Shown here: positions 1-64,000 of the stretch, in pieces
How the letters are laid out: every line of letters begins with the position of its first letter
Position numbering within the stretch: position 1 is the stretch's first letter
Assembly (NCBI RefSeq): GCF_900230215.1
Contig: NZ_LT907982.1
Coordinates: forward strand, 2,294,001 to 2,358,000
DNA from: Jatrophihabitans sp. GAS493
GTDB taxonomy: Bacteria; Actinomycetota; Actinomycetes; Mycobacteriales; Jatrophihabitantaceae
Direction of reading: 5' to 3'
DNA: 64,000 nucleotides
Notes under the pieces: generated by a model
The model's input: only the letters and a program-made list of their open reading frames with translations
Databases searched by the model: none
What the model was told of the DNA's origin: nothing
Program-made: the position numbers and the translations under genes

Positions 1-5
1 CAGCG

Positions 6-1265
6 GTGAGGAGTTTGACGGTGGGCAGCCGGCTGGAGTTGCTGGACGGTGCTTTCGACTGGATCCGTTCGGTCGCGGTGCCGGCGCCCGGCGGCCTCAC
101 CTGGTGTGAGGAGGGTGAACCCTTCGACGATCTCTACTCCGGTACCGCCGGTGTCCTCCTTGGCTGTGCCCAGGCAAGGTCGAGCGGCCTCAACCTCGCT
201 GACATCGCCGACATTGCCGCTGCGGCGGTGGCCCGGTTGTCTCACCTGGCCACGAATCCAGGAACGGCGACGCTGCCCGACGACGGGCTCTTCTCGGGTT
301 GGGCCGGCGTCCCGGTCGCGCTGCGGGCCTGGTCGTCGGCTGCGGATGATCCCCACGCGTTGTCGGCCGCCGAGCAGGTGACCCGGCAGATCGCTCAGCG
401 GCTGCTCGGCGACGTGCTCAGCGGCCAGCCCCCGCACCCCTGCCCGGACATCATCTCCGGGGATGCCGGGTTGCTGCTCATGCTGCTGGCCGACCCGCAC
501 GCGACGACGAGCGAAGCGGCCCAGCTGCTGGCCGATCGACTCGTCGCCTCGGCCGAGCCCGCGACGGTCGGACTGCAGTGGCGGATGGGGCCGAAGTGGG
601 AGCACCTGATGCCGGGCTTCTCACACGGCACAGCCGGCGTGGCCTACGCGCTGGTCGCCGCCAGCCAGCAGCTGAAGCGACCCGACCTGCTGGAGACGGC
701 CGTGCTGGGCGCCGAGGAGCTGCTGCTGCTCGGACACACCCCGGATGGGTGGGCGCTGCCGCTGAGCATCCCGCGGCAACTGCACCGTCCGGCGGTCTTC
801 TACGGCTGGTGTCACGGACCAACCGGAACCATCCGACTTTTCCTGGCCTTGAACGAGATCGATCCGCAGCCGCGCTGGGAGCAGGCGATCGCGGCCTGCC
901 TGCAGGCGCTGCGCGAAAGCGAGCTGCCCAAGCGCGTCTACCCCGGCTACTGGGACAACCTCGGGCGTTGCTGCGGGACGGCGGGCGTCGGGCAGTTGCT
1001 GGTCGAGCGCTACCAGGCCACCGGCGACCCGGCGTTGCTGGAGTGGGCCGAGGTGCTGGCGAGCGACGTGCTCGCGCGCGCGGTCGTCAGTGACACCGGG
1101 GTCAGCTGGTCGAACACCGAGCACGCCCGCGATCCGTCGCAGTTGCCGGCCGAGCCGGGATTCATGCAGGGGGCGAGTGGAATCGCCGGCTGGCTGGCTC
1201 AACTCGAGGCGGTCAAATCGGCTGGCCATGCCACGCCGGCCGGACTTCGCCTAGGCTGGATCTGA
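6..1265 (+). CDS. LanC-like (lanthionine synthetase C-like) protein
   Basis: The protein shows the repeated glycine motifs of the LanC alpha/alpha toroid: SGTAG, SGWAG, SGDAG, SHGTAG, CHGPTG, CCGTAG and QGASG, about seven turns. Candidate zinc ligands are Cys269-His270 (in WCHGPTG) and Cys322/Cys323 (in CCGTAG), matching the Cys...Cys-His zinc site of NisC. The length of about 419 residues is normal for the family. LanC enzymes add cysteine thiols to dehydrated residues in lanthipeptides; free-standing LanC-like proteins of other roles are common in actinobacteria. No precursor peptide or dehydratase is visible to the right, and the left side is outside the window. The GTG at the window edge may not be the true start: a GAGGAG just inside it could serve a later TTG or GTG, and the gene may also begin upstream. 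Confidence 0.8.
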   Translation: MRSLTVGSRLELLDGAFDWIRSVAVPAPGGLTWCEEGEPFDDLYSGTAGVLLGCAQARSSGLNLADIADIAAAAVARLSHLATNPGTATLPDDGLFSGWAGVPVALRAWSSAADDPHALSAAEQVTRQIAQRLLGDVLSGQPPHPCPDIISGDAGLLLMLLADPHATTSEAAQLLADRLVASAEPATVGLQWRMGPKWEHLMPGFSHGTAGVAYALVAASQQLKRPDLLETAVLGAEELLLLGHTPDGWALPLSIPRQLHRPAVFYGWCHGPTGTIRLFLALNEIDPQPRWEQAIAACLQALRESELPKRVYPGYWDNLGRCCGTAGVGQLLVERYQATGDPALLEWAEVLASDVLARAVVSDTGVSWSNTEHARDPSQLPAEPGFMQGASGIAGWLAQLEAVKSAGHATPAGLRLGWI

Positions 1266-1299
1266 CGGGCTGGAACTGGCGGATGCCGGAGGCGCAACG

Positions 1300-1857
1300 A
1301 TGGGCAAGATCTTCGCGGTCGAATATCTGACTCTGGACGGGGGCTTCGAGGATCCGGGGTGGAGCGGCCCTTACTTCAACGAGGAACTCCAGCAATTTCA
1401 GTTCGACAACCTGCTCGAATGCGACGCGCTGCTGCTCGGGCGGGTGACGTATCAGGGATTCGCCCAGGCCTGGCCGTCGATGGAGGCCGAGACCGGCGAC
1501 TTCGGTCGGCGGATGAACAGCATCGGCAAGTACGTCGCATCGACGACTCTGGGCGCGCCGGAGTGGAACGCGACGCTGATCGAGGGGCACGTCATCGATG
1601 CCGTGAAGCGACTCAGGGCGTCGGAGGAGACGCTGATGATCGCCGGCAGCGCAACGCTGGTCGAGTCGCTGCGAAGCTACGGGCTCATCGACGAGTACCG
1701 GCTGATGATCTACCCGGTCGTCGTCGGCCACGGCCGGCGCTTCTTCGGTGAGGCACCCTCGTCGATGACGCTGGTCAACTCACTCGTCACCAAGTCGGGG
1801 GTCGCTGTCCTGACCTACCACCCCGACGAGTCGCGCGAACCGAGCTACTCCGGCTGA
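1300..1857 (+). CDS. Dihydrofolate reductase family protein (RibD C-terminal-like)
   Basis: A 185-residue protein with the fold signature of the RibD C-terminal/DHFR-like family: an N-terminal strand followed by LTLDGG, a central LLLGRVTYQGF segment near residues 46-56, an IAGSATLVESL segment near 110 and a C-terminal YPVVVGHGRRFF motif. These motifs form the NADPH and substrate cleft in family members. The substrate cannot be deduced, since single-domain actinobacterial members are rarely characterised. ATG is preceded by GGAGG at good spacing. It follows the LanC-like gene by 34 bp in the same direction and converges with the next small gene, overlapping it by 13 bp. Confidence 0.85.
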   Translation: MGKIFAVEYLTLDGGFEDPGWSGPYFNEELQQFQFDNLLECDALLLGRVTYQGFAQAWPSMEAETGDFGRRMNSIGKYVASTTLGAPEWNATLIEGHVIDAVKRLRASEETLMIAGSATLVESLRSYGLIDEYRLMIYPVVVGHGRRFFGEAPSSMTLVNSLVTKSGVAVLTYHPDESREPSYSG

Positions 1858-2063
1858 ACGGCGTCGACGCTGTGGTTTCTGCGGCCCAGGAGCCAGTACA
1901 GCATCGAGTTGCCGGGGTTGACGGTGATGATCACCCGCCAGACCTTCCGGTTCCCGCGGATCTGCTCGTCGGATCGCCGGCTGAGATCACGCCAGGCGAA
2001 GACGGCGAGCACTATCTCGGCCACGACCAGCACGGACAACTGAGGTCTGCTGAGCTTCTTCAC
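1845..2063 (-). CDS. Small PLDc_N-domain membrane protein
   Basis: A 72-residue protein with one N-terminal hydrophobic helix (about residues 8-23) followed by a charged stretch and a hydrophobic segment ending in YWLLGRR. This is the pattern of the phospholipase D nuclease N-terminal (PLDc_N) module found in cardiolipin synthases and, as here, in free-standing small actinobacterial membrane proteins of unknown role. The motif NPGNSMLYWLLGRR resembles the conserved second helix of that module. It probably spans the membrane twice. No enzyme domain is attached, so catalysis is not expected. Confidence 0.72.
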   Translation of the reverse strand: MKKLSRPQLSVLVVAEIVLAVFAWRDLSRRSDEQIRGNRKVWRVIITVNPGNSMLYWLLGRRNHSVDAVQPE

Positions 2064-2172
2064 TACTCAGGTCTACTGCCTGGGACGCGGGGAGAACAAG
2101 TGTGCGGCGAAGAACGGCCACGGTGGGAGTCGGTGCGAGTTGGTGCGCGTCGGTGCGTGCTAGAACCGATCC

Positions 2173-2544
2173 ATGAACGGTGTCGTGCACTTCGAGATTC
2201 AGGCGAGTCAGCCGGAGCGGGCTATCGAGTTCTACGGTGCGGTCTTCGGGTGGACGTTCGAGAAGCAGCCGATGCCGATCGACTACTGGTTCATCGGCGG
2301 CGCGGGGATCACCGGTGGCCTCCTCGAACGGCCGGTGCCGGTCGCCGAGTCCCCGGGCGGAACGAACGCCTTCACCTGCTCGATGGAGATCGCCGATTTC
2401 GGCGCCACGGAGGCCGCGGTCCTCACCCACGGCGGCCAGATTGCGATGGAGAGGTTCGAGATGTCCGGGCGCACCTATGGCTACTTCCTCGACCCCGAGG
2501 GGAACGTCTTCGGGGTCTTCCAACAGCACCCTGAGGCGATTTAG
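2173..2544 (+). CDS. VOC (glyoxalase/bleomycin resistance) family protein
   Basis: A 123-residue vicinal-oxygen-chelate fold protein. Typical features are the opening strand VVHFEIQ, the motif RAIEFYGAVFGWTFE (residues 16-30) and the closing motif FLDPEGNVFGVFQQ near residue 108. It has two beta-alpha-beta-beta-beta halves in a single domain. VOC proteins include metal-dependent lyases, dioxygenases and drug-binding proteins. His6 of the first strand and the Glu-rich end could bind metal, but the set is incomplete, so the activity is open. No strong ribosome binding site is seen before the ATG. It is flanked by unrelated short genes. Confidence 0.85.
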   Translation: MNGVVHFEIQASQPERAIEFYGAVFGWTFEKQPMPIDYWFIGGAGITGGLLERPVPVAESPGGTNAFTCSMEIADFGATEAAVLTHGGQIAMERFEMSGRTYGYFLDPEGNVFGVFQQHPEAI

Positions 2545-2576
2545 AGCTCAGCGGCTGACCGTGGTGTAACTGGACC

Positions 2577-2777
2577 TCAGACGAGCGAGTTCTCGAACTG
2601 CAGCGCGATCTGGCTCTGCTCCTCCAGTGCCGCGACGATCTGCGCCTGCATGCTCCGGATGACTTCGATGCCGTCGGTGATCGTGCCGACGTCCGCGGCT
2701 ACGGCCGAGGCCGCCAGTTGAATCGTGGAAATCTGCGCCTCGACTTCGCTGGTCGCCTTCGCCGTGCCCTGAGCCAA
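2577..2777 (-). pseudogene. Remnant of a methyl-accepting chemotaxis protein C-terminus
   Basis: About 66 codons read LAQGTAKATSEVEAQIS and onward, the helical cytoplasmic signalling tail of chemoreceptors just after the hairpin tip, with the heptad pattern and EEQSQIA segment near the C-terminus. An in-frame TGA lies two codons before the TTG at the 5' end, and no receptor sequence follows upstream, where the neighbouring membrane protein gene ends. A complete receptor would need several hundred more residues, so this is a degraded leftover. No other chemotaxis gene is present in the window. Confidence 0.7.
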
Positions 2778-2828
2778 GTCTCATCGCTTCAAACCAGGGT
2801 GACATCTCACACTGGGCCATTCCCCGCG

Positions 2829-3764
2829 CTAGGCGGAGACCGCCGGTTCCGCAGCCGTGACCGCGGGCGAAGTCAGCTTCATGCTGAGCTTGATCGCCTT
2901 GACCGACGACATGCCGGCCGCGTAGAGCGCGGTGCCGACGGAGAGCATGACGAAGCCGAGGACGTGGAAATGATGTAGCCCGAGCAGGATCAGCCCGATC
3001 CGGCCGAGCAGAAATCCCGGTCCCATCACCACCGCGCTCAGCGCGCCGCCGGCGACGAGTCGCCCGAGATTCTCGGTGACCGGGAGGCGCTGCTGACGCA
3101 CACCGATGATGCGGGCCGGCACAGCGACGAAACTGACGAGCATCACGGCGAGCACGATGGCCATGACGAGTCCGAAGGTCCAGATACCGGCAATTCTCGG
3201 CAGCACCACCACGGTGAGGGCCAGCGCGGCGCCGACCACGAGCCCGGAGCTGACATACATCCGGCCGCTGCCCTTCGCCTGCCGCACCGCCCAGGCAATC
3301 CGCGGCGGTGGGGGCCCGTCGACGGCGTAGGCGAAGACGGTATTGCACCACATGGCGATGATGGTGAAGAGCACGATCACCACAGCGAGCACGACCAACG
3401 CAGGCGTCGACATCTGCCGAAACGACGCGTCCTGGAAGATATGCCGCTTCACATTCCACATGGCAAGCCACACCCAAGCGGCGGGAACCAGTTGAATCAA
3501 CGACAATCGCCAGTTCACGATCAAGAGCTTCACGCCGGCGACGAGGAGGACCACGGTGCCCGCCGCCCATGCCACTGGCCTCAGGATTCGTCTGCTCTCA
3601 CCAAGCTGGCGGGCCGTCGACTCGATCAGCGCCGGGTCGGCGTCGGCCACCGCCCGGGTCAGTTTCACGCAACTAGCCCACCAGGACAGCCTCGGTTGCT
3701 CGGACTGAGCTGCGTCGGGCTCGTACCCGCCGGACGGATCGGTCAACTGCTTGGGGTTCGGCAA
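2829..3764 (-). CDS. Multi-pass membrane protein of unknown function
   Basis: A 311-residue protein with a hydrophilic N-terminus of about 60 residues and then roughly seven to eight hydrophobic segments (about 64-84, 88-104, 121-143, 172-188, 190-213, 230-250, 254-275 and 277-293). No catalytic motif or known transporter signature is recognised. Its low-complexity C-terminus is alanine-rich (SPAVTAAEPAVSA). The only neighbour on the same strand is the chemoreceptor remnant, so context gives no clue. Confidence 0.75.
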   Translation of the reverse strand: MPNPKQLTDPSGGYEPDAAQSEQPRLSWWASCVKLTRAVADADPALIESTARQLGESRRILRPVAWAAGTVVLLVAGVKLLIVNWRLSLIQLVPAAWVWLAMWNVKRHIFQDASFRQMSTPALVVLAVVIVLFTIIAMWCNTVFAYAVDGPPPPRIAWAVRQAKGSGRMYVSSGLVVGAALALTVVVLPRIAGIWTFGLVMAIVLAVMLVSFVAVPARIIGVRQQRLPVTENLGRLVAGGALSAVVMGPGFLLGRIGLILLGLHHFHVLGFVMLSVGTALYAAGMSSVKAIKLSMKLTSPAVTAAEPAVSA

Positions 3765-4039
3765 GGTTGTACCTTCTCGTCAAGATCAGTCGCACGTTGC
3801 TCAACACTGCCGCCTCTTGCCGCGGTGCCTACCAGTACGGCCGGATCAGCGCTGATGGGCAAGCCTAGCAACCTTGGGGCGGACGCGGATGTCGATGTCA
3901 GCGCCGGTTCGGGTATTCGCCCGCCGGTGCGGCACAGGCCCACCACCGACCATCCGTTGAGGATGAGGACAACGCACCCATCCGCTGACCAGACTGTCGG
4001 AAAGCCGATGGTTGGGGGCTGCATGATGGTTCTGACGAG

Positions 4040-5383
4040 ATGACACAGCCGGCCTTCAGCGGGAACCCGCTGGCGATCATCCGCAGCCGCCCGTACGCCG
4101 GGTTGCTGATCCTGGGCGCGCTCCTCGGCGTGCCGTTGTCCGCCGGGGCCTACTTCTTTCTCTGGCTGGTCGGGAAGCTCCAGACCTGGATATTCGTCAA
4201 TCTGCCGTCGAAATTCGGTCTCGGAACGAACCCGACGTGGTGGCCGATCGTGCCGCTGGCCATCGCGGGTCTGCTCGTCGGCGCGATCATCCGATACCTA
4301 CCGGGCCGGGGCGGTCACTCGCCGGCCGACGGCTTCAAGACCGGACCACTGGCGACCCCGCCGATGCTGCCCGGAGTCTTCCTCGCGGCACTCGTATCAC
4401 TGAGCCTGGGCGCGGTGGTCGGGCCGGAGGCCCCGCTGATCGCGTTGGGCGGGGGACTGGCCCTGTTCGCCGTCGGGCTGCTCAAACGAGACCTGCCCCG
4501 GCCGGCGATGATGGTGATCGGCGCGACGGGTAGCTTCGCCGCGGTCAGCGCACTGCTCGGGTCGCCGCTGCTGGGCGCGTTCCTGCTCATGGAGGCGATA
4601 GGCGTCTCGGGGGGAGTCGGCACCCTGGTCCTGATGCCGGGGCTGCTCGCGTCCGGCATCGGTGCCCTTGTCTTTCTCGGACTGAACTCGCTCACCGGCT
4701 TGGGGAGCGTGTCGCTGGCGCTGCCGGCGTTACCGCGCGTTCCGGATCCGACGGTCGGCGAGTTCGTGTGGGCGATCGTCATCGGGGTGATCGCGGCGGT
4801 GCTGGGCACGGCAATCCGATGGGCGGCACTCGCCGTCCGTCCAACCGTGGAGAGACGTCTGGTTCTGCTCACTCCGGTGGCCGGGGTGGCGGTGGCGCTG
4901 CTCGCGGTCGGATACCGCCTGAGCACCGGCAAACCCACCACTGACGTTCTCTTCTCGGGTCAGTCGCAGCTTCCGGACCTCGTCTCCGGGCGGGCCGGCT
5001 ATGCCTGGGGCGCCCTGGCCGTGCTGCTGATCTGCAAGTCGGTCGCGTACAGCATCTCCCTCGCCGCCTTCCGGGGTGGGCCGGTCTTCCCGGCGATGTT
5101 CATCGGCACGGTGCTCGGTCTGCTGGCGACCCATATCGGTGGAGTGGCGCCGGCCGCCGCCATCGGAATCGGTGTCGGTGCGATGAGTGCCTCGATGCTC
5201 AGGCTGCCGTTGACGTCCGTGCTGCTGGCCACCTTGCTACTGGGCTCCAACGGCCTCACCGTTATGCCACTGGTGATCGTGGTGGTCGTCGTGTCGTACA
5301 TGGTGTCGATCTGGTTGGGGCCGGCACCGGCGCCGGTGGGAGAACCGGCAACTCGGACTGAGGAGCCTCAACCTTCGACGTGA
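4040..5383 (+). CDS. ClC-family chloride channel/transporter
   Basis: A 447-residue membrane protein of the voltage-gated chloride channel family, with 10 or more hydrophobic helices and no cytoplasmic CBS domains. The second family motif is present as GPEAP with Glu130 at the position of the gating glutamate of E. coli ClC, suggesting a proton-coupled exchanger or gated channel. The third motif appears as GGPVFP near residue 350. The first motif (GSGIP in classic members) is replaced by a GRGGHSP-type loop near residue 90, which places it in the divergent bacterial subgroup. It converges with the downstream minus-strand gene, overlapping by about 16 bp. Confidence 0.9.
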   Translation: MTQPAFSGNPLAIIRSRPYAGLLILGALLGVPLSAGAYFFLWLVGKLQTWIFVNLPSKFGLGTNPTWWPIVPLAIAGLLVGAIIRYLPGRGGHSPADGFKTGPLATPPMLPGVFLAALVSLSLGAVVGPEAPLIALGGGLALFAVGLLKRDLPRPAMMVIGATGSFAAVSALLGSPLLGAFLLMEAIGVSGGVGTLVLMPGLLASGIGALVFLGLNSLTGLGSVSLALPALPRVPDPTVGEFVWAIVIGVIAAVLGTAIRWAALAVRPTVERRLVLLTPVAGVAVALLAVGYRLSTGKPTTDVLFSGQSQLPDLVSGRAGYAWGALAVLLICKSVAYSISLAAFRGGPVFPAMFIGTVLGLLATHIGGVAPAAAIGIGVGAMSASMLRLPLTSVLLATLLLGSNGLTVMPLVIVVVVVSYMVSIWLGPAPAPVGEPATRTEEPQPST

Positions 5384-6051
5384 GCCGGTCTCGGCAGCAG
5401 CAGGATGGCGCCGGCGAGGAAGCAGAGCGCCCCGACCAGCGTCCCGAGGTTTGACAGCTCCGCTCGCCACACATCGTCGGCGGAGTGGATCACGTAAGCG
5501 GCGGCGGCCGAGACGCCGAAGGCCACCGAACCGAGGAGGTTCAATGCCGCGATCCACCAGTCGCGGGTGCGGCGACCGTCGGTCGAGCGGTCGCGCATGG
5601 CGACCCGCCAGGCAATCCCGCTGGCCACCAGGAACGCGGCCGACCCGAGCGTGTCCGGGCGCCACACCCGCTGGTCGGCGACCTCGGCGCTCAGGTTGTG
5701 CCGCAGCGCGTTCCCGGTGCTCCAGTTGAACCACAGCGTGCCGGCGAGCTGGACCGCAGTGGCCAGCCAATCCATATCCTTCGGGGCCCACACCCAGAAC
5801 TTCCGGCCGCCGCTGCTACCGGCGCTGAGCCCGTCGACGGCCTCGCGGTACTGCAGAAATCCGGCACCGGTGAAGAAGAGGGAACCGACGAAGAAGGTGA
5901 GTGAGGTCGCGCGCAGCCCCGCTGCTTCGGAGTACGGCGGCAGCGCGCCGAGAGCGAAGAGCGCTGAACCGACGATGAAGAGGGTCGCCATCCAGAACCG
6001 GCGGCGGCTACCGGCAGCCGGCACCGTGGATTGGGCTCGTCCGTCGTTCAC
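5368..6051 (-). CDS. Multi-pass membrane protein, possibly YrhK-like
   Basis: A 227-residue protein with about six hydrophobic segments arranged as two similar blocks. Each block has a pair of helices separated by a tryptophan-containing loop (WFNWSTG near residue 118, DDVWRAELSNLGTL near 195). Paired helices with a SNLGTLVGALCFLAGAILLL-type ending resemble YrhK-domain membrane proteins, but the match is by eye only. It is divergent from the glutamate decarboxylase gene to the right and convergent with the ClC gene. No partner suggests a function. Confidence 0.6.
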   Translation of the reverse strand: MNDGRAQSTVPAAGSRRRFWMATLFIVGSALFALGALPPYSEAAGLRATSLTFFVGSLFFTGAGFLQYREAVDGLSAGSSGGRKFWVWAPKDMDWLATAVQLAGTLWFNWSTGNALRHNLSAEVADQRVWRPDTLGSAAFLVASGIAWRVAMRDRSTDGRRTRDWWIAALNLLGSVAFGVSAAAAYVIHSADDVWRAELSNLGTLVGALCFLAGAILLLPRPAHVEG

Positions 6052-6149
6052 CGACGCTCACCCGGCCCGGGGGATGCCGACCGACGTCCTCCGGTCGTAG
6101 CGTGCAGACGGGCCGGCGGATCTGCCGGCGAGCTGAGGAGCTGTGACCA

Positions 6150-7550
6150 ATGCCGTTGCACGATCGTGAGTCCATCCGTTCATCTTTCGATGATTCCGTC
6201 TACGCCGGCGCGAACTTGGCCAAGGCGGCCCCAAAGTATCACTTCCCATCAGCCGAATGGCGCTCCGAGGACGCCTTCGCCGTCATTGCCGACGAGCTGC
6301 TACTGGACGGGAATTCCCGGCAGAATTTGGCCACCTTCTGCCAAACCTGGGAGGAGCCGGCCGTCCACCGGCTGATGGATCTGGCCATCGACAAGAACAT
6401 GATCGACAAGGACGAGTACCCGCAGACGGCTGAACTCGAGAAGCGCTGCGTACACATGCTCGCCGACCTGTGGAATGCCCCCGAGGCCGGCAACCCGGTC
6501 GGCGCCTCGACCATCGGCTCCTCTGAGGCGTGCATGCTCGGCGGCCTGGCTGCGAAGTGGCGGTGGCGGGCCAAGCGAGAGGCGGCCGGAAAGCCGACCG
6601 ACCGACCGAACATGGTCTGCGGACCCGTCCAGGTCGTCTGGCACAAGTTCGCAAAATACTGGGACATCGAGATGCGTGAAGTGCCGATGTCCACGGGGCA
6701 TTACGCGATGGATGCCGCCGACATGCTGGCCCGCGTCGACGAGAACACGATCTTCGTGGTGCCGACGTTCGGGGTGACTTACACCGGCGCCTACGAGATG
6801 ATCCGGCCACTCGCCGACGCGCTGGACACGCTGCAGGCCGAGACCGGTCTTGACATCGACATCCACGTCGACGGAGCTAGCGGGGCCTTTCTCGCGCCCT
6901 TCTGCGCCCCGGCTCTGGAGTGGGACTTCCGGGTTCCACGGGTCAAATCGATCAGCACGTCCGGGCACAAATTCGGATTGGCGCCGCTGGGTGTTGGTTG
7001 GGTGGTCTGGCGCGATGCGGCGGAATTGCCGGACGATCTGGTGTTCCATGTCTCCTACCTCGGTGGAGACATGCAGGTCTTTCAGATCAACTTCTCCCGG
7101 CCCGCCGGGCAGATCGCCGCCCAGTACTACGACTTCATCCGGTTGGGTCGGGAGGGTTATCGCCGCGTGCACATGGCCTCCTACGACACCGGCCAGTTCC
7201 TGGCCGAGCAGATCGTCAAGCTCGGCCCGTTCGAGTTGATCTGCGACAGTGACCCGCTCACCGGGATCCCGTCGGTGGCCTGGAAACTCAAGGACGGCGA
7301 GGATCCGGGCTACACGCTTTACGATTTGGCCGATCGGCTCCGAATCTCCGGGTGGCAGGTGCCGGCCTACCCACTTACCGGTGAGGTCTCGGACGTTCCC
7401 GTACAGCGCATTCTCGTCCGACAGGGCGTGAGCCGTGATCTGGCTTCAATCCTGCTCGACGACATGCGCAAGGCGATCGCGCACTTCACCCGCCATCCGG
7501 TGACGGTCTCCATGGACGCGAAGGAAGCGTCAGGATTCAGCCACCTCTGA
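6150..7550 (+). CDS. gadB: Glutamate decarboxylase (PLP-dependent)
   Basis: Decarboxylates L-glutamate to 4-aminobutyrate and CO2, consuming a proton. The 466-residue length matches GadA/GadB. Group II decarboxylase features are visible: [19 protein letters not shown] near residue 124, the cofactor aspartate in HVDGASGAF near 243, and the PLP lysine Lys274 in STSGHKFGL, equivalent to Lys276 of E. coli GadB. The C-terminus ends in SGFSHL, like the pH-sensing tail of acid-resistance Gad enzymes, which closes the active site at neutral pH. No GABA antiporter gene lies next to it, so whether it serves acid resistance is unclear. Confidence 0.95.
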
Positions 7551-7594
7551 TCGGAGGGAAGCGGGGGGCAAACGCCGAAGAAAGTTGACGAAAG

Positions 7595-7667
7595 TGCCCC
7601 CGGCAGGAATCGAACCTGCGACCAAGTGCTTAGAAGGCACCTGCTCTATCCTCTGAGCTACGGGGGC
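7595..7667 (-). tRNA. tRNA-Arg (anticodon TCT)
   Basis: On the minus strand the sequence folds as a full cloverleaf: acceptor stem GCCCCCG/CGGGGGC, D arm GCTC...GAGC, anticodon stem GGTGC/GCACT around loop CTTCTAA, and T arm GCAGG TTCGATT CCTGC. The anticodon TCT reads AGA/AGG arginine codons. The discriminator is A, and CCA is not encoded. It sits between gadB and a small membrane-protein gene with no integration scar beside it. Confidence 0.97.
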
Positions 7668-7742
7668 GTGAGTAACGCCGTGCGTCGACGCCCGGAGCCG
7701 GTCGGACAGGCTCGGGAGACTGTCAGAGGGTACAGCGCGCCA

Positions 7743-7880
7743 TCAGGCAGGGTATCCGCCATGGTGGTCGCGGTCACGTCGAGGTTGCATCGAGTAGTCC
7801 GTGTCTCGCGAATCCGGCAACCGGCCGGTCGCGGCGAGGGCGCCGAGAATGAGCAGGCCGAAGAAGAGAAAGATCAACAT
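7743..7880 (-). CDS. Small single-span membrane protein
   Basis: A 45-residue reading frame starting MLIFLFFGLLILGALAATG, one hydrophobic helix followed by a charged tail rich in Arg, Asp and His. A longer in-frame extension upstream exists but lacks membrane-protein character, so the internal ATG is preferred. The pattern is common among actinobacterial small membrane proteins. No family is recognised, and expression is uncertain. Confidence 0.45.
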   Translation of the reverse strand: MLIFLFFGLLILGALAATGRLPDSRDTDYSMQPRRDRDHHGGYPA

Positions 7881-7973
7881 GGCGCTAAGTTTGCGCTCGT
7901 GTCGATACTGCCAACAGTGGCAGAAATGACGAGGTAAGTTGATATTCTGCCATCTTGCGTGGACCATGGTGAG

Positions 7974-8939
7974 ATGCCGATCCGAAACGTCGCAGTCATC
8001 GCGATTCCGGGCGTCCATCCCTTCGAATTAGGCGTCGTCTCCGAGGGATTCGGTATCGACCGGGCCGATGACGGCGGCCCGTACTACGACTTCGCGGTCA
8101 TCGCCGCTGACGACAGGCCGGTCCCGACCTCAAACGGTTGGACGATCTCAACGCCGCACCGCCTCGACCGGGCCGACGAGGCCGACCTGGTGATCGTCCC
8201 GGCCTGCAGCATCTCGCCGGCCTACGACGAAGCGGTGATCGACACGCTGCACCGGGCTGTCGACCGCGGCGCAAAGGTGATGAGCGTCTGCGCCGGCGCC
8301 TACGTGCTCGGGGCGGCCGGTCTACTCGATGGCCGTGAATGCACCACGCACTGGCGCCACACAGACGAATTCTCGCGTCGCTTCCCGAAGGCGATCGTCA
8401 ACCCGGACGTTCTCTACGTCTGTGACGGGCCGATCCTCACCTCAGCTGGATCGGCCGCCGGACTAGATCTCTGCCTCCACCTCATTCGAGCCGACTACGG
8501 CGAGCGGGTGGCCAATCGCGTCGCCCGGCGGATGGTCGTCCAGCCGCACCGCGACGGTGGCCAGGCCCAGTTCATCAATGCTCCGCTGCGAGCCTGCTCG
8601 GCCGAGACACTGGCTCCTCTACTGGACGATCTCGCCGGTGAGCTGCACCTGGAGCACTCCATCGAATCGCTGGCCAGTCGGGTCTCGATGAGCGGCCGGA
8701 CCTTCGCGCGCCGCTTCCGCAACGAGACCGGCACGACTCCGCATGCGTGGCTCACCCACCAGCGAGTGCTGCTGGCGCAGCAGCTCCTCGAGTCCGGCGA
8801 CGACCCGATCGAGACGGTGGCCGCCCGCTCCGGGTTTGGCACGGCGGCGCTGCTGCGTCACCACTTCACGCGGGTCGTCGGCACTTCGCCCGCCGCGTAC
8901 CGGCGCACCTTCGGCTGCCGCAACCTGGTGTCACAATGA
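7974..8939 (+). CDS. GlxA-family transcriptional regulator (DJ-1/PfpI plus AraC HTH)
   Basis: The N-terminal about 170 residues form a DJ-1/PfpI-like domain (IPGVHPFELG at the start, nucleophile-elbow-like SVCAGAYVLGAAGLL near residue 105). The C-terminal 100 residues form an AraC/XylS double helix-turn-helix (SIESLASRVSMSGRTFARRF, then AARSGFGTAALLRHHF). This is the standard layout of GlxA-type regulators, many of which control amine, carnitine or aldehyde metabolism. An in-frame GTG 15 bp upstream is an alternative start. The Bcr/CflA exporter gene starts 40 bp downstream in the same direction and is a plausible target. Confidence 0.9.
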   Translation: MPIRNVAVIAIPGVHPFELGVVSEGFGIDRADDGGPYYDFAVIAADDRPVPTSNGWTISTPHRLDRADEADLVIVPACSISPAYDEAVIDTLHRAVDRGAKVMSVCAGAYVLGAAGLLDGRECTTHWRHTDEFSRRFPKAIVNPDVLYVCDGPILTSAGSAAGLDLCLHLIRADYGERVANRVARRMVVQPHRDGGQAQFINAPLRACSAETLAPLLDDLAGELHLEHSIESLASRVSMSGRTFARRFRNETGTTPHAWLTHQRVLLAQQLLESGDDPIETVAARSGFGTAALLRHHFTRVVGTSPAAYRRTFGCRNLVSQ

Positions 8940-8979
8940 CCGCGAATACCGGTCGGCCGCGCACGCCAGCGGCGAATGA

Positions 8980-10275
8980 ATGACGGCCACCCACCACGCG
9001 CTGCGCTCGTCTGAGCCTTCCCGGCTGCACCGGCTACCGGCCCGGCAACTGGTCGTGCTCGGGCTGCTCTGCGGCGTCTCCCCCTTTGCGACCGACATGT
9101 ATCTGCCGGCTTTCACCTCCATGCAGGCCGATCTCAGCACGTCGGCGTCACTGGTGCAGCTCACCCTCACGACGTTCCTGGTCGGGTTTGCCTTCGGCCA
9201 GCTGATCATCGGGCCGGTCTCTGATCGCTTCGGGCGGCGGCGGCCGCTGCTCATGGCGACCGCGGTCTTCGCGATTGCCAATGCGGTGTGCGCATTGGCC
9301 CCAGGGGTCTGGGTATTCGTCGGCGCCCGCTTCCTGGCCGGCTTCGCCGGTTCGGCCGGTCTGGTGATCGGCCGAGCCATCGTCTCCGACCGGGTCAGTG
9401 GGCCACGGGCAGCGCGATCGCTCAGCGTGCTGCTGATGATCAGCAGCGTCGCCCCGGTCGTCGCCCCGCTGGTCGGCGGCGCGCTGGTCGATCCGATCGG
9501 CTGGCGAGGCATCTTCTGGGTGCTCACCGGGCTCGCAGTGGTCATGTTTTTCGGGGCATTGTTGCTGTTGCCGGAGAGCCTGCAGGCCCGCCATCGCAGC
9601 ACCGAGGGCGTCGGTGCGGCGATCGCGACCGGCAGGGGTCTGCTTCGGGACCGGCAATTCTCGGCCAACGTGGCCGTTTACGCGCTCGGCTTCGGGGCCA
9701 TGATGGCCTATGTCTCCGCCTCGCCCTTCGTCGTGCAGAACGTCTACGGGCTGAGCGCGCGTGAGTATTCCTATGACTTCGCCGCCAACGCATCGATGCT
9801 GACCGTCAGCTTCGCGGCCAATGCCTACTTCGTGCCGCGAGTCGGCGCGCACCGGATGCGCGCCATCGGCGTCGGCGGACTCTTCCTCTCCACGCTGATC
9901 TTCGCGGTCCTCACCTTCAGTGGACACACCCCGCTCGCCGCGATGCTCGTGCTTCTGGCGATCAATGTCGGGAGTCTGGGGTTGACCTCAAGCAACTCAA
10001 CGGCGCTCGCCATGGCCCGGGCTCCGCATGCCGCCGGCACCGGATCGGCGCTGATCGGCGCGATTCAATTCGGCTTCGGCTCGGTGATGTCGCCGCTCGT
10101 CGGCCTGGGCGGCTCGGGCACTGCGGTGCCGATGGCGATCGTCATGCTGGGCTGCTCCAGCGGCGCGCTGGGTGCCTCGCGCTTTGCGCGGTTGCCGACT
10201 GGTGAATCAGATCTGAAGGCACTACACGATCCGGAGTACGTGGACGAGGCGTCGGTTCCTTCCCCGATGCTGTAG
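8980..10275 (+). CDS. Bcr/CflA-type MFS drug efflux transporter
   Basis: A 431-residue, 12-helix major facilitator. Loop 2-3 carries MFS motif A as GPVSDRFGRRRPLL, and the early segment SPFATDMYLPAFTSMQADL is characteristic of the Bcr/CflA subfamily that exports bicyclomycin, chloramphenicol or florfenicol with proton antiport. A VSPFATDMYLP-like segment in helix 1 supports the subfamily call. It directly follows the GlxA-type regulator, suggesting local control. The substrate is unknown. Confidence 0.9.
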   Translation: MTATHHALRSSEPSRLHRLPARQLVVLGLLCGVSPFATDMYLPAFTSMQADLSTSASLVQLTLTTFLVGFAFGQLIIGPVSDRFGRRRPLLMATAVFAIANAVCALAPGVWVFVGARFLAGFAGSAGLVIGRAIVSDRVSGPRAARSLSVLLMISSVAPVVAPLVGGALVDPIGWRGIFWVLTGLAVVMFFGALLLLPESLQARHRSTEGVGAAIATGRGLLRDRQFSANVAVYALGFGAMMAYVSASPFVVQNVYGLSAREYSYDFAANASMLTVSFAANAYFVPRVGAHRMRAIGVGGLFLSTLIFAVLTFSGHTPLAAMLVLLAINVGSLGLTSSNSTALAMARAPHAAGTGSALIGAIQFGFGSVMSPLVGLGGSGTAVPMAIVMLGCSSGALGASRFARLPTGESDLKALHDPEYVDEASVPSPML

Positions 10276-10476
10276 CGGTTCGGCCCCCACTACCCGGGGG
10301 CACTGACATTTTCGAGGCGGCCATACACAGCATCTGCGGCCATGCACAGCCGCGCCGGATCCGGCGTCCCGGTCGCATCATTCGGGGTTTCCTTGGTTCA
10401 TGCCCAACGCGGGCACACCGGCGAATCGACACGAACGATCAACTCGAAGACCGGCCCACGAACGAAGGAGAACACC

Positions 10477-10983
10477 ATGCGCGACCCACACCTGACCCTC
10501 ATCGGCAACGTCGTCGACGCTCCCAAGCGATGGAGCACCAAGACCGGTAACGACATGACGAGCTTCCGGCTCGCTTCGACATCCAGCCGCTACGACCAGC
10601 AGACCGGAGCCTGGGTGGACAACACCACCCTCTTCGTCAATGTGGTGTGCTGGCGGGCCCTCGCGGTGAACGTCGACGAGGCACTCCAGAAGGGCGATCC
10701 GGTGGTCGTCACCGGTCGGTACCAGGCTCGGACGTACGTCAAGGAGGAGGTCACCCGCACGACCTACGAGATCATCGCCGACTCTGTCGGGCATGACCTC
10801 ACGCGCGGCGTATCGAAGTTCCAGAAGGTCCGCCGCTCGGCCGCGGCGACGTTCATGGAACTGGGCGCCGACGGACTGCCGGCCGACGCGATGGAGCAGC
10901 ACGACGACGTGCTCTCCGCGGACTTCGCCGCTGAGCGAGAGCTCGCCCATGCGACCGACCGCGAACTCGCGCACGCAAGCTGA
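10477..10983 (+). CDS. ssb: Single-stranded DNA-binding protein, SsbB-like paralogue
   Basis: An OB-fold protein of 168 residues: LTLIGNVVDAPKRW strand, a TSFRLASTSSRY segment and FVNVVCWRALAVNV, all typical of bacterial SSB. The C-terminus ends in ELAHAS rather than the acidic DDxPF tip that recruits repair partners, so this is probably the second, non-housekeeping SSB (compare mycobacterial SSBb, Rv2478c). ATG is preceded by GAAGGAG. As in mycobacteria it lies immediately upstream of ettA, which strengthens the orthology. Confidence 0.92.
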   Translation: MRDPHLTLIGNVVDAPKRWSTKTGNDMTSFRLASTSSRYDQQTGAWVDNTTLFVNVVCWRALAVNVDEALQKGDPVVVTGRYQARTYVKEEVTRTTYEIIADSVGHDLTRGVSKFQKVRRSAAATFMELGADGLPADAMEQHDDVLSADFAAERELAHATDRELAHAS

Positions 10984-11130
10984 GTCGCCCTCCGGGCGCC
11001 GCGAGAGCTCCGATTTCGGGGGCTTGGCGGCGCCCGGCCGCGCGGGCTGGAAGAATGGGCGGCTGGGCGCTCCGCGCCTGCGGTGGAGTAAGTGTCCACC
11101 CCCAGACGATCGCATCGACAGGAAGACATC

Positions 11131-12813
<1,683 letters not shown>

Positions 12814-13563
12814 GTGGTGGTACACGCCGGCACCGCCGCCACCCAGGGCACGTCCGTGCCCGCGGCGGGGGCGGCCTTCGCGGAACTGGCGCCCATGCTG
12901 CGGCGGGCGGTGTCACTGAACGCCGGCGTAAACGTCCGCCTGCAGGGGCGGGGTAACCAGCTAAGGGCCTTGATCTGGCTACCGTTCGACATTCTCGTCG
13001 GCCGGACGGTCTCGGTCGGTGCCAGCAATGCCGGCGCCGCGCCGGAGTTTGACCTGACCGTGGGAGCCTCGGAGTTGCTCGACCGTCTCGATGCCGCCAC
13101 CGACTCGGTGCCGGGATTCTCCGCCGATGAGGCGATTTCGCTGCTGCCCAATCGGGATGCCCAGTGGCGGGCGGCCGCACCGCCGCGAGAGGGGTGGCGA
13201 CGAGTCGAGTCCGTGCCGGGGGCGGTCGTCCGATCGCTGGTAGCGGCCGGCGCCCGTGCTCTGGCGGACGCCGCTGACCGGGAGGGCATCCCCGGAGGTC
13301 AGCCGCGGGCCGAGGTCACTGAGGCGCTCCTCGATTCGGTCGTCCTGACCCTCGAAGAGAATCCGACCACCGGGCAGGGGGCGACCACAGCGCTGACGGC
13401 GGAGGTGACGCTGCGGATGATCACCGCGGTCACCCGCATGGGATTCCTCCCCGACGACGCCCAGGTCGCTGTGGACATCTGCGGTCGGTGGACCCGGGTG
13501 ACCGCTCCCTTCGGCAACTCCTACCGCGAACGCTCGCCCCTCGGCATCTCACTACTGACCTAG
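12814..13563 (+). CDS. Conserved hypothetical protein downstream of ettA
   Basis: A 249-residue protein beginning at GTG immediately after the EttA stop. It has no transmembrane helix and no recognised motif. It is rich in Ala, Val and Arg, with two helical C-terminal blocks (about 130-160 and 165-210) separated by a short loop. The abutting start suggests translational coupling to EttA and possibly a ribosome-related role, but this rests on position alone. It converges with the alpha-glucosidase gene, overlapping by 4 bp. Confidence 0.75.
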   Translation: MVVHAGTAATQGTSVPAAGAAFAELAPMLRRAVSLNAGVNVRLQGRGNQLRALIWLPFDILVGRTVSVGASNAGAAPEFDLTVGASELLDRLDAATDSVPGFSADEAISLLPNRDAQWRAAAPPREGWRRVESVPGAVVRSLVAAGARALADAADREGIPGGQPRAEVTEALLDSVVLTLEENPTTGQGATTALTAEVTLRMITAVTRMGFLPDDAQVAVDICGRWTRVTAPFGNSYRERSPLGISLLT

Positions 13564-15179
13564 GCCAGCGGGCTCTCGGCCTTGAGCCAGACAGCGGTGT
13601 TCGCCGGCAGCACACCTTCAGACTCCAGCGGGGAGGAGGCCAGCAGCACCTCACCCGGCGGCAGGACGGCGTCGAGGTCGGAGAAGTTGACCGCGACCAC
13701 GAAATCGTCGCCTCGGGTGTAGGCCAGGCAGCCTTCCGGCGCCCCGATCCAGTTGAAGTCGCCGCCATGAATCGCCGGCGTCTCAGCGCGCCGCAGCAGG
13801 GCCCGCCGATAGAGGGACAGGGTCGATTCTTCGTTGTCGAGCTGGCGCTCAACGGTGACCGACTCCCAGGAGGCCGGCATCGGAAGCCAACTCGTCTCGT
13901 TGGTGGTGAAGCTGAAGGGCGGCTGGTGACCCTCCCACGGGAGGGGGACCCGCTCGCCGTCGCGGCCCCGTTCGGTGTACCCGCTGCGCTTCCAGGTGGG
14001 GTCCTGCAGCACCTCGTCCGGCAGATCGACATTCTCAAGGCCGAGCTCGTCACCGTTGTACAGGTAGACCGCACCGGGCAGCGAGAGCTGAATCAGTGCC
14101 GCCGCCCGTCCCCGAGCCGAGCCGATCGCACCGCCGCCGTAGCGCGTGGTGTGCCGCACCACGTCATGGTTGGAGAGCACCCAACTGCAGGGCGCTCCGA
14201 CCGCCGCCAGCGACTTGAGGGAGTCGGTGATGGCCTGGGTGAAGGACTCCAACCCCCACTTGGCTTCAATGAGTTCAAAGTTGAAGGTGAGGTTCAGCTC
14301 ATCTTCGCGCACATAGAGCGCCAGTCGCTCCGGATTCGGAACCCACGCCTCTCCGACCGCCATCCGGTCGCCGGAGTAGGAGTCGAGGGTGCGGCGGAAC
14401 CGGCGGTGAATGTCGTGCACCGCGTCGTCGTCCCAGCGTGGATCGTCCAGCGCCGGCATCGCCTCGTTGAGCGCCCCGAGGGTCGCTAGGTTCATGTCGG
14501 GGAGGCCATCGGGTTTGGCCATGCTGTGCGCCACGTCAACCCGGAACCCGTCAACTCCGCGATCGAGCCAGAAGCGCATGACGCGCTCGAATTCATCCGG
14601 GATCTCCGGGTTGAGCCAGTTGAGGTCGGGTTGCTCGGGCGCGAAGATATGCAGGTACCACTGCCCAGGCTCGCCGTTCGCCTCCGTGACGCGGTGCCAG
14701 GCCGGGCCGCCGAAGACCGACGGCCAGTTGTTGGGTGGCAGTTCACCGTTGGCCCCGTGCCCGTCGCGAAAGATGAAGCGCTCCCGCTCGGGACTGCCGG
14801 GGGCGGCCTTCAAGGCGGCCTGGAACCAGGGGTGCTGATCGGAGAAGTGGTTCGGGACGATGTCGACGGTGATCCGGATGCCCCGCTCGTGGGCGGCGGC
14901 CAGCATCGTGTCGAAGTCGGCCAGGGTGCCGAAGATGGGGTCCACGTCGCACGGATCGGCGACGTCATACCCCCCGTCGGCCATCGGTGACGTGTAGAAC
15001 GGGCTCAGCCAGATCGCATCGATCCCGAGCAGTTTCAGGTAGTCCAGGCGGTCGGTGACACCGGGGATATCGCCGATGCCATCACCGTTGCCGTCGGCGA
15101 AGCTCTTCGGATAGATCTGGTAGAAGACGGCACTGCGCCACCACTCCGGTCCGGCCATTGCTTCGGTGATCTCGTCCAC
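13560..15179 (-). CDS. aglA: GH13 alpha-glucosidase / oligo-1,6-glucosidase
   Basis: A 539-residue alpha-amylase-superfamily enzyme. Family regions are visible: DIVPNHFSDQHPWF (region I), GFRVDVAHSM with the nucleophile Asp (region II), VGEAWVP with the acid/base Glu (region III) and SNHDVVRH with the transition-state Asp (region IV). The QIYPKSFADGNGDGIGD motif marks the oligo-1,6-glucosidase/alpha-glucosidase subfamily. It hydrolyses terminal alpha-glucosyl bonds of malto- or isomalto-oligosaccharides in the cytoplasm, as no signal peptide is present. It corresponds to mycobacterial Rv2471. A LacI-type operator lies 33 bp before the start, so induction by a sugar is likely. Confidence 0.94.
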   Translation of the reverse strand: MDEITEAMAGPEWWRSAVFYQIYPKSFADGNGDGIGDIPGVTDRLDYLKLLGIDAIWLSPFYTSPMADGGYDVADPCDVDPIFGTLADFDTMLAAAHERGIRITVDIVPNHFSDQHPWFQAALKAAPGSPERERFIFRDGHGANGELPPNNWPSVFGGPAWHRVTEANGEPGQWYLHIFAPEQPDLNWLNPEIPDEFERVMRFWLDRGVDGFRVDVAHSMAKPDGLPDMNLATLGALNEAMPALDDPRWDDDAVHDIHRRFRRTLDSYSGDRMAVGEAWVPNPERLALYVREDELNLTFNFELIEAKWGLESFTQAITDSLKSLAAVGAPCSWVLSNHDVVRHTTRYGGGAIGSARGRAAALIQLSLPGAVYLYNGDELGLENVDLPDEVLQDPTWKRSGYTERGRDGERVPLPWEGHQPPFSFTTNETSWLPMPASWESVTVERQLDNEESTLSLYRRALLRRAETPAIHGGDFNWIGAPEGCLAYTRGDDFVVAVNFSDLDAVLPPGEVLLASSPLESEGVLPANTAVWLKAESPLA

Positions 15180-15211
15180 GGGAGCTCCTGTATCTGTCTT
15201 CTTCGCAAGAA

Positions 15212-15227
15212 TGTAAACGCTTACCGA
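15212..15227 (-). promoter_or_regulatory. LacI-family-type operator before the alpha-glucosidase gene
   Basis: The core GTAAACGCTTAC (its other strand reads GTAAGCGTTTAC) has the central CG and flanking AA/TT arms typical of LacI/GalR operators. It lies just upstream of the GH13 start codon, where a repressor would block transcription. The identical 12-mer, inverted, recurs at 34055-34066. No LacI-family gene is in the window. Confidence 0.6.
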
Positions 15228-15282
15228 TCTTGCCGCACCGATGGGGTTTTGCGAAACGGGGGTGGCCCCGCCGCCCGATTGT

Positions 15283-15666
15283 TCAGCCCGGAGTGTTGCG
15301 TAGCGCGTCGGCCGCGCCGCTCAGGTACTGCCATAGCGTGTCGTGATAGGTCGGGGGCAGTTCGAGCGAATCGAGCGCGGCTTTCATATGCCGCAGCCAA
15401 GCATCGCGCTGGGCGACGCCGATGGCGAACGGCGCGTGCCGCATCCGCAGCCGCGGATGACCCCGCTCCTGCTGATAGGTGTCCGGGCCTCCCCAGTACT
15501 GGATGAGGAAGAGGCGAAGACGTTCGGCCGCCGGCTCGAGGTCCTGCTCGGGGTAGAGAGCGCGCAGCGGGGGATCGGTCGCGACGCCGGCGTAGAAGGT
15601 GTCCACCAGACGGCGAAACGTCTCCTCGCCCCCGACGGCCTCATAGAGGTTGGAGTTGCGGCTCAT
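15283..15666 (-). CDS. glbO: Group II truncated haemoglobin (GlbO type)
   Basis: A 127-residue 2-on-2 globin. Visible features are the N-terminal YEAVGGEETFRRLVDTFY, the QYWGGP turn, the proximal histidine in HPRLRMRHAPF and the TrpG8 in DAWLRHMKAAL, all hallmarks of group II trHb such as mycobacterial GlbO (Rv2470). Such proteins bind O2 tightly and take part in peroxide or nitric oxide chemistry, often near the membrane. An upstream in-frame extension would overlap the mechanosensitive channel gene, so the ATG at MSRNSNLYEA is preferred. It is transcribed with, or just after, the MscS gene. Confidence 0.93.
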   Translation of the reverse strand: MSRNSNLYEAVGGEETFRRLVDTFYAGVATDPPLRALYPEQDLEPAAERLRLFLIQYWGGPDTYQQERGHPRLRMRHAPFAIGVAQRDAWLRHMKAALDSLELPPTYHDTLWQYLSGAADALRNTPG

Positions 15667-15685
15667 CGCGAGTTCACCGGTCCCG

Positions 15686-16708
15686 TCACTCGGTCGCCCC
15701 ATCGCCACCGTCGACGCCGCCGCCGACACCCCGGCCGGTACCCGGAGGCGGTGTCAGCGTGTCGCCGCCCGGGGTAACCCGCTCCTCGACGCTCTCGGCC
15801 ACCAGGGCTAGGTCCAGCTCGTCGAAGTTAGCCTTGATGCGCCGCCGAAGCTCACGCGCGGTCCGCCACTGCTGCAGCGGACGGACGCGGGCGACCAGCC
15901 GGATCACGGTCTCGTCCCGGGTGAAGGATTCCACTCCCTGAAGCTGGGGCTCGCCCAGGAAGACACCAGCCCATTCCTGCTCGCCGTGCAGCTGCTCCGC
16001 CGCTCGCATGATTGCCTGCGACGCCGGCTCGATCTGGGCCGACGCGGCGATCGGGATGTCCAGCACCACCTCGGCGTACCCCTGGCTCTGGTTACCCACC
16101 CGCACCACCTCGCCGTTGCGGACGTACCAGACGGTGCCATACACATCGCGCAGCTGGGTGGTGCGCAGCCCTACCGCCTCGACGACGCCGGTCGCCTTCT
16201 CGAAGTCGATCACGTCACCGACGCCGTACTGGTCCTCCAGGATCATGAAGATCCCGGCCAGAAAATCCTTGACGACGTTCTGTGCGCCGAAGCCGATGGC
16301 CACGCCGACGATAGACGTCCCGGCGATGAACGGCGCCATGTTGATGCCGAGCTCGTCCAGGATCAGCAGCACGCTCACCGTCAGGATGACGAACGAGGTG
16401 ATGCTGTTCAGCACCGATCCGATGGCCGCCGATCGCTGCCGTCGACGCTCTGACACCAGCCCGGCCGACTCGAGGAATCCGTTCTGGCTGACGCGCTCCT
16501 TCAGGGGGTTCAGGATTCGCGGAACCGACCCCTGGCTCACCGAATTCGTGATGCGATCGACGAAGCGGTGCGCCAATTTGCGCAGCACGACGGCGATCAA
16601 AACGATCGCCAGGATCTTCAGCGGGCGCGCGATTAGGACGTCGGTGTGGTCTTCGAGTAAACGTGACTCTGCTAGCACCTGCGGATACACAGTTGCCCAC
16701 TTTGCCAT
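15686..16708 (-). CDS. MscS-family mechanosensitive ion channel
   Basis: A 340-residue protein with hydrophobic helices near residues 30-45, 90-110 and 117-140, followed by the MscS beta domain. The TM3/beta junction (FIAGTSIVGVAIGFGAQNVVKDFLAGIFMI, near residues 128-157) has the glycine/alanine packing of MscS pore helices and the AGIF/LED motif leading to FEKATGVVEAVGLRTTQLRD. It opens under membrane tension to release osmolytes. The C-terminus is an acidic/glycine-rich tail. It is divergent from the HNH gene with a 49 bp gap. Confidence 0.93.
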   Translation of the reverse strand: MAKWATVYPQVLAESRLLEDHTDVLIARPLKILAIVLIAVVLRKLAHRFVDRITNSVSQGSVPRILNPLKERVSQNGFLESAGLVSERRRQRSAAIGSVLNSITSFVILTVSVLLILDELGINMAPFIAGTSIVGVAIGFGAQNVVKDFLAGIFMILEDQYGVGDVIDFEKATGVVEAVGLRTTQLRDVYGTVWYVRNGEVVRVGNQSQGYAEVVLDIPIAASAQIEPASQAIMRAAEQLHGEQEWAGVFLGEPQLQGVESFTRDETVIRLVARVRPLQQWRTARELRRRIKANFDELDLALVAESVEERVTPGGDTLTPPPGTGRGVGGGVDGGDGATE

Positions 16709-16757
16709 GTCCAGAGTTCACTAGTAGCGGATAGACACCGGACGGAGGTCTGCGCAC

Positions 16758-17273
16758 GTGTCAGGAACCCTGGTTCTGAACGCTACGTACGAGCCATTGT
16801 GTGTTGTGACACTGCGCCGTGCCGTCGTACTGGTCATCGCCGAGAAGGCGGTGATGGTGGAGGAGTCCGGGCAGTCGATGCACGCCGAACGGGTGACCGT
16901 GCCGGTCCCGTCCGTGGTCCGGCTCGCACACTTCGTACGCGTGCCGTATCGGCGCGAGATCCCGCTGACCAGACGAGCGGTGCTTGATCGCGACGAGCAC
17001 ACCTGTGTCTACTGCAGCGCCAAGGCCGACACCATCGATCACGTCCGGCCGCGTTCCCGCGGCGGTGCCCATAGCTGGACGAACGTGGTCGCCGCCTGCG
17101 AGAAGTGCAACCACCGCAAGGGCGACCGACTGCTGCACGAACTCGGCTGGAGCCTCGTCGGCGCCCCGGTCCAACCGCCGGCGACGGTCGCGGTGGTGCT
17201 GGGATGGGGCAAGCGCGATCCGCTGTGGCAGCCCTACCTGACCTTCGACCGGGTCACCGCAGCAACGGCCTAG
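16758..17273 (+). CDS. HNH endonuclease domain protein
   Basis: A 171-residue protein whose C-terminal half is an HNH module: zinc-binding CVYC and CEKC pairs (residues about 81-84 and 115-118) surround the catalytic DHVRPRSRGG segment, with NHRKGDRLL completing the motif. The N-terminal half (LVLNATYEPLCVVTLRRAV) is the conserved extension seen in the actinobacterial family that includes mycobacterial Rv2469c. Chromosomal copies of this family are not linked to introns or phages. Its cellular substrate is unknown. Confidence 0.92.
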   Translation: MSGTLVLNATYEPLCVVTLRRAVVLVIAEKAVMVEESGQSMHAERVTVPVPSVVRLAHFVRVPYRREIPLTRRAVLDRDEHTCVYCSAKADTIDHVRPRSRGGAHSWTNVVAACEKCNHRKGDRLLHELGWSLVGAPVQPPATVAVVLGWGKRDPLWQPYLTFDRVTAATA

Positions 17274-17278
17274 TCAGC

Positions 17279-17758
17279 TCAGCTGCTCGGCTGCTCGATC
17301 AGTTGCGCGATGTAGAGCTGCTCGCCGAGCTTCTCCAGCAGGGCCACCTGCGTTTCGAGGTAATCGATGTGGTGCTCCTCGTCGGCCAGGATGGTCTCGA
17401 AGAGCTTCGCGCTGGTGATGTCGGAGACGCTGCGCATGTACTCGGCGCCGCTGCGAAGCCGGTCGATGGCCTCGGCCTCGACCGCCATGTCCGACTCGAA
17501 CATCTCCTTGAGCGTGTGCCCGATGCGGATCGGGAAGAGCCGCTGATAGTTCGGCAGGCCGTCCAGGAAGAGGATCCGGTCGGTCAGGATCTCAGCGTGT
17601 CGCATCTCGTCGATCGACTCGGACTTGGTGTACTTCGCGAGCTTCGTCCAGCCGAAGTTCTCCTGCATCTTGGCGTGCAGGAAGTATTGGTTGATCGCGG
17701 TCAGCTCCGCGGTCAGTTGCTCGTTCAGGTACTCGATTACTCGCTCGTCTCCACGCAT
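17279..17758 (-). CDS. bfr: Bacterioferritin
   Basis: A 159-residue four-helix iron-storage protein. The diiron ferroxidase ligands are present: Glu18, Glu51, His54, Glu94-region, and the EEHHIDYLE helix supplying the last Glu and His. Met52 in DEMRHAE is the haem ligand, so it can form the 24-subunit haem-containing shell. It takes up Fe(II), oxidises it and stores ferric mineral. The bacterioferritin-associated ferredoxin gene lies 116 bp upstream on the same strand, and an iron-regulator box precedes that gene. Confidence 0.95.
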   Translation of the reverse strand: MRGDERVIEYLNEQLTAELTAINQYFLHAKMQENFGWTKLAKYTKSESIDEMRHAEILTDRILFLDGLPNYQRLFPIRIGHTLKEMFESDMAVEAEAIDRLRSGAEYMRSVSDITSAKLFETILADEEHHIDYLETQVALLEKLGEQLYIAQLIEQPSS

Positions 17759-17874
17759 AGCTGGATCCTACGCGGGACACCACCCGGCGAAGCGGAGTGA
17801 TCGCGGAAAGTCGCGAAGGGACGCACACTCGCGGTGGGGCGCGAGGTTCGGGGTAGTCGCGGTGGGCGCGAGCT

Positions 17875-18069
17875 TCAGGCGACTTGCAGTGCGGCGAGTG
17901 GGCAGGCGCCGCAGCGGAGCTCGATCAGCTCCTCGATTCGGTCGTGGCAGGTCCCGCACCCAGTGCCGGCGCCGGTCAGGCAGCCCACCTCGTCGATGGT
18001 GTCCGCTCCCGAATCGACCGCGCTGCCGATCTGGTCCTCGGTGACGGCGTGGCAGATGCAGGCGAACAC
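17875..18069 (-). CDS. bfd: Bacterioferritin-associated ferredoxin-like [2Fe-2S] protein
   Basis: A 64-residue protein with the BFD-like [2Fe-2S] fold: CIC near the N-terminus and CGTCH later supply the four cluster cysteines, with the GAGTGCGTC loop typical of the family. In pathogens studied, Bfd reduces the mineral in bacterioferritin and releases Fe(II). The GTG start follows GAGGAGG at ideal spacing; the longer in-frame extension is not conserved-looking. A DtxR/IdeR-like box 37 bp upstream suggests expression under iron starvation, as expected for an iron-release factor. Confidence 0.9.
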   Translation of the reverse strand: MFACICHAVTEDQIGSAVDSGADTIDEVGCLTGAGTGCGTCHDRIEELIELRCGACPLAALQVA

Positions 18070-18105
18070 TGGTCGGACCTCCTCGGCGCCGATGGGAAGG
18101 ATCGG

Positions 18106-18124
18106 TGAAGTTAGGCTAACCATA
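18106..18124 (-). promoter_or_regulatory. DtxR/IdeR-type iron box upstream of bfd
   Basis: The 19-mer TGAAGTTAGGCTAACCATA matches the iron-box consensus TTAGGTTAGSCTAACCTAA at 15 of 19 positions, including the whole central GTTAGGCTAACC. It is followed by a further TTAGGC half-site. The location just before bfd predicts repression by the iron-bound regulator. Confidence 0.75.
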
Positions 18125-18179
18125 CCTAGCTTAGGCTTCCCTGAATAGTCGAAAATGACATTCCCCGCCGGAATGCAGC

Positions 18180-18219
18180 GAGACGGTGGTGCGACCCGTC
18201 CGGGCCGCACCACCGTCTC
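18180..18219 (-). terminator. Transcription terminator after the lipase gene
   Basis: A 14-bp perfect inverted repeat (GAGACGGTGGTGCG and its complement) with a 12-nt loop lies 39 bp beyond the lipase stop codon. There is no long T run, which is common for high-GC actinobacterial terminators. Confidence 0.7.
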
Positions 18220-18257
18220 GTTTGGTGCCAGTTACTAACTGGTGCCGCTAGATCAGA

Positions 18258-19550
18258 TCAGAGCGACGGAACCCAGCAGTTGTTGGTGAAGGACTTGCCA
18301 TTGAACCGGTCGGTGAAGAACTTGGTGACGTCCGGGATGGCGTTGTTGTCCGTGGTGAGGTGCTCGGCCGCGTAACCCTGGTTCCACTGGGTCTGGATAC
18401 CGGCCTTGCAGTAGGCATCGCGCGTCGCGTTCTCGGTCTTGGTGTTGATGACCTCTTCGGCCGCACCACGGTACTGGAAGACCGGGAAGTTGATCGTGTA
18501 CTGCGCGCCCGAACCCGGCTTGCCGATGTTGACGCCGAGCTTCTGGCTGTCCAGGTACTGGCCCACCGTGTAGCCGCTCGGGTCAGCGAGGGCGTAGAGC
18601 TGGTCCAGCGTGAGTCCCTTGGTGGTGAAGTTCTCCACCTTGCCGCCGAGTTGGGTGCCGAGGGTTCCGAGGAGGCAGAGCGTCTTGACCTGAGCGAAGG
18701 CCGACGTGCCGGCGCTGTTGATGTACTGGTTCACCGGGAACGACGGGTGCGAGGTGATGATGCCGACGACCGCGTCAGCCAGGAAGCCGAAGAACGCGCC
18801 GCCCTCGAGCTGGGAGGCGGTCAGCTTCAGGTCACCCGGGACGCCACCCGCCGCGTCGCCGACCACGTTCAGGTCAGGGGCGTAGCTGGCCGCGAGCTGG
18901 GCGGCCCAGAGGGAGGCCTGGCCACCTTCGGAGTAGCCGGAGAGTCCAACTGCGAGACCGGCGGAGAGGCCGTCGCCGGGGACCTGGGTGGCGGTACGGG
19001 CGATGTCCAGCATCGCGTGTGCGGCGTTGGCGCCGACGACGTAGGGGTGAACCTGGCCGTTGAGGTAGCCGATGCCATCAGTGGCGGCGACCGCGAAGCC
19101 GGCCTTCAGGAAGGAGGCGATGTTGTCGCCCTCGTACTCGTCCTGGTAAGCGCCGGCAAGCTGCTTGGAGAAGGCGCACTGCGAGCCGAGGCCAAGCGTG
19201 CCGGGGTTGAAGGCGATGACCGGGCGGGTGCCCTTGCCGGTCCAGGCCGCGGTCGGAACCGCCACGGTGCCGGAGACGGCCACCTTGTTTCCGTTGGAGT
19301 CGATGGAGGCGTACTGGACCTGCCAGGCCTTCATCGAGACGCTGCCCGGTACCTGGCTCAGCGTCACCGATCGGCAGGCCAGCAAGGTGCCCGGCGCGCT
19401 GGTGACGCTGCTAGGCGAGTTGTAAATGCCGTTGGCATCTGCGTTGCATGAGTTGAGAGCTGATGCGGCCGTCCCAGTTGCCGCGATCGCTACTACCGCA
19501 CCCGCACCACAAGCGAGCGCTGCAACGGCTGAAATAAACCGTTTCTTCAC
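18258..19550 (-). CDS. Secreted lipase/esterase (LIP family alpha/beta hydrolase)
   Basis: A 430-residue exported hydrolase. The N-terminus KKRFISAVAALACG followed by a hydrophobic stretch and ASA forms a Sec signal peptide. The nucleophile elbow is GYSEGG (serine near residue 197), and NPGTLGLGSQCAFS near 120 matches the oxyanion region of secretory lipases such as Candida LIP and actinobacterial inhA/LipJ-like enzymes. Aspartate and histidine partners probably lie in the last 120 residues (an HLTTDNNAIPD segment near 400). The GTG start was chosen over an upstream ATG because it gives a clean signal peptide with a GGGAAC upstream. It likely hydrolyses triacylglycerols or esters outside the cell. 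Confidence 0.85.
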   Translation of the reverse strand: MKKRFISAVAALACGAGAVVAIAATGTAASALNSCNADANGIYNSPSSVTSAPGTLLACRSVTLSQVPGSVSMKAWQVQYASIDSNGNKVAVSGTVAVPTAAWTGKGTRPVIAFNPGTLGLGSQCAFSKQLAGAYQDEYEGDNIASFLKAGFAVAATDGIGYLNGQVHPYVVGANAAHAMLDIARTATQVPGDGLSAGLAVGLSGYSEGGQASLWAAQLAASYAPDLNVVGDAAGGVPGDLKLTASQLEGGAFFGFLADAVVGIITSHPSFPVNQYINSAGTSAFAQVKTLCLLGTLGTQLGGKVENFTTKGLTLDQLYALADPSGYTVGQYLDSQKLGVNIGKPGSGAQYTINFPVFQYRGAAEEVINTKTENATRDAYCKAGIQTQWNQGYAAEHLTTDNNAIPDVTKFFTDRFNGKSFTNNCWVPSL

Positions 19551-19913
19551 TTTTGTTCCCCATTCCCCGTGGGTTCCCGTTCCAGACGGCGATTTGTCGC
19601 CATTGGGCGATAAGTAGGTCACATTTTTTCGGACCTTCTGCTCGCAAACGGAAGTATTAACGTGAAGTTACTCACGAGTCAACAAGTTGCCGAAACTTTT
19701 CCGGTCAGAGCGGTACCGGGTAGATTGGTTTGTCGCTTTTGCGATGGAATAGGGGCTTGCCGTTCGATGATTTCGGGGCGACTGGGCTCGGAACGGGGAG
19801 CCGCGGCGAACTCGCGCGGGCCGGTTCGATAACGTAGCCCTGTCAGTGCGCCGGAGTCCGTCTCTACTGACGCCGGTCTGCCGATATCCACTCTTCAGTC
19901 AGGAGAGCCAGTC

Positions 19914-20183
19914 TTGAACATTGTTCAGACCGTGCTGGTCTTCGTGGTCATCCCGGCGGCGTTCATCGCCGCCGTCTTCGCCATCGTCTACGGCCCCGCC
20001 GAGCTCAAGCACGCGTCGCGGTACCGCCCTGGTCGCGCCTGGTCGTATCCACCGATCTGGTACCTGCCGCATCCCGTCGAGGGAACGGCGCACGGTGACG
20101 AGGTCCTCGCCATCGAGGCCGGTCACACGAGCACGACAGCGGAGCTGGTCGAAGCAGTAGGAGGAGCAAGCGGTGAGTGGTAA
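19914..20183 (+). CDS. ctaJ: aa3-type cytochrome oxidase accessory subunit CtaJ-like
   Basis: An 89-residue protein with one N-terminal transmembrane helix (about residues 5-27) followed by a conserved ELKHASRYRPGRAWSYPPIWY segment, matching the small subunit CtaJ of the mycobacterial supercomplex (Rv2468A type). In structures this subunit sits beside the aa3 oxidase core. TTG is the probable start, placed after AGGAGAG. It overlaps the next gene by 11 bp, as in mycobacteria, and the order ctaJ-DUF5130-pepN is conserved there. Other oxidase genes are not nearby. Confidence 0.82.
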   Translation: MNIVQTVLVFVVIPAAFIAAVFAIVYGPAELKHASRYRPGRAWSYPPIWYLPHPVEGTAHGDEVLAIEAGHTSTTAELVEAVGGASGEW

Positions 20184-20586
20184 CTCGGCAGCGATGGCCC
20201 CGATCGCCCACGGACCGGCTGATCCGCTCGACCACGACGGCCCGTTCAACGCCCGTCAGCTGACCCGCATCGACGAGGCGATCACGCTCTCCAGTCGTGA
20301 GACCGGCCTGATCTTCTCGCTCTACCTCGGGGAGTTGGCCGACCCTTCGCGGGCAAGTGCGGAGGACCTCTTCGGGAAGCTCTCGCCGGACGCAGTGCTG
20401 GTCGCGGTCTCACCCGGCCAGCGAGTGTTGCAGATCGTCACCGGCGAAATCTCCGGCGCACGGCTACCCAACCGGGCCTGCGCCCTGGCCGCGCTCGGCA
20501 TGCGAGCCGCCTTCACCAACGGTGATCTGGTCGGTGGAATCGTCACCGGCCTGCGCATGCTCTCCGACGCCGCTGGGCGTCCATAA
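20173..20586 (+). CDS. DUF5130 family protein
   Basis: A 137-residue protein related to the mycobacterial DUF5130 protein encoded beside pepN (Rv2468c). The conserved core includes SSRETGLIFSLYLG (a TPM-like alpha/beta segment), DAVLVAVSPGQRVLQIVTG and LPNRACALAALGMRAAF. The fold is probably related to the TPM phosphatase domain, but the usual metal residues are not obvious. The GTG start lies behind GGAGGAG inside the end of ctaJ, so translation is coupled. A respiratory role is inferred only from its link to ctaJ. Confidence 0.85.
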   Translation: MSGNSAAMAPIAHGPADPLDHDGPFNARQLTRIDEAITLSSRETGLIFSLYLGELADPSRASAEDLFGKLSPDAVLVAVSPGQRVLQIVTGEISGARLPNRACALAALGMRAAFTNGDLVGGIVTGLRMLSDAAGRP

Positions 20587-20607
20587 CCGACCACCAGACA
20601 ATGCAGA

Positions 20608-20639
20608 GAGGGGCCCCGCCGATGACGGCAGGGCCCCTC
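20608..20639. terminator. Bidirectional terminator between DUF5130 and pepN
   Basis: The 13-nt arms GAGGGGCCCCGCC and GGCAGGGCCCCTC pair with one mismatch around a 6-nt loop. It sits midway between two convergent genes, so it can stop transcription from both sides. Confidence 0.8.
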
Positions 20640-20656
20640 CTGCGTTGTGAGTTGGG

Positions 20657-23248
20657 TTAGGCCGTGCCGGCTTCGGTATCCGTCTTGCGGGCGGCCAATG
20701 CGCGGACGATATCGGCCTGCCCTTCGCTCACCAGACGGCGCAGGGCCGCTGGAAGGTCGGTCCGGGCCAGGAAGGCGTCGGCCGTAGCCAGCGTCGCTTC
20801 GGTGGCGGTCGAGGACCAGAGCGGGAAGAGGCCGACGACCGCGGTCTGGGCCAGCTCGCCGCTGCGACTACTCCAGACATCCGCGATGACGTCGAAATAC
20901 TTCTCCACATACCCGGTGAGTAGCTCCGAATGTATGGACGTGCCAAAGCCGGCGACGGCGGCCTTCTGGACGAAGTTGGAGATCCCGGCATCCTCCACCG
21001 CGATCTTCCAGGCCGCCGCCTTCGCCTCAGCGGTCGGAATCAGCGCCCGAGCGGTATCGGCGTGCCGGTGGCCGGCGTCGGAGGGATCGCGCTCAAGCTC
21101 GGCGGAGATCCCGTCGGCATCGATCAGACCCCGCGAAGCCAGCGCCTGCACGATCGACCAACGCAGTTCGTTGTCGATGGCCAGGCCTTCGACGACGTAC
21201 GCCCCGGTGCTCAACTGCTTGATAATTTCGGCATGTTCGGCACTTCGGGCCGAGCCGAGGAAGGCATGCACCCAGGCCAACTGGTGGTCTGATCCCGGCT
21301 CGCTTGCGTTCAGCGCCCGCAGTGACTCCTCGGCCAGCGCCTGGTAGCCGGCGGGGGCCCAACTCGGGTCGGCGTAGATCTCCAGGGCCCGAAGGGCCTG
21401 GCGGGTGATCGACTGGAGCAGCCCGATATTCGTCTCGGCGGCGGCGCCGGCCACCACCAGGGCGATGTAGTCGCGCGCCGGAACCTCGGCGTCGCGGGTC
21501 ATGTCCCACACCGACGACCAGGCCAGCGCGCGCGGCAGCGACTCGGCCAGCTCGGCGATGCCGCCGGTGCGCAGCGTCTTCACACTCCGCTCGTCCAGAC
21601 GGGCCTTGCAGTAGGTGAGGTCGTCGTCGTTGACCATCAACAGATCGGGCTGGCTTACCCCGACGAGCTCCTCGACGGTGGTTCGGGCCGCGTCGAGGTC
21701 CAGCTCCACCCGGCCGGTGCGCACCAGGGTGGAGGTGGCCGGATCGTGGTTGTAGAGCCCGATGGCCAGCCGGTGCGGACGGACCACATTGGTCGTGGCA
21801 ACCTCGGTCGGCGCCTGCTGCACGAGCTCGAAACTTGCATAGTGCCCCGCTGAATCCAGCGTGAATTCCGGGCGAATCGTGTTGATGCCGGTGGTCTCCA
21901 GCCAGCTCGTCGACCAGGTGCCGAGGTCACGCCCGGAGGTCTTCTCCAGTGCGCGCAGCAGATCGGCCAGCGTCGTGTTGGCGTAGGCGTGCTCGGTGAA
22001 GTATTCGCGCAGCGCGGCCAGGAAGTCCTCCACGCCGACGTAGGCCGCCAGCTGCTTCAGCACGCTCGCGCCCTTGGCGTAGGTGATGCCGTCGAAGTTC
22101 GTCTCGGCGGTCTGCACGTCCGGCGCGTCGGCGGCGATCGGGTGGGTTGAGGGGAGCTGATCCTGTCGGTAGGCCCAGGTCTTCTCGACATTGGCGAAGG
22201 TCGTCCAGGCATCGGTCCAGCGCGTTCCGTTGGCCTGCGAGAGGGCACTGGCGTAGGTCGCGAACGACTCGTTCAGCCAGAGGTCGTCAAACCAGCGCAT
22301 CGTCACCAGATCGCCGAACCACATGTGCGCCATCTCGTGCAGGATCGTGCTGCCCCGGCGTTCGCGACGGGCCTCGGTGACCTTGCCCCGGAAGAGGTAG
22401 ATCTCGTTGAAGGTCACGCAGCCGGCATTCTCCATCGCGCCCGCGTTGAACTCCGGCACGAAGAGCTGGTCGTACTTGCCGAAGGGGTAGCGCACGCCGA
22501 AATTCGCGTGGTACCAGTCGAAGCCCTGCTTGGTGGTCGCGAAGTTCTCCTCCGGCTCGAGATATTCGGCGAACCCCTTGCGGCAGTAGAGGCCGAGCTC
22601 GATCCCGTCGTGAGTGTCATGCACGTGGTAGTACGGGCCGGCCACGATCGCCGTAATGTACGGGCTGATCCGCACGGTAGTACCGAAATGCACCGTCTTC
22701 TGCGAGCCGTCATCGGTGGTGGCGGTCACCGGGGAGTTCGAGATGACCTCCCATGACTGCGGGGCGGTGACGTGGAAGGTGAAGGTCGCCTTCAGGTCAG
22801 GCTGGTCGAAGCAGGCGTAGACCCGCTTGGCGTCGGAGGCCTCGAACTGGGTGTATAGGTACACCTCACTGTCGACCGGATCGACGAAGCGATGCATCCC
22901 CTCCCCGGTGTTGGTGTACAACATCGTGGACTCGATCACGACGGTGTTCTCCAGAGCCAGATTCTCCAGCACGATTCCGTTCTCCGGGTCGTAGCCGGAG
23001 ACGTCGACCGGTTCGCCGTTCAGCGTCGCCGATTCGATGCTCTGGGCCACGACGTCCAGAAACGTCGAACGGCCGGAGGTCTGGGCGCTGAACCGCAGTG
23101 TGGTGCGCGCGCGGAAGGTGATCTCGCTGGGGTTGCCTTGACCGTCGGTCAGGTCCAGGTCGATGTCGTAGGACTCGACCTCGAGCAGGGCGGCTCGAAC
23201 TCGGGCGTCGTCTCGGGTCAGATTCGGTACAGCCACTGGTTTCTTCAC
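20657..23248 (-). CDS. pepN: Aminopeptidase N (M1 family)
   Basis: An 863-residue zinc aminopeptidase. The exopeptidase motif GAMEN (in FNAGAMENAGC, near residue 270) and the zinc site HEMAHMWFG followed 18 residues later by NESFA are intact. The C-terminal half is the helical ERAP1-like domain. It removes N-terminal residues from peptides in the cytosol; there is no signal peptide. Length and layout match the Streptomyces and mycobacterial PepN. The gene converges with the DUF5130 gene. Confidence 0.97.
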   Translation of the reverse strand: MKKPVAVPNLTRDDARVRAALLEVESYDIDLDLTDGQGNPSEITFRARTTLRFSAQTSGRSTFLDVVAQSIESATLNGEPVDVSGYDPENGIVLENLALENTVVIESTMLYTNTGEGMHRFVDPVDSEVYLYTQFEASDAKRVYACFDQPDLKATFTFHVTAPQSWEVISNSPVTATTDDGSQKTVHFGTTVRISPYITAIVAGPYYHVHDTHDGIELGLYCRKGFAEYLEPEENFATTKQGFDWYHANFGVRYPFGKYDQLFVPEFNAGAMENAGCVTFNEIYLFRGKVTEARRERRGSTILHEMAHMWFGDLVTMRWFDDLWLNESFATYASALSQANGTRWTDAWTTFANVEKTWAYRQDQLPSTHPIAADAPDVQTAETNFDGITYAKGASVLKQLAAYVGVEDFLAALREYFTEHAYANTTLADLLRALEKTSGRDLGTWSTSWLETTGINTIRPEFTLDSAGHYASFELVQQAPTEVATTNVVRPHRLAIGLYNHDPATSTLVRTGRVELDLDAARTTVEELVGVSQPDLLMVNDDDLTYCKARLDERSVKTLRTGGIAELAESLPRALAWSSVWDMTRDAEVPARDYIALVVAGAAAETNIGLLQSITRQALRALEIYADPSWAPAGYQALAEESLRALNASEPGSDHQLAWVHAFLGSARSAEHAEIIKQLSTGAYVVEGLAIDNELRWSIVQALASRGLIDADGISAELERDPSDAGHRHADTARALIPTAEAKAAAWKIAVEDAGISNFVQKAAVAGFGTSIHSELLTGYVEKYFDVIADVWSSRSGELAQTAVVGLFPLWSSTATEATLATADAFLARTDLPAALRRLVSEGQADIVRALAARKTDTEAGTA

Positions 23249-23403
23249 TCCTGGAGGTCGTTCGCGCTTCGGTTAGGGGATCTCCTGCCGAACCGGCGAT
23301 TCGCCCACTGGCCAACCGCCGGTCAATGGGTATCAGTCTTTCACGCGGCTATGCCGGATGCCCCCGATGACGCTGATAGCGAAGTTCCTCTACTGTTGCC
23401 GAT

Positions 23404-23856
23404 GTGAAGACAGGCGACGTTATTGCGGATTTCGAGCTCCCCGACCAGGACGGCCACCTCCGCAAGCTCAGCGAGTTGACTGCAACCGGTCCGGTGGTTC
23501 TCTTCTTCTACCCGGCCGCGATGACGACCGGCTGCACCAAAGAGAGCTGCCACTTCCGGGACCTGGCCGCGGAGTTCGCGGAGCTCGGAGCGCAGCGCGT
23601 CGGGATCAGCGCCGACACGGTCGCCAAGCAGAAGCAGTTCTCCGACAAGCACTCCTTCGACTACCCGCTGCTCAGCGATCCGGACCGCGCGGTTGCGGAG
23701 ACCTTCGGGGTGAAGCGGCGAATCGGCGCGCTGCCGAACAAGCGCACCACCTTCGTGATCGGGCAGGATCTCCGGATCATCGAGGTGATCAGCAGCGAGC
23801 TGAACATGGACGTGCATGCGGACAAGGCGCTGGCCACTCTGCGGTCGCTTCCGTAG
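23404..23856 (+). CDS. bcp: Thiol peroxidase, BCP/PrxQ peroxiredoxin
   Basis: A 150-residue peroxiredoxin. The active-site segment YPAAMTTGCTKESCHFRD gives peroxidatic Cys44 and resolving Cys49, the five-residue spacing of atypical 2-Cys BCP enzymes. The Thr two or three positions before Cys44 and an Arg near residue 113 would complete the site. It reduces hydrogen peroxide and lipid hydroperoxides with thioredoxin or a similar partner. GTG start. It is divergent from pepN and upstream of the DsbA-like gene. Confidence 0.94.
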   Translation: MKTGDVIADFELPDQDGHLRKLSELTATGPVVLFFYPAAMTTGCTKESCHFRDLAAEFAELGAQRVGISADTVAKQKQFSDKHSFDYPLLSDPDRAVAETFGVKRRIGALPNKRTTFVIGQDLRIIEVISSELNMDVHADKALATLRSLP

Positions 23857-23904
23857 CCGGCGGGCGGCTGCACGCGAAGTAGCTCGCGCGCTACTGTCGA
23901 TGAC

Positions 23905-24522
23905 ATGACAACCTCTACCGCGCCCGCCAAAGTAGACCTCTGGTTCGATCCGCTCTGCCCCTTCGCCTGGGTCACCTCGCGGTGGATCCTCGAGGTCGAG
24001 AAGCACCGTCCGATCGACCTCAACTTTCACGTCATGTCGCTGGCCATCCTGAACACCGGACGGGATCTTCCCGAGGAGTACCGGGCCATGATGGACAAGG
24101 CCTGGGGTCCGGTGCGGGTCTGCATCGCCGCCGAGCAGAAGTCCGGAACCGGTGTGCTGCGCGATCTCTACACCGCACTCGGTACCCGCCGGCACAACGA
24201 TGAGCGGCCGCTGGAGCGTGATGTCATCGTCGAGTCACTGCTTGAGGTGGGCCTGCCGGAGTCGCTGGCCGACGCCGCCGACTCGACCGAATTCGACGAA
24301 CTGCTCGACACCTCCCACCACGCCGGAATGGACGCGGTCGGGATGGATGTCGGCACGCCGGTGATCCACGTCGATGGCGTCGCCTTCTTCGGTCCGGTGC
24401 TGACCCGGATCCCGCGGGGCGAGGATGCCCTGAACATCTGGGACGGCACTCGTCTGGTCGCCGGCTACCCGTACTTCTTCGAGCTCAAGCGCACCCGCAC
24501 CGAGTCGCCCCGCTTCGACTGA
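23905..24522 (+). CDS. DsbA-like thiol oxidoreductase, Rv2466c family
   Basis: A 205-residue thioredoxin-fold protein with the helical DsbA/FrnE insertion. [17 protein letters not shown] at the N-terminus aligns with the active site of mycobacterial Rv2466c, a mycothiol/mycoredoxin-dependent reductase with a CPWC motif. Here Cys18 is kept but the resolving position is Ala21 (CPFA), so a monothiol mechanism is expected. The C-terminal cis-proline loop GTPVIHVDG is present. Neighbourhood (pepN on one side, rpiB further along) matches Rv2465c-Rv2467. Confidence 0.87.
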
Positions 24523-24611
24523 CCCTGCTGCGGCTGACCCGGCTCAGGGGATTGGCGAGAGCAGCGCTCTGAAAAGGCGTTAACTGCTCTCTGGTGTGGC
24601 AAGCTGGGGTG

Positions 24612-25331
24612 ATGGCAACCGGCAAGTCGGTGCGGACGCGCGTGCGCGCGGAGATGACCGAAGAGATCAAGGCGATCGCCCGCGAGCATCTGGCCCGCGA
24701 CGGCGCAAACCTCTCACTGCGCGCGGTCGCCCGGGACCTGGGGATGGTCTCCTCGGCCGTCTACCGCTACTTCGCCAGTCGCGACGAACTGCTCACCGCG
24801 CTCATAGTCGACGCGTACAACGCAGTCGGTGCTGCGGCGGAGGAGACCGAGTCGGCGCTGCCGCGCAGTGACCTGCGTGGACGGGTACTGGCCCTCGGGC
24901 GAGGGGCACGATCCTGGGCCCGGCAGCACCCGGCCGAATACGCGCTGGTCTTCGGCAGCCCGGTTCCCGGATATGTCGCCCCGCGCGAGACCGTCGATCC
25001 GGCGGCCCGGATACCGCTGCGAATCGGGCGGATACTGCAGGACGCGGCCGCCGCTGGAGCCACCATTCCGCCCGGCCCGGTGCGCCTCCCGGCGGCGGTG
25101 CGGGCCGACATGAAGCTTCTCGGCGCGTACCCCGACTTCGCCGGAATTCCGGAGGCGGCGATGGCCCGTGGGGTCGGGCTCTGGAGCCAGATCGTCGGGT
25201 TGATCAGCTTCGAGCTCTTCGGGCACCTGGTGGGCGGGGTTGCCGACTACGACGCCTTCTTCGACTACCAGCTCCGGCTGGCCGCGGTGCAGCTTGGGCT
25301 CAGTTCTGGCGCCGAATCCGTTCGCGCATGA
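24612..25331 (+). CDS. TetR/AcrR family transcriptional regulator
   Basis: An N-terminal TetR helix-turn-helix (LSLRAVARDLGMVSSAVYRYF, about residues 35-55) precedes an all-helical ligand-binding domain ending in a helix-rich GLWSQIVGLISFELFGHL segment of the WHG-type C-terminal family. The ATG at MATGKS is preferred; a GTG 18 bp upstream is possible. It overlaps the convergent ctaG-like gene by about 32 bp. Its ligand and targets are not evident. Confidence 0.88.
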   Translation: MATGKSVRTRVRAEMTEEIKAIAREHLARDGANLSLRAVARDLGMVSSAVYRYFASRDELLTALIVDAYNAVGAAAEETESALPRSDLRGRVLALGRGARSWARQHPAEYALVFGSPVPGYVAPRETVDPAARIPLRIGRILQDAAAAGATIPPGPVRLPAAVRADMKLLGAYPDFAGIPEAAMARGVGLWSQIVGLISFELFGHLVGGVADYDAFFDYQLRLAAVQLGLSSGAESVRA

Positions 25332-26307
25332 TCGGGTCCTGCAGCCACCAGGGCTGATCGGCCTCGCCGATCGGGACGGCCGCCGCGGTCTCGGTCGGGG
25401 CGCCGGCCGCCGGAGCCGGCATCGTCAGTGCTCCGCGGCTGATCCGTTCGGCGTCCAGCACGGTGTCGATCTCGGCGGCGTCGCGGGCATCGGCGATCAC
25501 CCAGCGATGGAAGATGAGCAGTAGGAAGGGGAGGTCCAGCAGTTCGGCCGCTCCCCAGAGGATGGCCCCGGCCCCCTGCTGATCGGTGAGCGCGGGGACC
25601 GTCCACGGGTGGATGGGGCGGTAGTCGAAGAAGGTCGACGAGATCGTCGTCTGCAGGCGCATCACGATCCCGGGAACCGCGTCGACCATCAGCTCGAAGA
25701 GCCCGACCCCGAGGGCGACGGCGACGACCAGCGAGCCCTGCGAGCTGGCCTCCGAACTGAGCAGCGGCAGCACGATCATCGCGCCGGCCAGGCTCAAGGC
25801 CAGGGCGAGCGTCCAGTCCAACAGGTCGTAGCGAACCACCCAGCCTGGCACCGCGCCGAAGAAGATCAGGGTGCAGAGCACGGGCACGATCGCCGGTCCG
25901 ACGAACGGGCTCGACATGAAGCGGCCGACCCGGGAGCCGACGAAGCGAACCAGCAGACCCCGCTCGCCGACCGACTGACGCGCGAGCTCCACCGGCTGGG
26001 CGGCGACGAGCACGGCCGGCACCACCAGCAGCAGGAGCAGGCTCTGCGAGACCCAGACCGAGAAGACCGAGCTCGCGTAGGCCTGCGCGAAGCCGTTGGT
26101 TACCCAGCCGAAGAGGATCAGCCCGAGGGCGAAGACGACGCTGCGGCCGATCGGCCAGCTGAGGCCGCGGCGGCGTAGCCGTAGCACCGAGCGCACCCAC
26201 CAGAGGGCGGCCAGTGCGATGACCAGCAGTGCGAGCGGCTGCAGCGACCACTGCGAGAAGAGCACGCCGGCGGTCGGCGGCGGCAGGCTCTCGCTCAGGT
26301 TGGGCAC
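25300..26307 (-). CDS. ctaG: CtaG-like cytochrome c oxidase assembly protein
   Basis: A 335-residue protein with about seven transmembrane helices, of the caa3_CtaG type. Conserved features include FGWVTNGFAQAYASSVFSVW, a helix with SQSLLLLLVVPAVLVAAQPVEL and a later WGAAELLDLPFLLLIFHRW segment with conserved acidic and histidine residues. Bacillus CtaG supports assembly of the caa3 oxidase; the actinobacterial family is thought to help copper loading of oxidase, though not proven here. The C-terminal 60 residues are cytoplasmic and end in PIMRERIRRQN. Confidence 0.85.
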   Translation of the reverse strand: MPNLSESLPPPTAGVLFSQWSLQPLALLVIALAALWWVRSVLRLRRRGLSWPIGRSVVFALGLILFGWVTNGFAQAYASSVFSVWVSQSLLLLLVVPAVLVAAQPVELARQSVGERGLLVRFVGSRVGRFMSSPFVGPAIVPVLCTLIFFGAVPGWVVRYDLLDWTLALALSLAGAMIVLPLLSSEASSQGSLVVAVALGVGLFELMVDAVPGIVMRLQTTISSTFFDYRPIHPWTVPALTDQQGAGAILWGAAELLDLPFLLLIFHRWVIADARDAAEIDTVLDAERISRGALTMPAPAAGAPTETAAAVPIGEADQPWWLQDPIMRERIRRQN

Positions 26308-26393
26308 CCCTCCATGGTGGCACCTGGGTGGTTGCCGGGGCCGGTCACGGGTCGGATCCGGCTCGGCCCGGGCGGGCTGGAATGATGATCGGC

Positions 26394-26852
26394 ATGCGTA
26401 TCTTCCTGGGCAGTGACCACGCGGGCTTCGAGCTCAAGGCAGCGCTCATCAGCCACCTCACCGGCCTCGGTCACGACGCCGTGGACTGCGGAGCGCTCAG
26501 CTACGACGCACAGGATGACTACCCGTCGTTCTGCATCGACGCCGCCCAGCGGACGGTGGCGGAGCCGGGAACGCTCGGCGTGGTGATCGGCGGTTCGGGC
26601 AACGGCGAGCAGATCGCGGCCAACAAGGTGAAGGGCATCCGGGCCGCACTTGTCTGGAGCGACGAGACGGCGATCCTGGCCCGGCAGCACAACAACGCCA
26701 ACATCATCAGCATCGGCGCCCGCAATCACCCGACCGAGGACGCTCTGCGCTTTGTCGAGCTCTTCGTGGATACCAGCTTCTCCGAAGACCCGCGCCACAT
26801 CCGGCGCATCGACCAGGTCGCGGCCTACGAGGCGGATGGCACCGTCAACTGA
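26394..26852 (+). CDS. rpiB: Ribose-5-phosphate isomerase B
   Basis: Interconverts ribose 5-phosphate and ribulose 5-phosphate in the pentose phosphate pathway. The 152-residue protein begins MRIFLGSDHAGFELK, with the SDHAG phosphate/ring-opening motif. The isomerisation residue is Glu72 in GGSGNGEQIAANK, as in the mycobacterial branch of RpiB, rather than the cysteine of E. coli RpiB. The active-site HNNANIISIGAR segment near residue 99 is intact. The ATG was chosen over an upstream one because it starts the first conserved strand. Confidence 0.95.
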   Translation: MRIFLGSDHAGFELKAALISHLTGLGHDAVDCGALSYDAQDDYPSFCIDAAQRTVAEPGTLGVVIGGSGNGEQIAANKVKGIRAALVWSDETAILARQHNNANIISIGARNHPTEDALRFVELFVDTSFSEDPRHIRRIDQVAAYEADGTVN

Positions 26853-26878
26853 ATCGCGCCCTGATTGCGATTGAGCGG

Positions 26879-27085
26879 CTAGTCGGGTCGCCAGTTCCGG
26901 CGCACGATCGACATCTCCCGTTCGGCGTCGGCGAGATCCTGCTCGCTCGGGCGGTTCACGTCCCGGGCCCGCAGTGCCTTGCTCACTGAAATCTGTGAAC
27001 GTCCGCCGCCGACCAGTTCGTGCAGAGCGCGATCGGCCCGCGACGCCGGGTCGGCCCGGCGCGGTTGCTGTTTCGAGTTGGCCAC
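26879..27085 (-). CDS. Small conserved actinobacterial protein
   Basis: A 68-residue, highly charged protein (ANSKQQPRRADPASRADRALHEL...). It has two amphipathic helical stretches, no membrane segment, and a C-terminal DLADAEREMSIVRRNWRPD segment. Similar short basic proteins are annotated as hypothetical beside rpiB or ABC transporter genes in actinobacteria. The GTG start avoids a long unlikely upstream extension that overlaps the ABC gene on the other strand. Confidence 0.6.
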   Translation of the reverse strand: MANSKQQPRRADPASRADRALHELVGGGRSQISVSKALRARDVNRPSEQDLADAEREMSIVRRNWRPD

Positions 27086-27223
27086 CCGGCCATGGTCGCC
27101 GATTCCGGGCCGAGAAGCCAGCCTGGGGCTCGGAGACCGGTGTGGAGCAGTGAATCCGCCACGTACGGGGCGCCGGCTGCCGCTGGTGGAATCAATTTGC
27201 GGGGGACTGGCAATATTGGTGGA

Positions 27224-28957
27224 GTGCTTCTGACTCTGCTGCGCCGGTATCTGTACCCGTACCGTAAGCCGTTGCTTCTGGTCGTCGGCCTGCAACTGGT
27301 GTCCACCATGGCGTCGCTCTACCTGCCGAGCCTCAACGCCGACATCATCGACAAGGGCATCGCCCGCGGCGACACCGCCTACATCATGCGCACCGGCCTG
27401 TGGATGCTCTTGGTGAGCGCGATTCAGATCGTGAGCTCGATCATCGCCGTCTACTTCGGAGCGCGCGCCGCGATGGCCTTCGGGCGGGATCTGCGGGGAA
27501 CCGTCTTCCACCGGGTCGCGGCATTCTCCTCGCGAGAGGTGGCCAAATTCGGAGCGCCATCACTGATCACCCGCACCACCAATGACGTGCAGCAGGTGCA
27601 GATGCTGGTCGTGATGGCCTGCACCATCTTCGTGGCCGCGCCGATCATGTGCGTCGGCGGCATCATCATGGCGATGCGCGAAGATCTCGGTCTCTCTTGG
27701 CTCCTGCTGGTCAGTGTGCCGGTGCTGATCATCGCGATCGGCACGATCATCCGGAACATGGTGCCGCAGTTCCGGCTGATGCAGACGCGTATCGACACGG
27801 TGAACCGGATCCTCCGCGAGCAGATCTCCGGCATCCGGGTGGTGCGGGCCTTCGTCCGCGAGCCCTACGAGGAGAAGCGCTTCGGCGTCGCCAACAACGA
27901 CCTCACGCTCACGTCGCTGCGGGCCGGGCGGCTGATGGCCACCATCTTCCCGGTGGTCATGCTGGTGCTGAACGTCTCCTGTGTGGCGGTGCTGTGGTTC
28001 GGCGCCGCCCGGGTGGACTCCGGGGCAATCCAGATCGGCGCGCTGACGGCCTTCCTCAGCTACCTGATGCAGATCCTGATGTCGGTCATGATGGCCACCT
28101 TCATGCTCATGATGGTGCCGCGTGCCGCCGTCTGCGCCGAGCGCATCAGCGAGGTGCTCGACACCGAGTCGTCGGTCCGGCCCCCGCTGACGCCGATCAC
28201 GGCCACCGCGAAGCACGGTCACCTGGAGTTCTCCGACGTCGAGTTCGAGTACCCGGGCGCGGCGGCCCCGGTATTGCGCGGGCTCAACTTCGTCGCCGAG
28301 GCTGGGACGACCACCGCGATCATCGGCAGCACCGGAGCCGGGAAGACCACGCTCATCTCGTTGATCCCGAGGCTCTTCGACGCCACCGGCGGCTCGGTGC
28401 TGGTCGACGGGGTGGATGTCCGCGACCTGGATCCGGACATCTTGTGGAGCCGGATCGGGCTGGTGCCGCAGAAGCCGTACCTCTTCTCCGGCAGCATCGC
28501 CAGTAACCTGCGCTACGGCAATCCCGACGCCGACGACGAAGAGCTGTGGCGATGGCTGCGGGTGGCCCAGGCCGAGGATTTCGTGCGGGCGTTGCCCGAC
28601 GGGCTCGATTCATCGATCAGCCAGGGTGGGACCAACGTCTCCGGCGGCCAGCGGCAGCGCCTGGCCATCGCCCGGGCGCTGGTGCGGCGACCGGAGATCT
28701 ACCTCTTCGACGACTCCTTCTCAGCGCTGGACCTCGGCACGGACGCGCGACTGCGAGCTGAGTTGAAGAAGGTGACCAGGCAGGCGGCCGTCCTCATCGT
28801 GGCGCAGCGGGTGTCGACGATCGTCGATGCCGATCAGATCATCGTTCTGGAGGATGGAGCGATCGTCGGCATCGGACGTCACGACGAGCTCGTCGAGACC
28901 TGCGAAACCTACGCCGAGATCGTCGGCTCCCAGCTGGCGGCGGAGGTGACGGCGTGA
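27224..28957 (+). CDS. ABC exporter subunit 1 (degenerate-site half)
   Basis: A type I ABC exporter half: six transmembrane helices (about residues 15-300), then an ATPase domain with Walker [10 protein letters not shown], signature VSGGQRQR and Walker [12 protein letters not shown]. The residue after the Walker B aspartate is Asp, not the catalytic Glu, a mark of the degenerate site in heterodimeric exporters such as TM287/288. Its partner follows with a 4-bp overlap. The GTG start is an estimate; an in-frame TTG 28 bp upstream also has a purine-rich leader. The substrate is unknown, but drug or lipid export is typical. Confidence 0.88.
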
Positions 28958-31008
28958 CCGAGAACTCGCCGGCCGAGAAGCGCGGTCCGTCCGGGGACGG
29001 TGTGAACCTGCAGAAGCCGGCGGCCCTGCCGCAGCGCCTGCCCGCGGCCGGCCGCCGCCCTCCGGGTGGTGGGCCGCCCTGGATGAGCGTCGGGATGCCG
29101 ACGGAGAAGTCGATGGACTTCTGGCCATCGGCCAAGCGACTGATGCGCCGGATGAGCCCACATCGGCTGCAGCTGCTGCTCGTGTTCGCTCTGGCCGTCA
29201 CCAGCGTGTTCTTCAGTGTGCTCGGGCCGCGCCTGCTCGGTAAGGCGACGGACGTCATCTTCGCCGGGGTCGTCGGCCGGCAACTTCCGGCGGGGCTGAG
29301 CCAGCAGCAGGTGATCGACCATGCCCGGGCCACCGGTAACAATCACCTGGCCGACCTGCTGAGCGGTATGACGGTGACTCCGGGCAGCGGTATCGATTTC
29401 ACCAAGCTCGAACAGATTCTGATGCTCGCGGTGACGCTCTATGTGGCGGCCAGCGTGCTCTCCTGGGTGCAGGGATTCCTTCTCAACGGCCTGGTTCAGA
29501 GCACGATTCGCCAGCTACGAGCCGACGTCGAGGCCAAGCTCAACCGGCTGCCGTTGCCGTACTTCGACAACCAGCCGCGCGGCGAGCTGCTCAGCCGGGT
29601 TACCAACGACATCGACAACATCGCTCAGACTCTGCAGCAGACGCTCAGCCAGCTCCTCACCTCGCTGCTGACGGTGGTGGGTGTGCTCGGGATGATGTTC
29701 TTCATCTCTCCGCTGCTGGCTCTGATCGCGTTGGTCGCCGTCCCGCTGTCGATGGTGGTCACCAAGCGGATCGCCAAGCGTTCGCAGAAGCAGTTCATCG
29801 CGCAGTGGACCAACACGGGGATCCTCAACGCCGAGATCGAGGAGGCCTTCACCGGGCACGAATTGGTCAAGGTTTTCGGACGGCAGCGGGAGGTTCAAGC
29901 CGTCTTCGACGAGAAGAACGACAGCCTCTACAACGCCAGTTTCGGGGCCCAATTCATCTCGGGGATCATCATGCCGTCGATGATGTTCATCGGAAACCTG
30001 AGCTATGTCGTCATCGCCGTTGTCGGCGGGCTGCGGGTGGCCTCGGGTTCGATGAGCCTGGGTGACGTACAGGCGTTCATCCAGTACTCCCGCCAATTCA
30101 CCCAACCGCTGACCCAGGTCGCCTCGATGGCCAACCTGCTCCAGTCCGGGGTGGCGTCGGCCGAGCGCGTCTTCGACCTGCTCGACGCCCCTGAGCAGAC
30201 CCGCGAAGTCAGCGACGCCGCTCGGGGCCACGAGGCGCACGGCCGGGTGGAGTTCGAGGCCGTCTCCTTCCGCTACCTCCCCGACCGCCCGCTGATTCAT
30301 GAACTGTCGCTGGTGGCGGAGCCGGGGCACACCGTGGCGATCGTCGGCCCGACCGGAGCCGGCAAGACCACCCTGGTGAACCTGGTGATGCGCTTCTACG
30401 AGCTCGACTCGGGGCGGATCACCCTGGATGGCGTCGACATCACTCAGCTGCGCCGGGCTGACCTGCGCTCGCAGGTCGGCATGGTGCTGCAGGACACCTG
30501 GCTCTTCGGTGGGACGATCCGCGAGAACATCGCCTACGGCAACCCTGAGGCCTCTGAGGCCGAGATCCTCGCTGCGGCCCAGGCGACCTTCGTCGATCGC
30601 TTCGTGCGCACCCTCCCGGACGGCTACGACACCGTCATCGATTCGGAGGGGAGCAATGTCAGCGCGGGGGAGAAGCAGCTCATCACCATTGCCCGGGCTT
30701 TCCTGGCCGATCCGGCGCTGCTGATCCTGGACGAGGCGACGAGTTCGGTTGACACCCGCACCGAGGTTCTGCTGCAGCGGGCGATGGCGGCCCTGCGCGA
30801 GGATCGCACCAGCTTCGTCATCGCGCACCGCCTCTCGACGATCCGCGATGCCCACCTCATCCTGGTGATGGAGAACGGGTGCATCGTCGAACAGGGCACG
30901 CACGAGCAACTGCTCGAAGCCCGAGGTGCCTACTACTCGCTCTACAACTCGCAGTTCACCCAGGGCATCGACGAGGACTCCGAAGCGCCGACACCCGTCC
31001 GTACCTGA
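28954..31008 (+). CDS. ABC exporter subunit 2 (catalytic half)
   Basis: A 684-residue ABC exporter half with a longer proline/glycine-rich N-terminus, six helices, and an extended periplasmic loop between helices 1 and 2 ([19 protein letters not shown] region). The ATPase domain has Walker [10 protein letters not shown], Walker [13 protein letters not shown] with the catalytic Glu, and a non-canonical signature VSAGEKQL. The overlap with the first subunit (ATGA-type) and complementary site quality imply an obligate heterodimer, with this subunit supplying the intact Walker B. Confidence 0.92.
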
Positions 31009-31128
31009 ACGACTCTTCCCAGCGGGTCGAGGTACTAAATCGCTCGGGGCGCGCTCTTCATTGACGGCGGTCTGGGTTGCGCGTCAGACTGGCCGAACTT
31101 CCCATGAGCGCGTTCGGGTGGAGGAACT

Positions 31129-32754
31129 ATGGCTTCGACGGTGATCGACCCCGCGGTGAGCACACCGATGGCGCTGGGCGGACGAGTCGTGACGATGGAC
31201 GCGGACGGCACGGTGCTGCCGGAGGGGGTGGTTTATCTGCGCGACGGCGCTATCTCGGCGATACTGGCGAACGACGCTCCGCCACCGGTCGGATTCGAAG
31301 AGGTCACACCGGTGGCGACCGGCGGAACCATCTTCCCGGGCCTCATCGAACTGCACAATCATCTGCCCTACGGCGTCCTCGGCCTCTGGGACGTGCCGAA
31401 ACTATATGGCAATCGGGACCAGTGGAGCGGATCATCGACGCCGGACTACCACCAGCTCATCAGCGGGCCGATGGGCGTCCTGGGACGTGACGAATCAGTG
31501 GTGCCGGCCGTCGTGCGCTACGTCGAGCTGCGCTGCCTACTGGCCGGCACGACGACCAGCCAGGGTGTGGCGCTGGCCTCCGACAGCGGAATCGTCAAGC
31601 ACTTCCGCGGCCTGGTCCGCAACGTGGAGGCGACCGGCGACCCCGACCTGCCTCCGGCGACCACGCACATCGCCGATGTGGATGCCGCCGACGCCGAACA
31701 CTTCCTGGCCCGGATCTCGGGGAAGCAGAAGCTCATCCTGCATCTGAGCGAGGGCACCGATGATGCCGCTCGCAAGCACTTCCTGGCTCTGGAGTACGCC
31801 AAGGACAAGTGGGCCATCTCCGCGAACCTGATCGGCATTCACTGTGTCGGCCTCACTGATGCGGATTTCGCCATCTTCGCCGCCCACGGGGGCAGCATGG
31901 TCTGGTCGCCGCTATCCAATCTGCTCCTCTACGGCAAGACAGCCAACGTCGGTGCTGCCATCGCCCACGGCGTGCCGATCGCACTGGGCTCCGATTGGGC
32001 CCCGTCGGGGAGTAAGAACCTGTTGGGCGAACTGAAGGTCGCCCGGCTGGCGGCGACCGGTGCCGGGGCGACGCTCACCGGGGCCGATCTGGTGGCCATG
32101 GTTACCCGCACCCCGGCGCAGATGCTGGGCTGGGGTGAACACCTCGGCAGCCTGGAGAGCGGCAAGCGGGGCGACCTGATCGTCGTACACGGCACTGCCG
32201 GCGATCCCTATGACGCTCTGATCGAAGCCAGCGAGGCCGACCTCAGTCTCGTGGTCATAAATGGCATTCCCCGCTGCGGCACGGCGCCCTTGATGAAGAA
32301 GCTCGGGCTCACCGGTGACGACGAGACGACCGTGGGCGGGCAGCGGCGGGTGCTGAACTTCGCCCAGACCACCGCCGATCCGAGCGTCGAAGCGGTCTCG
32401 GTGGAGGAGATGTTCGCGACTCTGAAGCAGGCGCTCGGTGCACTTGGCTCTCAGGTGGCGAAGGCCGGTGCACCGACAGTCGAGGCACTCCCGCGACCCG
32501 GGCGCAGCTTCCTCGCGGTCGACGGCGTCATCGACAATCACATGTCCTCTCGCCCGCACCTGCCGTACAAGGGAGTTCCGACCGGGCCGAGCAGCCGTCC
32601 AACCCTGGCCGCAGCCAAGCCACGACCCCTCATTCCGCTCACCCTCGACCCGCTCACCGCAGTGGATAATCCGGCGTACTTCGACCTGCTCACACACGAG
32701 CGAAACCTCCCCGAACTGATCCGCACCGGGAAACTCGCGTTGGCCGCACCTTAA
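31129..32754 (+). CDS. Metal-dependent amidohydrolase family protein
   Basis: A 541-residue TIM-barrel amidohydrolase. The metal motif HNH occurs in PGLIELHNHLPYG near residue 71; later histidines sit in LHLSEGTDD and IGIHCVGL, and the last barrel aspartate in ALGSDWAPSGSKNLL near 287. This order matches the ATZ/TRZ-type deaminases and chlorohydrolases. A further C-terminal region (about 390-540) with proline-rich linkers is unusual for that family. The substrate is not evident. The acetyltransferase gene begins 9 bp downstream. Confidence 0.88.
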   Translation: MASTVIDPAVSTPMALGGRVVTMDADGTVLPEGVVYLRDGAISAILANDAPPPVGFEEVTPVATGGTIFPGLIELHNHLPYGVLGLWDVPKLYGNRDQWSGSSTPDYHQLISGPMGVLGRDESVVPAVVRYVELRCLLAGTTTSQGVALASDSGIVKHFRGLVRNVEATGDPDLPPATTHIADVDAADAEHFLARISGKQKLILHLSEGTDDAARKHFLALEYAKDKWAISANLIGIHCVGLTDADFAIFAAHGGSMVWSPLSNLLLYGKTANVGAAIAHGVPIALGSDWAPSGSKNLLGELKVARLAATGAGATLTGADLVAMVTRTPAQMLGWGEHLGSLESGKRGDLIVVHGTAGDPYDALIEASEADLSLVVINGIPRCGTAPLMKKLGLTGDDETTVGGQRRVLNFAQTTADPSVEAVSVEEMFATLKQALGALGSQVAKAGAPTVEALPRPGRSFLAVDGVIDNHMSSRPHLPYKGVPTGPSSRPTLAAAKPRPLIPLTLDPLTAVDNPAYFDLLTHERNLPELIRTGKLALAAP

Positions 32755-32763
32755 GCTGGGCCA

Positions 32764-33408
32764 ATGGCGTCGACGGCTGACTTCCGCGCGCGTGTCTCTA
32801 CCCCGTCGGACATCGATGCGATCGTCGACACGATCACCACCGCCTTCTTCGACGACCCGACCTGGGGCCCGCCCTTCCCCGACCGGTCATTGCGGGCCGC
32901 GCAGGCCTCCGCTCTCTGGCGGGTGGTGGTGACCTCCGCGCAGCGCTACCCGTGGCTGCTGGTGGCCGACAACGTCGAGGCGGCCGCGCTCTGGATTCCA
33001 CCGGGCGGCAGTGAACTGGCCAAGGATGAGGCGGAGCGATTCGAGTCGTTCCTGGTTGAGTCCAGCTCGCGCTCAATTGCCAGTGAAATACTGGAGATTC
33101 TCGAGCGATTCGAGGCAGTCCACCCGGTCGAGCCGCATTTCTATCTCAGCCTCTTCGCCACCCACGAGCGACGCCGCGGCCAGGGGTTGGGCATGAATCT
33201 GCTGCGGGAGAATTTGGCCCGTATCGACGAGCTGGGTGCGCCGGCGTATTTGGAGTCGAGCAATCCGGTCAACGACGAGCGCTATCGAAGTGTCGGCTTC
33301 CGCGAGCACACGAAGGTCACCATTCCCTCCGGTCATGTGGTGACCGGGATGTGGCGCCCGGCCCGGGTCACTGGGGATCGCGTCGAGGCGATTGGAGCAC
33401 CGCGGTGA
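32764..33408 (+). CDS. GNAT family N-acetyltransferase
   Basis: A 214-residue acetyltransferase. The acetyl-CoA pyrophosphate loop appears as RRRGQGLGMNLLREN near residue 138, followed by the beta5 segment APAYLESSNPVNDERYRSVGF. The N-terminal part (FFDDPTWGPPFPDRSLRAAQ) is the variable acceptor region. It lies 9 bp after the amidohydrolase gene, so the two are probably one transcript. The acceptor is unknown. Confidence 0.9.
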   Translation: MASTADFRARVSTPSDIDAIVDTITTAFFDDPTWGPPFPDRSLRAAQASALWRVVVTSAQRYPWLLVADNVEAAALWIPPGGSELAKDEAERFESFLVESSSRSIASEILEILERFEAVHPVEPHFYLSLFATHERRRGQGLGMNLLRENLARIDELGAPAYLESSNPVNDERYRSVGFREHTKVTIPSGHVVTGMWRPARVTGDRVEAIGAPR

Positions 33409-33455
33409 GCCAGTCATCTTTGTCGAGATTGAGCTGAAGAACTAAGTAGATTCAG

Positions 33456-33935
33456 TCAGACCCAATAGTTGTCATGCTCGCGGAAGAAGGCATCTCGCTC
33501 GGCCTCGGACTTGCCGGCGATCTCAGGGAGTCCCTCGAAGTACGCCTCCCGTCCCGCCCCGGGCGCGAAGTGCAGCAGCATCGACGCGGGCTGCTCAGAC
33601 ACGTTACGGAACCCGTGAAGGCCACCGATCGGAACGTGCACCCAGTCGCCGGGTTCGGTGTCGATCCAGCGGGTTCCGTCGAAGATCGCGACAGAACCGG
33701 CCAGGATGTAGAACGACTCGGAGATCGAGCGATGGAAGTGCGGGTCGGGCCCGCTGCGACCGGGGCCCATCTCCCACCGATAGAGGCCGAAGAGACCGCC
33801 AGTGCTCTCCCCGGTGGCCAGGTAGTGAACGGTATTCCCCGAGGCATAGGTCAGGTCAGCCGGGCGAGCCGCCGGCCGGTAGGTCGCGCTCACCTCGCCC
33901 CCGTCGCCCCGGTAGGTCGGTTCCGGATAGCTCAT
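33456..33935 (-). CDS. Cupin-domain protein
   Basis: A 159-residue single-cupin protein. Cupin motif 1 is DPHFHRSISESFYILAG (metal-binding His-His-Glu), and motif 2 is PGDWVHVPIGGLHGFRN with the last histidine. Metal binding is therefore likely intact. Such proteins are often dioxygenases or sugar-binding proteins; nothing here tells which. It is convergent with the acetyltransferase gene and has an independent promoter region on its right. Confidence 0.9.
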   Translation of the reverse strand: MSYPEPTYRGDGGEVSATYRPAARPADLTYASGNTVHYLATGESTGGLFGLYRWEMGPGRSGPDPHFHRSISESFYILAGSVAIFDGTRWIDTEPGDWVHVPIGGLHGFRNVSEQPASMLLHFAPGAGREAYFEGLPEIAGKSEAERDAFFREHDNYWV

Positions 33936-34054
33936 GTCGTCAATATATGCGCGGCGGAAGGCACGCCAGATGACCCGTGACCAAGCGTCGGTGTGGCCGC
34001 GGCTCTTATCAAGTTCATCGCTCCATTTACCTCCGTGAAATCAAATACTCGAAG

Positions 34055-34066
34055 GTAAGCGTTTAC
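34055..34066 (+). promoter_or_regulatory. Second LacI-type operator core
   Basis: GTAAGCGTTTAC is the exact reverse complement of the core found before the alpha-glucosidase gene. It lies 44 bp before a small ORF and 120 bp from the cupin start, so it could serve either. A shared regulator is inferred, since an exact 12-bp repeat in two promoter regions is unlikely by chance in 64 kb. Confidence 0.5.
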
Positions 34067-34109
34067 GGTCGGCGGAAGTCAGGTTTGTTCTCGATGAACG
34101 GGGTGGACG

Positions 34110-34280
34110 ATGCCGGAGTCACGCGCAGATCAACGACGCCGCACCAACGAAGAGGTCTCCAACTATGTCGAGTGCGGCGACGCTCGCGGGCCCGGTTGGC
34201 TGCAGACCCATCCGCATGCTCAGGCCCGCGCGGCGGAGGAGCTGGAGAAGACGCACGCCGCTCAGTTGCCCAGGCATTAA
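34110..34280 (+). CDS. Small hypothetical protein
   Basis: A 56-residue frame starting MPESRADQRRRTNEEVSNYV and ending in AAQLPRH, with GGGGTGG seven bases before the ATG. It is hydrophilic and mostly helical, with one cysteine. No family is recognised. The good ribosome binding site and lack of rival frames support it being real. Confidence 0.5.
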   Translation: MPESRADQRRRTNEEVSNYVECGDARGPGWLQTHPHAQARAAEELEKTHAAQLPRH

Positions 34281-34284
34281 GGCG

Positions 34285-34422
34285 TCTAGGTGCCGTGTTC
34301 TAGGTACCCCGATCGACCGGTCTAGGTACCGCAACCGGCACTGGGTTCGCCTGAGGGCATGTGCGGCCAGGACTTAGGTCGAGCCGTGCTTACAACTAGG
34401 TAGTTCTCCTGATGTAGGTACC
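34285..34422. repeat. TCTAGGTACC-like direct repeats upstream of the LAL regulator operon
   Basis: The decamer TCTAGGTRCC occurs at 34285, 34299 and 34321, with variants ACTAGGTAG near 34395 and TGTAGGTACC at 34413. The copies fill the non-coding stretch between two small genes and stop about 60 bp before the small gene that leads into the LAL regulator. They look like a cluster of binding sites for one factor. Confidence 0.6.
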
Positions 34423-34480
34423 CCCCTTAGACGCGCAGAGTGGATTCATCAAAGGAATCCAGGAGCCGAAGGGGCACGAG

Positions 34481-34663
34481 ATGAACGTCTACCAGACCGA
34501 GATCGCACAGGCAGAGATGAACTACCGGCAGGAGCGGATCGGTGAGGATCTGCACCACTCCCGCAGCGCCCGGCGCCGGGAGCACCGCATGGAGACCCGC
34601 GGCGGCAGCCAGCCGCGCTCCTGGCAGCACCTCCTGACGATGCGGACCGCTCGCCACCGCTAA
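34481..34663 (+). CDS. Small hypothetical protein upstream of the LAL regulator
   Basis: A 60-residue basic, helical protein (MNVYQTEIAQAEMNYRQERI...), rich in Arg and His with no hydrophobic segment. Its TAA overlaps the ATG of the next gene (TAATG), so the two are translationally coupled. GGGGCACGAG precedes the ATG. Tiny proteins of this kind are common beside actinobacterial regulators; the function is unknown. Confidence 0.6.
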   Translation: MNVYQTEIAQAEMNYRQERIGEDLHHSRSARRREHRMETRGGSQPRSWQHLLTMRTARHR

Positions 34664-37600
34664 TGGGGTCGGTCACGGCGCTTCCCCGACCCGATGCGGC
34701 ACGCGCGACGCTTGAAAAGCAGTACACATTGTCAGAGGTAGACGGCACGATTGCAGACATGGCCCGCCCGCTGACCCCGCTCGTTGGACGCAATGACGAA
34801 CTCGCCACCATGCAATCGCTGCTCCAGGAGTCGGTCAGCGACAGCGCCCGGGCGATGCTCGTCGTGGGGGACGCCGGTGTAGGTAAGACCCGGCTGCTCA
34901 TCGAGGCATCCGCGCAGGCCGCTGATCGGGGTTGGCTGCGAATGGTCGGGCACTGTATCGACTTCGGTGACGCCGGCCTTCCCTACCTGCCTATCAGTGA
35001 GGCCTTCGGCGCGCTGGTGCGTGACCATCCGGAACTCGTCGAGTCTCTGGTCGCCGAGTTCCCGCCGCTGGCCCGGCTACTGCCGGCGCACCGACGCCTG
35101 GTCCAGCAGACGGCGGCCTTCGACGACCGGGTCGAGCGCGGAGCGCTCTTCGACGCAGTGCTCGGCGCGCTCGAGTCGATCTCCGCCCAGCAACCAGTCC
35201 TGCTGATCGTCGAGGACGTGCACTGGGCCGATCAGGCCACCCGTGATCTCCTCGGATTCCTCTTCGCCCGGCTCCGGGGCGAGCGTGGCATCGCGATCAT
35301 CGCCAGCTACCGCAGCGAGGATCTGCATCGCCGTCACCCGCTGCGGGCCGTCGCCGCCGAATGGGCTCGCCTGCCGGGCGTAACTCGGCTCCCACTCCCT
35401 CCACTCACCGCCGAAGAGATCCGGACCCTCATCGGCGACGTGCGTCCGGTGCCCCTGCCGGAGCAGGTGATCGAGCGCATCATTCAGCGCTCCGGTGGTA
35501 ACGCCTTCTTCGCCGAGCAACTCCTGGCCGCGGCCACAGACGACGATCGCTCCTCATCGGTGCCCGCTGAGTTGGCGGACTTGTTGCTGGTCCGCCTGGA
35601 TCGCCTCTCGGCCGACGCGCGGCTCGCGGTTCGGGCCGCAGCGGTGGCCGGACGTCGCGTCCCGCACGAACTGCTGGCCGCCGTCGTGGAGCTGCCGCCG
35701 GACGCCCTCGAGGCGGCCCTGCGGGAGGCCGTCGATGCGCATCTGCTCGAACCCCGGGGCAGTGAGGCATACGGATTCCGGCATGCGCTGCTGGCCGAGG
35801 CGGTCTACGCCGACCTGCTACCGGGGGAGCGTGTGCGCCTGCATGCGAGCTACGCCCTGGCACTGACCCGAACCGCAACCGGCAGCGCGGCCGAACTCTC
35901 CCGACACGCGCACGAGTCGCATGATCTGCCGATGGCCTTCTCGGCCAGCGTGCGTGCCGGTGACGAGGCGATGACCGTCGCGGCCGCCGAAGATGCCATG
36001 CGTTATTACGAGAATGCCCTGGAACTTGCGGCCCATGCGCCACCCGAAACCGAGTTTCCGGCCAGCACCGTGGCGGCCAAGGCGGCCAATGCGGCATCGG
36101 TCGCCGGACATGTTTTCCGCGCGGTGGCCCTAGGAAAGCAGGCCGTGGCCGACTTGCCGGCCGATGCTCCGCCGCAGCTGCGGGCCGAGTTGCTACTGGG
36201 CAAGGCGCGCTACGCCATGCCGGTCGACTCCGAGACCGACGCGCTGGAGTCGACCGACGAGGCCCTGCGTCTGGTGCCGGATGATCCGCCAACCGCGCTA
36301 CGGGCTCGAATCGCGGTAGTCCACGCGCGCTGCCTGATGATGCTCGGTCGCTACGCCGATGCCAGTCGTTGGGGGCAGGAGGCGCTGATGCTCGGGACCC
36401 GGGTCGCCGACCCGGAGGCGGTGGCCGAGGCGAGCACCACCCTCGCGGTCCTCGACCAGCGCACCGGTGACCCGGTGAGTGCAGCCGAGGGGCTGCTGGC
36501 CGTGCGGGCCGAGGCGCGGGAGCGGGGCAACCTCATCGCGGAGTTGCGCAGCACGTACAGCCTCGGGGGGCTCTACTTCGAACTCGGAGAGCTGGAGAAG
36601 GCCGTGGAGGCCTACGAGGCCAACGCGGCACGAGCACAGCAGGCTGGTCGTCCGTGGTCCTCCTACGCCATCGAAAGTCGCGTCCTGTCGGTCCTGACCC
36701 GCTATCAAATGGGCGACTGGGACCGCAGCGCCGCCCACGCATCGGTGGTGGGGGAGTCGCCGTCGCCGCTGGCCGAGGCGATGATCAAGGCGGCCGGGCT
36801 CGCCGTGGCGGCCGGGCGGGGCGAGGTGGCGGCGCTGGAACTGCTTCCGGCCCTGCGCTCGTGGAGCCTGCGCGAGACGATGGTGGCCGTACAGACGGTC
36901 CCGGCGGCCGACCTCTTCGTCTGCGCCGGCGAGCCGGAGCGGGCCCTGGAGCATCTCGATTGGCTGGTCCTGGAGTTGACCGGCCTCTGGCAGACCGCGC
37001 TCATCCCGTCCCAGGTCAGAATCTCAGCCATCGCGCTGGCTACGCTCTCCGCGATGGTCTCCGACCGTCCGCAGTCCGGGCGCCCAGCCCTCGTCGAGCG
37101 GGGTGAGGCATACCTGAGCGCTGCCTGGGCGGTACTGGCCGATCAGCAGAAGCCCGAGCGGAAGCTGGGGGCCGAGAGCCGGGCCTGGGGGTTGCGGGTG
37201 GAGGCCGAGTGGCTGCGCCTGCGCTGGCTGGCCGGCGTGCAGGCCCCGACGCTGGACGAGCAGATCGAGGGCTGGCAGAGATCGATCGAGGGATTCAGCT
37301 ACGGCGACCGCTACGAAGTGGCCCGGTCCCAGGCGCGACTGGCCACCGTGTTTCGGGCCGCGGGGCGAAGCGCGGAGGCCGCCGAGTTGGCGACCTCAGC
37401 TCGGGAGACGGCTCGAGAACTCGGCGCCGCACCGCTGCTGGCTGAACTGCGCGCCCTCGGCACCAGTCGGCGGGTCGAGGCGCCCACCACCGGGAGACCG
37501 CAGAACCTCACCGGCCGGGAGAAGGAGGTCCTGGCGCTGCTGGAGCAGGGGCGGACCAACCGGCAGGCCGCCAAGGAGCTTTACATCTCGGAGAAGACAG

Positions 37601-37692
37601 TGAGTGTGCACGTCTCGAACATCCTGGCCAAGCTCGGCGCCAGCAGTCGGGCTGAGGCCGCGTCGATCGCTCGGCGGGACGGTCTGACCTGA
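34663..37692 (+). CDS. LuxR-family AAA-type transcriptional regulator (LAL/MalT-like)
   Basis: A 1009-residue STAND ATPase regulator. The N-terminal AAA/NACHT-like domain has PLVGRNDEL, Walker A VVGDAGVGKTRLL (residues 67-79) and Walker B LLIVEDVHWAD. The middle about 500 residues are helical repeats resembling TPRs. A LuxR helix-turn-helix (LTGREKEVLALLEQGRTNRQ, then SEKTVSVHVSNIL) closes the protein. Such proteins integrate a ligand with ATP binding and activate operons, often for sugar use or secondary metabolism. A later ATG at MARPLTPLVGR is possible. It is the last gene before the tRNA-Gly scar. Confidence 0.9.
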   Translation: MGSVTALPRPDAARATLEKQYTLSEVDGTIADMARPLTPLVGRNDELATMQSLLQESVSDSARAMLVVGDAGVGKTRLLIEASAQAADRGWLRMVGHCIDFGDAGLPYLPISEAFGALVRDHPELVESLVAEFPPLARLLPAHRRLVQQTAAFDDRVERGALFDAVLGALESISAQQPVLLIVEDVHWADQATRDLLGFLFARLRGERGIAIIASYRSEDLHRRHPLRAVAAEWARLPGVTRLPLPPLTAEEIRTLIGDVRPVPLPEQVIERIIQRSGGNAFFAEQLLAAATDDDRSSSVPAELADLLLVRLDRLSADARLAVRAAAVAGRRVPHELLAAVVELPPDALEAALREAVDAHLLEPRGSEAYGFRHALLAEAVYADLLPGERVRLHASYALALTRTATGSAAELSRHAHESHDLPMAFSASVRAGDEAMTVAAAEDAMRYYENALELAAHAPPETEFPASTVAAKAANAASVAGHVFRAVALGKQAVADLPADAPPQLRAELLLGKARYAMPVDSETDALESTDEALRLVPDDPPTALRARIAVVHARCLMMLGRYADASRWGQEALMLGTRVADPEAVAEASTTLAVLDQRTGDPVSAAEGLLAVRAEARERGNLIAELRSTYSLGGLYFELGELEKAVEAYEANAARAQQAGRPWSSYAIESRVLSVLTRYQMGDWDRSAAHASVVGESPSPLAEAMIKAAGLAVAAGRGEVAALELLPALRSWSLRETMVAVQTVPAADLFVCAGEPERALEHLDWLVLELTGLWQTALIPSQVRISAIALATLSAMVSDRPQSGRPALVERGEAYLSAAWAVLADQQKPERKLGAESRAWGLRVEAEWLRLRWLAGVQAPTLDEQIEGWQRSIEGFSYGDRYEVARSQARLATVFRAAGRSAEAAELATSARETARELGAAPLLAELRALGTSRRVEAPTTGRPQNLTGREKEVLALLEQGRTNRQAAKELYISEKTVSVHVSNILAKLGASSRAEAASIARRDGLT

Positions 37693-37763
37693 CCCGGCGG
37701 CTTGAAACGGCCTGAAACGGCGGCTCGAAACGGCTGAACGGCTTTGAACGGCCCTGATACTGG

Positions 37764-37805
37764 AGCGGGCGACGGGAATCGAACCCGCACAATCAGTTTG
37801 GAAGT
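37764..37805 (-). repeat. 3' half of tRNA-Gly(TCC): attachment-site scar
   Basis: On the minus strand this reads from the anticodon loop (CTTCCAA, anticodon TCC) through a 3' anticodon arm, the T arm GCGGG TTCGATT CCCGT and the acceptor strand CGCCCGC. The 5' half (acceptor 5' strand, D arm, 5' anticodon stem) is absent and the match stops at the anticodon loop. This is what remains when an element integrates with a crossover in the 3' part of a tRNA gene. The intact tRNA should lie at the opposite end of the element; none is found in this window. Confidence 0.85.
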
Positions 37806-37837
37806 TCCAGGCACAGATTCTCCTGAAGCTGCTGAAA

Positions 37838-37878
37838 ACCGTCCTGACGAGCCCCTAGAGAGTCCTCGTCAGGACGGT
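37838..37878. repeat. 14-bp perfect inverted repeat beside the tRNA scar
   Basis: ACCGTCCTGACGAG and its exact complement are separated by 13 nt. It could be a terminator or an integrase arm/attachment element, given that the scar is only 33 bp away. Just to its left are GAAACGGC-type short repeats. Confidence 0.65.
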
Positions 37879-39750
37879 GATTGGCCTTGATTCACCGCCA
37901 AATACCGCCCGCTGTTGCACGCGAGTTGCACGAAACTCGCCACCGTTACTTGCCGCCAGCGCACAGCGCGGCGCGGCCACCCGCTGCTTCTGCCGGGGGC
38001 GCCCAGGGGTAGCCGAGCTCAATAAGTGCCGTAGCTGAGAGGCCGTCCCGGCCCTGCTACGCACCGGCAGACCTTTCGGCTGGATGGGGAACACCCCCAG
38101 GAAAGCCGAAAGCCGCCCCTCAACTTTGGCGAGTGCAGGGCGGCCGGTGGCGCGAATCAACTGGTGATGAGGCTACCCGAAATGCCTCCCGTCCACCACA
38201 CATTCGAGCCCGTGGGCTCTGTTTGGCGTGTCGTGGGCGTGCCTCCGCGGGACTCCGGCGCGCGGTGCGTATAAGTCCGGGCCCGGAGTCGGGCCACTCG
38301 CGTGAGCGGTGGTTGCGTCCGTCGGAATAGTCAGCCTGGCGCTGTGAGCCGACACCATCCCCTGGGCGACAGCCGTGACAGGGTGGCGGTGTCGGGTATG
38401 GGCCTCCGAAGGTGACTCGCAGTTCTGTGCCCCGAAGACAACAGGAGTAGCAGGACGGCGAGGGGTTGCCCCGATGCGTGAGCGCGGGAGCAGAACACGG
38501 TAGGCCCACCCTCGGTGCCGTTGTCGCACCCCGATCACGCTGGACAGCCAGAGACCACCTCAGGCCCGTCATCATGGGCCGCAGCGTCGGGTAGAGCCTG
38601 CTACGTATGCCGCCCTAGCGCCGAGTAATGACCGGTGCCCTCGTGAGCTGAGATGCCCGCGTTGCCAAAGCCGACATGGGCCACGTGCGCCTGCTCGCCC
38701 CCGACCCGAAATCGCCGCCGACCCGTGAAAGTGCGCAGACGAAACGCAACCACTCCTCCGATGTGGCTGCCAGCCGCGCGCGTCGGTCGGTAGCCGGCCA
38801 TCGACTCGGCCACGCTGGTAGGCGGCTACGCGTGCAGTGTCGAGCCGGACGGACCCGCGTAGTTTGCGGGTTCGGCCGGGGCTGGGGTGTGGGGCGAGAG
38901 CCCCGCCGGAACCGAAGGTTCCGTAACGCGCGCGCGAACTGGCTGCATGCCATGCCATGGGCTCAGCACCTGCCACGCGAGCGCATGCGTTCGAGAGAAC
39001 GCGCGGGTACCTGTCCGCTGGCGCCGATTTGGTGGCTGACGTCGGAGCCCCCCAATGTGACGATGAGGCCTTGGCTTCGTGCGACGAACTGGCTGGACCT
39101 GCCGACGCCACATCTCTGCAGCGCGACGATCTTCGGGAGCACTGGGACGAGGTCGTGTAGTTGGAGGCCGCCTGCGCGTGAGGAAAAGGCTCTCGGCGGG
39201 ACGGACTGGGCGCTACTGGCCCACCAAACGCGGTACATGGCCGCCTGCCGGCTCTATCGTGCCCAGCAGCGCGCCTCCCTCGTCATCAACTGCAACGACC
39301 CGAGCCGTCCGCGATTGATCCGGGACTGACCACCCGAGCACATCGGCTCAGGGAAGCTCGAGGACGACACCACAACCGCCCGCGCCGAGTCAACCTCACT
39401 CGGGCGCGGGATCCGTCTCGTTCGGGGCGCTCGTCAGCACGGATCGGCGTCGCGCATTTGAGTCCGTCGTGGGCGCAATGTTGACTCCCGCTGTGCCGCA
39501 GGGAGTGCCGCTTGCCGCTTCATGTGAGCCGCATGCGGAGCGGTGATCTCCGATCACCCACAGAATGCCGCAGATAGCGCGCGGAGCCGTCGTTATCGGC
39601 GCGCTCCCGTCGCTGTCCCCGCTGACCTCGAGCGGACCAGATGAATGGTTCTGGTACAGCGGTGCGCCAGTAGTCAGTGGCGCGTTCGTACCTAAGTCGA
39701 TTGAGAGGTGTGCAAGAGCGGAAACAAGTCGCGGTTGGGGCGTCGGAGGC
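37879..39750. other. Gene-poor stretch at the left end of the accessory region
   Basis: About 1.9 kb without a convincing gene on either strand. Open frames exist because of high GC, but they lack ribosome binding sites, recognisable motifs and normal amino-acid composition. It starts beside the tRNA scar and may contain decayed genes or non-coding sequence. I see no tRNA, CRISPR or clear insertion sequence in it. Confidence 0.5.
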
Positions 39751-40545
39751 CTACCTGTAGATGGCAAGCACATCAAGCATCACGGCCGGACCCTCGACGT
39801 AGTTGGCTTCTTCGCCGGCCTTCGGTGCCGTCTGCTGCATGCGACGTCGCTGCTCGCGCGGCATGAGGCTCATGCCTGGCAAGGCAAGAACGGGTTTCCA
39901 TTCGCCCTCCTTCCAGGTGCGCGACACCTTGCCAACCACACGCGCGATTCCATCGATCTCGCCGGTGACGTGGTCGCGCTTCAGCGGCCCGACGACCCGC
40001 CAGCGATCGTTCGATTCAAACTCGCCAACGACCACTTGGTCGGACTTGGCGACCGATGCAAACGATCGCACAGCCTCCACCTGTTGGGGATCGGGTAGGT
40101 CAGTCCCCTCATTGCCAAACATTTTGGCAAGTGGTCCGAGCGTGTTGATCATGTCGAGTAACGGTAGAACATCACCTGCGTTTGCGAGAATCCTGACTGC
40201 ATCAGGGACATAGATTTCGACTTCAACCTCGATGAGCGCGCCGATGCCAATACCGTCCAAGTCCTCTGCGTCGAGGATCTCCTGCCAGCCGGCGCGCTCA
40301 GGGTCTTGCTGCGCGAGAGCCAACAAGCGCTCGAAGCGCGCAGAGGGCACGTCGCTGTAGTCAGCCGACGCTTCGTCCTGCATCGAACGGTCGTGCGAAA
40401 GCTTGAGCATCCGCGCATCGGCGCCAGCTTCGGTACTGCGACCTTTCACGTTTCGTCGCTGGCTCGTACTTCTCAGACCATCCTCCAACGTGGCGATGAA
40501 GGCATCGAGCGTCGGTTGGTCTAGATAGAGGAAGTTGCGCAACAT
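39751..40545 (-). CDS. DUF6414 family protein
   Basis: A 264-residue protein beginning MLRNFLYLDQPTLDAFIATLEDG, the hallmark N-terminus of the DUF6414 family, which occurs widely in mobile and accessory regions with no known activity. A central acidic region (AEDLDGIGIGALIEVEVEI) and a C-terminal LPGMSLMPREQRRRMQQ segment follow. There is no transmembrane segment. It is the only confident gene in the first 4 kb of the accessory region. The TTGTGCCGAC repeat cluster starts about 115 bp upstream of its start codon. Confidence 0.75.
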   Translation of the reverse strand: MLRNFLYLDQPTLDAFIATLEDGLRSTSQRRNVKGRSTEAGADARMLKLSHDRSMQDEASADYSDVPSARFERLLALAQQDPERAGWQEILDAEDLDGIGIGALIEVEVEIYVPDAVRILANAGDVLPLLDMINTLGPLAKMFGNEGTDLPDPQQVEAVRSFASVAKSDQVVVGEFESNDRWRVVGPLKRDHVTGEIDGIARVVGKVSRTWKEGEWKPVLALPGMSLMPREQRRRMQQTAPKAGEEANYVEGPAVMLDVLAIYR

Positions 40546-40660
40546 GGACGGATGATAGCGCTAGCCCCTGACGCGCCGAGCCGGGTCTTCCTGGTCCCAG
40601 TCGACGCGCGCATAACGACGCCCGGCGGCCCGGCTGCGGTAGCCAGGGTGAGCGCATAGT

Positions 40661-41075
40661 CGGCGTTGTGCCGACGTCGGCACAACGCCGATTGTGCCGA
40701 CCTCAGGATTGTGCCGACCTTGTGGCAGATTGCCCTGTGGGACGGGGGCTTCGGGCGCGCGAGGTCGGCACAATCCACGGGTCTCGCACGCTCGCGCCGG
40801 GCGTGTGGTCCGCACTGATCGCCGAGTAGGCGATCAAGGTGCGGGCGGAACCCATCGACGTGAATATCAAGCACGGGTGGACGTCCAGATGCCGAGGCAC
40901 ACGGATGATCTGCAAGGCAATACGCGTGAGGCCGTCGCCCCATCTCAGTCGCGGCCGATCTCGCGGCTCGAGGACGACCGCGGATTGTGCCGACGTCCAA
41001 GACGGCGAATCCCTTGCCGGCCAGGCGATCCAGTCGTCAAGTCGGCACAATCCTGAGGTCGGCACAATCGGCGTT
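40661..41075. repeat. Cluster of eight TTGTGCCGAC boxes bounded by inverted repeats
   Basis: The decamer TTGTGCCGAC occurs forward at 40666, 40692, 40709 and 40985 and reversed at 40676, 40764, 41041 and 41058. The first pair forms a perfect 30-bp palindrome (40661-40690). A 35-bp sequence with two boxes (40684-40718) recurs exactly inverted at 41041-41075, with 17-bp spacing between boxes in both. The internal about 320 bp has two more boxes. It could be an operator or iteron array, a replication or partition site, or a MITE-like element. Confidence 0.85.
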
Positions 41076-41939
41076 CGGATCGAATCAGTGCAGATCGCAC
41101 GTTGGACGCGACGCGGGTGTGCACAACGACGGCCCGACTGCCGGACGAAGGACTGGGGGAGTGCCCAGCTAACGCTGGGTTCACTCCGCGGTATCTTTCG
41201 ATGGCCGCCCTTCCGAGGGCCTTTGGCTGCGTCAGTACCTTGGCTGGTGCAGCGCCGTGACAGCGGTAGCGCTGCAAATCAGCAACCGCGGAACAAGATC
41301 GGGGATCAGCTTTGCTGATCGCCGGTGACCAACGCCCGTCACGTGGCCTGGCCAGCATCTGGCCGACCAAGGCTGCACCTGGCTCACCACGTGGGCACTG
41401 ACCAAGCAGCCGAGCAGGCCCACTACCTCATAGGCATGATCACGCGTGACCAGCCGGCCGGCTACCTGCGGCTACCCCACCCCGACGACCCACTCGACGC
41501 AGACAACCTGTCGTGAAGGTATCGGCGCTCACTGCGACGTGCAACGAGAGACTCGGCCAGTCGCTAGGCAAGAGAACCGGGTGGTGTGCCGTTCATGCCA
41601 GGTCACCGTTGACCGGGCCTACCCATCGTCCGTGAGCCCACGCGGAGGTCGAATCCTGCTCGACGTCGGTGGTTGCGGGCGGCATACTGGATCGGGCCGA
41701 AATGAGAATCTCGGAAGTGAGGCTGGGAGCCCGCCCGTAGCAGTTGGCGGGTCGCCCGGCCTTCGCGCTTCCCGGAACGCGACCGGCATCGGAAAGTCAA
41801 GGCCCCGGCGACATCACCTTGCGGCGAGGGGTCATCCGGGGCAATCGACCACATCTGACAAGGACCTGTGGCCGATGGCAGGGCGCTCGGCCCGCCACGC
41901 TGCTTAGGCTGTCACGACCGTGATGTTGAATCTCCAGGC
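41076..41939. other. Intergenic stretch without a confident gene
   Basis: About 860 bp between the repeat cluster and the DUF3800-like gene. A 63-codon plus-strand frame (41325-41516, ending DPLDADNLS) looks protein-like in its second half and may be a fragment, but it has no recognised relative. Nothing else is supported. Confidence 0.4.
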
Positions 41940-42470
41940 ATGACCAGCCACGTCTTCGTCGACGAGACCAAGCACGGTGGTTACCTGCTTGCCGCCGGCG
42001 TCGTCGTGCCCCCGGATCTCGATCGGGTACGGCAGCAGCTGCGAGGCCTTGTGTTGCCCGGCCAACGGCGGATTCACATGAAGGCCGAGAGCGACAGCCG
42101 ACGCCGCGCGATCGTCAGTGCGATCGTGCAGGCAGGCGTCACGGCCACCATCTACGATGCCGGCCGCCGGCACAGCACCGAGAAGGCTGCCCGCGCAGCC
42201 TGCTTGCAGGCGTTAGTCATCGATGCCGCCCGTGACGGCTACGCGATGCTGATCATCGAGGAAGATGAAACGCTGACCAGTTGGGACAACCAACGTCTCA
42301 TTGAACTGACCCGCGCAGCCGGGTGCAAGGACTCCCTGCGGTACGAGCACCGCCGAGCCGCCCAAGAGATCCTGCTTGCCCTACCCGACGCGGTCGCTTG
42401 GTGCTGGGCGAAGGGCGGCGACTGGCGCCGCCGCATCGAGCCAGTAGTCACAACGGTGCGTACCGTCTGA
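41940..42470 (+). CDS. DUF3800-like hypothetical protein
   Basis: A 176-residue protein starting MTSHVFVDETKHGGYLLAAGVVV. The early Asp-Glu followed by a glycine-rich strand, then HMKAESDSRRRAIVSAI, matches the layout of DUF3800 proteins, which have an RNase H-like fold with an N-terminal catalytic aspartate. Later acidic residues (IIEEDET near 105 and CWAKGGDWRRRIEPVV near the end) fit that fold. This is a by-eye resemblance only. It lies directly before the first structured repeat. The ATG was chosen because conserved-looking sequence begins there. Confidence 0.6.
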   Translation: MTSHVFVDETKHGGYLLAAGVVVPPDLDRVRQQLRGLVLPGQRRIHMKAESDSRRRAIVSAIVQAGVTATIYDAGRRHSTEKAARAACLQALVIDAARDGYAMLIIEEDETLTSWDNQRLIELTRAAGCKDSLRYEHRRAAQEILLALPDAVAWCWAKGGDWRRRIEPVVTTVRTV

Positions 42471-42485
42471 CCCAAGAAAGCGCGA

Positions 42486-42523
42486 AGCCCGAGCGCCACG
42501 GTCGTCCGGCCGGGTCTCGGGCT
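42486..42523 (+). terminator. Hairpin terminator after the DUF3800-like gene
   Basis: Arms AGCCCGAG and CTCGGGCT pair perfectly 16 bp after the stop codon, with a 22-nt loop. No T run follows. Confidence 0.5.
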
Positions 42524-42638
42524 CACTTCCTGAAGCTCAACGCAACAGGCTGAAGGAAGCATAGCGGCCGCCGGCCTAGAAACGCCACCCATTGCAGACC
42601 TGACCGCCAGAACAATGCGGCGCTACGCGCTGTGCTCA

Positions 42639-42827
42639 GCTCGGGCGGCTCCGCAGGCTCCGCCGCCCGAGCCGTCTCCTCCCCCACCTGGCTTCTCAGT
42701 GTGGGCCGGGACGACCTGCGCGCAAGGGCGCTCCGCAAGCTCCGCGTCACACGCGACCGGGCTTCGCCCGGCCCTTGCGCTCCGGCCGCCTAATCCGGCC
42801 CTTGAAAAGCGCGCCAGGTGGGGGAGG
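42639..42827. repeat. Structured repeat, copy A
   Basis: A multi-branched inverted-repeat element. A first hairpin (42639-42649 with 42662-42672, 11 bp) is followed by an outer 15-bp stem (42678-42692 with 42813-42827). That stem encloses a 10-bp stem (42720-42729 with 42771-42780) and an apical hairpin CCGGGCTTCGCCCGG. Copies B and C share the order of helices, the GGGCTTCGCCC apex and the GAGGAA...GGGG tail, while helix sequences differ with pairing kept. It sits about 75 bp before the leader ORF and operon containing parB. It may act as RNA or as folded single-stranded DNA. Confidence 0.85.
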
Positions 42828-42854
42828 AACAACGGGGTCATCCTTCATCACTCA

Positions 42855-42868
42855 TATCGGTTCCGATA
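42855..42868. promoter_or_regulatory. TATCGGnnCCGATA palindrome, site 1
   Basis: TATCGGTTCCGATA, perfect palindrome, 32 bp before an 11-codon leader ORF; followed by ACCCGAAAG, as at other sites. Confidence 0.85.
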
Positions 42869-42900
42869 CGACCCGAAAGTTTCGCTTTACGGAGAGTCCA

Positions 42901-42936
42901 ATGACGAAGTTCAACCCCGCGCCCGCCGCCCTCTAA
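42901..42936 (+). CDS. Possible 11-residue leader peptide
   Basis: The frame MTKFNPAPAAL-stop has a GGAGAG seven bases before the ATG and is flanked by two TATCGG palindromes, one 32 bp upstream and one starting 4 bp after its stop. A translated leader in front of the parB operon is plausible, but the frame is too short to prove coding by composition. Confidence 0.35.
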   Translation: MTKFNPAPAAL

Positions 42937-42940
42937 CCCA

Positions 42941-42954
42941 TATCAGCACCGATA
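42941..42954. promoter_or_regulatory. TATCGGnnCCGATA palindrome, site 2
   Basis: TATCAGCACCGATA, one mismatch in the left arm, 29 bp before the next gene's ATG. Confidence 0.7.
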
Positions 42955-42983
42955 CAGACCGCTACATACCGAAGGTGTACACC

Positions 42984-43265
42984 ATGACCGCACATGCCCA
43001 CCAGCCCATCGAGCCTGCCCGTCAGCCGCCGTACCTCGCCGGGGATCGCGTGCAGATCCTCTACATGAGCGAGCGCGGCACCATCCTGGCCGACGCCTAC
43101 GTCACCGCCGTGTTCCGGCGACCGGACGGCAGCTTCGGCGTCAACGCCGTCATGTCCGACGCCCGGGCCAGCTTCCACCTCTTCCCCGCCACCGGGGACG
43201 CAACGACGATCGCCCACCAACCCCCAGTGCGCGTTGGCGTGGACCACGCCGAGGCGAGCGGGTAA
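42984..43265 (+). CDS. Small hypothetical protein of the accessory module
   Basis: A 93-residue protein with a central beta-rich core (YLAGDRVQILYMSERGTILADAYVTAVFRR, about residues 15-45) that resembles a small SH3-like or Tudor-like barrel, and proline-rich flanks. No family is recognised. GAAGG lies 10 bp before the ATG. It is the first full-size gene after the palindrome pair and is followed after 4 bp by the next gene, so they form an operon with parB further downstream. Confidence 0.65.
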   Translation: MTAHAHQPIEPARQPPYLAGDRVQILYMSERGTILADAYVTAVFRRPDGSFGVNAVMSDARASFHLFPATGDATTIAHQPPVRVGVDHAEASG

Positions 43266-43269
43266 CTCC

Positions 43270-43644
43270 GTGACCACCTGGGACGAGATCGCCAACGCCG
43301 AGAAGGCCTTCATTCGTGCGACCTTGCGCCGCACCGCCGCCCAGCAAGAGCGGCTGTTCTACGACGCCACGGACGCCAGCGCGAAAGGCCAGGCCGGAAG
43401 ACGGGCCACGGCGCTGCTCGCCGCCATCGACCAGCTCACCGCAGCACCGCCGCCAGCTCCCCTCTGGCGCGAGATCGCGCCCAACGGCCGCATCGCCAGC
43501 GACAGCGCCGCCATCGACCGCATCGCGCACTGGCTGTGCGACCCGGAATGGGGTCTCGGCATGTTGGAAGACATCGCAGACGTCATCACCTCGACCGGCC
43601 GTGACCTCACCGGCGCCCACGAGCCCACCTGGGCACGCCACTAG
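43270..43644 (+). CDS. Small helical hypothetical protein
   Basis: A 124-residue, mostly helical soluble protein (TTWDEIANAEKAFIRATLRRTAAQQERLF...). It contains a C-terminal WLCDPEWGLGMLEDIADVI segment. No catalytic motif or membrane helix is seen. The GTG start lies just after the preceding stop, indicating an operon. The next palindrome begins 3 bp after its stop. Confidence 0.65.
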   Translation: MTTWDEIANAEKAFIRATLRRTAAQQERLFYDATDASAKGQAGRRATALLAAIDQLTAAPPPAPLWREIAPNGRIASDSAAIDRIAHWLCDPEWGLGMLEDIADVITSTGRDLTGAHEPTWARH

Positions 43645-43647
43645 ACC

Positions 43648-43661
43648 TATCGGACCCGATA
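43648..43661. promoter_or_regulatory. TATCGGnnCCGATA palindrome, site 3
   Basis: TATCGGACCCGATA, a perfect-arm site 28 bp before the parB-family start; a second CCCGATA half follows at 43666. Confidence 0.85.
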
Positions 43662-43689
43662 CGGCCCGATATAACCGAAGGAGAACGCA

Positions 43690-45132
43690 GTGACAACCAC
43701 CAAGAACGGCACGACGACGGACACCACCGGCATGGTCTACCTCGACCTACCGATCGCTGAACTGGCCGACCATCCGGCCAACCTCCGATTCGACCTGGGC
43801 GACGTCTCCGACCTCGCGGCCTCAATCGCGGAGAACGGCCTGATCGAGCCCATCATCGTCGCCCCGCTGGCCGCCGAAAACGACACGAGCGGCGGCTACC
43901 TCATCATCGCCGGTCACCGACGGACCGCCGCGTGCCGCCAGATCGGCTGGGTGACGGTCCCGGCGATCTCGCGGCCTGACCTGGCCAGCACCGATGGGAC
44001 GGTGAAGGCCGATCACCTGTTCCTCATGCTCGACGAGAACACCCAACGCGAAGGCCTTACCACGCAGGAAGTCAGCGCCGGGCTCGCGCAGCTGGCCGCG
44101 TTCCCCGGCCTAACTCCAGCCAAGGTGGCCAAGCGCACCGGGCGGGATGTCGAGGCCGTCAAGCACGCGGTGGCGGCCGCGAAGCTGCCCGAGGACGTGC
44201 GGCCCCTCGTTGTCGCGGATGCGCTCACCCTCGACCAGGCCGCCGAGCTGGCCGAGTTCGAGAATGACCCCAAGGTCTACGCCCGGCTGATCAAGAAGCT
44301 CGCAGCCGGTGGCTGGGGAGCCTCGCACATGATCAGCGAGGAACGGCGCAAGCGCGACACCAACGCCGAGAAGTCCGACATCATGGCCGACCTACGCAGG
44401 CAGTCCGTGCGGGTCGTGGGCGCACCGAATCAGTGGGACTTTCCCCGCCGGACTCGGATGCAGCCGCTCAGCAACCTGCGCACGACGGCCGGGAAGAAAG
44501 TCACCGCCGCCGCGCACGCCAAGTGCGACGGACACGCGGCGTTCCTACGCATCGACCAGTACAAAGCCGTTGGGAAGCGAATCACCGTCAATCACGTCTG
44601 CACCAGTCCCGAAGACCATGGCCACACCCTGGACGAGCAGCACACCGGCCGCGACAGCGGCCCAACGCTGACCGAGGAACAACAGGCGGCCGAAGCCGAG
44701 CAGAACGAAGCCATCCAGCTTGGCTGGGCCGCAGCGGCCGAAGTTCGCTGGCAGTGGCTCGTCACCCTGTTCCGGGCCAAACAGCTACCCGACGCCCTCA
44801 CCCAGGCCGCGCTCGGCGCGGACCGGCCCCGTGACGAGGCCAGGCTGCTGCACCTGCTCACCGGACGCGAGGCAGCCGATCCCGAGGACGATGAGGCCAA
44901 CCAAGCCGCCTACGACGAGCTGATCGTCAAAGACACCGCGACCAGGCTGCACCGGCACACCGTCGCCTACATGGTGCTGTCCATTGAGGATGACGCCCAG
45001 CGCCTAGACCCCACCCGGTGCGACAGCTGGGGCGGCCCCGGCACCGCGCAGTGGCTGCGACGCCTGGCTGAAGTCGGCTACGAGCTCGGAGACGCCGAGC
45101 AGATCGTCACGACCACCTGGCCCGCCAAGTAG
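43690..45132 (+). CDS. parB: ParB/RepB/Spo0J-family partition protein
   Basis: A 480-residue ParB-family protein. The N-terminal domain has LPIAELADHPANLRFD, the ENGLIEPIIVAP strand and the CTP-binding arginine motif GHRRTAACRQIGW near residues 77-89, followed by DENTQREGLTTQEV. A helix-turn-helix-like region follows at about 140-190 (LTPAKVAKRTGRDVEAVKHAV). The C-terminal 200 residues are helical and unlike chromosomal ParB. It probably loads on a centromere and segregates the element with ParA, and, like KorB of RK2, may also repress genes by binding dispersed operators. GTG start. It is separated from parA by three genes, unlike classic parAB operons. Confidence 0.9.
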   Translation: MTTTKNGTTTDTTGMVYLDLPIAELADHPANLRFDLGDVSDLAASIAENGLIEPIIVAPLAAENDTSGGYLIIAGHRRTAACRQIGWVTVPAISRPDLASTDGTVKADHLFLMLDENTQREGLTTQEVSAGLAQLAAFPGLTPAKVAKRTGRDVEAVKHAVAAAKLPEDVRPLVVADALTLDQAAELAEFENDPKVYARLIKKLAAGGWGASHMISEERRKRDTNAEKSDIMADLRRQSVRVVGAPNQWDFPRRTRMQPLSNLRTTAGKKVTAAAHAKCDGHAAFLRIDQYKAVGKRITVNHVCTSPEDHGHTLDEQHTGRDSGPTLTEEQQAAEAEQNEAIQLGWAAAAEVRWQWLVTLFRAKQLPDALTQAALGADRPRDEARLLHLLTGREAADPEDDEANQAAYDELIVKDTATRLHRHTVAYMVLSIEDDAQRLDPTRCDSWGGPGTAQWLRRLAEVGYELGDAEQIVTTTWPAK

Positions 45133-45140
45133 CCAGCGCG

Positions 45141-45173
45141 GACCGGCCGGGGCAGCTACCGCCCCGGCCGGTC
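45141..45173 (+). terminator. Terminator after parB
   Basis: A 13-bp perfect stem (GACCGGCCGGGGC and its complement) with a 7-nt loop begins 8 bp after the parB stop. The next palindrome follows at once, so a new transcript starts there. Confidence 0.85.
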
Positions 45174-45174
45174 C

Positions 45175-45188
45175 TATCGGCACCGATA
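45175..45188. promoter_or_regulatory. TATCGGnnCCGATA palindrome, site 4
   Basis: TATCGGCACCGATA, followed by ACCCGAAAGGA and an ATG 20 bp after the site. Confidence 0.85.
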
Positions 45189-45208
45189 CAACCCGAAAGG
45201 ACACGATC

Positions 45209-45568
45209 ATGAGCCGGCCCGCCGACCGCTACTGCTGCTCCGCCGAGCACCCGCCGACCTACGAGCGCCGCGGAGCACTGCTCAGGCAGCACGACAGCCA
45301 AGTCTGCGACTGTGGCCACCGCTGCATCAGCCACGGCAGCTATGACCACCGACGCGCCTTCATCGGCGTCGGACTCGGCCCCTGCGGCTGGCCCCGCTGC
45401 GACTGCGACCAGTTCCTCAGTAGCGGCACCAGCTCCGACACCGGCAACACCCCCGTGCCCGACTACGACCGTGAAACCAGCGACGAACAGATCAACACCA
45501 TCTGCGACGACTGCCAGGCACCCCCGGGCGAGCCCTGCCACTGGGCCTGCTCGTCGTGGTGGGCCTAA
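45209..45568 (+). CDS. Cysteine-rich zinc-finger-like protein
   Basis: A 119-residue protein with 13 cysteines. The C-terminal CDDCQAPPGEPCHWAC is the short zinc finger seen in many actinobacteriophage and plasmid proteins (CPxCxAxPGxxC type). Two further clusters (CDCGHRCISH and CGWPRCDCDQF) could bind a second metal. A nucleic-acid or regulatory role is likely, but the target is unknown. A TATCGG site lies directly upstream and another, within a larger hairpin, directly downstream. Confidence 0.75.
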   Translation: MSRPADRYCCSAEHPPTYERRGALLRQHDSQVCDCGHRCISHGSYDHRRAFIGVGLGPCGWPRCDCDQFLSSGTSSDTGNTPVPDYDRETSDEQINTICDDCQAPPGEPCHWACSSWWA

Positions 45569-45572
45569 CGGC

Positions 45573-45598
45573 GGGCTGTATCGGCACCGATACAGCCC
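45573..45598. promoter_or_regulatory. TATCGGnnCCGATA palindrome, site 5, inside a 12-bp hairpin
   Basis: The 14-bp palindrome TATCGGCACCGATA at 45579-45592 is extended to 12-bp arms (GGGCTGTATCGG and complement). It lies 4 bp after a stop codon, where it could act as operator, terminator or both. Confidence 0.8.
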
Positions 45599-45635
45599 GA
45601 ACCACCCGCGACCACCGCCGAGGCAGCCTGACCCC

Positions 45636-45677
45636 GTGGCGGCCGGGCCGGCGAAGAGCAACCGCCCCGGCCGCCAC
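45636..45677 (+). terminator. Terminator before structured repeat B
   Basis: A 12-bp perfect stem (GTGGCGGCCGGG and complement) with an 18-nt loop. It isolates copy B and ardC from the upstream gene. Confidence 0.75.
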
Positions 45678-45723
45678 AACAGATAGCCCCGAAGGGGCGT
45701 ACGGCGCTACGCACCGACTCATG

Positions 45724-45917
45724 CGCCGACCCGGCTTCGCAAGCTGCGCCGCGTCGGCGTTGACCTCCCCCACCTGGCGTCCCAGTGTCGGCCGGCAGGC
45801 CTTCCGCTGCAAGGGCGCTCCGCAAGCTCCGCGTCACACGTGATCAGGGCTTCGCCCCGACCCTTGCAGCTCCGGCCGGACCTAGGCCGATGCGCCACTG
45901 CGCCAGGTGGGGCGAGG
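45724..45917. repeat. Structured repeat, copy B
   Basis: Same architecture as copy A. The first hairpin has different arms (CGCCGAC/GTCGGCG, 45724-45730 with 45753-45759). The outer stem (45764-45778 with 45902-45917) repeats the left 15-mer of A exactly but has one bulged C on the right. The inner stem (45806-45815 with 45861-45870) is GCTGCAAGGG/CCCTTGCAGC, where A has GCGCAAGGGC/GCCCTTGCGC, so two base pairs change on both sides. It ends 94 bp before the ardC start. Confidence 0.85.
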
Positions 45918-45977
45918 GAAATGCGGGGCACCCCTCAGATCCGCACCACGCCAGTCCCGCTCACCGTCTCAGCACCG

Positions 45978-45991
45978 AATCAGTACCGATA
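45978..45991. promoter_or_regulatory. TATCGGnnCCGATA palindrome, site 6 (degenerate)
   Basis: AATCAGTACCGATA, with a perfect right arm and a weak left arm, followed by ACCCGAAAGGA and the ardC ATG 20 bp later, the same arrangement as site 4. Confidence 0.65.
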
Positions 45992-46011
45992 CAACCCGAA
46001 AGGACACGATC

Positions 46012-46893
46012 ATGAGCCAAAACACCAAGCAGGGCAAGACACCGGAACAGCGCAAGGCCGAACGCGAGGCGTTGCTAACAACACTGGGGGAGAAGGTCGC
46101 CACGCTCGCCAGCTCGGCCGAGTGGGTCAACTATCTGCGGTTCATGACCGCGCTTCGCCGCTACAGCTTCAACAACCTCATGCTCATCGCCGTGCAGTGC
46201 CCGCACGCGACCCAGGTCGCCGGGTTCCGCAAGTGGCAGCAGCTCGGACGTCAGGTCCGCAAAGGCGAGAAGGCCATCAAGATTCTCGGCTACTCCACCA
46301 AGAAGGTCACCAAAACCGACCCGGCCACGGGGGAGGAGATCGAGGACCGGGTTACTCGTTTCCCAGTGCTATCGGTATTCGACCTCAGCCAAACCGACGG
46401 CGACCCGAATCCCACAACCACGTACACACTGCCGACCGGTGACGGCCCGGCCGGGACGCTTGACCGTCTGATCGGCTGGCTCACCAGTGAAGGCTGGACC
46501 GTGAAGGAAGAAGCCCTGGCCGGGGGACTGGAGGGCTACACCGACCACACCCGGCACCTCATCGTCACCAAAACCGACCTCGAGCCCGCAGCGCGCCTCG
46601 TCGTCCTTCTGCACGAGACGGCCCACGCCCTGCTACACGTCAACGATGCCGAGTACGTGGCGCACCGCGGCCTGTGCGAGACCGAGGCCGAATCAACCGC
46701 CTACGTGCTGGCCAACCTGCTCGGCATCGACGTCGACGCCAGCTCGATCAGCTACATCGCCGGATGGTCCAATGCCAAACCCGACGTACTCACCGCTGCC
46801 GCGACCAACGTGCTGCGCGCCGTCAACACGATCGCCGCCGCACTCGGCCTCGACGAGGACGAGCGGGCGGGGGAGGAGGCGAATGCAGCCTGA
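46012..46893 (+). CDS. ardC: ArdC-type antirestriction protein (ssDNA-binding plus metallopeptidase-like)
   Basis: A 293-residue protein with an N-terminal ArdC-like single-stranded-DNA-binding domain (YLRFMTALRRYSFNNLMLIAVQCP..., about residues 40-115) and a C-terminal zinc metallopeptidase-like domain with HETAH at residues 201-205 and a downstream ETEAESTAY helix supplying the third ligand. ArdC of IncW plasmid pSA protects incoming DNA from restriction, and homologues occur in many conjugative plasmids. Placed behind copy B and a palindrome, it is likely made early after transfer. A strong terminator follows. Confidence 0.9.
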   Translation: MSQNTKQGKTPEQRKAEREALLTTLGEKVATLASSAEWVNYLRFMTALRRYSFNNLMLIAVQCPHATQVAGFRKWQQLGRQVRKGEKAIKILGYSTKKVTKTDPATGEEIEDRVTRFPVLSVFDLSQTDGDPNPTTTYTLPTGDGPAGTLDRLIGWLTSEGWTVKEEALAGGLEGYTDHTRHLIVTKTDLEPAARLVVLLHETAHALLHVNDAEYVAHRGLCETEAESTAYVLANLLGIDVDASSISYIAGWSNAKPDVLTAAATNVLRAVNTIAAALGLDEDERAGEEANAA

Positions 46894-46898
46894 CCCCC

Positions 46899-46934
46899 GG
46901 CCCGGGCGCGGCAACAGAACGCCGCGCCCGGGCC
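46899..46934 (+). terminator. Terminator after ardC
   Basis: A 14-bp perfect stem (GGCCCGGGCGCGGC and complement) with an 8-nt loop starts 5 bp after the ardC stop. Confidence 0.85.
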
Positions 46935-46983
46935 GCAAACCCGACACCCAGCCCCGACGACACGCCGACGGGCTATCCGACCC

Positions 46984-47017
46984 ATTCGGAACCGATACAG
47001 ACCTATTATCTCCGATA
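46984..47017. promoter_or_regulatory. TATCGGnnCCGATA palindrome, site 7, with a second weak copy
   Basis: ATTCGGAACCGATA (46984-46997) and the partial TATTATCTCCGATA (47004-47017) lie 20-50 bp before parA, followed by GCGAAAGGA. Confidence 0.65.
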
Positions 47018-47037
47018 AGAGCGAAAGGACTCAGCGC

Positions 47038-47853
47038 ATGCGCGTCACCGCAGTGGTCAACCAGAAGGGCGGCGTCGGCAAAACGACGACCACCATCAAC
47101 CTGGGCCGTGCCCTGGCCAGGCTCGGCCGCCGCGTCCTGCTCATCGACATCGACGAGCAAGCCGCACTTACCTTCCACTTCCTAGGCGACGCAGCCGAGG
47201 AAATGGCGAGCCTGTATGAGGTCATCGGCTCTCGCCCCAGCGCCACGATGGCCGAGACGATCGTCATGAGCGACGTCCCTGGCATCTGGGTCATGCCCGC
47301 CAACGACGACCTCGCCCTGCTCAGCAATGAGCTCGTCGTGGCCGGCGTCGGCCGGGAATCCCGCTTGGCCAAAGAACTCGCCAAGCAGACAGCCGACTAC
47401 GACGACGTACTCATCGATTGCCCGCCGTCGCTGAACCAGCTCACCGTCAACGCCCTCGTCGCCGCGCACCAGGTCCTCATCATCACCGAGCCCGAGCTCT
47501 ACAGCGGCCGGGGTGTAGTGAAGCTCCTGGACACCATCGACGGTGTCCGCGAGCAGCTCAACCCGCTGCTGGCCGTCGCCGGCGTTTTGATCAACAAGTA
47601 CGACTCAAGCATCGACATCCACGTCCGGCGATCGGTCGAGATCCGCGAACAGCTCACCGCCGGCGACCCGCCGATCACCGTCATGCCGACGATCGTGCCG
47701 CGCTGGACCACCGTTATGCGCACCACCGACGCCGGCGCCGACGTAGCCGACTTCAACCACCCGGCCGCCCGAAAACTGCTCGGCTTCTACGCCGATATCG
47801 CCCGCACGCTCCTGGACCCGAGCGTGCCCGTCCTCGAGGAGACCGTCCGATGA
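47038..47853 (+). CDS. parA: ParA-family partition ATPase
   Basis: A 271-residue deviant-Walker ATPase: KGGVGKTTT at residues 10-18 with the signature Lys10, Walker A' LLIDIDEQAALT, and Walker B DDVLIDCPPSL. It lacks the N-terminal DNA-binding extension of type Ia ParA, so it is a type Ib-like or Soj-like protein. It forms a nucleoid-bound gradient that moves the partition complex of the element. Its stop overlaps the start of the small partner gene (ATGA), typical of parA with a small centromere-binding protein. Confidence 0.94.
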   Translation: MRVTAVVNQKGGVGKTTTTINLGRALARLGRRVLLIDIDEQAALTFHFLGDAAEEMASLYEVIGSRPSATMAETIVMSDVPGIWVMPANDDLALLSNELVVAGVGRESRLAKELAKQTADYDDVLIDCPPSLNQLTVNALVAAHQVLIITEPELYSGRGVVKLLDTIDGVREQLNPLLAVAGVLINKYDSSIDIHVRRSVEIREQLTAGDPPITVMPTIVPRWTTVMRTTDAGADVADFNHPAARKLLGFYADIARTLLDPSVPVLEETVR

Positions 47854-48299
47854 CCAGCACGCCACAGCCACTGAACATGCGGCGTGGCGGTGCCAAGCGC
47901 GGCAACAACGGCTCCTACGTCACCCCGGCCCCTGTCGCACCCGCCGCCGAAGTATCGGAACCATCGGACCGTATCGGAACCGATACAGCCCGGACGACAT
48001 CTGCGCCGGCCCGCGGCCGCCGCACCGTCACACCCAGACCCAGTGACGCCGCCGCCCGCGCCAAGGCCGCCTACGACGCCAAGCCCAAGGTCATCTTCCG
48101 CGCGGTCGACGAAGACACCGCCTACAAACTCAAGGCGATGTACCAAGACCAGCTGCACAAGCCCGGAGGCATCGAAGGCTACAGCGAGTGGGGTCGGGTC
48201 ATGCTCAAGCAGCTCGTCGACCAGTATGAACAGGCCAACGGCCCACTACCGACCGGCCACGACATCCAGCTGCGACCCGGCCGCGTCGCCGGAACCTGA
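47850..48299 (+). CDS. Small ParA-partner, putative centromere-binding protein
   Basis: A 149-residue protein coupled to parA. Its N-terminal half is disordered and basic (LNMRRGGAKRGNNGSYVTP), and its C-terminal 60 residues are folded and helical (KVIFRAVDEDTAYKLKAMYQDQ, then EWGRVMLKQLVDQYEQANG), a pattern seen in small partition proteins that stimulate ParA through a flexible N-terminus. A perfect TATCGG palindrome lies within its own coding sequence. Whether it or the large ParB-family protein binds the palindromes is open. Confidence 0.65.
   Translation: MTSTPQPLNMRRGGAKRGNNGSYVTPAPVAPAAEVSEPSDRIGTDTARTTSAPARGRRTVTPRPSDAAARAKAAYDAKPKVIFRAVDEDTAYKLKAMYQDQLHKPGGIEGYSEWGRVMLKQLVDQYEQANGPLPTGHDIQLRPGRVAGT
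47972..47985. promoter_or_regulatory. TATCGGnnCCGATA palindrome, site 8, inside a gene
   Basis: TATCGGAACCGATA, perfect palindrome, within the linker of the ParA-partner gene; a near-copy TATCGGAACCATCGG lies 19 bp upstream. A coding position argues for a centromere or spreading role rather than promoter control alone. Confidence 0.8.
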
Positions 48300-48307
48300 C
48301 CGCGTCG

Positions 48308-48805
48308 ATGACTAGACCAGGACCACCTGGCCAAAGGACGCCACTACCAGCCATCAACGCCAACCAGGTCCCGTCGCTGAGCATCGTCGAACATGCCCTC
48401 AGCGATGAGGACACGTCCTACCGTGAACGTGCAAACGGCATTGACACGAAGGCAGGCGTCATCCTCAGCGCGGCCGGCGTCATAGTGACACTCGTCGGCA
48501 TCCACTCCAGCGTCGCCGGGCTCGTGGGGCAGTTCATCGCTATCGCCGCCGGCGCCGCCGCGGTGTGGACACTCAAGCCCCGCGTCGACAAGGCAATAGG
48601 CATTCGCCAGCTGCGTGACCGCTACCTCCAGGAGAACGAACTCAGCACGCGGATGATCCTGCTCAACACCCGCCTCGACATCCAGGAGAAGAACGAAAAA
48701 TACCTGTTCCGCAAAGCCCGCTGGCTCAAGATCTCCTCCAGCCTCCTGCTTTGCTCCGCTACCGCCATCGCCATCGGCGGTAGCCTCAACGTGATCTCGC
48801 ACTGA
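48308..48805 (+). CDS. Pycsar-effector-like/SLATT-like membrane protein
   Basis: A 165-residue protein with an N-terminal helix containing RERANGIDTKAGVILSAAG, two adjacent transmembrane helices (about 48-66 and 69-88), a long coiled helix and a third transmembrane segment (141-161). The ID-TKAGV motif leading into paired helices resembles PycTM and SLATT modules, membrane effectors of nucleotide-activated antiphage systems. No cyclase gene is beside it, so a defence role is only a suggestion. It begins 8 bp after the ParA-partner gene and is followed by four micro-genes. Confidence 0.6.
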   Translation: MTRPGPPGQRTPLPAINANQVPSLSIVEHALSDEDTSYRERANGIDTKAGVILSAAGVIVTLVGIHSSVAGLVGQFIAIAAGAAAVWTLKPRVDKAIGIRQLRDRYLQENELSTRMILLNTRLDIQEKNEKYLFRKARWLKISSSLLLCSATAIAIGGSLNVISH

Positions 48806-48816
48806 ATGGAGCCGCT

Positions 48817-48996
48817 ATGACTGCGAGCCCGCTACCGGCACCGGTGGAGGACGTCGAACACGAACCTCTCGATGTCGACGCCCTGTTCCCTGCCGATCCT
48901 GCGCTAATGATCAGCCCCGAGGGTGACACCAAGGGCCTCAAAGAACTCAAGCGCACAGCCCAGGATCGGATCGACGCCCAGGACGATGCGTCATGA
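48817..48996 (+). CDS. Micro-protein 1 of the ADPAL family
   Basis: A 59-residue acidic protein (TASPLPAPVEDVEHEPLDVD...) with the motif ALFPADPALMI near residue 25 and a charged helical C-terminus (TKGLKELKRTAQDRIDAQ). It starts 11 bp after the membrane-protein gene, and its TGA overlaps the next ATG. It shares the ADPAL motif with the three following frames. No known family is recognised. Confidence 0.6.
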   Translation: MTASPLPAPVEDVEHEPLDVDALFPADPALMISPEGDTKGLKELKRTAQDRIDAQDDAS

Positions 48997-49151
48997 GCAG
49001 TGTCGAACAGCCGACCCCGCCTACGCCAGCACCTGCCCCCAGTCCGTCGGAACCGGCGCCGCTGCCGGCAGAACTCCTCCAGGCCGATCCCGGCCTTACC
49101 GTCACCGCGACGTGGGCAGCGGCGCCCCCGCTCAACAGCACTTCTCGGTGA
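48993..49151 (+). CDS. Micro-protein 2 of the ADPAL family
   Basis: A 52-residue protein with a Pro/Ala-rich N-terminal half, the motif LPAELLQADPGL near residue 28 and a short hydrophobic tail ending NSTSR. Its start overlaps the stop of the preceding micro-gene by 4 bp, so it is translated by coupling. Same motif as the next two frames. Confidence 0.6.
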   Translation: MSSVEQPTPPTPAPAPSPSEPAPLPAELLQADPGLTVTATWAAAPPLNSTSR

Positions 49152-49192
49152 CTATCCCGGCACAACCAGACAACGACTGAGCGAGACGAGCG

Positions 49193-49336
49193 ATGACAGA
49201 TCCTGCACCTGCTTCAGAACCTGCACCGGAACCTGCACCCGCTCCGGCACCCCTGCCAGCCGAACTGATCCAAGCGGACCCGGCGCTGCTGATCGATGCC
49301 GTCCGCGAGGGAAACCACCCCAGCGAGACGCGGTGA
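49193..49336 (+). CDS. Micro-protein 3 of the ADPAL family
   Basis: A 47-residue protein: a run of Pro-Ala-Glu repeats, then LPAELIQADPALLIDAV and a short tail. It is the closest paralogue of micro-protein 2 in motif and layout. GAGCGAGACGAG upstream may act as the ribosome binding site. Its stop overlaps the start of the next frame. Confidence 0.6.
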   Translation: MTDPAPASEPAPEPAPAPAPLPAELIQADPALLIDAVREGNHPSETR

Positions 49337-49497
49337 CCGAACCCCAAGAGACCGGCGGTGCTGACACCTCGATCGTGGACCAGGCTTCGACGCAGCCCGC
49401 GACAGAGCTTCCCGAGATCTACCTGCAGGCTGACCCGGCGCTGACCCAGGACGCGATCGTGCTCACCGAACCCGGCCAAGACACGATCGACCTGTAG
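49333..49497 (+). CDS. Micro-protein 4 of the ADPAL family
   Basis: A 54-residue acidic protein with LPEIYLQADPALTQDAIVL near residues 27-45 and the tail TEPGQDTIDL. GTG start overlapping the previous stop (GTGA). It is the last member of the tandem array and lies about 270 bp before structured repeat C. Confidence 0.6.
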   Translation: MTEPQETGGADTSIVDQASTQPATELPEIYLQADPALTQDAIVLTEPGQDTIDL

Positions 49498-49765
49498 CCG
49501 CAAGGAGACATTCACCAGAGTTTCGCTTCACTTGCAGCACGATTCACCACCTCAGCCCCGTCGACCACCCGGCCGACGGGGCTGACACGTATCCAACGAC
49601 TGCACTTTTCACCCGCCCTTCGAGGCCTCTCCCAATGAGAGGACCAACACCGAAGGGGGTGAACCCACCAGCCGGCCAACCTGGCTGGAAACCGGAGTGA
49701 CGCGCCGGCAGAGGGCGCGCCGCGTAGATCCCACGACCTCAGCCGCAGGCGGCACGGTCAAGAGA

Positions 49766-49967
49766 TTTCCTCCCCGCCGGGCATCCGAGTATGGGCCGCG
49801 CGACCTACACGCAAGGCACGGCGCCCGATGGGCGACCGCAGTCGCAAAAATCATCACGGCGGGCTTCGCCCTTATTTCCTTTGATGATTTTTGCTTGGTG
49901 CGGCACACCGACCTTGCGCTCCGGCGCTCAATGCGGCCCCTATCTCTTCTTTGCCCGGCGGGGGAGG
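49766..49967. repeat. Structured repeat, copy C
   Basis: The most diverged copy. The outer stem (49772-49783 with 49952-49963) is CCCCGCCGGGCA/TGCCCGGCGGGG, where A and B have CCCCACCTGGC-type arms, with pairing kept. The inner stem is CGCAAGG/CCTTGCG. An additional 13-bp perfect stem GCAAAAATCATCA (49844-49856 with 49882-49894) carries the shared apex GGGCTTCGCCC. It keeps the GGGAA...GGGG tail and ends 107 bp before the ssb start. Confidence 0.8.
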
Positions 49968-50073
49968 GAATGCAGGGGTTAAGCCGACAGGCCAGACCAC
50001 CAAACCTCTCTCTCGCTGGGAACCAGGATCTCTCGGAACAGCCGAGGGTCAATCGTCCGAAAGGAACACTGTC

Positions 50074-50457
50074 ATGAGCTTCATCATCATCGAGGGCAAC
50101 ATCACCGACGAGGCCACGCTGCGCGAGTTCCCAAGCAAGCGCACCGGCGAGCTGGTCCCGATCAGCAACGCCACCGTCGCCGTCAACGATCGTCGCTACA
50201 ACGCCGAGACCGAGCAGTGGGTCGACACCGGCAAGACCTTCTACGAAGTCACCGTCACCGGAACCGAAGCGATCCACTTCGCCGCTACCGCAGCCAAAGG
50301 CGCGCGAGTCATCGTGGCCGGCAACGTCTACGTCGAGGAGTACCGCGACAACGAGGGCAACCAGCGCAGCCGACGCCGGATCTCGGCCGACCACCACGGA
50401 CTCTCCAGCAAGTTCGCGGCCGCGACCACCCGCCAGCCCGCCAACACCAGTAACTGA
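50074..50457 (+). CDS. ssb: Single-stranded DNA-binding protein, plasmid type
   Basis: A 127-residue OB-fold protein: IIIEGNITDEATLREF, the segment ISNATVAVNDRRYN and FYEVTVTGTEAIHFAATAAKGARVIVAGNVYVEEY are typical SSB strands. It ends in QPANTSN without an acidic tip, so it probably protects single-stranded transfer DNA rather than recruiting repair proteins. It is clearly different from the chromosomal paralogue at 10.5 kb. CCGAAAGGA precedes its ATG as in other module genes, but no TATCGG palindrome does. Confidence 0.9.
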   Translation: MSFIIIEGNITDEATLREFPSKRTGELVPISNATVAVNDRRYNAETEQWVDTGKTFYEVTVTGTEAIHFAATAAKGARVIVAGNVYVEEYRDNEGNQRSRRRISADHHGLSSKFAAATTRQPANTSN

Positions 50458-50471
50458 CAAACCACCGTGGG

Positions 50472-50505
50472 GGAGAGGCCGCGGCGTCGCGTGAGCGGCC
50501 TCTCC
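50472..50505 (+). terminator. Terminator after ssb
   Basis: An 11-bp perfect stem (GGAGAGGCCGC and complement) with a 12-nt loop, 15 bp after the ssb stop. Confidence 0.8.
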
Positions 50506-50564
50506 AGCACAGGAGCGACAACACTCCCACACCGAACCCATCCCAGCCAAGGGAGCGCACAACC

Positions 50565-50774
50565 ATGACCACCACACCGCACGCAGACACCCAGACCAGC
50601 ACCGACGAGCGAGTTGCCCAGGCCGCGCACCGGCTCTACGAAGCCGAGCTCGCCGTGCACACCGCGCACCAGACCGGCAACGACGACTGGATCACCGCCG
50701 CCAACAACCGTCTCCACCAAGCCATCGTCGACCACACCGTCGCCGTAAACGCGGCACGATCGCGCATTCAATAA
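50565..50774 (+). CDS. Small helical hypothetical protein
   Basis: A 69-residue soluble, helical protein (MTTTPHADTQTSTDERVAQAAHRLYEAELAV...), rich in Ala, His and Thr. AAGGGAGCGC precedes the ATG. It lies between ssb and the prepilin peptidase gene on the same strand. No motif is recognised. Confidence 0.55.
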   Translation: MTTTPHADTQTSTDERVAQAAHRLYEAELAVHTAHQTGNDDWITAANNRLHQAIVDHTVAVNAARSRIQ

Positions 50775-50993
50775 CTCCCCGGAAAACGGCGGGACTAGTG
50801 GGCCCTGCGCTCCCGGATGACCCGGCACACGAAGAACGAAAGAGTCTCCGACATCGGCACGGGAGGGATGTGCGGATGTCGGAGACAATCTGACAGTACC
50901 GCCAACGTTGGACCAGGACTAGATGCAGAAGGTGAGGACCAGGATGTACAACAAGATGCGACTCATCCCTCGCCTTTTGGGAGTGACAGTCCG

Positions 50994-51656
50994 ATGAGCT
51001 CCACCGTCACCGCAAGCATCGCCGCGGCCGCCGCGGCCGCGATCACCGCGCCCTACCTCGCTGGCCTCACGATCACCGCCCCTGACCGGCGCAACGCCAC
51101 CTGGTGGCACCCCACCCGAGCGAGCCGGCCACGCACCACGGCCACCGCAGCCGGTGCGATCGCCCTGGCCGCCATCGGAGCGATCGCCACCAGGTGGACC
51201 GCCGCCTGGCCCGCCTACCTCGTCCTCGCCCTGACCGGCGCGGTCCTGATCGTCGTCGACCTCGAGCACCATCGCCTTCCGGACCGGATCATGCGTATCG
51301 CAGCCGCCGCCGGCTTTGCCGGCTTCTTCGTAGCAGCCGCCGTCACCGGGAACTGGGCGAGGCTCGGCCGAGTAGCACTGGCGGCAGGCTTCGTCGCCGC
51401 GGTGTTCTACGGACTCGCTCTACTGTCCCCCCGAAGCATCGGCCTAGGAGACGTCAAGCTCGCTGGCCTCCTAGCCGGCTACCTTGCCTGGTTCGGCTGG
51501 CTGACCGTCATCGGAGGCCTGGCAACCGGATTCGTTGCCGCCGGCATCACCGGCATCGTCTTGCTGATCACCCGACACGCGAACCGAAACACCCACATCC
51601 CGCTAGGCCCGTTCCTGATTACCGCCGCAGTCGTGATCGCCACCCTGCACCCGTAA
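50994..51656 (+). CDS. A24-family prepilin peptidase
   Basis: A 220-residue membrane aspartic protease. Both catalytic aspartates are visible: Asp89 in VVDLEHHRLPDR and Asp153 in GLGDVKL, the GxGD motif, between about seven hydrophobic helices. Like other short actinobacterial members it lacks the N-terminal methyltransferase domain. It cleaves leader peptides of type IV pilins or Tad/T4SS pilin-like proteins in the membrane. No pilin or secretion ATPase gene is near, so its substrate lies elsewhere on the element or chromosome. The ATG at MSSTVT is preferred over upstream frames. Confidence 0.88.
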   Translation: MSSTVTASIAAAAAAAITAPYLAGLTITAPDRRNATWWHPTRASRPRTTATAAGAIALAAIGAIATRWTAAWPAYLVLALTGAVLIVVDLEHHRLPDRIMRIAAAAGFAGFFVAAAVTGNWARLGRVALAAGFVAAVFYGLALLSPRSIGLGDVKLAGLLAGYLAWFGWLTVIGGLATGFVAAGITGIVLLITRHANRNTHIPLGPFLITAAVVIATLHP

Positions 51657-51859
51657 CGCGGGTAAAGCGAGACACACCATTTTCGTAAGGAGAAACCTGC
51701 CGTCAAGCGGGTAACCCGCCATACGCTGTTGCGCTGGCCTCAGTGTCACGCCAGGCTCAAGCCAACCAACAGGGAACATCAACGTACGGAACGACGGACC
51801 CCGCTGTTAGCGAGTGCGCCACTCGACCAGTGTCGGCACCCCCTGGAAAGATCGCCGGT

Positions 51860-52567
51860 ATGAACGCACCGACACCGACCCTCACGACGATCACCCGCTG
51901 GCCACAGGCCGCAGGTGTCGCCTGGCGGTGGGCGCGCACTTACAGTCGGCTCCGCGATGTCTGGCGCCCCCTCGGTCTGATCGGCTGCCCCGGTCTCTGG
52001 GTCGTCAACATGATCATGATCGGCCGGAGCGCAGCCGACACTGTGGTGCGAGGTGCGGCGGCCGCGAAGGTGCCCAATCCGATCACTCGGCCACCGAGGC
52101 AACTGTGGTCTGCGCTGCTCGCCCCGCCGATCGGCCTTATCGTCATCATCGGTGTTCTTGTCGTAGCGCCGACGACCACACCGACCGCCATCATTGCCGC
52201 CACCGCTGCTGCCCTCGTGCTGCTCGGTCTCGCCCTTGGGATGCTGGTCGAGGCTATCTGGTCAGCCGCCACCCAGGTCCGCGCCGGGCGGGGCCTACGC
52301 GAGAGCCGAGCCGACCTGGAGCGTGAGACCGGTCGGCCGGTCGTCGTCGGCTGCATGCTCGGCGCATGGCCGCAACGCTCCGGTGCTGGCGGTGCCCTCC
52401 TCGACGACGTCCGTGCCGAGCTAGCCGCGAGCGGTGTCAGCATGATCGGCGTTGCACGGGACAACGAGCTGGCCGCGAAGTACATCAGCAAGTACCACGC
52501 TCGCCGGCTCGACCCGGCGCACCCGAGGATCGTCGCCTGGGTCGTCGAAGGGCAAGCAGTGCGCTAA
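51860..52567 (+). CDS. Membrane protein with a GNAT-like C-terminal segment
   Basis: A 235-residue protein. It has hydrophobic helices near residues 33-50, 83-100 and 105-130, then a cytoplasmic C-terminal region of about 100 residues. There, GRPVVVGCMLGAWPQRSGAGGALLDDVRAEL resembles the acetyl-CoA loop of GNAT enzymes, followed by a strand (VSMIGVARDNELAAKYISKY). The GNAT-like part is short and may not be active. A GTG 117 bp upstream offers a longer form. No function is assigned. Confidence 0.6.
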   Translation: MNAPTPTLTTITRWPQAAGVAWRWARTYSRLRDVWRPLGLIGCPGLWVVNMIMIGRSAADTVVRGAAAAKVPNPITRPPRQLWSALLAPPIGLIVIIGVLVVAPTTTPTAIIAATAAALVLLGLALGMLVEAIWSAATQVRAGRGLRESRADLERETGRPVVVGCMLGAWPQRSGAGGALLDDVRAELAASGVSMIGVARDNELAAKYISKYHARRLDPAHPRIVAWVVEGQAVR

Positions 52568-52606
52568 CGCTTGCTCTGATACCCCGCTGACCGATGTGAA
52601 TAGGTG

Positions 52607-52789
52607 CTACGCCGCCCAGGGAAGGAACTCGGAGCAGCTCGTTGCGCAGGCGATGCATTCGACCTCGTTCGTGGCGATCAGAAGCAGCCCCCATTCGGCG
52701 ATGTCGATGCTCCGACCGCATTCGCTGCATCTCTCGGGCAGTCGAGCGCGGAACAGGTGCTCGCTGGACTCGTCATACCAGGCCATCAT
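52607..52789 (-). CDS. Small zinc-ribbon-like protein
   Basis: A 60-residue protein with CSEC near residue 21 and CIACATSC near 45, two CxxC knuckles that could bind one zinc ion. It overlaps the upstream gene's stop by 4 bp, suggesting one transcript. Proteins of this size and pattern are common hypothetical zinc ribbons in actinobacterial mobile regions. Confidence 0.6.
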   Translation of the reverse strand: MMAWYDESSEHLFRARLPERCSECGRSIDIAEWGLLLIATNEVECIACATSCSEFLPWAA

Positions 52790-53142
52790 GGTGAGGCACT
52801 GGCGTCAGGCTCTCGGACGATCTGTAACCGCCCGGCCGGCGGCTGCTCGGGCTCGGGGGAGACGTCACTGATGGTCTCGACTGCGGCCACTGCTGCTCGC
52901 CGCTGCTCATCGGTGACGACGTGGTCGGGGTTGTTCACGAGGACGCGGGCGTCCGGGAGCTGGCGAATGGATAGGCGCACCTGATCTTGCGTGGCCGCCT
53001 GCCGAAGCTGCAGCCGCCATGTCGCGAAGTCGAGCGCCTCGACCGGTCCGCGACAGACCACGATCGCGCCGAGCTTGTGAACTCGTTGCAGCAGTTCGGC
53101 GTCGGTGATCGTCTTGCCGGAGTCGTCCTTCATCTCCGGCAC
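52786..53142 (-). CDS. Hypothetical protein, operon with a zinc-ribbon protein
   Basis: A 118-residue soluble protein (PEMKDDSGKTITDAELLQRVHKLGAIVV...). It has an alternating alpha/beta pattern in the first 75 residues and a disordered, proline-rich C-terminus. Overlap with the next gene (ATGA) shows co-translation. No family is recognised. Confidence 0.6.
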   Translation of the reverse strand: MPEMKDDSGKTITDAELLQRVHKLGAIVVCRGPVEALDFATWRLQLRQAATQDQVRLSIRQLPDARVLVNNPDHVVTDEQRRAAVAAVETISDVSPEPEQPPAGRLQIVREPDASASP

Positions 53143-53188
53143 ACTATGCCTCCAGCAGTGAACCGTCGACGCGGGAAGCCGGGCTGTA

Positions 53189-53389
53189 CTAGGTGGGCCG
53201 GTGTGGGGGGTCGTATTGGAACTCAGCGCAGGTCAGACAGTGGTAGTAGCGATGTCCCATCCCGCCGGCGCATCCGCAGGGTAGCCAGCCGATCCGAACG
53301 TTCGGGGCGGTCAGAGAGTGCTCGTTCGGGCAGTGACTGAAGGCCTGGACCTCGACCCACCGGCCGTCGACGTATCTGGTTTGCACCAC
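53189..53389 (-). CDS. Small cysteine-containing hypothetical protein
   Basis: A 66-residue protein with CPNEHS, PCGCAGG and CLTC, four or more cysteines that could form a zinc site. GTG start. It is upstream of the two preceding minus-strand genes and could begin their operon, with a 46 bp gap. Function unknown. Confidence 0.5.
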   Translation of the reverse strand: MVQTRYVDGRWVEVQAFSHCPNEHSLTAPNVRIGWLPCGCAGGMGHRYYHCLTCAEFQYDPPHRPT

Positions 53390-53508
53390 GGATGATTAGA
53401 ACATGCGTTCTAAGCTGCAAGAGTCCGGCATCACTCGGTTTGGTTCCAGCGGTATCAAGATCGCGCCACGGCTCGACTGAGACCAGCAACCCTCGGCATA
53501 CTTGCCGC

Positions 53509-53745
53509 ATGGTTGAAGAGGACGAATTGGCGCAAGCTTTGTCGCAATGGCGGGAAGCGCGTAAGGCCGAGTCTGCGTATTGGCCAACCTACGAGGCCAC
53601 TCTCGTCGTCGAACCGCTCAACCCCGGCGACGCCATCCCTGAAGTGAGCACGGACGACCTAAGCATCATCTCGCGCTGGGTCGAGCTAACTAGCGCGACC
53701 AAAGCAGCTCGTGACCGTTACCTCGAAGTCAAGGCTTCGCTCTAG
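53509..53745 (+). CDS. Small hypothetical protein
   Basis: A 78-residue acidic, helical protein (MVEEDELAQALSQWREARKAESAYW...). It has no cysteines and no hydrophobic segment. It lies 118 bp before the HEPN-like gene on the same strand, and one could imagine a pair, but it has no nucleotidyltransferase motif of the known HEPN/MNT antitoxins. Confidence 0.55.
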   Translation: MVEEDELAQALSQWREARKAESAYWPTYEATLVVEPLNPGDAIPEVSTDDLSIISRWVELTSATKAARDRYLEVKASL

Positions 53746-53863
53746 CCTGCTCCGTTCAAATTGAACCCGGCATCAATGACTGGCTTGGTGCGGTTATATC
53801 AGTCGCGACCGGAGTGGGTTGCGAAACCGCTATCCAGTTGCGCGAGCGCGAGAGAATGCCACC

Positions 53864-54352
53864 GTGACGATCTTTGAAGCACAGTCCATCGAGCCGCGGC
53901 GCGAACAGGCCGATCGGACTTACCTTCGGATCGGCAAGGTCGTCTCGCACGCTGCCCTCATGGAGCAATGGCTGTTCTACCTCGCAACGACGCTCGATCG
54001 AACCCAGGCACAGCAGGACGTGGCTGGGGCGTTCGGCCGCGACCTGGTCAAGCATTGCCGGCGACATGTCAACGCGGTCCCCGAGCCGGTACGCGGAGAA
54101 GTAAAGCGGTTACTTGAGGACATCGAACAAGCGCAAGAGCGCCGAAACGTGGTCGTGCACAGCGTCCTGGCCAGTCCGGGAGACCCGCGGGCCTACGCCC
54201 ATCGACCGCTACCGAAGAAGCAGCGGGTCGCCTCGCACGAGTGGATCGGCGAGGCCTACCTAACCGAGGAGCACCTCGATGAGCTCGATGCGGAGATCAG
54301 CGAAATCCTGGAGCGGCTAATCCGCGTCCGGCCTCTAGCTGAGCGGCCGTGA
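53864..54352 (+). CDS. HEPN-like protein (putative ribonuclease)
   Basis: A 162-residue helical protein. The motif RRNVVVHS, residues 93-100, gives Arg94-Asn95-x3-His99, the RX4-6H active site of HEPN endoribonucleases, placed after a long helix (VKRLLEDIEQAQE) as in the family. The N-terminal helical bundle (LMEQWLFYLATTLDRT) fits. HEPN enzymes cut RNA in toxin-antitoxin, CRISPR and abortive infection systems. No typical antitoxin is adjacent. GTG was chosen as start; a longer frame exists upstream. Confidence 0.65.
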   Translation: MTIFEAQSIEPRREQADRTYLRIGKVVSHAALMEQWLFYLATTLDRTQAQQDVAGAFGRDLVKHCRRHVNAVPEPVRGEVKRLLEDIEQAQERRNVVVHSVLASPGDPRAYAHRPLPKKQRVASHEWIGEAYLTEEHLDELDAEISEILERLIRVRPLAERP

Positions 54353-54417
54353 CTCGGGCACCCCGCGACCACCGACGGCCACAGTCTCGGAAACTACCCC
54401 TTTCGGGACTTTGAAAA

Positions 54418-55206
54418 TTAACTCTGGGTTGGCTGTGGGACGCCATGAGTGTGGAGGAGATGTTCGGCGATGAACGTCTGCCAAGTGGAGGGTGCGCTGG
54501 CGGTTGTCTGATTGTGCTGACCGGTGAAGGCGATGAGCCGCTTGTCCGGTGAGCTGAGCCGGTCGAACAGTTCGAGTTGCCCTTTTCGGGTGAACAGTTC
54601 GTCGTTCCATTGCATGTGAAATAGCGTGGGCGCGGATATTTTAGGGGCGTCGGCCGCGATCCGTGCGGTGGTGTCCAGGGCGGGGGCAAGGTGTTTGGTC
54701 CGTTCTAGGCCGAACTTGCCGAACACCGCGCAGCGAACGCGGGTGCCTAGGGCAGCAGCGGTTGGCAGACCGTAGCGGGTACCCATAGATAAGCCGAGGT
54801 AGCCGATCCTGGTTGCATCAATAGGGAAGTTGGTAGTGACAGCCTCGAGGGTCGCGAGCCACTCGGCGACCATTCGATCCAGCACGTGGTTGGCACCTTC
54901 CGCGGCGATGCGCATCTGGTAGCTCTCCTTGCGCGTCCCGCCCGCGCGATCCCCGTGGAAGGGGCCGTCGATGGCCAGCGACGCGATCCCGGCGCGGGTA
55001 AACCAGTCGGCTAGAGACAGGATGCGGTTACTACGCTTGTGGCTGCTACCTCCATGACCGAGCAGCACCACCGGTGCCAGGGCGGCGACGTGCCGAGGCG
55101 TCCAGAGCACGCCTGGAACCGGCCCGGACGGGCAGTGCAGGACGAACTCCTGTTCGGCGACTTCGGTGCGCGAGGTGTGGGGCATCCAGTCAACCGAAGA
55201 TCCCAC
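54418..55206 (-). CDS. Alpha/beta hydrolase
   Basis: A 262-residue hydrolase with oxyanion strand VVLLGHGGSSHK near residue 46 and nucleophile elbow YLGLSMGTRYG (serine near residue 140). Candidate acid and base are the Asp in MQWNDELFTR near 200 and the His of FTGQHNQ near 231. There is no signal peptide. It resembles dienelactone-hydrolase or DUF1100-type esterases. The substrate is unknown. An ATG 21 bp into the frame (MPHTSRT) is an alternative start. Confidence 0.85.
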   Translation of the reverse strand: MGSSVDWMPHTSRTEVAEQEFVLHCPSGPVPGVLWTPRHVAALAPVVLLGHGGSSHKRSNRILSLADWFTRAGIASLAIDGPFHGDRAGGTRKESYQMRIAAEGANHVLDRMVAEWLATLEAVTTNFPIDATRIGYLGLSMGTRYGLPTAAALGTRVRCAVFGKFGLERTKHLAPALDTTARIAADAPKISAPTLFHMQWNDELFTRKGQLELFDRLSSPDKRLIAFTGQHNQTTASAPSTWQTFIAEHLLHTHGVPQPTQS

Positions 55207-55276
55207 CTACCGATCATCGCACGCGTTTTCGAACAGCGCACTAATCGTCAGTAGCTCGGCTGTCTTTGGCTAAAGT

Positions 55277-56029
55277 TCACGGAGCGAGCGGGGCGGATAG
55301 TGCCCACTGATACAACGGATCTTCTTGGCCCCACTGTGCAAACACCTGTTGTGTCGCGAGTAGCTTGCCCGCAGTTCGGCCATCCAGCTCGGTGCGTTCC
55401 GCCCAGGAAAGAACATTGTCTGTGATTCGCCAGCAATGGAGCATTAAATCCAGCATAAGCATCTGAGCTACCGACGAATCGGATTGCCCCAGGAGCGGGA
55501 TTGCCCGTGGGACGGGGTGCCCGCCTTGTTCGCAGTGATGTTGGTAGTCCTCAGATCGGAAACGCCCATCGCTTACGCCGCGCAGCCGCTTAGGCGAAAA
55601 TAGCCTCATTCGCTCGTCGTGGGTGCTATTGAGCCATGCCGCAGCGTCCCGTTCTTCGTTTGCGAACGCCCAAGTCAGGTACTCGACCTCGACCACCTGG
55701 CGTAGCAGCGCGGCGCCGGCATAGTGACGGGTTCCGCACAGAAGTTCCGATGAGGTGTCAAGTAGCTCGGCGGCGATTTGGAGCAAGACGGCTACGCCTA
55801 CGAGGGCGTCGTCGCCGTTGCCGCGCGTGGAGGTGCCAGACACCCGGCCATCGCCGATGAGATGCCCAATGACGTGCATCGTCTGGCCCGCAGACTTGAG
55901 GTGAGTAGCGGCGTTGCTGGCGGCAGCGAGCCGGACGCTTATCAGTTCACGTTCGCCAAGTCGGCGCCTGATTGCCGCAACCTCATCGGCAAACTGGGGG
56001 TCCAATTGCTGCTCTCTGTGGAGCTCCAC
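55277..56029 (-). CDS. Helical hypothetical protein, DUF5677-like
   Basis: A 250-residue, mostly alpha-helical protein. The segment CGTRHYAGAALLRQVVEVEYL near residue 98 resembles the helix pair of DUF5677 and related HEPN-fold proteins, where a similar AALLR motif occurs, but the ribonuclease motif is not evident. No catalytic residues or membrane segments are recognised. It is divergent from the TPR-like gene. Confidence 0.5.
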   Translation of the reverse strand: MELHREQQLDPQFADEVAAIRRRLGERELISVRLAAASNAATHLKSAGQTMHVIGHLIGDGRVSGTSTRGNGDDALVGVAVLLQIAAELLDTSSELLCGTRHYAGAALLRQVVEVEYLTWAFANEERDAAAWLNSTHDERMRLFSPKRLRGVSDGRFRSEDYQHHCEQGGHPVPRAIPLLGQSDSSVAQMLMLDLMLHCWRITDNVLSWAERTELDGRTAGKLLATQQVFAQWGQEDPLYQWALSAPLAP

Positions 56030-56131
56030 GAACCAAGATTAGAAGGTATGCGTGGGCGCGCGCCAACCGGGAGTAGCCGCCGACGGCGAACCGTTACGGG
56101 GTTGTCGGCGTGATGATCTAGCTTCTGCCTC

Positions 56132-56605
56132 ATGAAGGATCAAGAGAGTGGTGTCGAGCCGGATGCAGTGATGGTGCGTGTGGGCGAGGGGATCGGGCTT
56201 CGGCAGCAGGGTGAGCGTGGGGCTGCGCGTGAGGTGTTCGCCGAGCTGTGGGATGCGATCGGTGGCGAGGATGGCGATGCGTTTCATCGCTGCGCGATCG
56301 CGCATTCGATGGCCGACGTCCGAGATGACGTGAACGACGAATTGCATTGGGATCTGTTGGCGTTAGACGCAGCTGACTCGCTGACCGATGGTCGCGCGGC
56401 GGAGGGTGGTGTCGCCGTACCGGTAGCCGCGTTCTACCCGTCGCTGCATCTCAATCTCGGCGAGTGTTATCGCGAGCTTGGTGACGCAGATCGGGCCCGG
56501 GACCACCTGCGACGGGGCTTGGACTCAATGACGGCCCTGCCTGAGGGCGGCTACTCGACAATGATCCGTGACGGCCTCGACCGGCTCGCTCGATTGCTAG
56601 CTTGA
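56132..56605 (+). CDS. TPR-like hypothetical protein
   Basis: A 157-residue helical protein. The C-terminal part, YPSLHLNLGECYRELGDADRARDHLRRGL, is a clear tetratricopeptide unit, and an earlier helix pair near residues 18-45 may be a second. Such proteins mediate protein contacts; many related ones are annotated as hypothetical in actinobacteria. No partner is evident. Confidence 0.7.
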   Translation: MKDQESGVEPDAVMVRVGEGIGLRQQGERGAAREVFAELWDAIGGEDGDAFHRCAIAHSMADVRDDVNDELHWDLLALDAADSLTDGRAAEGGVAVPVAAFYPSLHLNLGECYRELGDADRARDHLRRGLDSMTALPEGGYSTMIRDGLDRLARLLA

Positions 56606-56693
56606 GGAGTTGCCAGGCTGGTGTTAGTGCTGGGGCCCTGCGCCACCCAGACGCGTACCAGGCGGCCCGGGTCTGACGGAGAGGTTGTTGATC

Positions 56694-57230
56694 ATGTGGA
56701 ACGGCTGGAGTTTCGAGCAAGCACGGGAGCGGCACTTTCGTTACGCGCAGAAGCTCGTCGATGCCGGTGTCACCTGGGCGCGCGCCGCAGCCGATGATCA
56801 GCCGCGAGTGACCGCTCTCGTTCGAGAGCACATTCTCGGTAGCGACAACTACGAGCCTGAGCCGTCCGAGGCTGCTGTCGTCGCCCACGACAACGAGGGA
56901 GCCATGATCGGGGCGTTGGTCTTGGCCGGCGCGACGTTCGAACAGGGGATGGCGCTCACCGTGCGGCACCTGGTCGTCGAGCCGGCATGGCGCGGCCGCG
57001 GCGTCGGCGCGGTCACGCTCGGCCTGTTCGCCCAACTGCTCGGCCCTGACGCCGACGCCGTGGCGATGACGTTCGGAGCATGCGGCCCCGGCAAGGCCGC
57101 GCGCTTCTACCAGCACGCCGGCTTCACTGTGCTGGATCCTGGTGAGCCGTTCAAATTCCCGCTCGGCAAGCGCGGGCTGCTGGTGAACGAGAACGAGCAC
57201 TATCCCTGCTGGTTCTTCCGGCTTTGGTGA
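56694..57230 (+). CDS. GNAT family N-acetyltransferase
   Basis: A 178-residue acetyltransferase with the acetyl-CoA loop VEPAWRGRGVGAVTLG near residue 100 and the late KAARFYQHAGFTVLDPGEPF segment. The N-terminus (SFEQARERHFRYAQKLV) is an unusual helical extension. The acceptor is unknown. ATG after a TTG alternative nine bases upstream. It is the last gene before a 0.4 kb gap. Confidence 0.88.
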   Translation: MWNGWSFEQARERHFRYAQKLVDAGVTWARAAADDQPRVTALVREHILGSDNYEPEPSEAAVVAHDNEGAMIGALVLAGATFEQGMALTVRHLVVEPAWRGRGVGAVTLGLFAQLLGPDADAVAMTFGACGPGKAARFYQHAGFTVLDPGEPFKFPLGKRGLLVNENEHYPCWFFRLW

Positions 57231-57656
57231 AACCAGTTCATCGCCGGTCCACTGACGATAGTTACCTGATCGACGGTGACCGGGTACCCACCCAGGTCCC
57301 GGGGCAAAGCCAGATCGGGTGAGGAATCCGGTTTTGCCGGGTCCTCATCGAGGTGCGTGATAGGCCGTCTCAGAAACGACTGGTTGCGAGAGCCCGGTCG
57401 CGGATGGCGAGGGGTGTCGAAAACCTCGTGACGACTCTGGTGGGTTGACTGGGGTTTACAGAGCGGGTGACACGAGGTTCTTGACCGCGGGGCCGTTGCA
57501 GCACCACGCCAGCCGTCCGAAGGTCACGTTGACGGCAACGTTCCTAAGCTGCGGGTGGTTCAGTTCGAGCCTGGCCGGCCCGCTGAGATGTCTTTCGAGG
57601 GTTCTCACCCCGGGTGGATGATGCCTTGCGGGTGGTGGCGGTAGGAGGGTTGAGTC
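57231..57656. other. Intergenic gap with a possible gene remnant
   Basis: About 426 bp without an intact gene. On the minus strand near 57456-57620 a frame reads LNHPQLRNVAVNVTFGRL and ends in KNLVSPAL, which looks protein-like and may be the tail of a lost gene, possibly a transposase. It is not assigned. The right end holds the ribosome binding site GTAGGAGGG for the sulfatase gene. Confidence 0.35.
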
Positions 57657-59550
57657 ATGACTACTTCTGCGCATGACGCGAGTGACGCGGTCGCCGGGCA
57701 GCAGCGGGCGATCTTGGACAGCCTGCCGTTTTCTGATACGCGTGACTTCGACGATGCGACGCGCGGTCGTCTCGGGCGTCGTCAGCCGAACGCTGTGACC
57801 GCTGATGACGGGTCCGTGGTGTGGGACAACGACAGCTATGGCTTCATTGAGGGTGATGCCCCGCAGACGGTGAACCCGAGTCTGTGGCGGCAGTCGATGC
57901 TGGTCGCCACCGATGGCCTGTTCGAGGTCGTTCCGGGGCTGTATCAGGTGCGGGGGATGGATCTGTCGAACGTCAGCTTCGTGGAGGGCGATACCGGAGT
58001 TATCGTCATTGATCCGCTGATATCGACTGAGACTGCTGCGGCCGCTCTCGCTCTGTATCGCGAGCATCGTGGGGACCGGCCCGTGACCGGGGTGATCTAC
58101 ACCCATTGTCATGTCGACCACTTCGGGGGAGTCAAAGGCGTGACCACCCAGGAGGATGTCGACGCCGGGCGGGTGCCGGTGCTGGCGCCTGAGGGTTTCG
58201 TTGAGCACGCGGTCTCGGAGAACGTCTACGCCGGGACCGCGATGGGCCGACGCGCTGGTTACATGTACGGCGCGGCGCTGCCTCGCACCCCGCGGGGGGG
58301 CGCTCGGGGCTGGTCTCGGGCAGACCACCTCGACCGGGACCGTGACCCTGATCGCGCCGACTCTGCAGATCACGACCACCGGTCAGGAGGAGACGGTCGA
58401 TGGGGTCCGGATGATTTTCCAGATGGCACCGGACACCGAGGCACCAGCGGAGATGCTTTTCTACTTCCCGGATCTGAAGGTGCTGTGCGCGGCGGAGGAC
58501 GCCACCCACAATCTGCACAATTTGCTGACTCTGCGCGGTGCGCTGGTGCGAGACCCGCATGTCTGGTCGAGGTACCTGACTGAGACGATCGATCTGTTCG
58601 GCGCCGAGGTCGAGGTCGTCTTCGCCTCCCACCACTGGCCCACGTGGGGCAACGAGCGGGTGCTGGAGTTCCTGACGATCCAGCGTGACCTCTACGCCTA
58701 CCTCCACGACCAGACGCTGCGGCTGCTCAACAAGGGGCTGGTCGGGACGGAGATCGCCGAGCAGCTCACGTTGCCTCCAGCGCTGGAGAACGCCTGGTCC
58801 ACGCGTGGCTACTACGGGTCGGTGAGTCACAACGTGAAGGCGATCTACCAGCGTTACCTTGGCTGGTTCGACGGGAACCCCGCGCACCTGTGGGAACACA
58901 CCCCGGTGGAGAAGGCCCGGCGGTACGTCAAACTCGGCGGCGGCGCCGACGCGGTGGTCGAGAACGGGCAAGCCGCGTATGACGACGGCGACTACCGGTG
59001 GGCGGCAGAGGTACTCAGCCACGTGGTATTCGCCCAGCCCGAGCACGCCGAAGCCCGGGAGCTGCTCGCGAACACCCTCGAACAACTCGGCTACGGATCC
59101 GAGAACGGCACCTGGCGCAACTTCTACCTCTGCGGCGCCTACGAGCTGCGCAACGGACAGTTCGGCACCCCCACCGTGACCGCGTCGCCGGACATGGTCG
59201 CCCAGCTCAGTCCCGAGATGCTCTTCGATGCCATCGCCGTCCAGATCAACGGACCCACAGCATGGGAGGAAAAACTCACCATCGACGTCGTGCTCACCGA
59301 CGCCGAGAAACGCTACCGGCTCCGCCTCGCCAACGGCACCCTCACCTACAGCTCCGCCCAACAGACCAGCGCCGCCGATCTGACCCTGACAACCACGCTG
59401 CGCAGCCTGCCAGCTCTGGCGCTCGGCGCCCCGTCGTCTGAGCGGCTTACCTCCGCTGGTATCCAGATCCATGGCGACGACACCGTGCTGGCCCGGCTCA
59501 CCGCTGTCCTCGACCCGGGCGACCCCGACTTCGCGATCGTCACACCCTGA
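57657..59550 (+). pseudogene. Alkyl sulfatase (SdsA/BDS1 type), frameshifted
   Basis: The first 210 codons and the last about 420 encode one alkyl sulfatase in different frames. N-terminal metallo-beta-lactamase motif: THCHVDHFGG (metal ligands HxHxDH). After the shift: EDATHNLHNLLTLRG, ASHHWPTWGNERV, the dimerisation helix and the SCP2-like C-terminal domain ending near DPDFAIVTP. The frame changes at a run of seven G residues (58294-58300); six would restore a 630-residue protein. The enzyme splits primary alkyl sulfates such as SDS to alcohol and sulfate. Sequencing error, a true mutation and slippage all remain possible. Confidence 0.85.
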
Positions 59551-59566
59551 GATCGACGACGAGCTC

Positions 59567-60427
59567 ATGAGCGACGTCATCGTCGGTATCGCGCGCGTCT
59601 CGATCCTCACCTTCGTGGTGAGTTCGATGGTCGGGCTGGGCCTGTCGTTGACCGTCCGGCAGATCCTTACCCCGCTCAAGGACGTCAAGCTGGTGGTGCT
59701 GGGACTTCTCACCAGCTTCGTCGTTGCGCCCCTGAGCGCCTGGGCGATCGCCGAGTTGTTCGGGTTGGACGACAATCAGACTCTCGGGTTGATGTTGCTC
59801 GGCGTCGCGGCTGGCGCCCCGTTCCTTCCGAAGCTGGCCCAGCTGGCGGGGGGAGCTGTGGCCTACTCGGTCGGGCTGATGGTGCTGCTTATGGTGGTCA
59901 CGGTCGGGTATGTGCCACTCGTGCTTCCCGTGCTCGTCGACGGCGTCACGGTTAGCACTTGGGACATCGCTCGCCCGCTGCTGGTCCTCATGCTGTTACC
60001 TCTGGCGATCGCGTTGGCGGTACGCGCCCGGTACCGGCAATCCGCGTCGCTCGCGCCGGCCCTGAGCCAGGTCTCGACGGTGGCCCTCGCTCTGGGCATC
60101 GGCGCCGCGGTGCTCGTTGGGCTTCCTGAGATCTGGGACCAGATCGGCACCGGGGTGCTGTTCGCAACCCTGGTGCTCGTCATCGTCTGCCTCGCGGCTG
60201 GCTACCTGCTCGGCGGATCGGGTCGCGACCAGCGAGTGGTGACCGGGCTCGGCACCGCGCAACGCAACCTGTCCGCGGCTTTGCTTATCGCTGGAACCAG
60301 CTTCCAGGACACTCCCGAGGTGCTGGTCACCGTGATGGTGGCCAGCCTCGTCCTGACCGGCACACTGCTCCTGATCGCCGGTGAGCTCGGCCGACGCGCA
60401 CCCGCGCCGACCGTCTCGAAAGCCTGA
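59567..60427 (+). CDS. Bile acid:sodium symporter-like (BASS) transporter
   Basis: A 286-residue protein with about nine hydrophobic helices. The early MVGLGLSLTVRQILTPL and the helix pair GVAAGAPFLPKLAQLAGG, with the GAPFxP motif, match the BASS superfamily crossover region, and a second motif GTAQRNLSAALLIAGT fits the later crossover helix. BASS proteins move organic anions with sodium. It lies 16 bp after the sulfatase gene; export or uptake of sulfated compounds or sulfate-derived anions is a reasonable but unproven link. Confidence 0.85.
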   Translation: MSDVIVGIARVSILTFVVSSMVGLGLSLTVRQILTPLKDVKLVVLGLLTSFVVAPLSAWAIAELFGLDDNQTLGLMLLGVAAGAPFLPKLAQLAGGAVAYSVGLMVLLMVVTVGYVPLVLPVLVDGVTVSTWDIARPLLVLMLLPLAIALAVRARYRQSASLAPALSQVSTVALALGIGAAVLVGLPEIWDQIGTGVLFATLVLVIVCLAAGYLLGGSGRDQRVVTGLGTAQRNLSAALLIAGTSFQDTPEVLVTVMVASLVLTGTLLLIAGELGRRAPAPTVSKA

Positions 60428-60671
60428 CCCGCCACTGGTCGCGCCGCGCTCCGTCAGCGGCTCCGAGGACGGCGACGGATCCGAAGACGCCCGCCCTCGG
60501 CCACGCCGAGCCGAACGTTTCGGGCGCCCCACGAGAAGGGACGCGGTCTCGGGCCTCGTGACTGGACTTATGGCTAGGTTGATTCCTTGGCCCTCGCCCT
60601 GGGTCCAGGGGGTTGAGGATGGATTCCGGCGACAGGGCTGACCGGTGGGGTTTAGGCCGGGTCGGGCGGGT

Positions 60672-61655
60672 TCAGTGTCCGTTCAGCGTGACCCGGTCCT
60701 CGACTACGAGGTCGACTTCCACGGTGGTGTCCTGGAGTCCGGCGGTGTCGAGGTCATGTCGTAGCTGGTTCGGGTCGGGTTCGGGCAGCGGGCCGAGTAC
60801 CCGGACGATGTAGTTGTCTGCGCCTTGATCGACGGTGTCCACGCTCCAGTTGGACTCGCCGGCCCACATCGTGGCAATGTCGGTGATGCTGTCTTGGACG
60901 CTACGAGTGTGGGCGATGCGGATCGAGGACAGGGTCAACGGGGCCGCGACGATGAGGACCATGGCGGCGACGACGATCACCCCAGGCTGCGCACAGCGGC
61001 GTCGTCGACGGGCCACCGTCCCGGGGCTTGCACGGCCGAGCAGCCCGTAGATAGCCATGATCACGACGCCGCTGGCCAGGATCGCCGAGACGTTGGTGAC
61101 GAACAGCAGCAACGCGCCCCGAGCTTCGTCGCCGGCGCCCGATTCGAGGGTGAGACCAACCACGGACAGGGGTGGAACGAGCGAGATGGCGATCGCGACC
61201 CCGGGGAGGGTGTCGCTGATGTCCTTACGGACCAACGCGATCGAGCCCACCGCTCCGGTGGCGAGCGCCGCCAGCAGATCGATCAGTCGAGGACTCACGC
61301 GGGCAGCTACTTGGGTGTTGGTGGCCGCCACAATGTCCGCGTTGTTGGTCAGACCGATCAGGAACCCGATCGCGACCACCGCTGCCGCTCCGGTAACGGT
61401 CACGACGATCGATCGAATCAGGTTGGCGCGGTCGTTGAGGACCATCGCCAGGACGATCCCAAGGATCGGCGTCATCAAAGGCGCGACGATCATCGCGCCG
61501 ATGACCGTCGCCGTGGAGTCACCGGCTACTCCAGCTGACGCGATCACCGACGCCAGGCACAGCAGAAGCCAGAATCGGCTCAGTTTGGCCTGCACGTCGA
61601 CACCCTCGAAGAACAGCTGTTCCCGCATCCGGTCGATATCGGATGAACTGATCAA
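60672..61655 (-). CDS. DUF389 family membrane protein
   Basis: A 327-residue protein of the DUF389/TIGR00341 family: LASVIASAGVAGDSTATVIGAMIVAPLMTPILG near residue 35 is its signature, with about six further hydrophobic helices and a C-terminal cytosolic domain (SVQDSITDIATMWAGE...). The family is widespread with no assigned activity. It stands alone, with gaps of about 240 bp on the left and 340 bp on the right. Confidence 0.88.
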   Translation of the reverse strand: MISSSDIDRMREQLFFEGVDVQAKLSRFWLLLCLASVIASAGVAGDSTATVIGAMIVAPLMTPILGIVLAMVLNDRANLIRSIVVTVTGAAAVVAIGFLIGLTNNADIVAATNTQVAARVSPRLIDLLAALATGAVGSIALVRKDISDTLPGVAIAISLVPPLSVVGLTLESGAGDEARGALLLFVTNVSAILASGVVIMAIYGLLGRASPGTVARRRRRCAQPGVIVVAAMVLIVAAPLTLSSIRIAHTRSVQDSITDIATMWAGESNWSVDTVDQGADNYIVRVLGPLPEPDPNQLRHDLDTAGLQDTTVEVDLVVEDRVTLNGH

Positions 61656-61999
61656 CGTGTGGCCTACCTACTCCGCTTGACTCGGTGCCGCTGCGCCAAT
61701 GATTACCCGGCCGATGAGCTGGCCGCACCGTCCTGCGGGCGTCGATTCCCGTGCGGCACCAGCCAGGGCGGCTGGTGGGAGTCTGCTGTGTGTCGGCGTT
61801 GGACGATGTTCGAACGGTTTCCCTTGTAAATACTGGACTGTTTGGAAATGTTCCTGTTTTTGCGGGCCTCGGGGTGGTGGTTAGAATCCGCGCGATGTAG
61901 GTGCTTGTGCGGGGGTTCCGGCCGCTGCTACATTCCCGTCCACACTTAACCGTTTCCTAATCCCCAGCTAGCTTCTCCTTACCCCCGAAGGAACCCCCA
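61656..61999. other. Intergenic region upstream of the RHS-like gene
   Basis: About 344 bp with visibly lower GC toward the right (around TTGTAAATACTGGACTG near 61827). It likely carries the promoter of the large secreted gene; a -35/-10 pair cannot be fixed by eye. No ORF is supported. Confidence 0.45.
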
Positions 62000-64000
62000 G
62001 TGGCTGCTCCTCGCTTGTTTTCAACGCGCCCTCGTTCAGTTTTTAAGCTTCGTCATCGGACCGCGAAGCAGGTTCGGCGTTGGGTTTCGGCTCTGCTGGT
62101 GCCGGTAGTTGTGATGTCGCTGGCGGTCGGGGTGGAGGCTGCGGTGCAGCTGCACAACGCAGCTCCAGCGGCAGCGGATGCGTCAACCGGCACAGCGGGG
62201 ACGTTCGTTCCGTTGCCGCCCGGTCGCATTCTGAATACGTTGGCGCCGGTAAATAAGCTGGTGGCATCGACGTGGCGCAACGTCCAGATTACGGGTGTTG
62301 TGAATGTGCCGTCGACTGGGGTGTCGGCGGTGGCGGTGACGCTCACGGTCTCCAACTACGCCACGACGGGTCTGCTGTATGCCGTTCCGCAAGCAGCGGC
62401 ACCGGTTACTCCGCCGGTGGTCCTGGTGAACTACAACTACACCACCACAGGCCCGCCGACGATGAACTCCGCGATCGTTGCGTTGAACCAGTCGAACGGC
62501 CAGATATCGGTCGAGGCGACAACGGCGGCCGATCTGATCATTGATGTGCAGGGGTATTACACGGCGTCCTCCGGCGGGAGCGGGACCGCACCGGGCGGGT
62601 ACGTGCCGGTCGCTCAGACCCGAATCGGAAGCACGACGACGGGCAGCGTGAACTTCAGCCCGTCCACGGTCGGCAAGATTGCCAATGGTTCTGACCTCAT
62701 CGTGACCGTCCCGACGAGCGTCGTCCCGACCGGAGCGTCCTCGGTGTTCGCGAACATCACGGCCACGAGCTACGCGACGACCGATTCGCATTACCTCACG
62801 CCGTACCTGCCGACCGGCACCCCCGGTGTTGGGTCGCTGAATATCATGCCGAACGTCACCACGTCGATCGGCGCCGCGATCGACATTAGCGACACAACAC
62901 GGCAGTTCGTGTTGCGGGTGAACGGTGCAGGAGCAGCAATCGATATCTCCGTTGACATCGAGGGTTACTTCGCTGCGGCGGCGCCGTCTGGGTCGTTCAC
63001 CCCGGGCGTAGCGCGAGTGTTCGACAGCCGGGCAGGAGCTGCGGTACTCGCCGGCGCAACTACCACGGTGCAGGTAGCTGGTGTGGCTGGAGTCCCGGTG
63101 GCCGGGTCCGGTATCGAGGCGGTAGCGGCAAACCTCACCGTCATCAGCCCCACCGCAGCGGGATCACTGGTCGCCTACGCCGATGACCAGTCCGCCCCGG
63201 CCGGCCTCGCGTCGTTGACGTTCAGCACTGCAGGTGGTGCGCACGGCAACCTGATGAACGTGCAACTCGGCGCCGACGGCGGTATCAAGGTGACGAATAA
63301 CAGCACCGGTACGCTTCATTTCCTCATCGACCTGGAGGGTTGGTATCAGGGCGGCCAGGTCATCGCCAACGGCCAGATCCGCACCGAACGAGCAGTGACT
63401 CTGCACCCGACGCAGGTCAGCAGCAACGTCACGGGCGTGCAGTACCGCTACCGCATCGGAGCTCTGCCGGCGACGGCGTTTACCGATGTGCCGAACACCA
63501 GCCTGTCACTCGTCGGCGGCGCCGGCGGTGCGACACCGGCACCGGGCCCGGTGTCAGCCACTGCGTCCTACCTCTGGGATCTATCGACAACGTCAGCACT
63601 TGGCACACCGCTCAGCGACACGCTGGTGCAGGTCGAAGGGTGCTTCACCGTCACCGGGTCCTCGACGGTGGTCTGCTCCCCACCGCAGGACCTGATGTAC
63701 ACGGCCGCGTTCGACGACTCCCACGCCACCACCGACGCCGGGCCGGGGACGGTGTCGCTGCAGAACGGTGACTACCGTGTCTCCGCCACCGACGTCGACG
63801 TCACCGCCTACCTCGGTGACCTGACCGTCAACCGCAGCCTCACCACGTTGTACCCGGCGGCGGAGAACGCGGACACCACCGGTCAGCTCAACCAGGCCGG
63901 TGTCTTCGGTCCGGGCTGGACCGCGGGGCTTCCGCAGCCTGACGCTGGTGCAGCGGACGTCACCATCAGCGCGCCGGCCAACTCCGGGTATGTGAACCTG
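62000..64000 (+). CDS. Large secreted RHS-like protein, N-terminal part (runs off the window)
   Basis: An uninterrupted 667-codon frame starting at GTG behind AAGGA. The N-terminus (basic residues, then SALLVPVVVMSLAVG and APAAAD) is a signal peptide. Four or so beta-rich repeats follow, each starting near a FVPLPPGRIL or FTPGVARVFD motif and ending near IDVQGYY or DIEGYF. After about residue 570, VSLQNGDYRVSATDVDVTAYLGDLTV and VFGPGWTAGLP resemble the entry to the RHS/YD-repeat shell of actinobacterial RHS proteins. The rest of the gene, including any toxin tip, is outside the window. Confidence 0.75.
   Translation, partial: MAAPRLFSTRPRSVFKLRHRTAKQVRRWVSALLVPVVVMSLAVGVEAAVQLHNAAPAAADASTGTAGTFVPLPPGRILNTLAPVNKLVASTWRNVQITGVVNVPSTGVSAVAVTLTVSNYATTGLLYAVPQAAAPVTPPVVLVNYNYTTTGPPTMNSAIVALNQSNGQISVEATTAADLIIDVQGYYTASSGGSGTAPGGYVPVAQTRIGSTTTGSVNFSPSTVGKIANGSDLIVTVPTSVVPTGASSVFANITATSYATTDSHYLTPYLPTGTPGVGSLNIMPNVTTSIGAAIDISDTTRQFVLRVNGAGAAIDISVDIEGYFAAAAPSGSFTPGVARVFDSRAGAAVLAGATTTVQVAGVAGVPVAGSGIEAVAANLTVISPTAAGSLVAYADDQSAPAGLASLTFSTAGGAHGNLMNVQLGADGGIKVTNNSTGTLHFLIDLEGWYQGGQVIANGQIRTERAVTLHPTQVSSNVTGVQYRYRIGALPATAFTDVPNTSLSLVGGAGGATPAPGPVSATASYLWDLSTTSALGTPLSDTLVQVEGCFTVTGSSTVVCSPPQDLMYTAAFDDSHATTDAGPGTVSLQNGDYRVSATDVDVTAYLGDLTVNRSLTTLYPAAENADTTGQLNQAGVFGPGWTAGLPQPDAGAADVTISAPANSGYVNL

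Follow-up and report, generated by a model that had tools for sequence, protein, structure and literature searches.

The window, by which we mean the whole 64,000-nucleotide stretch of the Jatrophihabitans sp. GAS493 chromosome analysed here, contains the left part of what is, judged from its gene content and borders, a 76.2-kb predicted integrative and conjugative element (ICE). The element lies between two identical 45-bp copies, in direct orientation, of a tRNA-Gly gene end, with attL at 37760–37804 forming its left end and attR, which the integrase gene adjoins, lying outside the window at contig positions 2407964–2408008 (113964–114008 in window-based numbering). In addition to att repeats at a tRNA gene and an integrase, it has a relaxase, a coupling protein and a VirB4-like ATPase, and its gene order of integrase, MobC, relaxase, coupling proteins and SCO6880-type ATPase matches that of related plasmids. 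Near the left end is a module of forward-strand genes interspersed with copies of a 14-bp palindrome, TATCGGnnCCGATA. The module begins with genes for a 93-aa protein with no family match (42984–43265) and, 4 bp past it and without a site of its own, a 124-aa protein with no convincing family match (43270–43644); these are followed by a 480-aa ParB-family protein with ParB_N and HTH_ParB domains (43690–45132), a 119-aa Cys-rich protein again without convincing family match (45209–45568), and an ArdC-like protein (46012–46893; ArdcN, 9e-14) that is 48% identical over 281 residues to a Xylanimonas plasmid protein and in which an IrrE-like peptidase domain scores 0.1 bit below its cut-off. Then come a 271-aa ParA ATPase, identified by family match and with homologues in the related plasmids (47038–47853), a small 149-aa protein that we call the ParA partner (47850–48299), and further on a single-strand binding protein (50074–50457, start codon taken from the translation), also on the forward strand.

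Eight copies of the palindrome were found, at exactly the positions given in the original prediction, and five have perfect arms. Six of the eight end 20–40 bp 5' of a start codon, a slight widening of the predicted 20–35 bp, which held for most of them: site 1 (42855–42868, perfect arms) is 32 bp before the start of an 11-codon mini-ORF, site 2 (42941–42954, one mismatch) 29 bp before the 93-aa gene, site 3 (43648–43661, perfect arms) 28 bp before the parB-like gene, site 4 (45175–45188, perfect arms) 20 bp before the 119-aa gene, site 6 (45978–45991, two mismatches) 20 bp before the ArdC-like gene, and site 7 (46984–46997, two mismatches) 40 bp before parA. An extra CCGATA follows site 3 as a direct repeat after 10 bp, and another lies 20 bp further on from site 7. 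The remaining two are the sites that had been described as lying in a larger hairpin and in a coding sequence, and they do: site 5 (45579–45592) has perfect arms that extend to 12 bp in total and starts 10 bp past the stop codon of the 119-aa gene with no gene start nearby, and site 8 (47972–47985, perfect arms) falls within the coding region for the small ParA partner. Across all eight sites the T, C and G of the left arm, the string CCGATAC and a subsequent CC are invariant; the trailing sequence CCCGAAAGGA that had been reported after the palindrome is complete only at 45175 and 45978 and incomplete at the other six. It is extremely improbable that the palindromes act as RNA or single-stranded DNA hairpins 5' of ribosome-binding sites. 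Site 5 does fold, with its 12-bp arms, but most sites would form a stem of only 5 bp around a 4-base loop, and the right arm is conserved far better than the left, contrary to what a stem would need.

In the block from 42800 to 48000 there are 5, 6 and 8 sites at up to zero, one and two mismatches, compared with means of 0.000, 0.008 and 0.106 and maxima of 0, 1 and 3 in 500 shuffles, which rules out a chance origin; at up to three mismatches the whole window has 26 matches against a shuffle mean of 18.7, no unusual excess. The whole-genome count that had been suggested gave the expected enrichment in the element: the 4.88-Mb genome (4,879,921 bases) contains five perfect matches, every one of them within window positions 42855–47985, so that a chromosome-wide motif can also be dismissed. 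At up to one mismatch there are 11 places, seven in the ICE and four elsewhere, and five for a reversed control pattern. The 15-mer TATCGGnnCCGATAC occurs in 20 of 397 genomes of the order (this one counted), yet only this genome has more than two forward matches; the reversed control word reaches six in one of the 397 genomes and four in another, indicating that clusters of other palindromes exist.

A different regulator, from the ICE or from the host, is an improbable binder of the sites. For a host regulator, sites elsewhere would be expected, yet there are no perfect sites outside the ICE. One candidate within the element is a protein encoded outside the window (contig 2369928–2371067) with an HTH_3 domain of the XRE type (7e-14) and an IrrE-type peptidase domain; its existence qualifies the earlier statement that there is no other repressor gene, which family searches bore out for the module itself. 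XRE proteins bind short palindromes, but repressors of this type usually control themselves, and there is no site at up to two mismatches near this gene, nor any homologue of it in 13 motif-bearing relatives.

The original prediction offered two binders, the large ParB-family protein and the small ParA partner, and it is the comparison with related plasmids that separates them. These relatives have the same gene module and the same 6-2-6 palindrome design with a different word, TAATAGTACTATTA, which is found 5' of ardC, ssb, parA and small unknown genes. Homologues of the window ParA (35–41% identity) are present at eight of the relatives' loci, where a small gene overlaps or follows parA. The window partner gene likewise comes right after the ParA ATPase gene, its start at 47850 overlapping the parA end at 47853 by 4 bp, and the same overlap is seen in L049, L051, L054 and L055. 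The expectation that the same motif would accompany homologous parA or parB genes was therefore half right: a 6-2-6 palindrome does stand beside parA homologues, but the word differs, and the loci compared speak against a link to ParB. Alignment or profile searches identified a partner homologue at 29 loci (20 loci of a first group and the profile hits L052, L059 and L072–L078; the weak profile hits L079 and L080 were omitted). Among these, TAATAGTACTATTA, with its TAATAG word, occurs at up to two mismatches at least four times in 10 and once in four, compared with means of 0.00–0.07 for 60 control palindromes of equal composition. It is absent at that threshold from the other 15, which include L081, whose partner has the strand KVSFYQ, and L059, which has a homologous ParA; L057, also with KVSFYQ, has a single site.

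The position of the relatives' palindrome points to a role in transcription. Of 83 sites, 17 have a TTG exactly 17 bp upstream and four have one 18 bp upstream, and no other offset from 10 to 44 is seen more than four times; the 83 sites come from 12 loci chosen for carrying the motif (L050 and L087, near-copies of L049 and L056, were omitted) and are not independent, because several belong to repeated paired units and to related plasmids. The 17-bp spacing makes TACTAT, in the right half, coincide with the −10 position, and by this reckoning the right half of the palindrome is the −10 box. In the window itself, TTG is absent 10–44 bp upstream of all eight sites, and no −35 box was seen there. 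The −10 overlap in the relatives, together with the co-occurrence of palindrome and ParA-partner pair, supports the proposed coupling of partition to gene expression.

This comparison suggests that the small ParA partner reads the palindrome. The partner's strand appears to vary together with the word: KVSFYQ, KVAYYQ and KTSFYQ accompany CTATTA halves, KMGYYA (in two near-copies) accompanies AATAGRCCTATAA, and KVIFRA in the window accompanies CCGATA. The window partner has a predicted strand-helix-helix order (mean pLDDT 53 for the whole protein and 71 for the C-terminal domain). Two of the relatives' partners run against Pfam match PF18064 (5e-27 and 8e-8), the CB_ParB_C family of type Ib centromere-binding proteins, and the profile of the relatives' partners, in which the window protein is one of nine rows, matches PDB 3no7 at 3e-11. 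We take 3no7 to be ParB of pCXC100. Membership of the window partner in PF18064 is not established by sequence: it gave no PF18064 hit at E ≤ 1 and nothing noteworthy in Pfam, NCBIfam or PHROG, 35 of 2000 and 84 of 5000 shuffles matched or exceeded its score against profiles of 18 and 26 relatives, and hhalign (P about 0.01) did not reach a significant profile link. A fold search with its C-terminal domain returned low-scoring proteasome and ferredoxin-like rows and no ribbon-helix-helix chain, which decides nothing because a single-chain model cannot show a dimer. No nearer relatives of the partner were found in plasmids or viral contigs, and in the 397 genomes of the order it matched only its own genome and one weak N-terminal sequence (3e-4). 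ParA matched two distant loci in a search of the genome contigs and 377 of the 397 genomes, the best listed matches other than its own copy being 42–50% identical; these are presumably chromosomal ParA proteins.

The 480-aa ParB-family protein is unlikely to be the binder of the sites and the repressor of the operons, a role like that of KorB on RK2, and we regard its gene as a target. It has ParB_N and HTH_ParB domains and a site 28 bp 5' of its own gene, and KorB, which is a ParB, silences RK2 genes (PMC11790492). Nevertheless, tblastn found no ParB homologue in 11 motif-bearing loci (four complete plasmids, one locus covering 50,000 of 50,407 bases and six partial stretches), and the palindrome is absent from six plasmid stretches that have a ParB homologue (29–31% identity) and no partner homologue; in the relatives, that is, the presence of the operators is not tied to that of a ParB gene. 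In the window, two other genes lie between parB and parA. The ParB plasmids (L015, L016 and others) were chosen from the leading entries of a 357-record list and are not a random sample; three of them (L015, L047 and L060) have clusters of GTGATATCAC near parA, L048 has a longer repeated element, and in L016 and L058 the gap palindrome scan found nothing convincing. Such scans worked when confined to annotated gaps, those of whole GC-rich loci being swamped by codon-like words. A search for the ParB in viral contigs gave no result.

Returning to the small ParA partner, we consider it probable (roughly 0.65) that this one predicted ribbon-helix-helix repressor uses the sites as operators and perhaps also as centromere sites. 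One dimer would occupy each CCGATA half-site, reading it through the beta-strand. In the resident ICE, the partner would sit on sites directly 5' of ribosome-binding sites and hold low the 93-aa gene, the parB-like gene, the 119-aa gene, ardC and the parA-partner operon. Upon conjugative entry, ICE DNA would reach a new cell that has no repressor, so a burst of anti-restriction and other establishment genes would be expected until the partner is made; afterwards, the partner and ParA may stabilise the excised circle. Three observations fit less comfortably with the partner as repressor: one site falls within a gene, another comes after a gene end, and ssb has no preceding site. That the sites are only a dispersed centromere, bound by the partner for ParA-driven segregation with gene control a side effect or absent, we consider very improbable. 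Type Ib centromere proteins do recognise repeats, both direct and inverted, close to the par operon (PMC5016525), and sites 45579 and 47972 are away from gene starts. On the other hand, a pure centromere would need neither the placement of the other six just 5' of start codons nor the −10 overlap in the relatives, and full activation of ParA by parS of pSM19035 required four repeats in a row (PMC9499535), which single palindromes do not provide.

Among the closest parallels is Reg_p576 of the EGeRS2 regulon, on Bacillus pLS20-family clade II plasmids, likewise a predicted ribbon-helix-helix repressor with paired operators at several establishment-gene promoters including ardC, which, in the published model, represses these genes in the donor and allows a burst of expression once they are in the recipient (PMC8708921). 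The window has the same arrangement of one putative operator word, confined to the element, 5' of several establishment genes, ardC and the putative repressor's own operon. The two differ in that the Reg_p576 operator reads TTATCCCnnTTATCCC, a direct repeat adjacent to the −35 box, whereas that of the window is an inverted repeat, in that the parts of that report consulted do not describe Reg_p576 as a ParA partner, and in that Reg_p576 belongs to Bacillus plasmids whereas the window element is an ICE with relatives among actinobacterial plasmids (PMC8708921). Omega, the ribbon-helix-helix ParB of pSM19035, is a small ParA partner that joins partition and gene control through sites overlapping several promoters, but these are 7–10 consecutive heptads (WATCACW) at copS, delta and omega (PMC9499535), in contrast to single 14-bp palindromes at many genes, including a set of entry genes. 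Type Ib ParB proteins of PF18064 (PDB 3no7) share with the window partner a position after parA, size, a disordered front part and the strand-helix-helix order, and the family takes in the relatives' partners, while the window protein itself falls short of it by sequence; in the literature searched we found no description of wide operator use at entry genes for this family. KorB of RK2 (PMC11790492) and ParB of NAH7, which activates transfer genes (PMC12421886), are partition proteins at operators of transfer or maintenance genes, but both are large ParB proteins of the kind disfavoured here.

Two large hairpin elements, separate from the 14-bp sites, lie at 42670–42835, directly 5' of site 1, and at 45760–45920, 5' of site 6 and the ArdC-like gene. 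They resemble the large inverted repeats 5' of entry genes in Frpo/ssi promoters (PMC11541004) and the EGeRS1 repeats (PMC8708921), and the first is a possible entry promoter; no −35 or −10 element was identified in either hairpin, and oriT was not located. It is tempting to speculate, although we consider it doubtful, that across a wide range of actinobacterial conjugative plasmids and ICEs the small ParA partner is the establishment master switch, its word re-coded between lineages together with the beta-strand, such that anti-restriction, single-strand DNA handling and segregation form one entry-induced regulon; in this reading the partner would recognise double-stranded DNA only, and the hairpins would be left free as promoters on the incoming single strand. 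Conjugative entry genes help decide whether incoming DNA survives restriction, and their control has been worked out in few plasmids. If a ParA partner is the shared repressor of these genes, survival on entry and inheritance would be tied together by the amount of one protein, which would explain why entry genes and par genes are kept adjacent in such elements. The comparison also yields a rule that can be tested on sequence, namely that a 14-bp palindrome coincides with the −10 box and varies in step with the partner's beta-strand, and offers a route to listing establishment genes of unknown function in Actinobacteria.

Finally, a candidate ninth site with one mismatch lies elsewhere in the same ICE, at contig position 2386850 (window-based 92850). 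Since 0.08 such sites would be expected in the ICE by chance, it is likely rather than certain to be genuine; it has CCGATA half-sites at 92858 and 92868, a step of 10 bp.

The eight 14-bp palindromes that had been read from the sequence (half-site CCGATA; sites 1-8 at 42855, 42941, 43648, 45175, 45579, 45978, 46984 and 47972) are all present, five of them with perfect arms, and they are real, specific and informative. Counted across the window with up to three mismatches they are not unusual (26 matches against a shuffle mean of 18.7), as three mismatches are too loose; within 42800-48000 and with up to two mismatches, the eight sites compare with 0.106 expected and a maximum of three in 500 shuffles. 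The only perfect matches in the whole genome are the five in the window, and the anticipated enrichment in the host element was borne out genome-wide: with up to one mismatch, seven of 11 places lie in this integrative and conjugative element (ICE), and the four elsewhere do not exceed the five given by the reversed control word. Among 397 genomes of the order, the 15-mer was matched in 20, with more than two forward matches only in its own genome, while the reversed word, which is also palindromic, reaches six in one other genome. CCGATAC and a CC after it are common to the eight sites, the left arm being looser, and the window word, which we propose for the ParA partner, is TATCGGnnCCGATA. 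A likely ninth site with one mismatch lies beyond the window at window-based position 92850, in the ICE transfer region, 17 bp beyond an SCO6880-type gene and 111 bp before a 169-aa ORF (minus strand), where 0.08 such sites would be expected by chance in the ICE. A second CCGATA stands in direct repeat at 43656/43666 (10 bp on), 46992/47012 (20 bp) and 92858/92868 (10 bp).

At either limit of the ICE the end of a tRNA-Gly gene is repeated, as 45 bp in direct orientation without a mismatch: attL covers window 37760-37804, and attR, next to a tyrosine integrase, covers contig 2407964-2408008 (L127:11964-12008, on a further stretch of the same contig). The 76.2 kb between the repeats include the genes for the integrase, the relaxase and transfer. 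Queried by tblastn with the proteins of two related plasmids, this stretch yielded MobC, a MobA/VirD2-type relaxase, a TraM-recognition protein, a coupling protein, an SCO6880-type ATPase and an M23 peptidase, the transfer genes standing in the same order as in those two plasmids. The "element" of the original prediction is therefore the left part of an ICE that continues for about 50 kb beyond the window. The ICE also carries paired genes for a 279-aa protein and an XRE-HTH/IrrE-peptidase protein (L125:13092-15067, contig 2369092-2371067), for which no homologue was found among 13 related plasmid stretches. To the left of the site-bearing module, window 40600-41070 holds short repeated words, which give similar ORF translations on both strands.

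The 480-aa ParB-family protein (43690-45132) aligns with proteins from several actinobacterial plasmids at 27-30% identity across 88-95% of its length (among the 19 fullest of 357 records). ParA (47038-47853) reaches ~41% over at least 90% of its length against plasmid ParA proteins. A module made up of ardC, nrdH, ssb, parA and, directly behind parA, a small gene recurs in many of these plasmids, some of which have a parB-like gene as well. When the gaps of the module were scanned for over-represented palindromes, with no prior motif, the palindrome accompanying the ParA-partner pair proved to be TAATAGTACTATTA, which like the window sites has 6-base arms and a 2-base centre. The expectation of the same motif beside homologous par genes was thus right as to a 6-2-6 palindrome with the ParA-partner pair, and wrong as to the word. 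Its hosts include plasmids of Miniimonas, Paenarthrobacter, Leifsonia, Glutamicibacter, Xylanimonas, Rathayibacter, Cryobacterium and Curtobacterium, and by a crude start finder 65 of 83 sites stand 11-45 bp before a start codon. With up to two mismatches, ten loci have at least four sites and four have one, palindromes of equal composition averaging at most 0.07. The word is not universal, being absent from 15 of the 29 loci in which alignment or a profile gave a partner homologue. Some loci without it have repeats of their own, CGCAAA-type in 18-bp steps in L085 and CTTAAT-type in L052; by eye, CTATTA-like half-sites are seen in L088 and L089, and a looser copy of the palindrome before parA in L081. 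Nothing convincing was found in L059, L084 or the seven loci L072-L078. Many sites in relatives are paired at a distance of 32-34 bp, with a small inverted repeat between the two and a gene downstream (L049, 12060/12092; L053, 48551/48585, 49265/49299 and 49531/49565; L054, 15823/15857; L055, 4059/4093), and such pairs may be bridged by protein or folded as a hairpin. In L015, L047 and L060, GTGATATCAC palindromes cluster near a parA-partner pair that is different and smaller; this is probably another centromere or operator word.

The original prediction left the binder as either ParB or the small ParA partner, and comparison of the relatives points to the partner, the 149-aa product of the gene overlapping the end of parA (47850-48299), a predicted ribbon-helix-helix protein. 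ParB does co-occur with the motif in L054 and L090, but it is disfavoured, as tblastn did not find it in 11 loci with the motif or a variant, of which L049, L055, L056 and L057 are complete plasmids, L053 is complete but for 407 bases, and six are partial (L050, L051, L082, L083, L086 and L087); six stretches chosen for ParB have only distant ParA proteins, with neither partner homologue nor palindrome. Nor are ardC and ssb required for the motif, since the annotated stretch of L083 has neither. Two relatives' partners, the two tested by Pfam, belong to PF18064 (centromere-binding ParB C-terminal), and a profile of nine partners, the window partner included, matches PDB 3no7.

The window partner itself is divergent, 17-30% identical to its relatives in alignment and without a family match in family searches; its scores against the relatives' profiles were reached by 35 of 2000 and 84 of 5000 shuffles. 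By eye it keeps a strand K-V-x-F, S-x-W where the second helix begins and N-G-P-x-P...PGR as its tail, and its predicted strand-helix-helix order fits in models of modest confidence, the fold search giving no ribbon-helix-helix chain among the matches listed. Our claim is therefore that it would work like PF18064 proteins, and we do not file it as a member. Word and beta-strand differ together: KVSFYQ, KVAYYQ and KTSFYQ accompany CTATTA, KMGYYA (L056, L087) accompanies AATAGRCCTATAA, and KVIFRA of the window accompanies CCGATA, in which positions 1, 5 and 6 of CTATTA are kept and the middle is changed; with few independent lineages, this is a pattern rather than a statistical test. Two loci with KVSFYQ have few sites, L057 one and L081 none at two mismatches. 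A Microbacterium amylolyticum plasmid has a partner homologue (L091:5905-6231; strand KVSFEQ) but, within its 12-kb stretch, no ParA; this homologue is possibly an orphan regulator, the one site there being too little to decide.

The placing of sites before start codons holds for six of the eight, which end 20-40 bp upstream of an 11-codon mini-ORF, a 93-aa gene, the parB-like gene, a 119-aa gene, the ArdC-like gene (46012-46893) and parA. It fails for 45579, which follows a gene end, and for 47972, the one site correctly described as within a coding sequence, here that of the partner. The 124-aa gene, the partner gene and the 165-aa gene at 48308 have no site of their own, as expected from their operon-like spacing directly behind other genes; ssb at 50074 also has none. 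In the relatives, a TTG starts exactly 17 bp upstream of the palindrome in 17 of the 83 sites and 18 bp upstream in four, other offsets from 10 to 44 giving at most four each and 62 sites having no TTG at 17 or 18 bp; the 83 come from 12 loci, all motif-bearing, and are not independent, several belonging to repeated paired units and related plasmids. With a putative -35 box at that TTG, a 17-bp spacer brings the right-half TACTAT to the -10 position, so that a protein bound to the palindrome would have to compete with RNA polymerase. None of the eight window sites has a TTG 10-44 bp upstream, and overlap with a promoter is therefore inferred there from shared geometry only.

In the resident ICE, the partner would hold both its own operon and the entry genes repressed. 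Incoming DNA would arrive in a cell that lacks it, so that anti-restriction and other establishment functions would be expressed in a burst. Resident repression and a burst on entry are likewise the published model outlined for Reg_p576 in Bacillus plasmids (PMC8708921), and omega of pSM19035 is described as a ParA partner able to control several promoters (PMC9499535), as we propose here. Regulation would be of a known kind in a new form, the binder being proposed from comparison. The apparent novelty lies in a combination: a ParA partner that would serve as common repressor for establishment genes, in plasmids of actinobacteria as well as an ICE, and words that differ by lineage. Among the titles and abstracts listed from the open-licence literature, none gave an account of this combination.

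A large GC-rich hairpin element with outer arms of ~16 bp occurs in two diverged copies (window 42670-42835 and 45760-45920), directly upstream of sites 1 and 6 and also upstream of entry genes. The DNA of the first matches only itself and the second copy in the genome (87% over ~111 of 181 bases). For the gaps containing the two copies, folding gave z of -3.8 and -4.3 (30 shuffles each), and 22 other gaps folded in the same way (two of the window, 20 of relatives) gave -0.6 to -8.5. In a Mycetocola plasmid (L048) an unrelated inverted-repeat element occurs four times on the minus strand (12655-12830, 14811-14990, 16005-16180 and 18964-19140; mean column identity 86%), before entry genes (nrdH, DUF3846, DprA-like and parB genes). 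The elements of both recall the single-strand promoters described for leading regions (PMC11541004) and the EGeRS1 repeats (PMC8708921). The window hairpins, in which no promoter was recognised, are candidate single-strand or entry promoters. The entry genes face the relaxase side, an orientation that would be compatible with transcription from the incoming strand.
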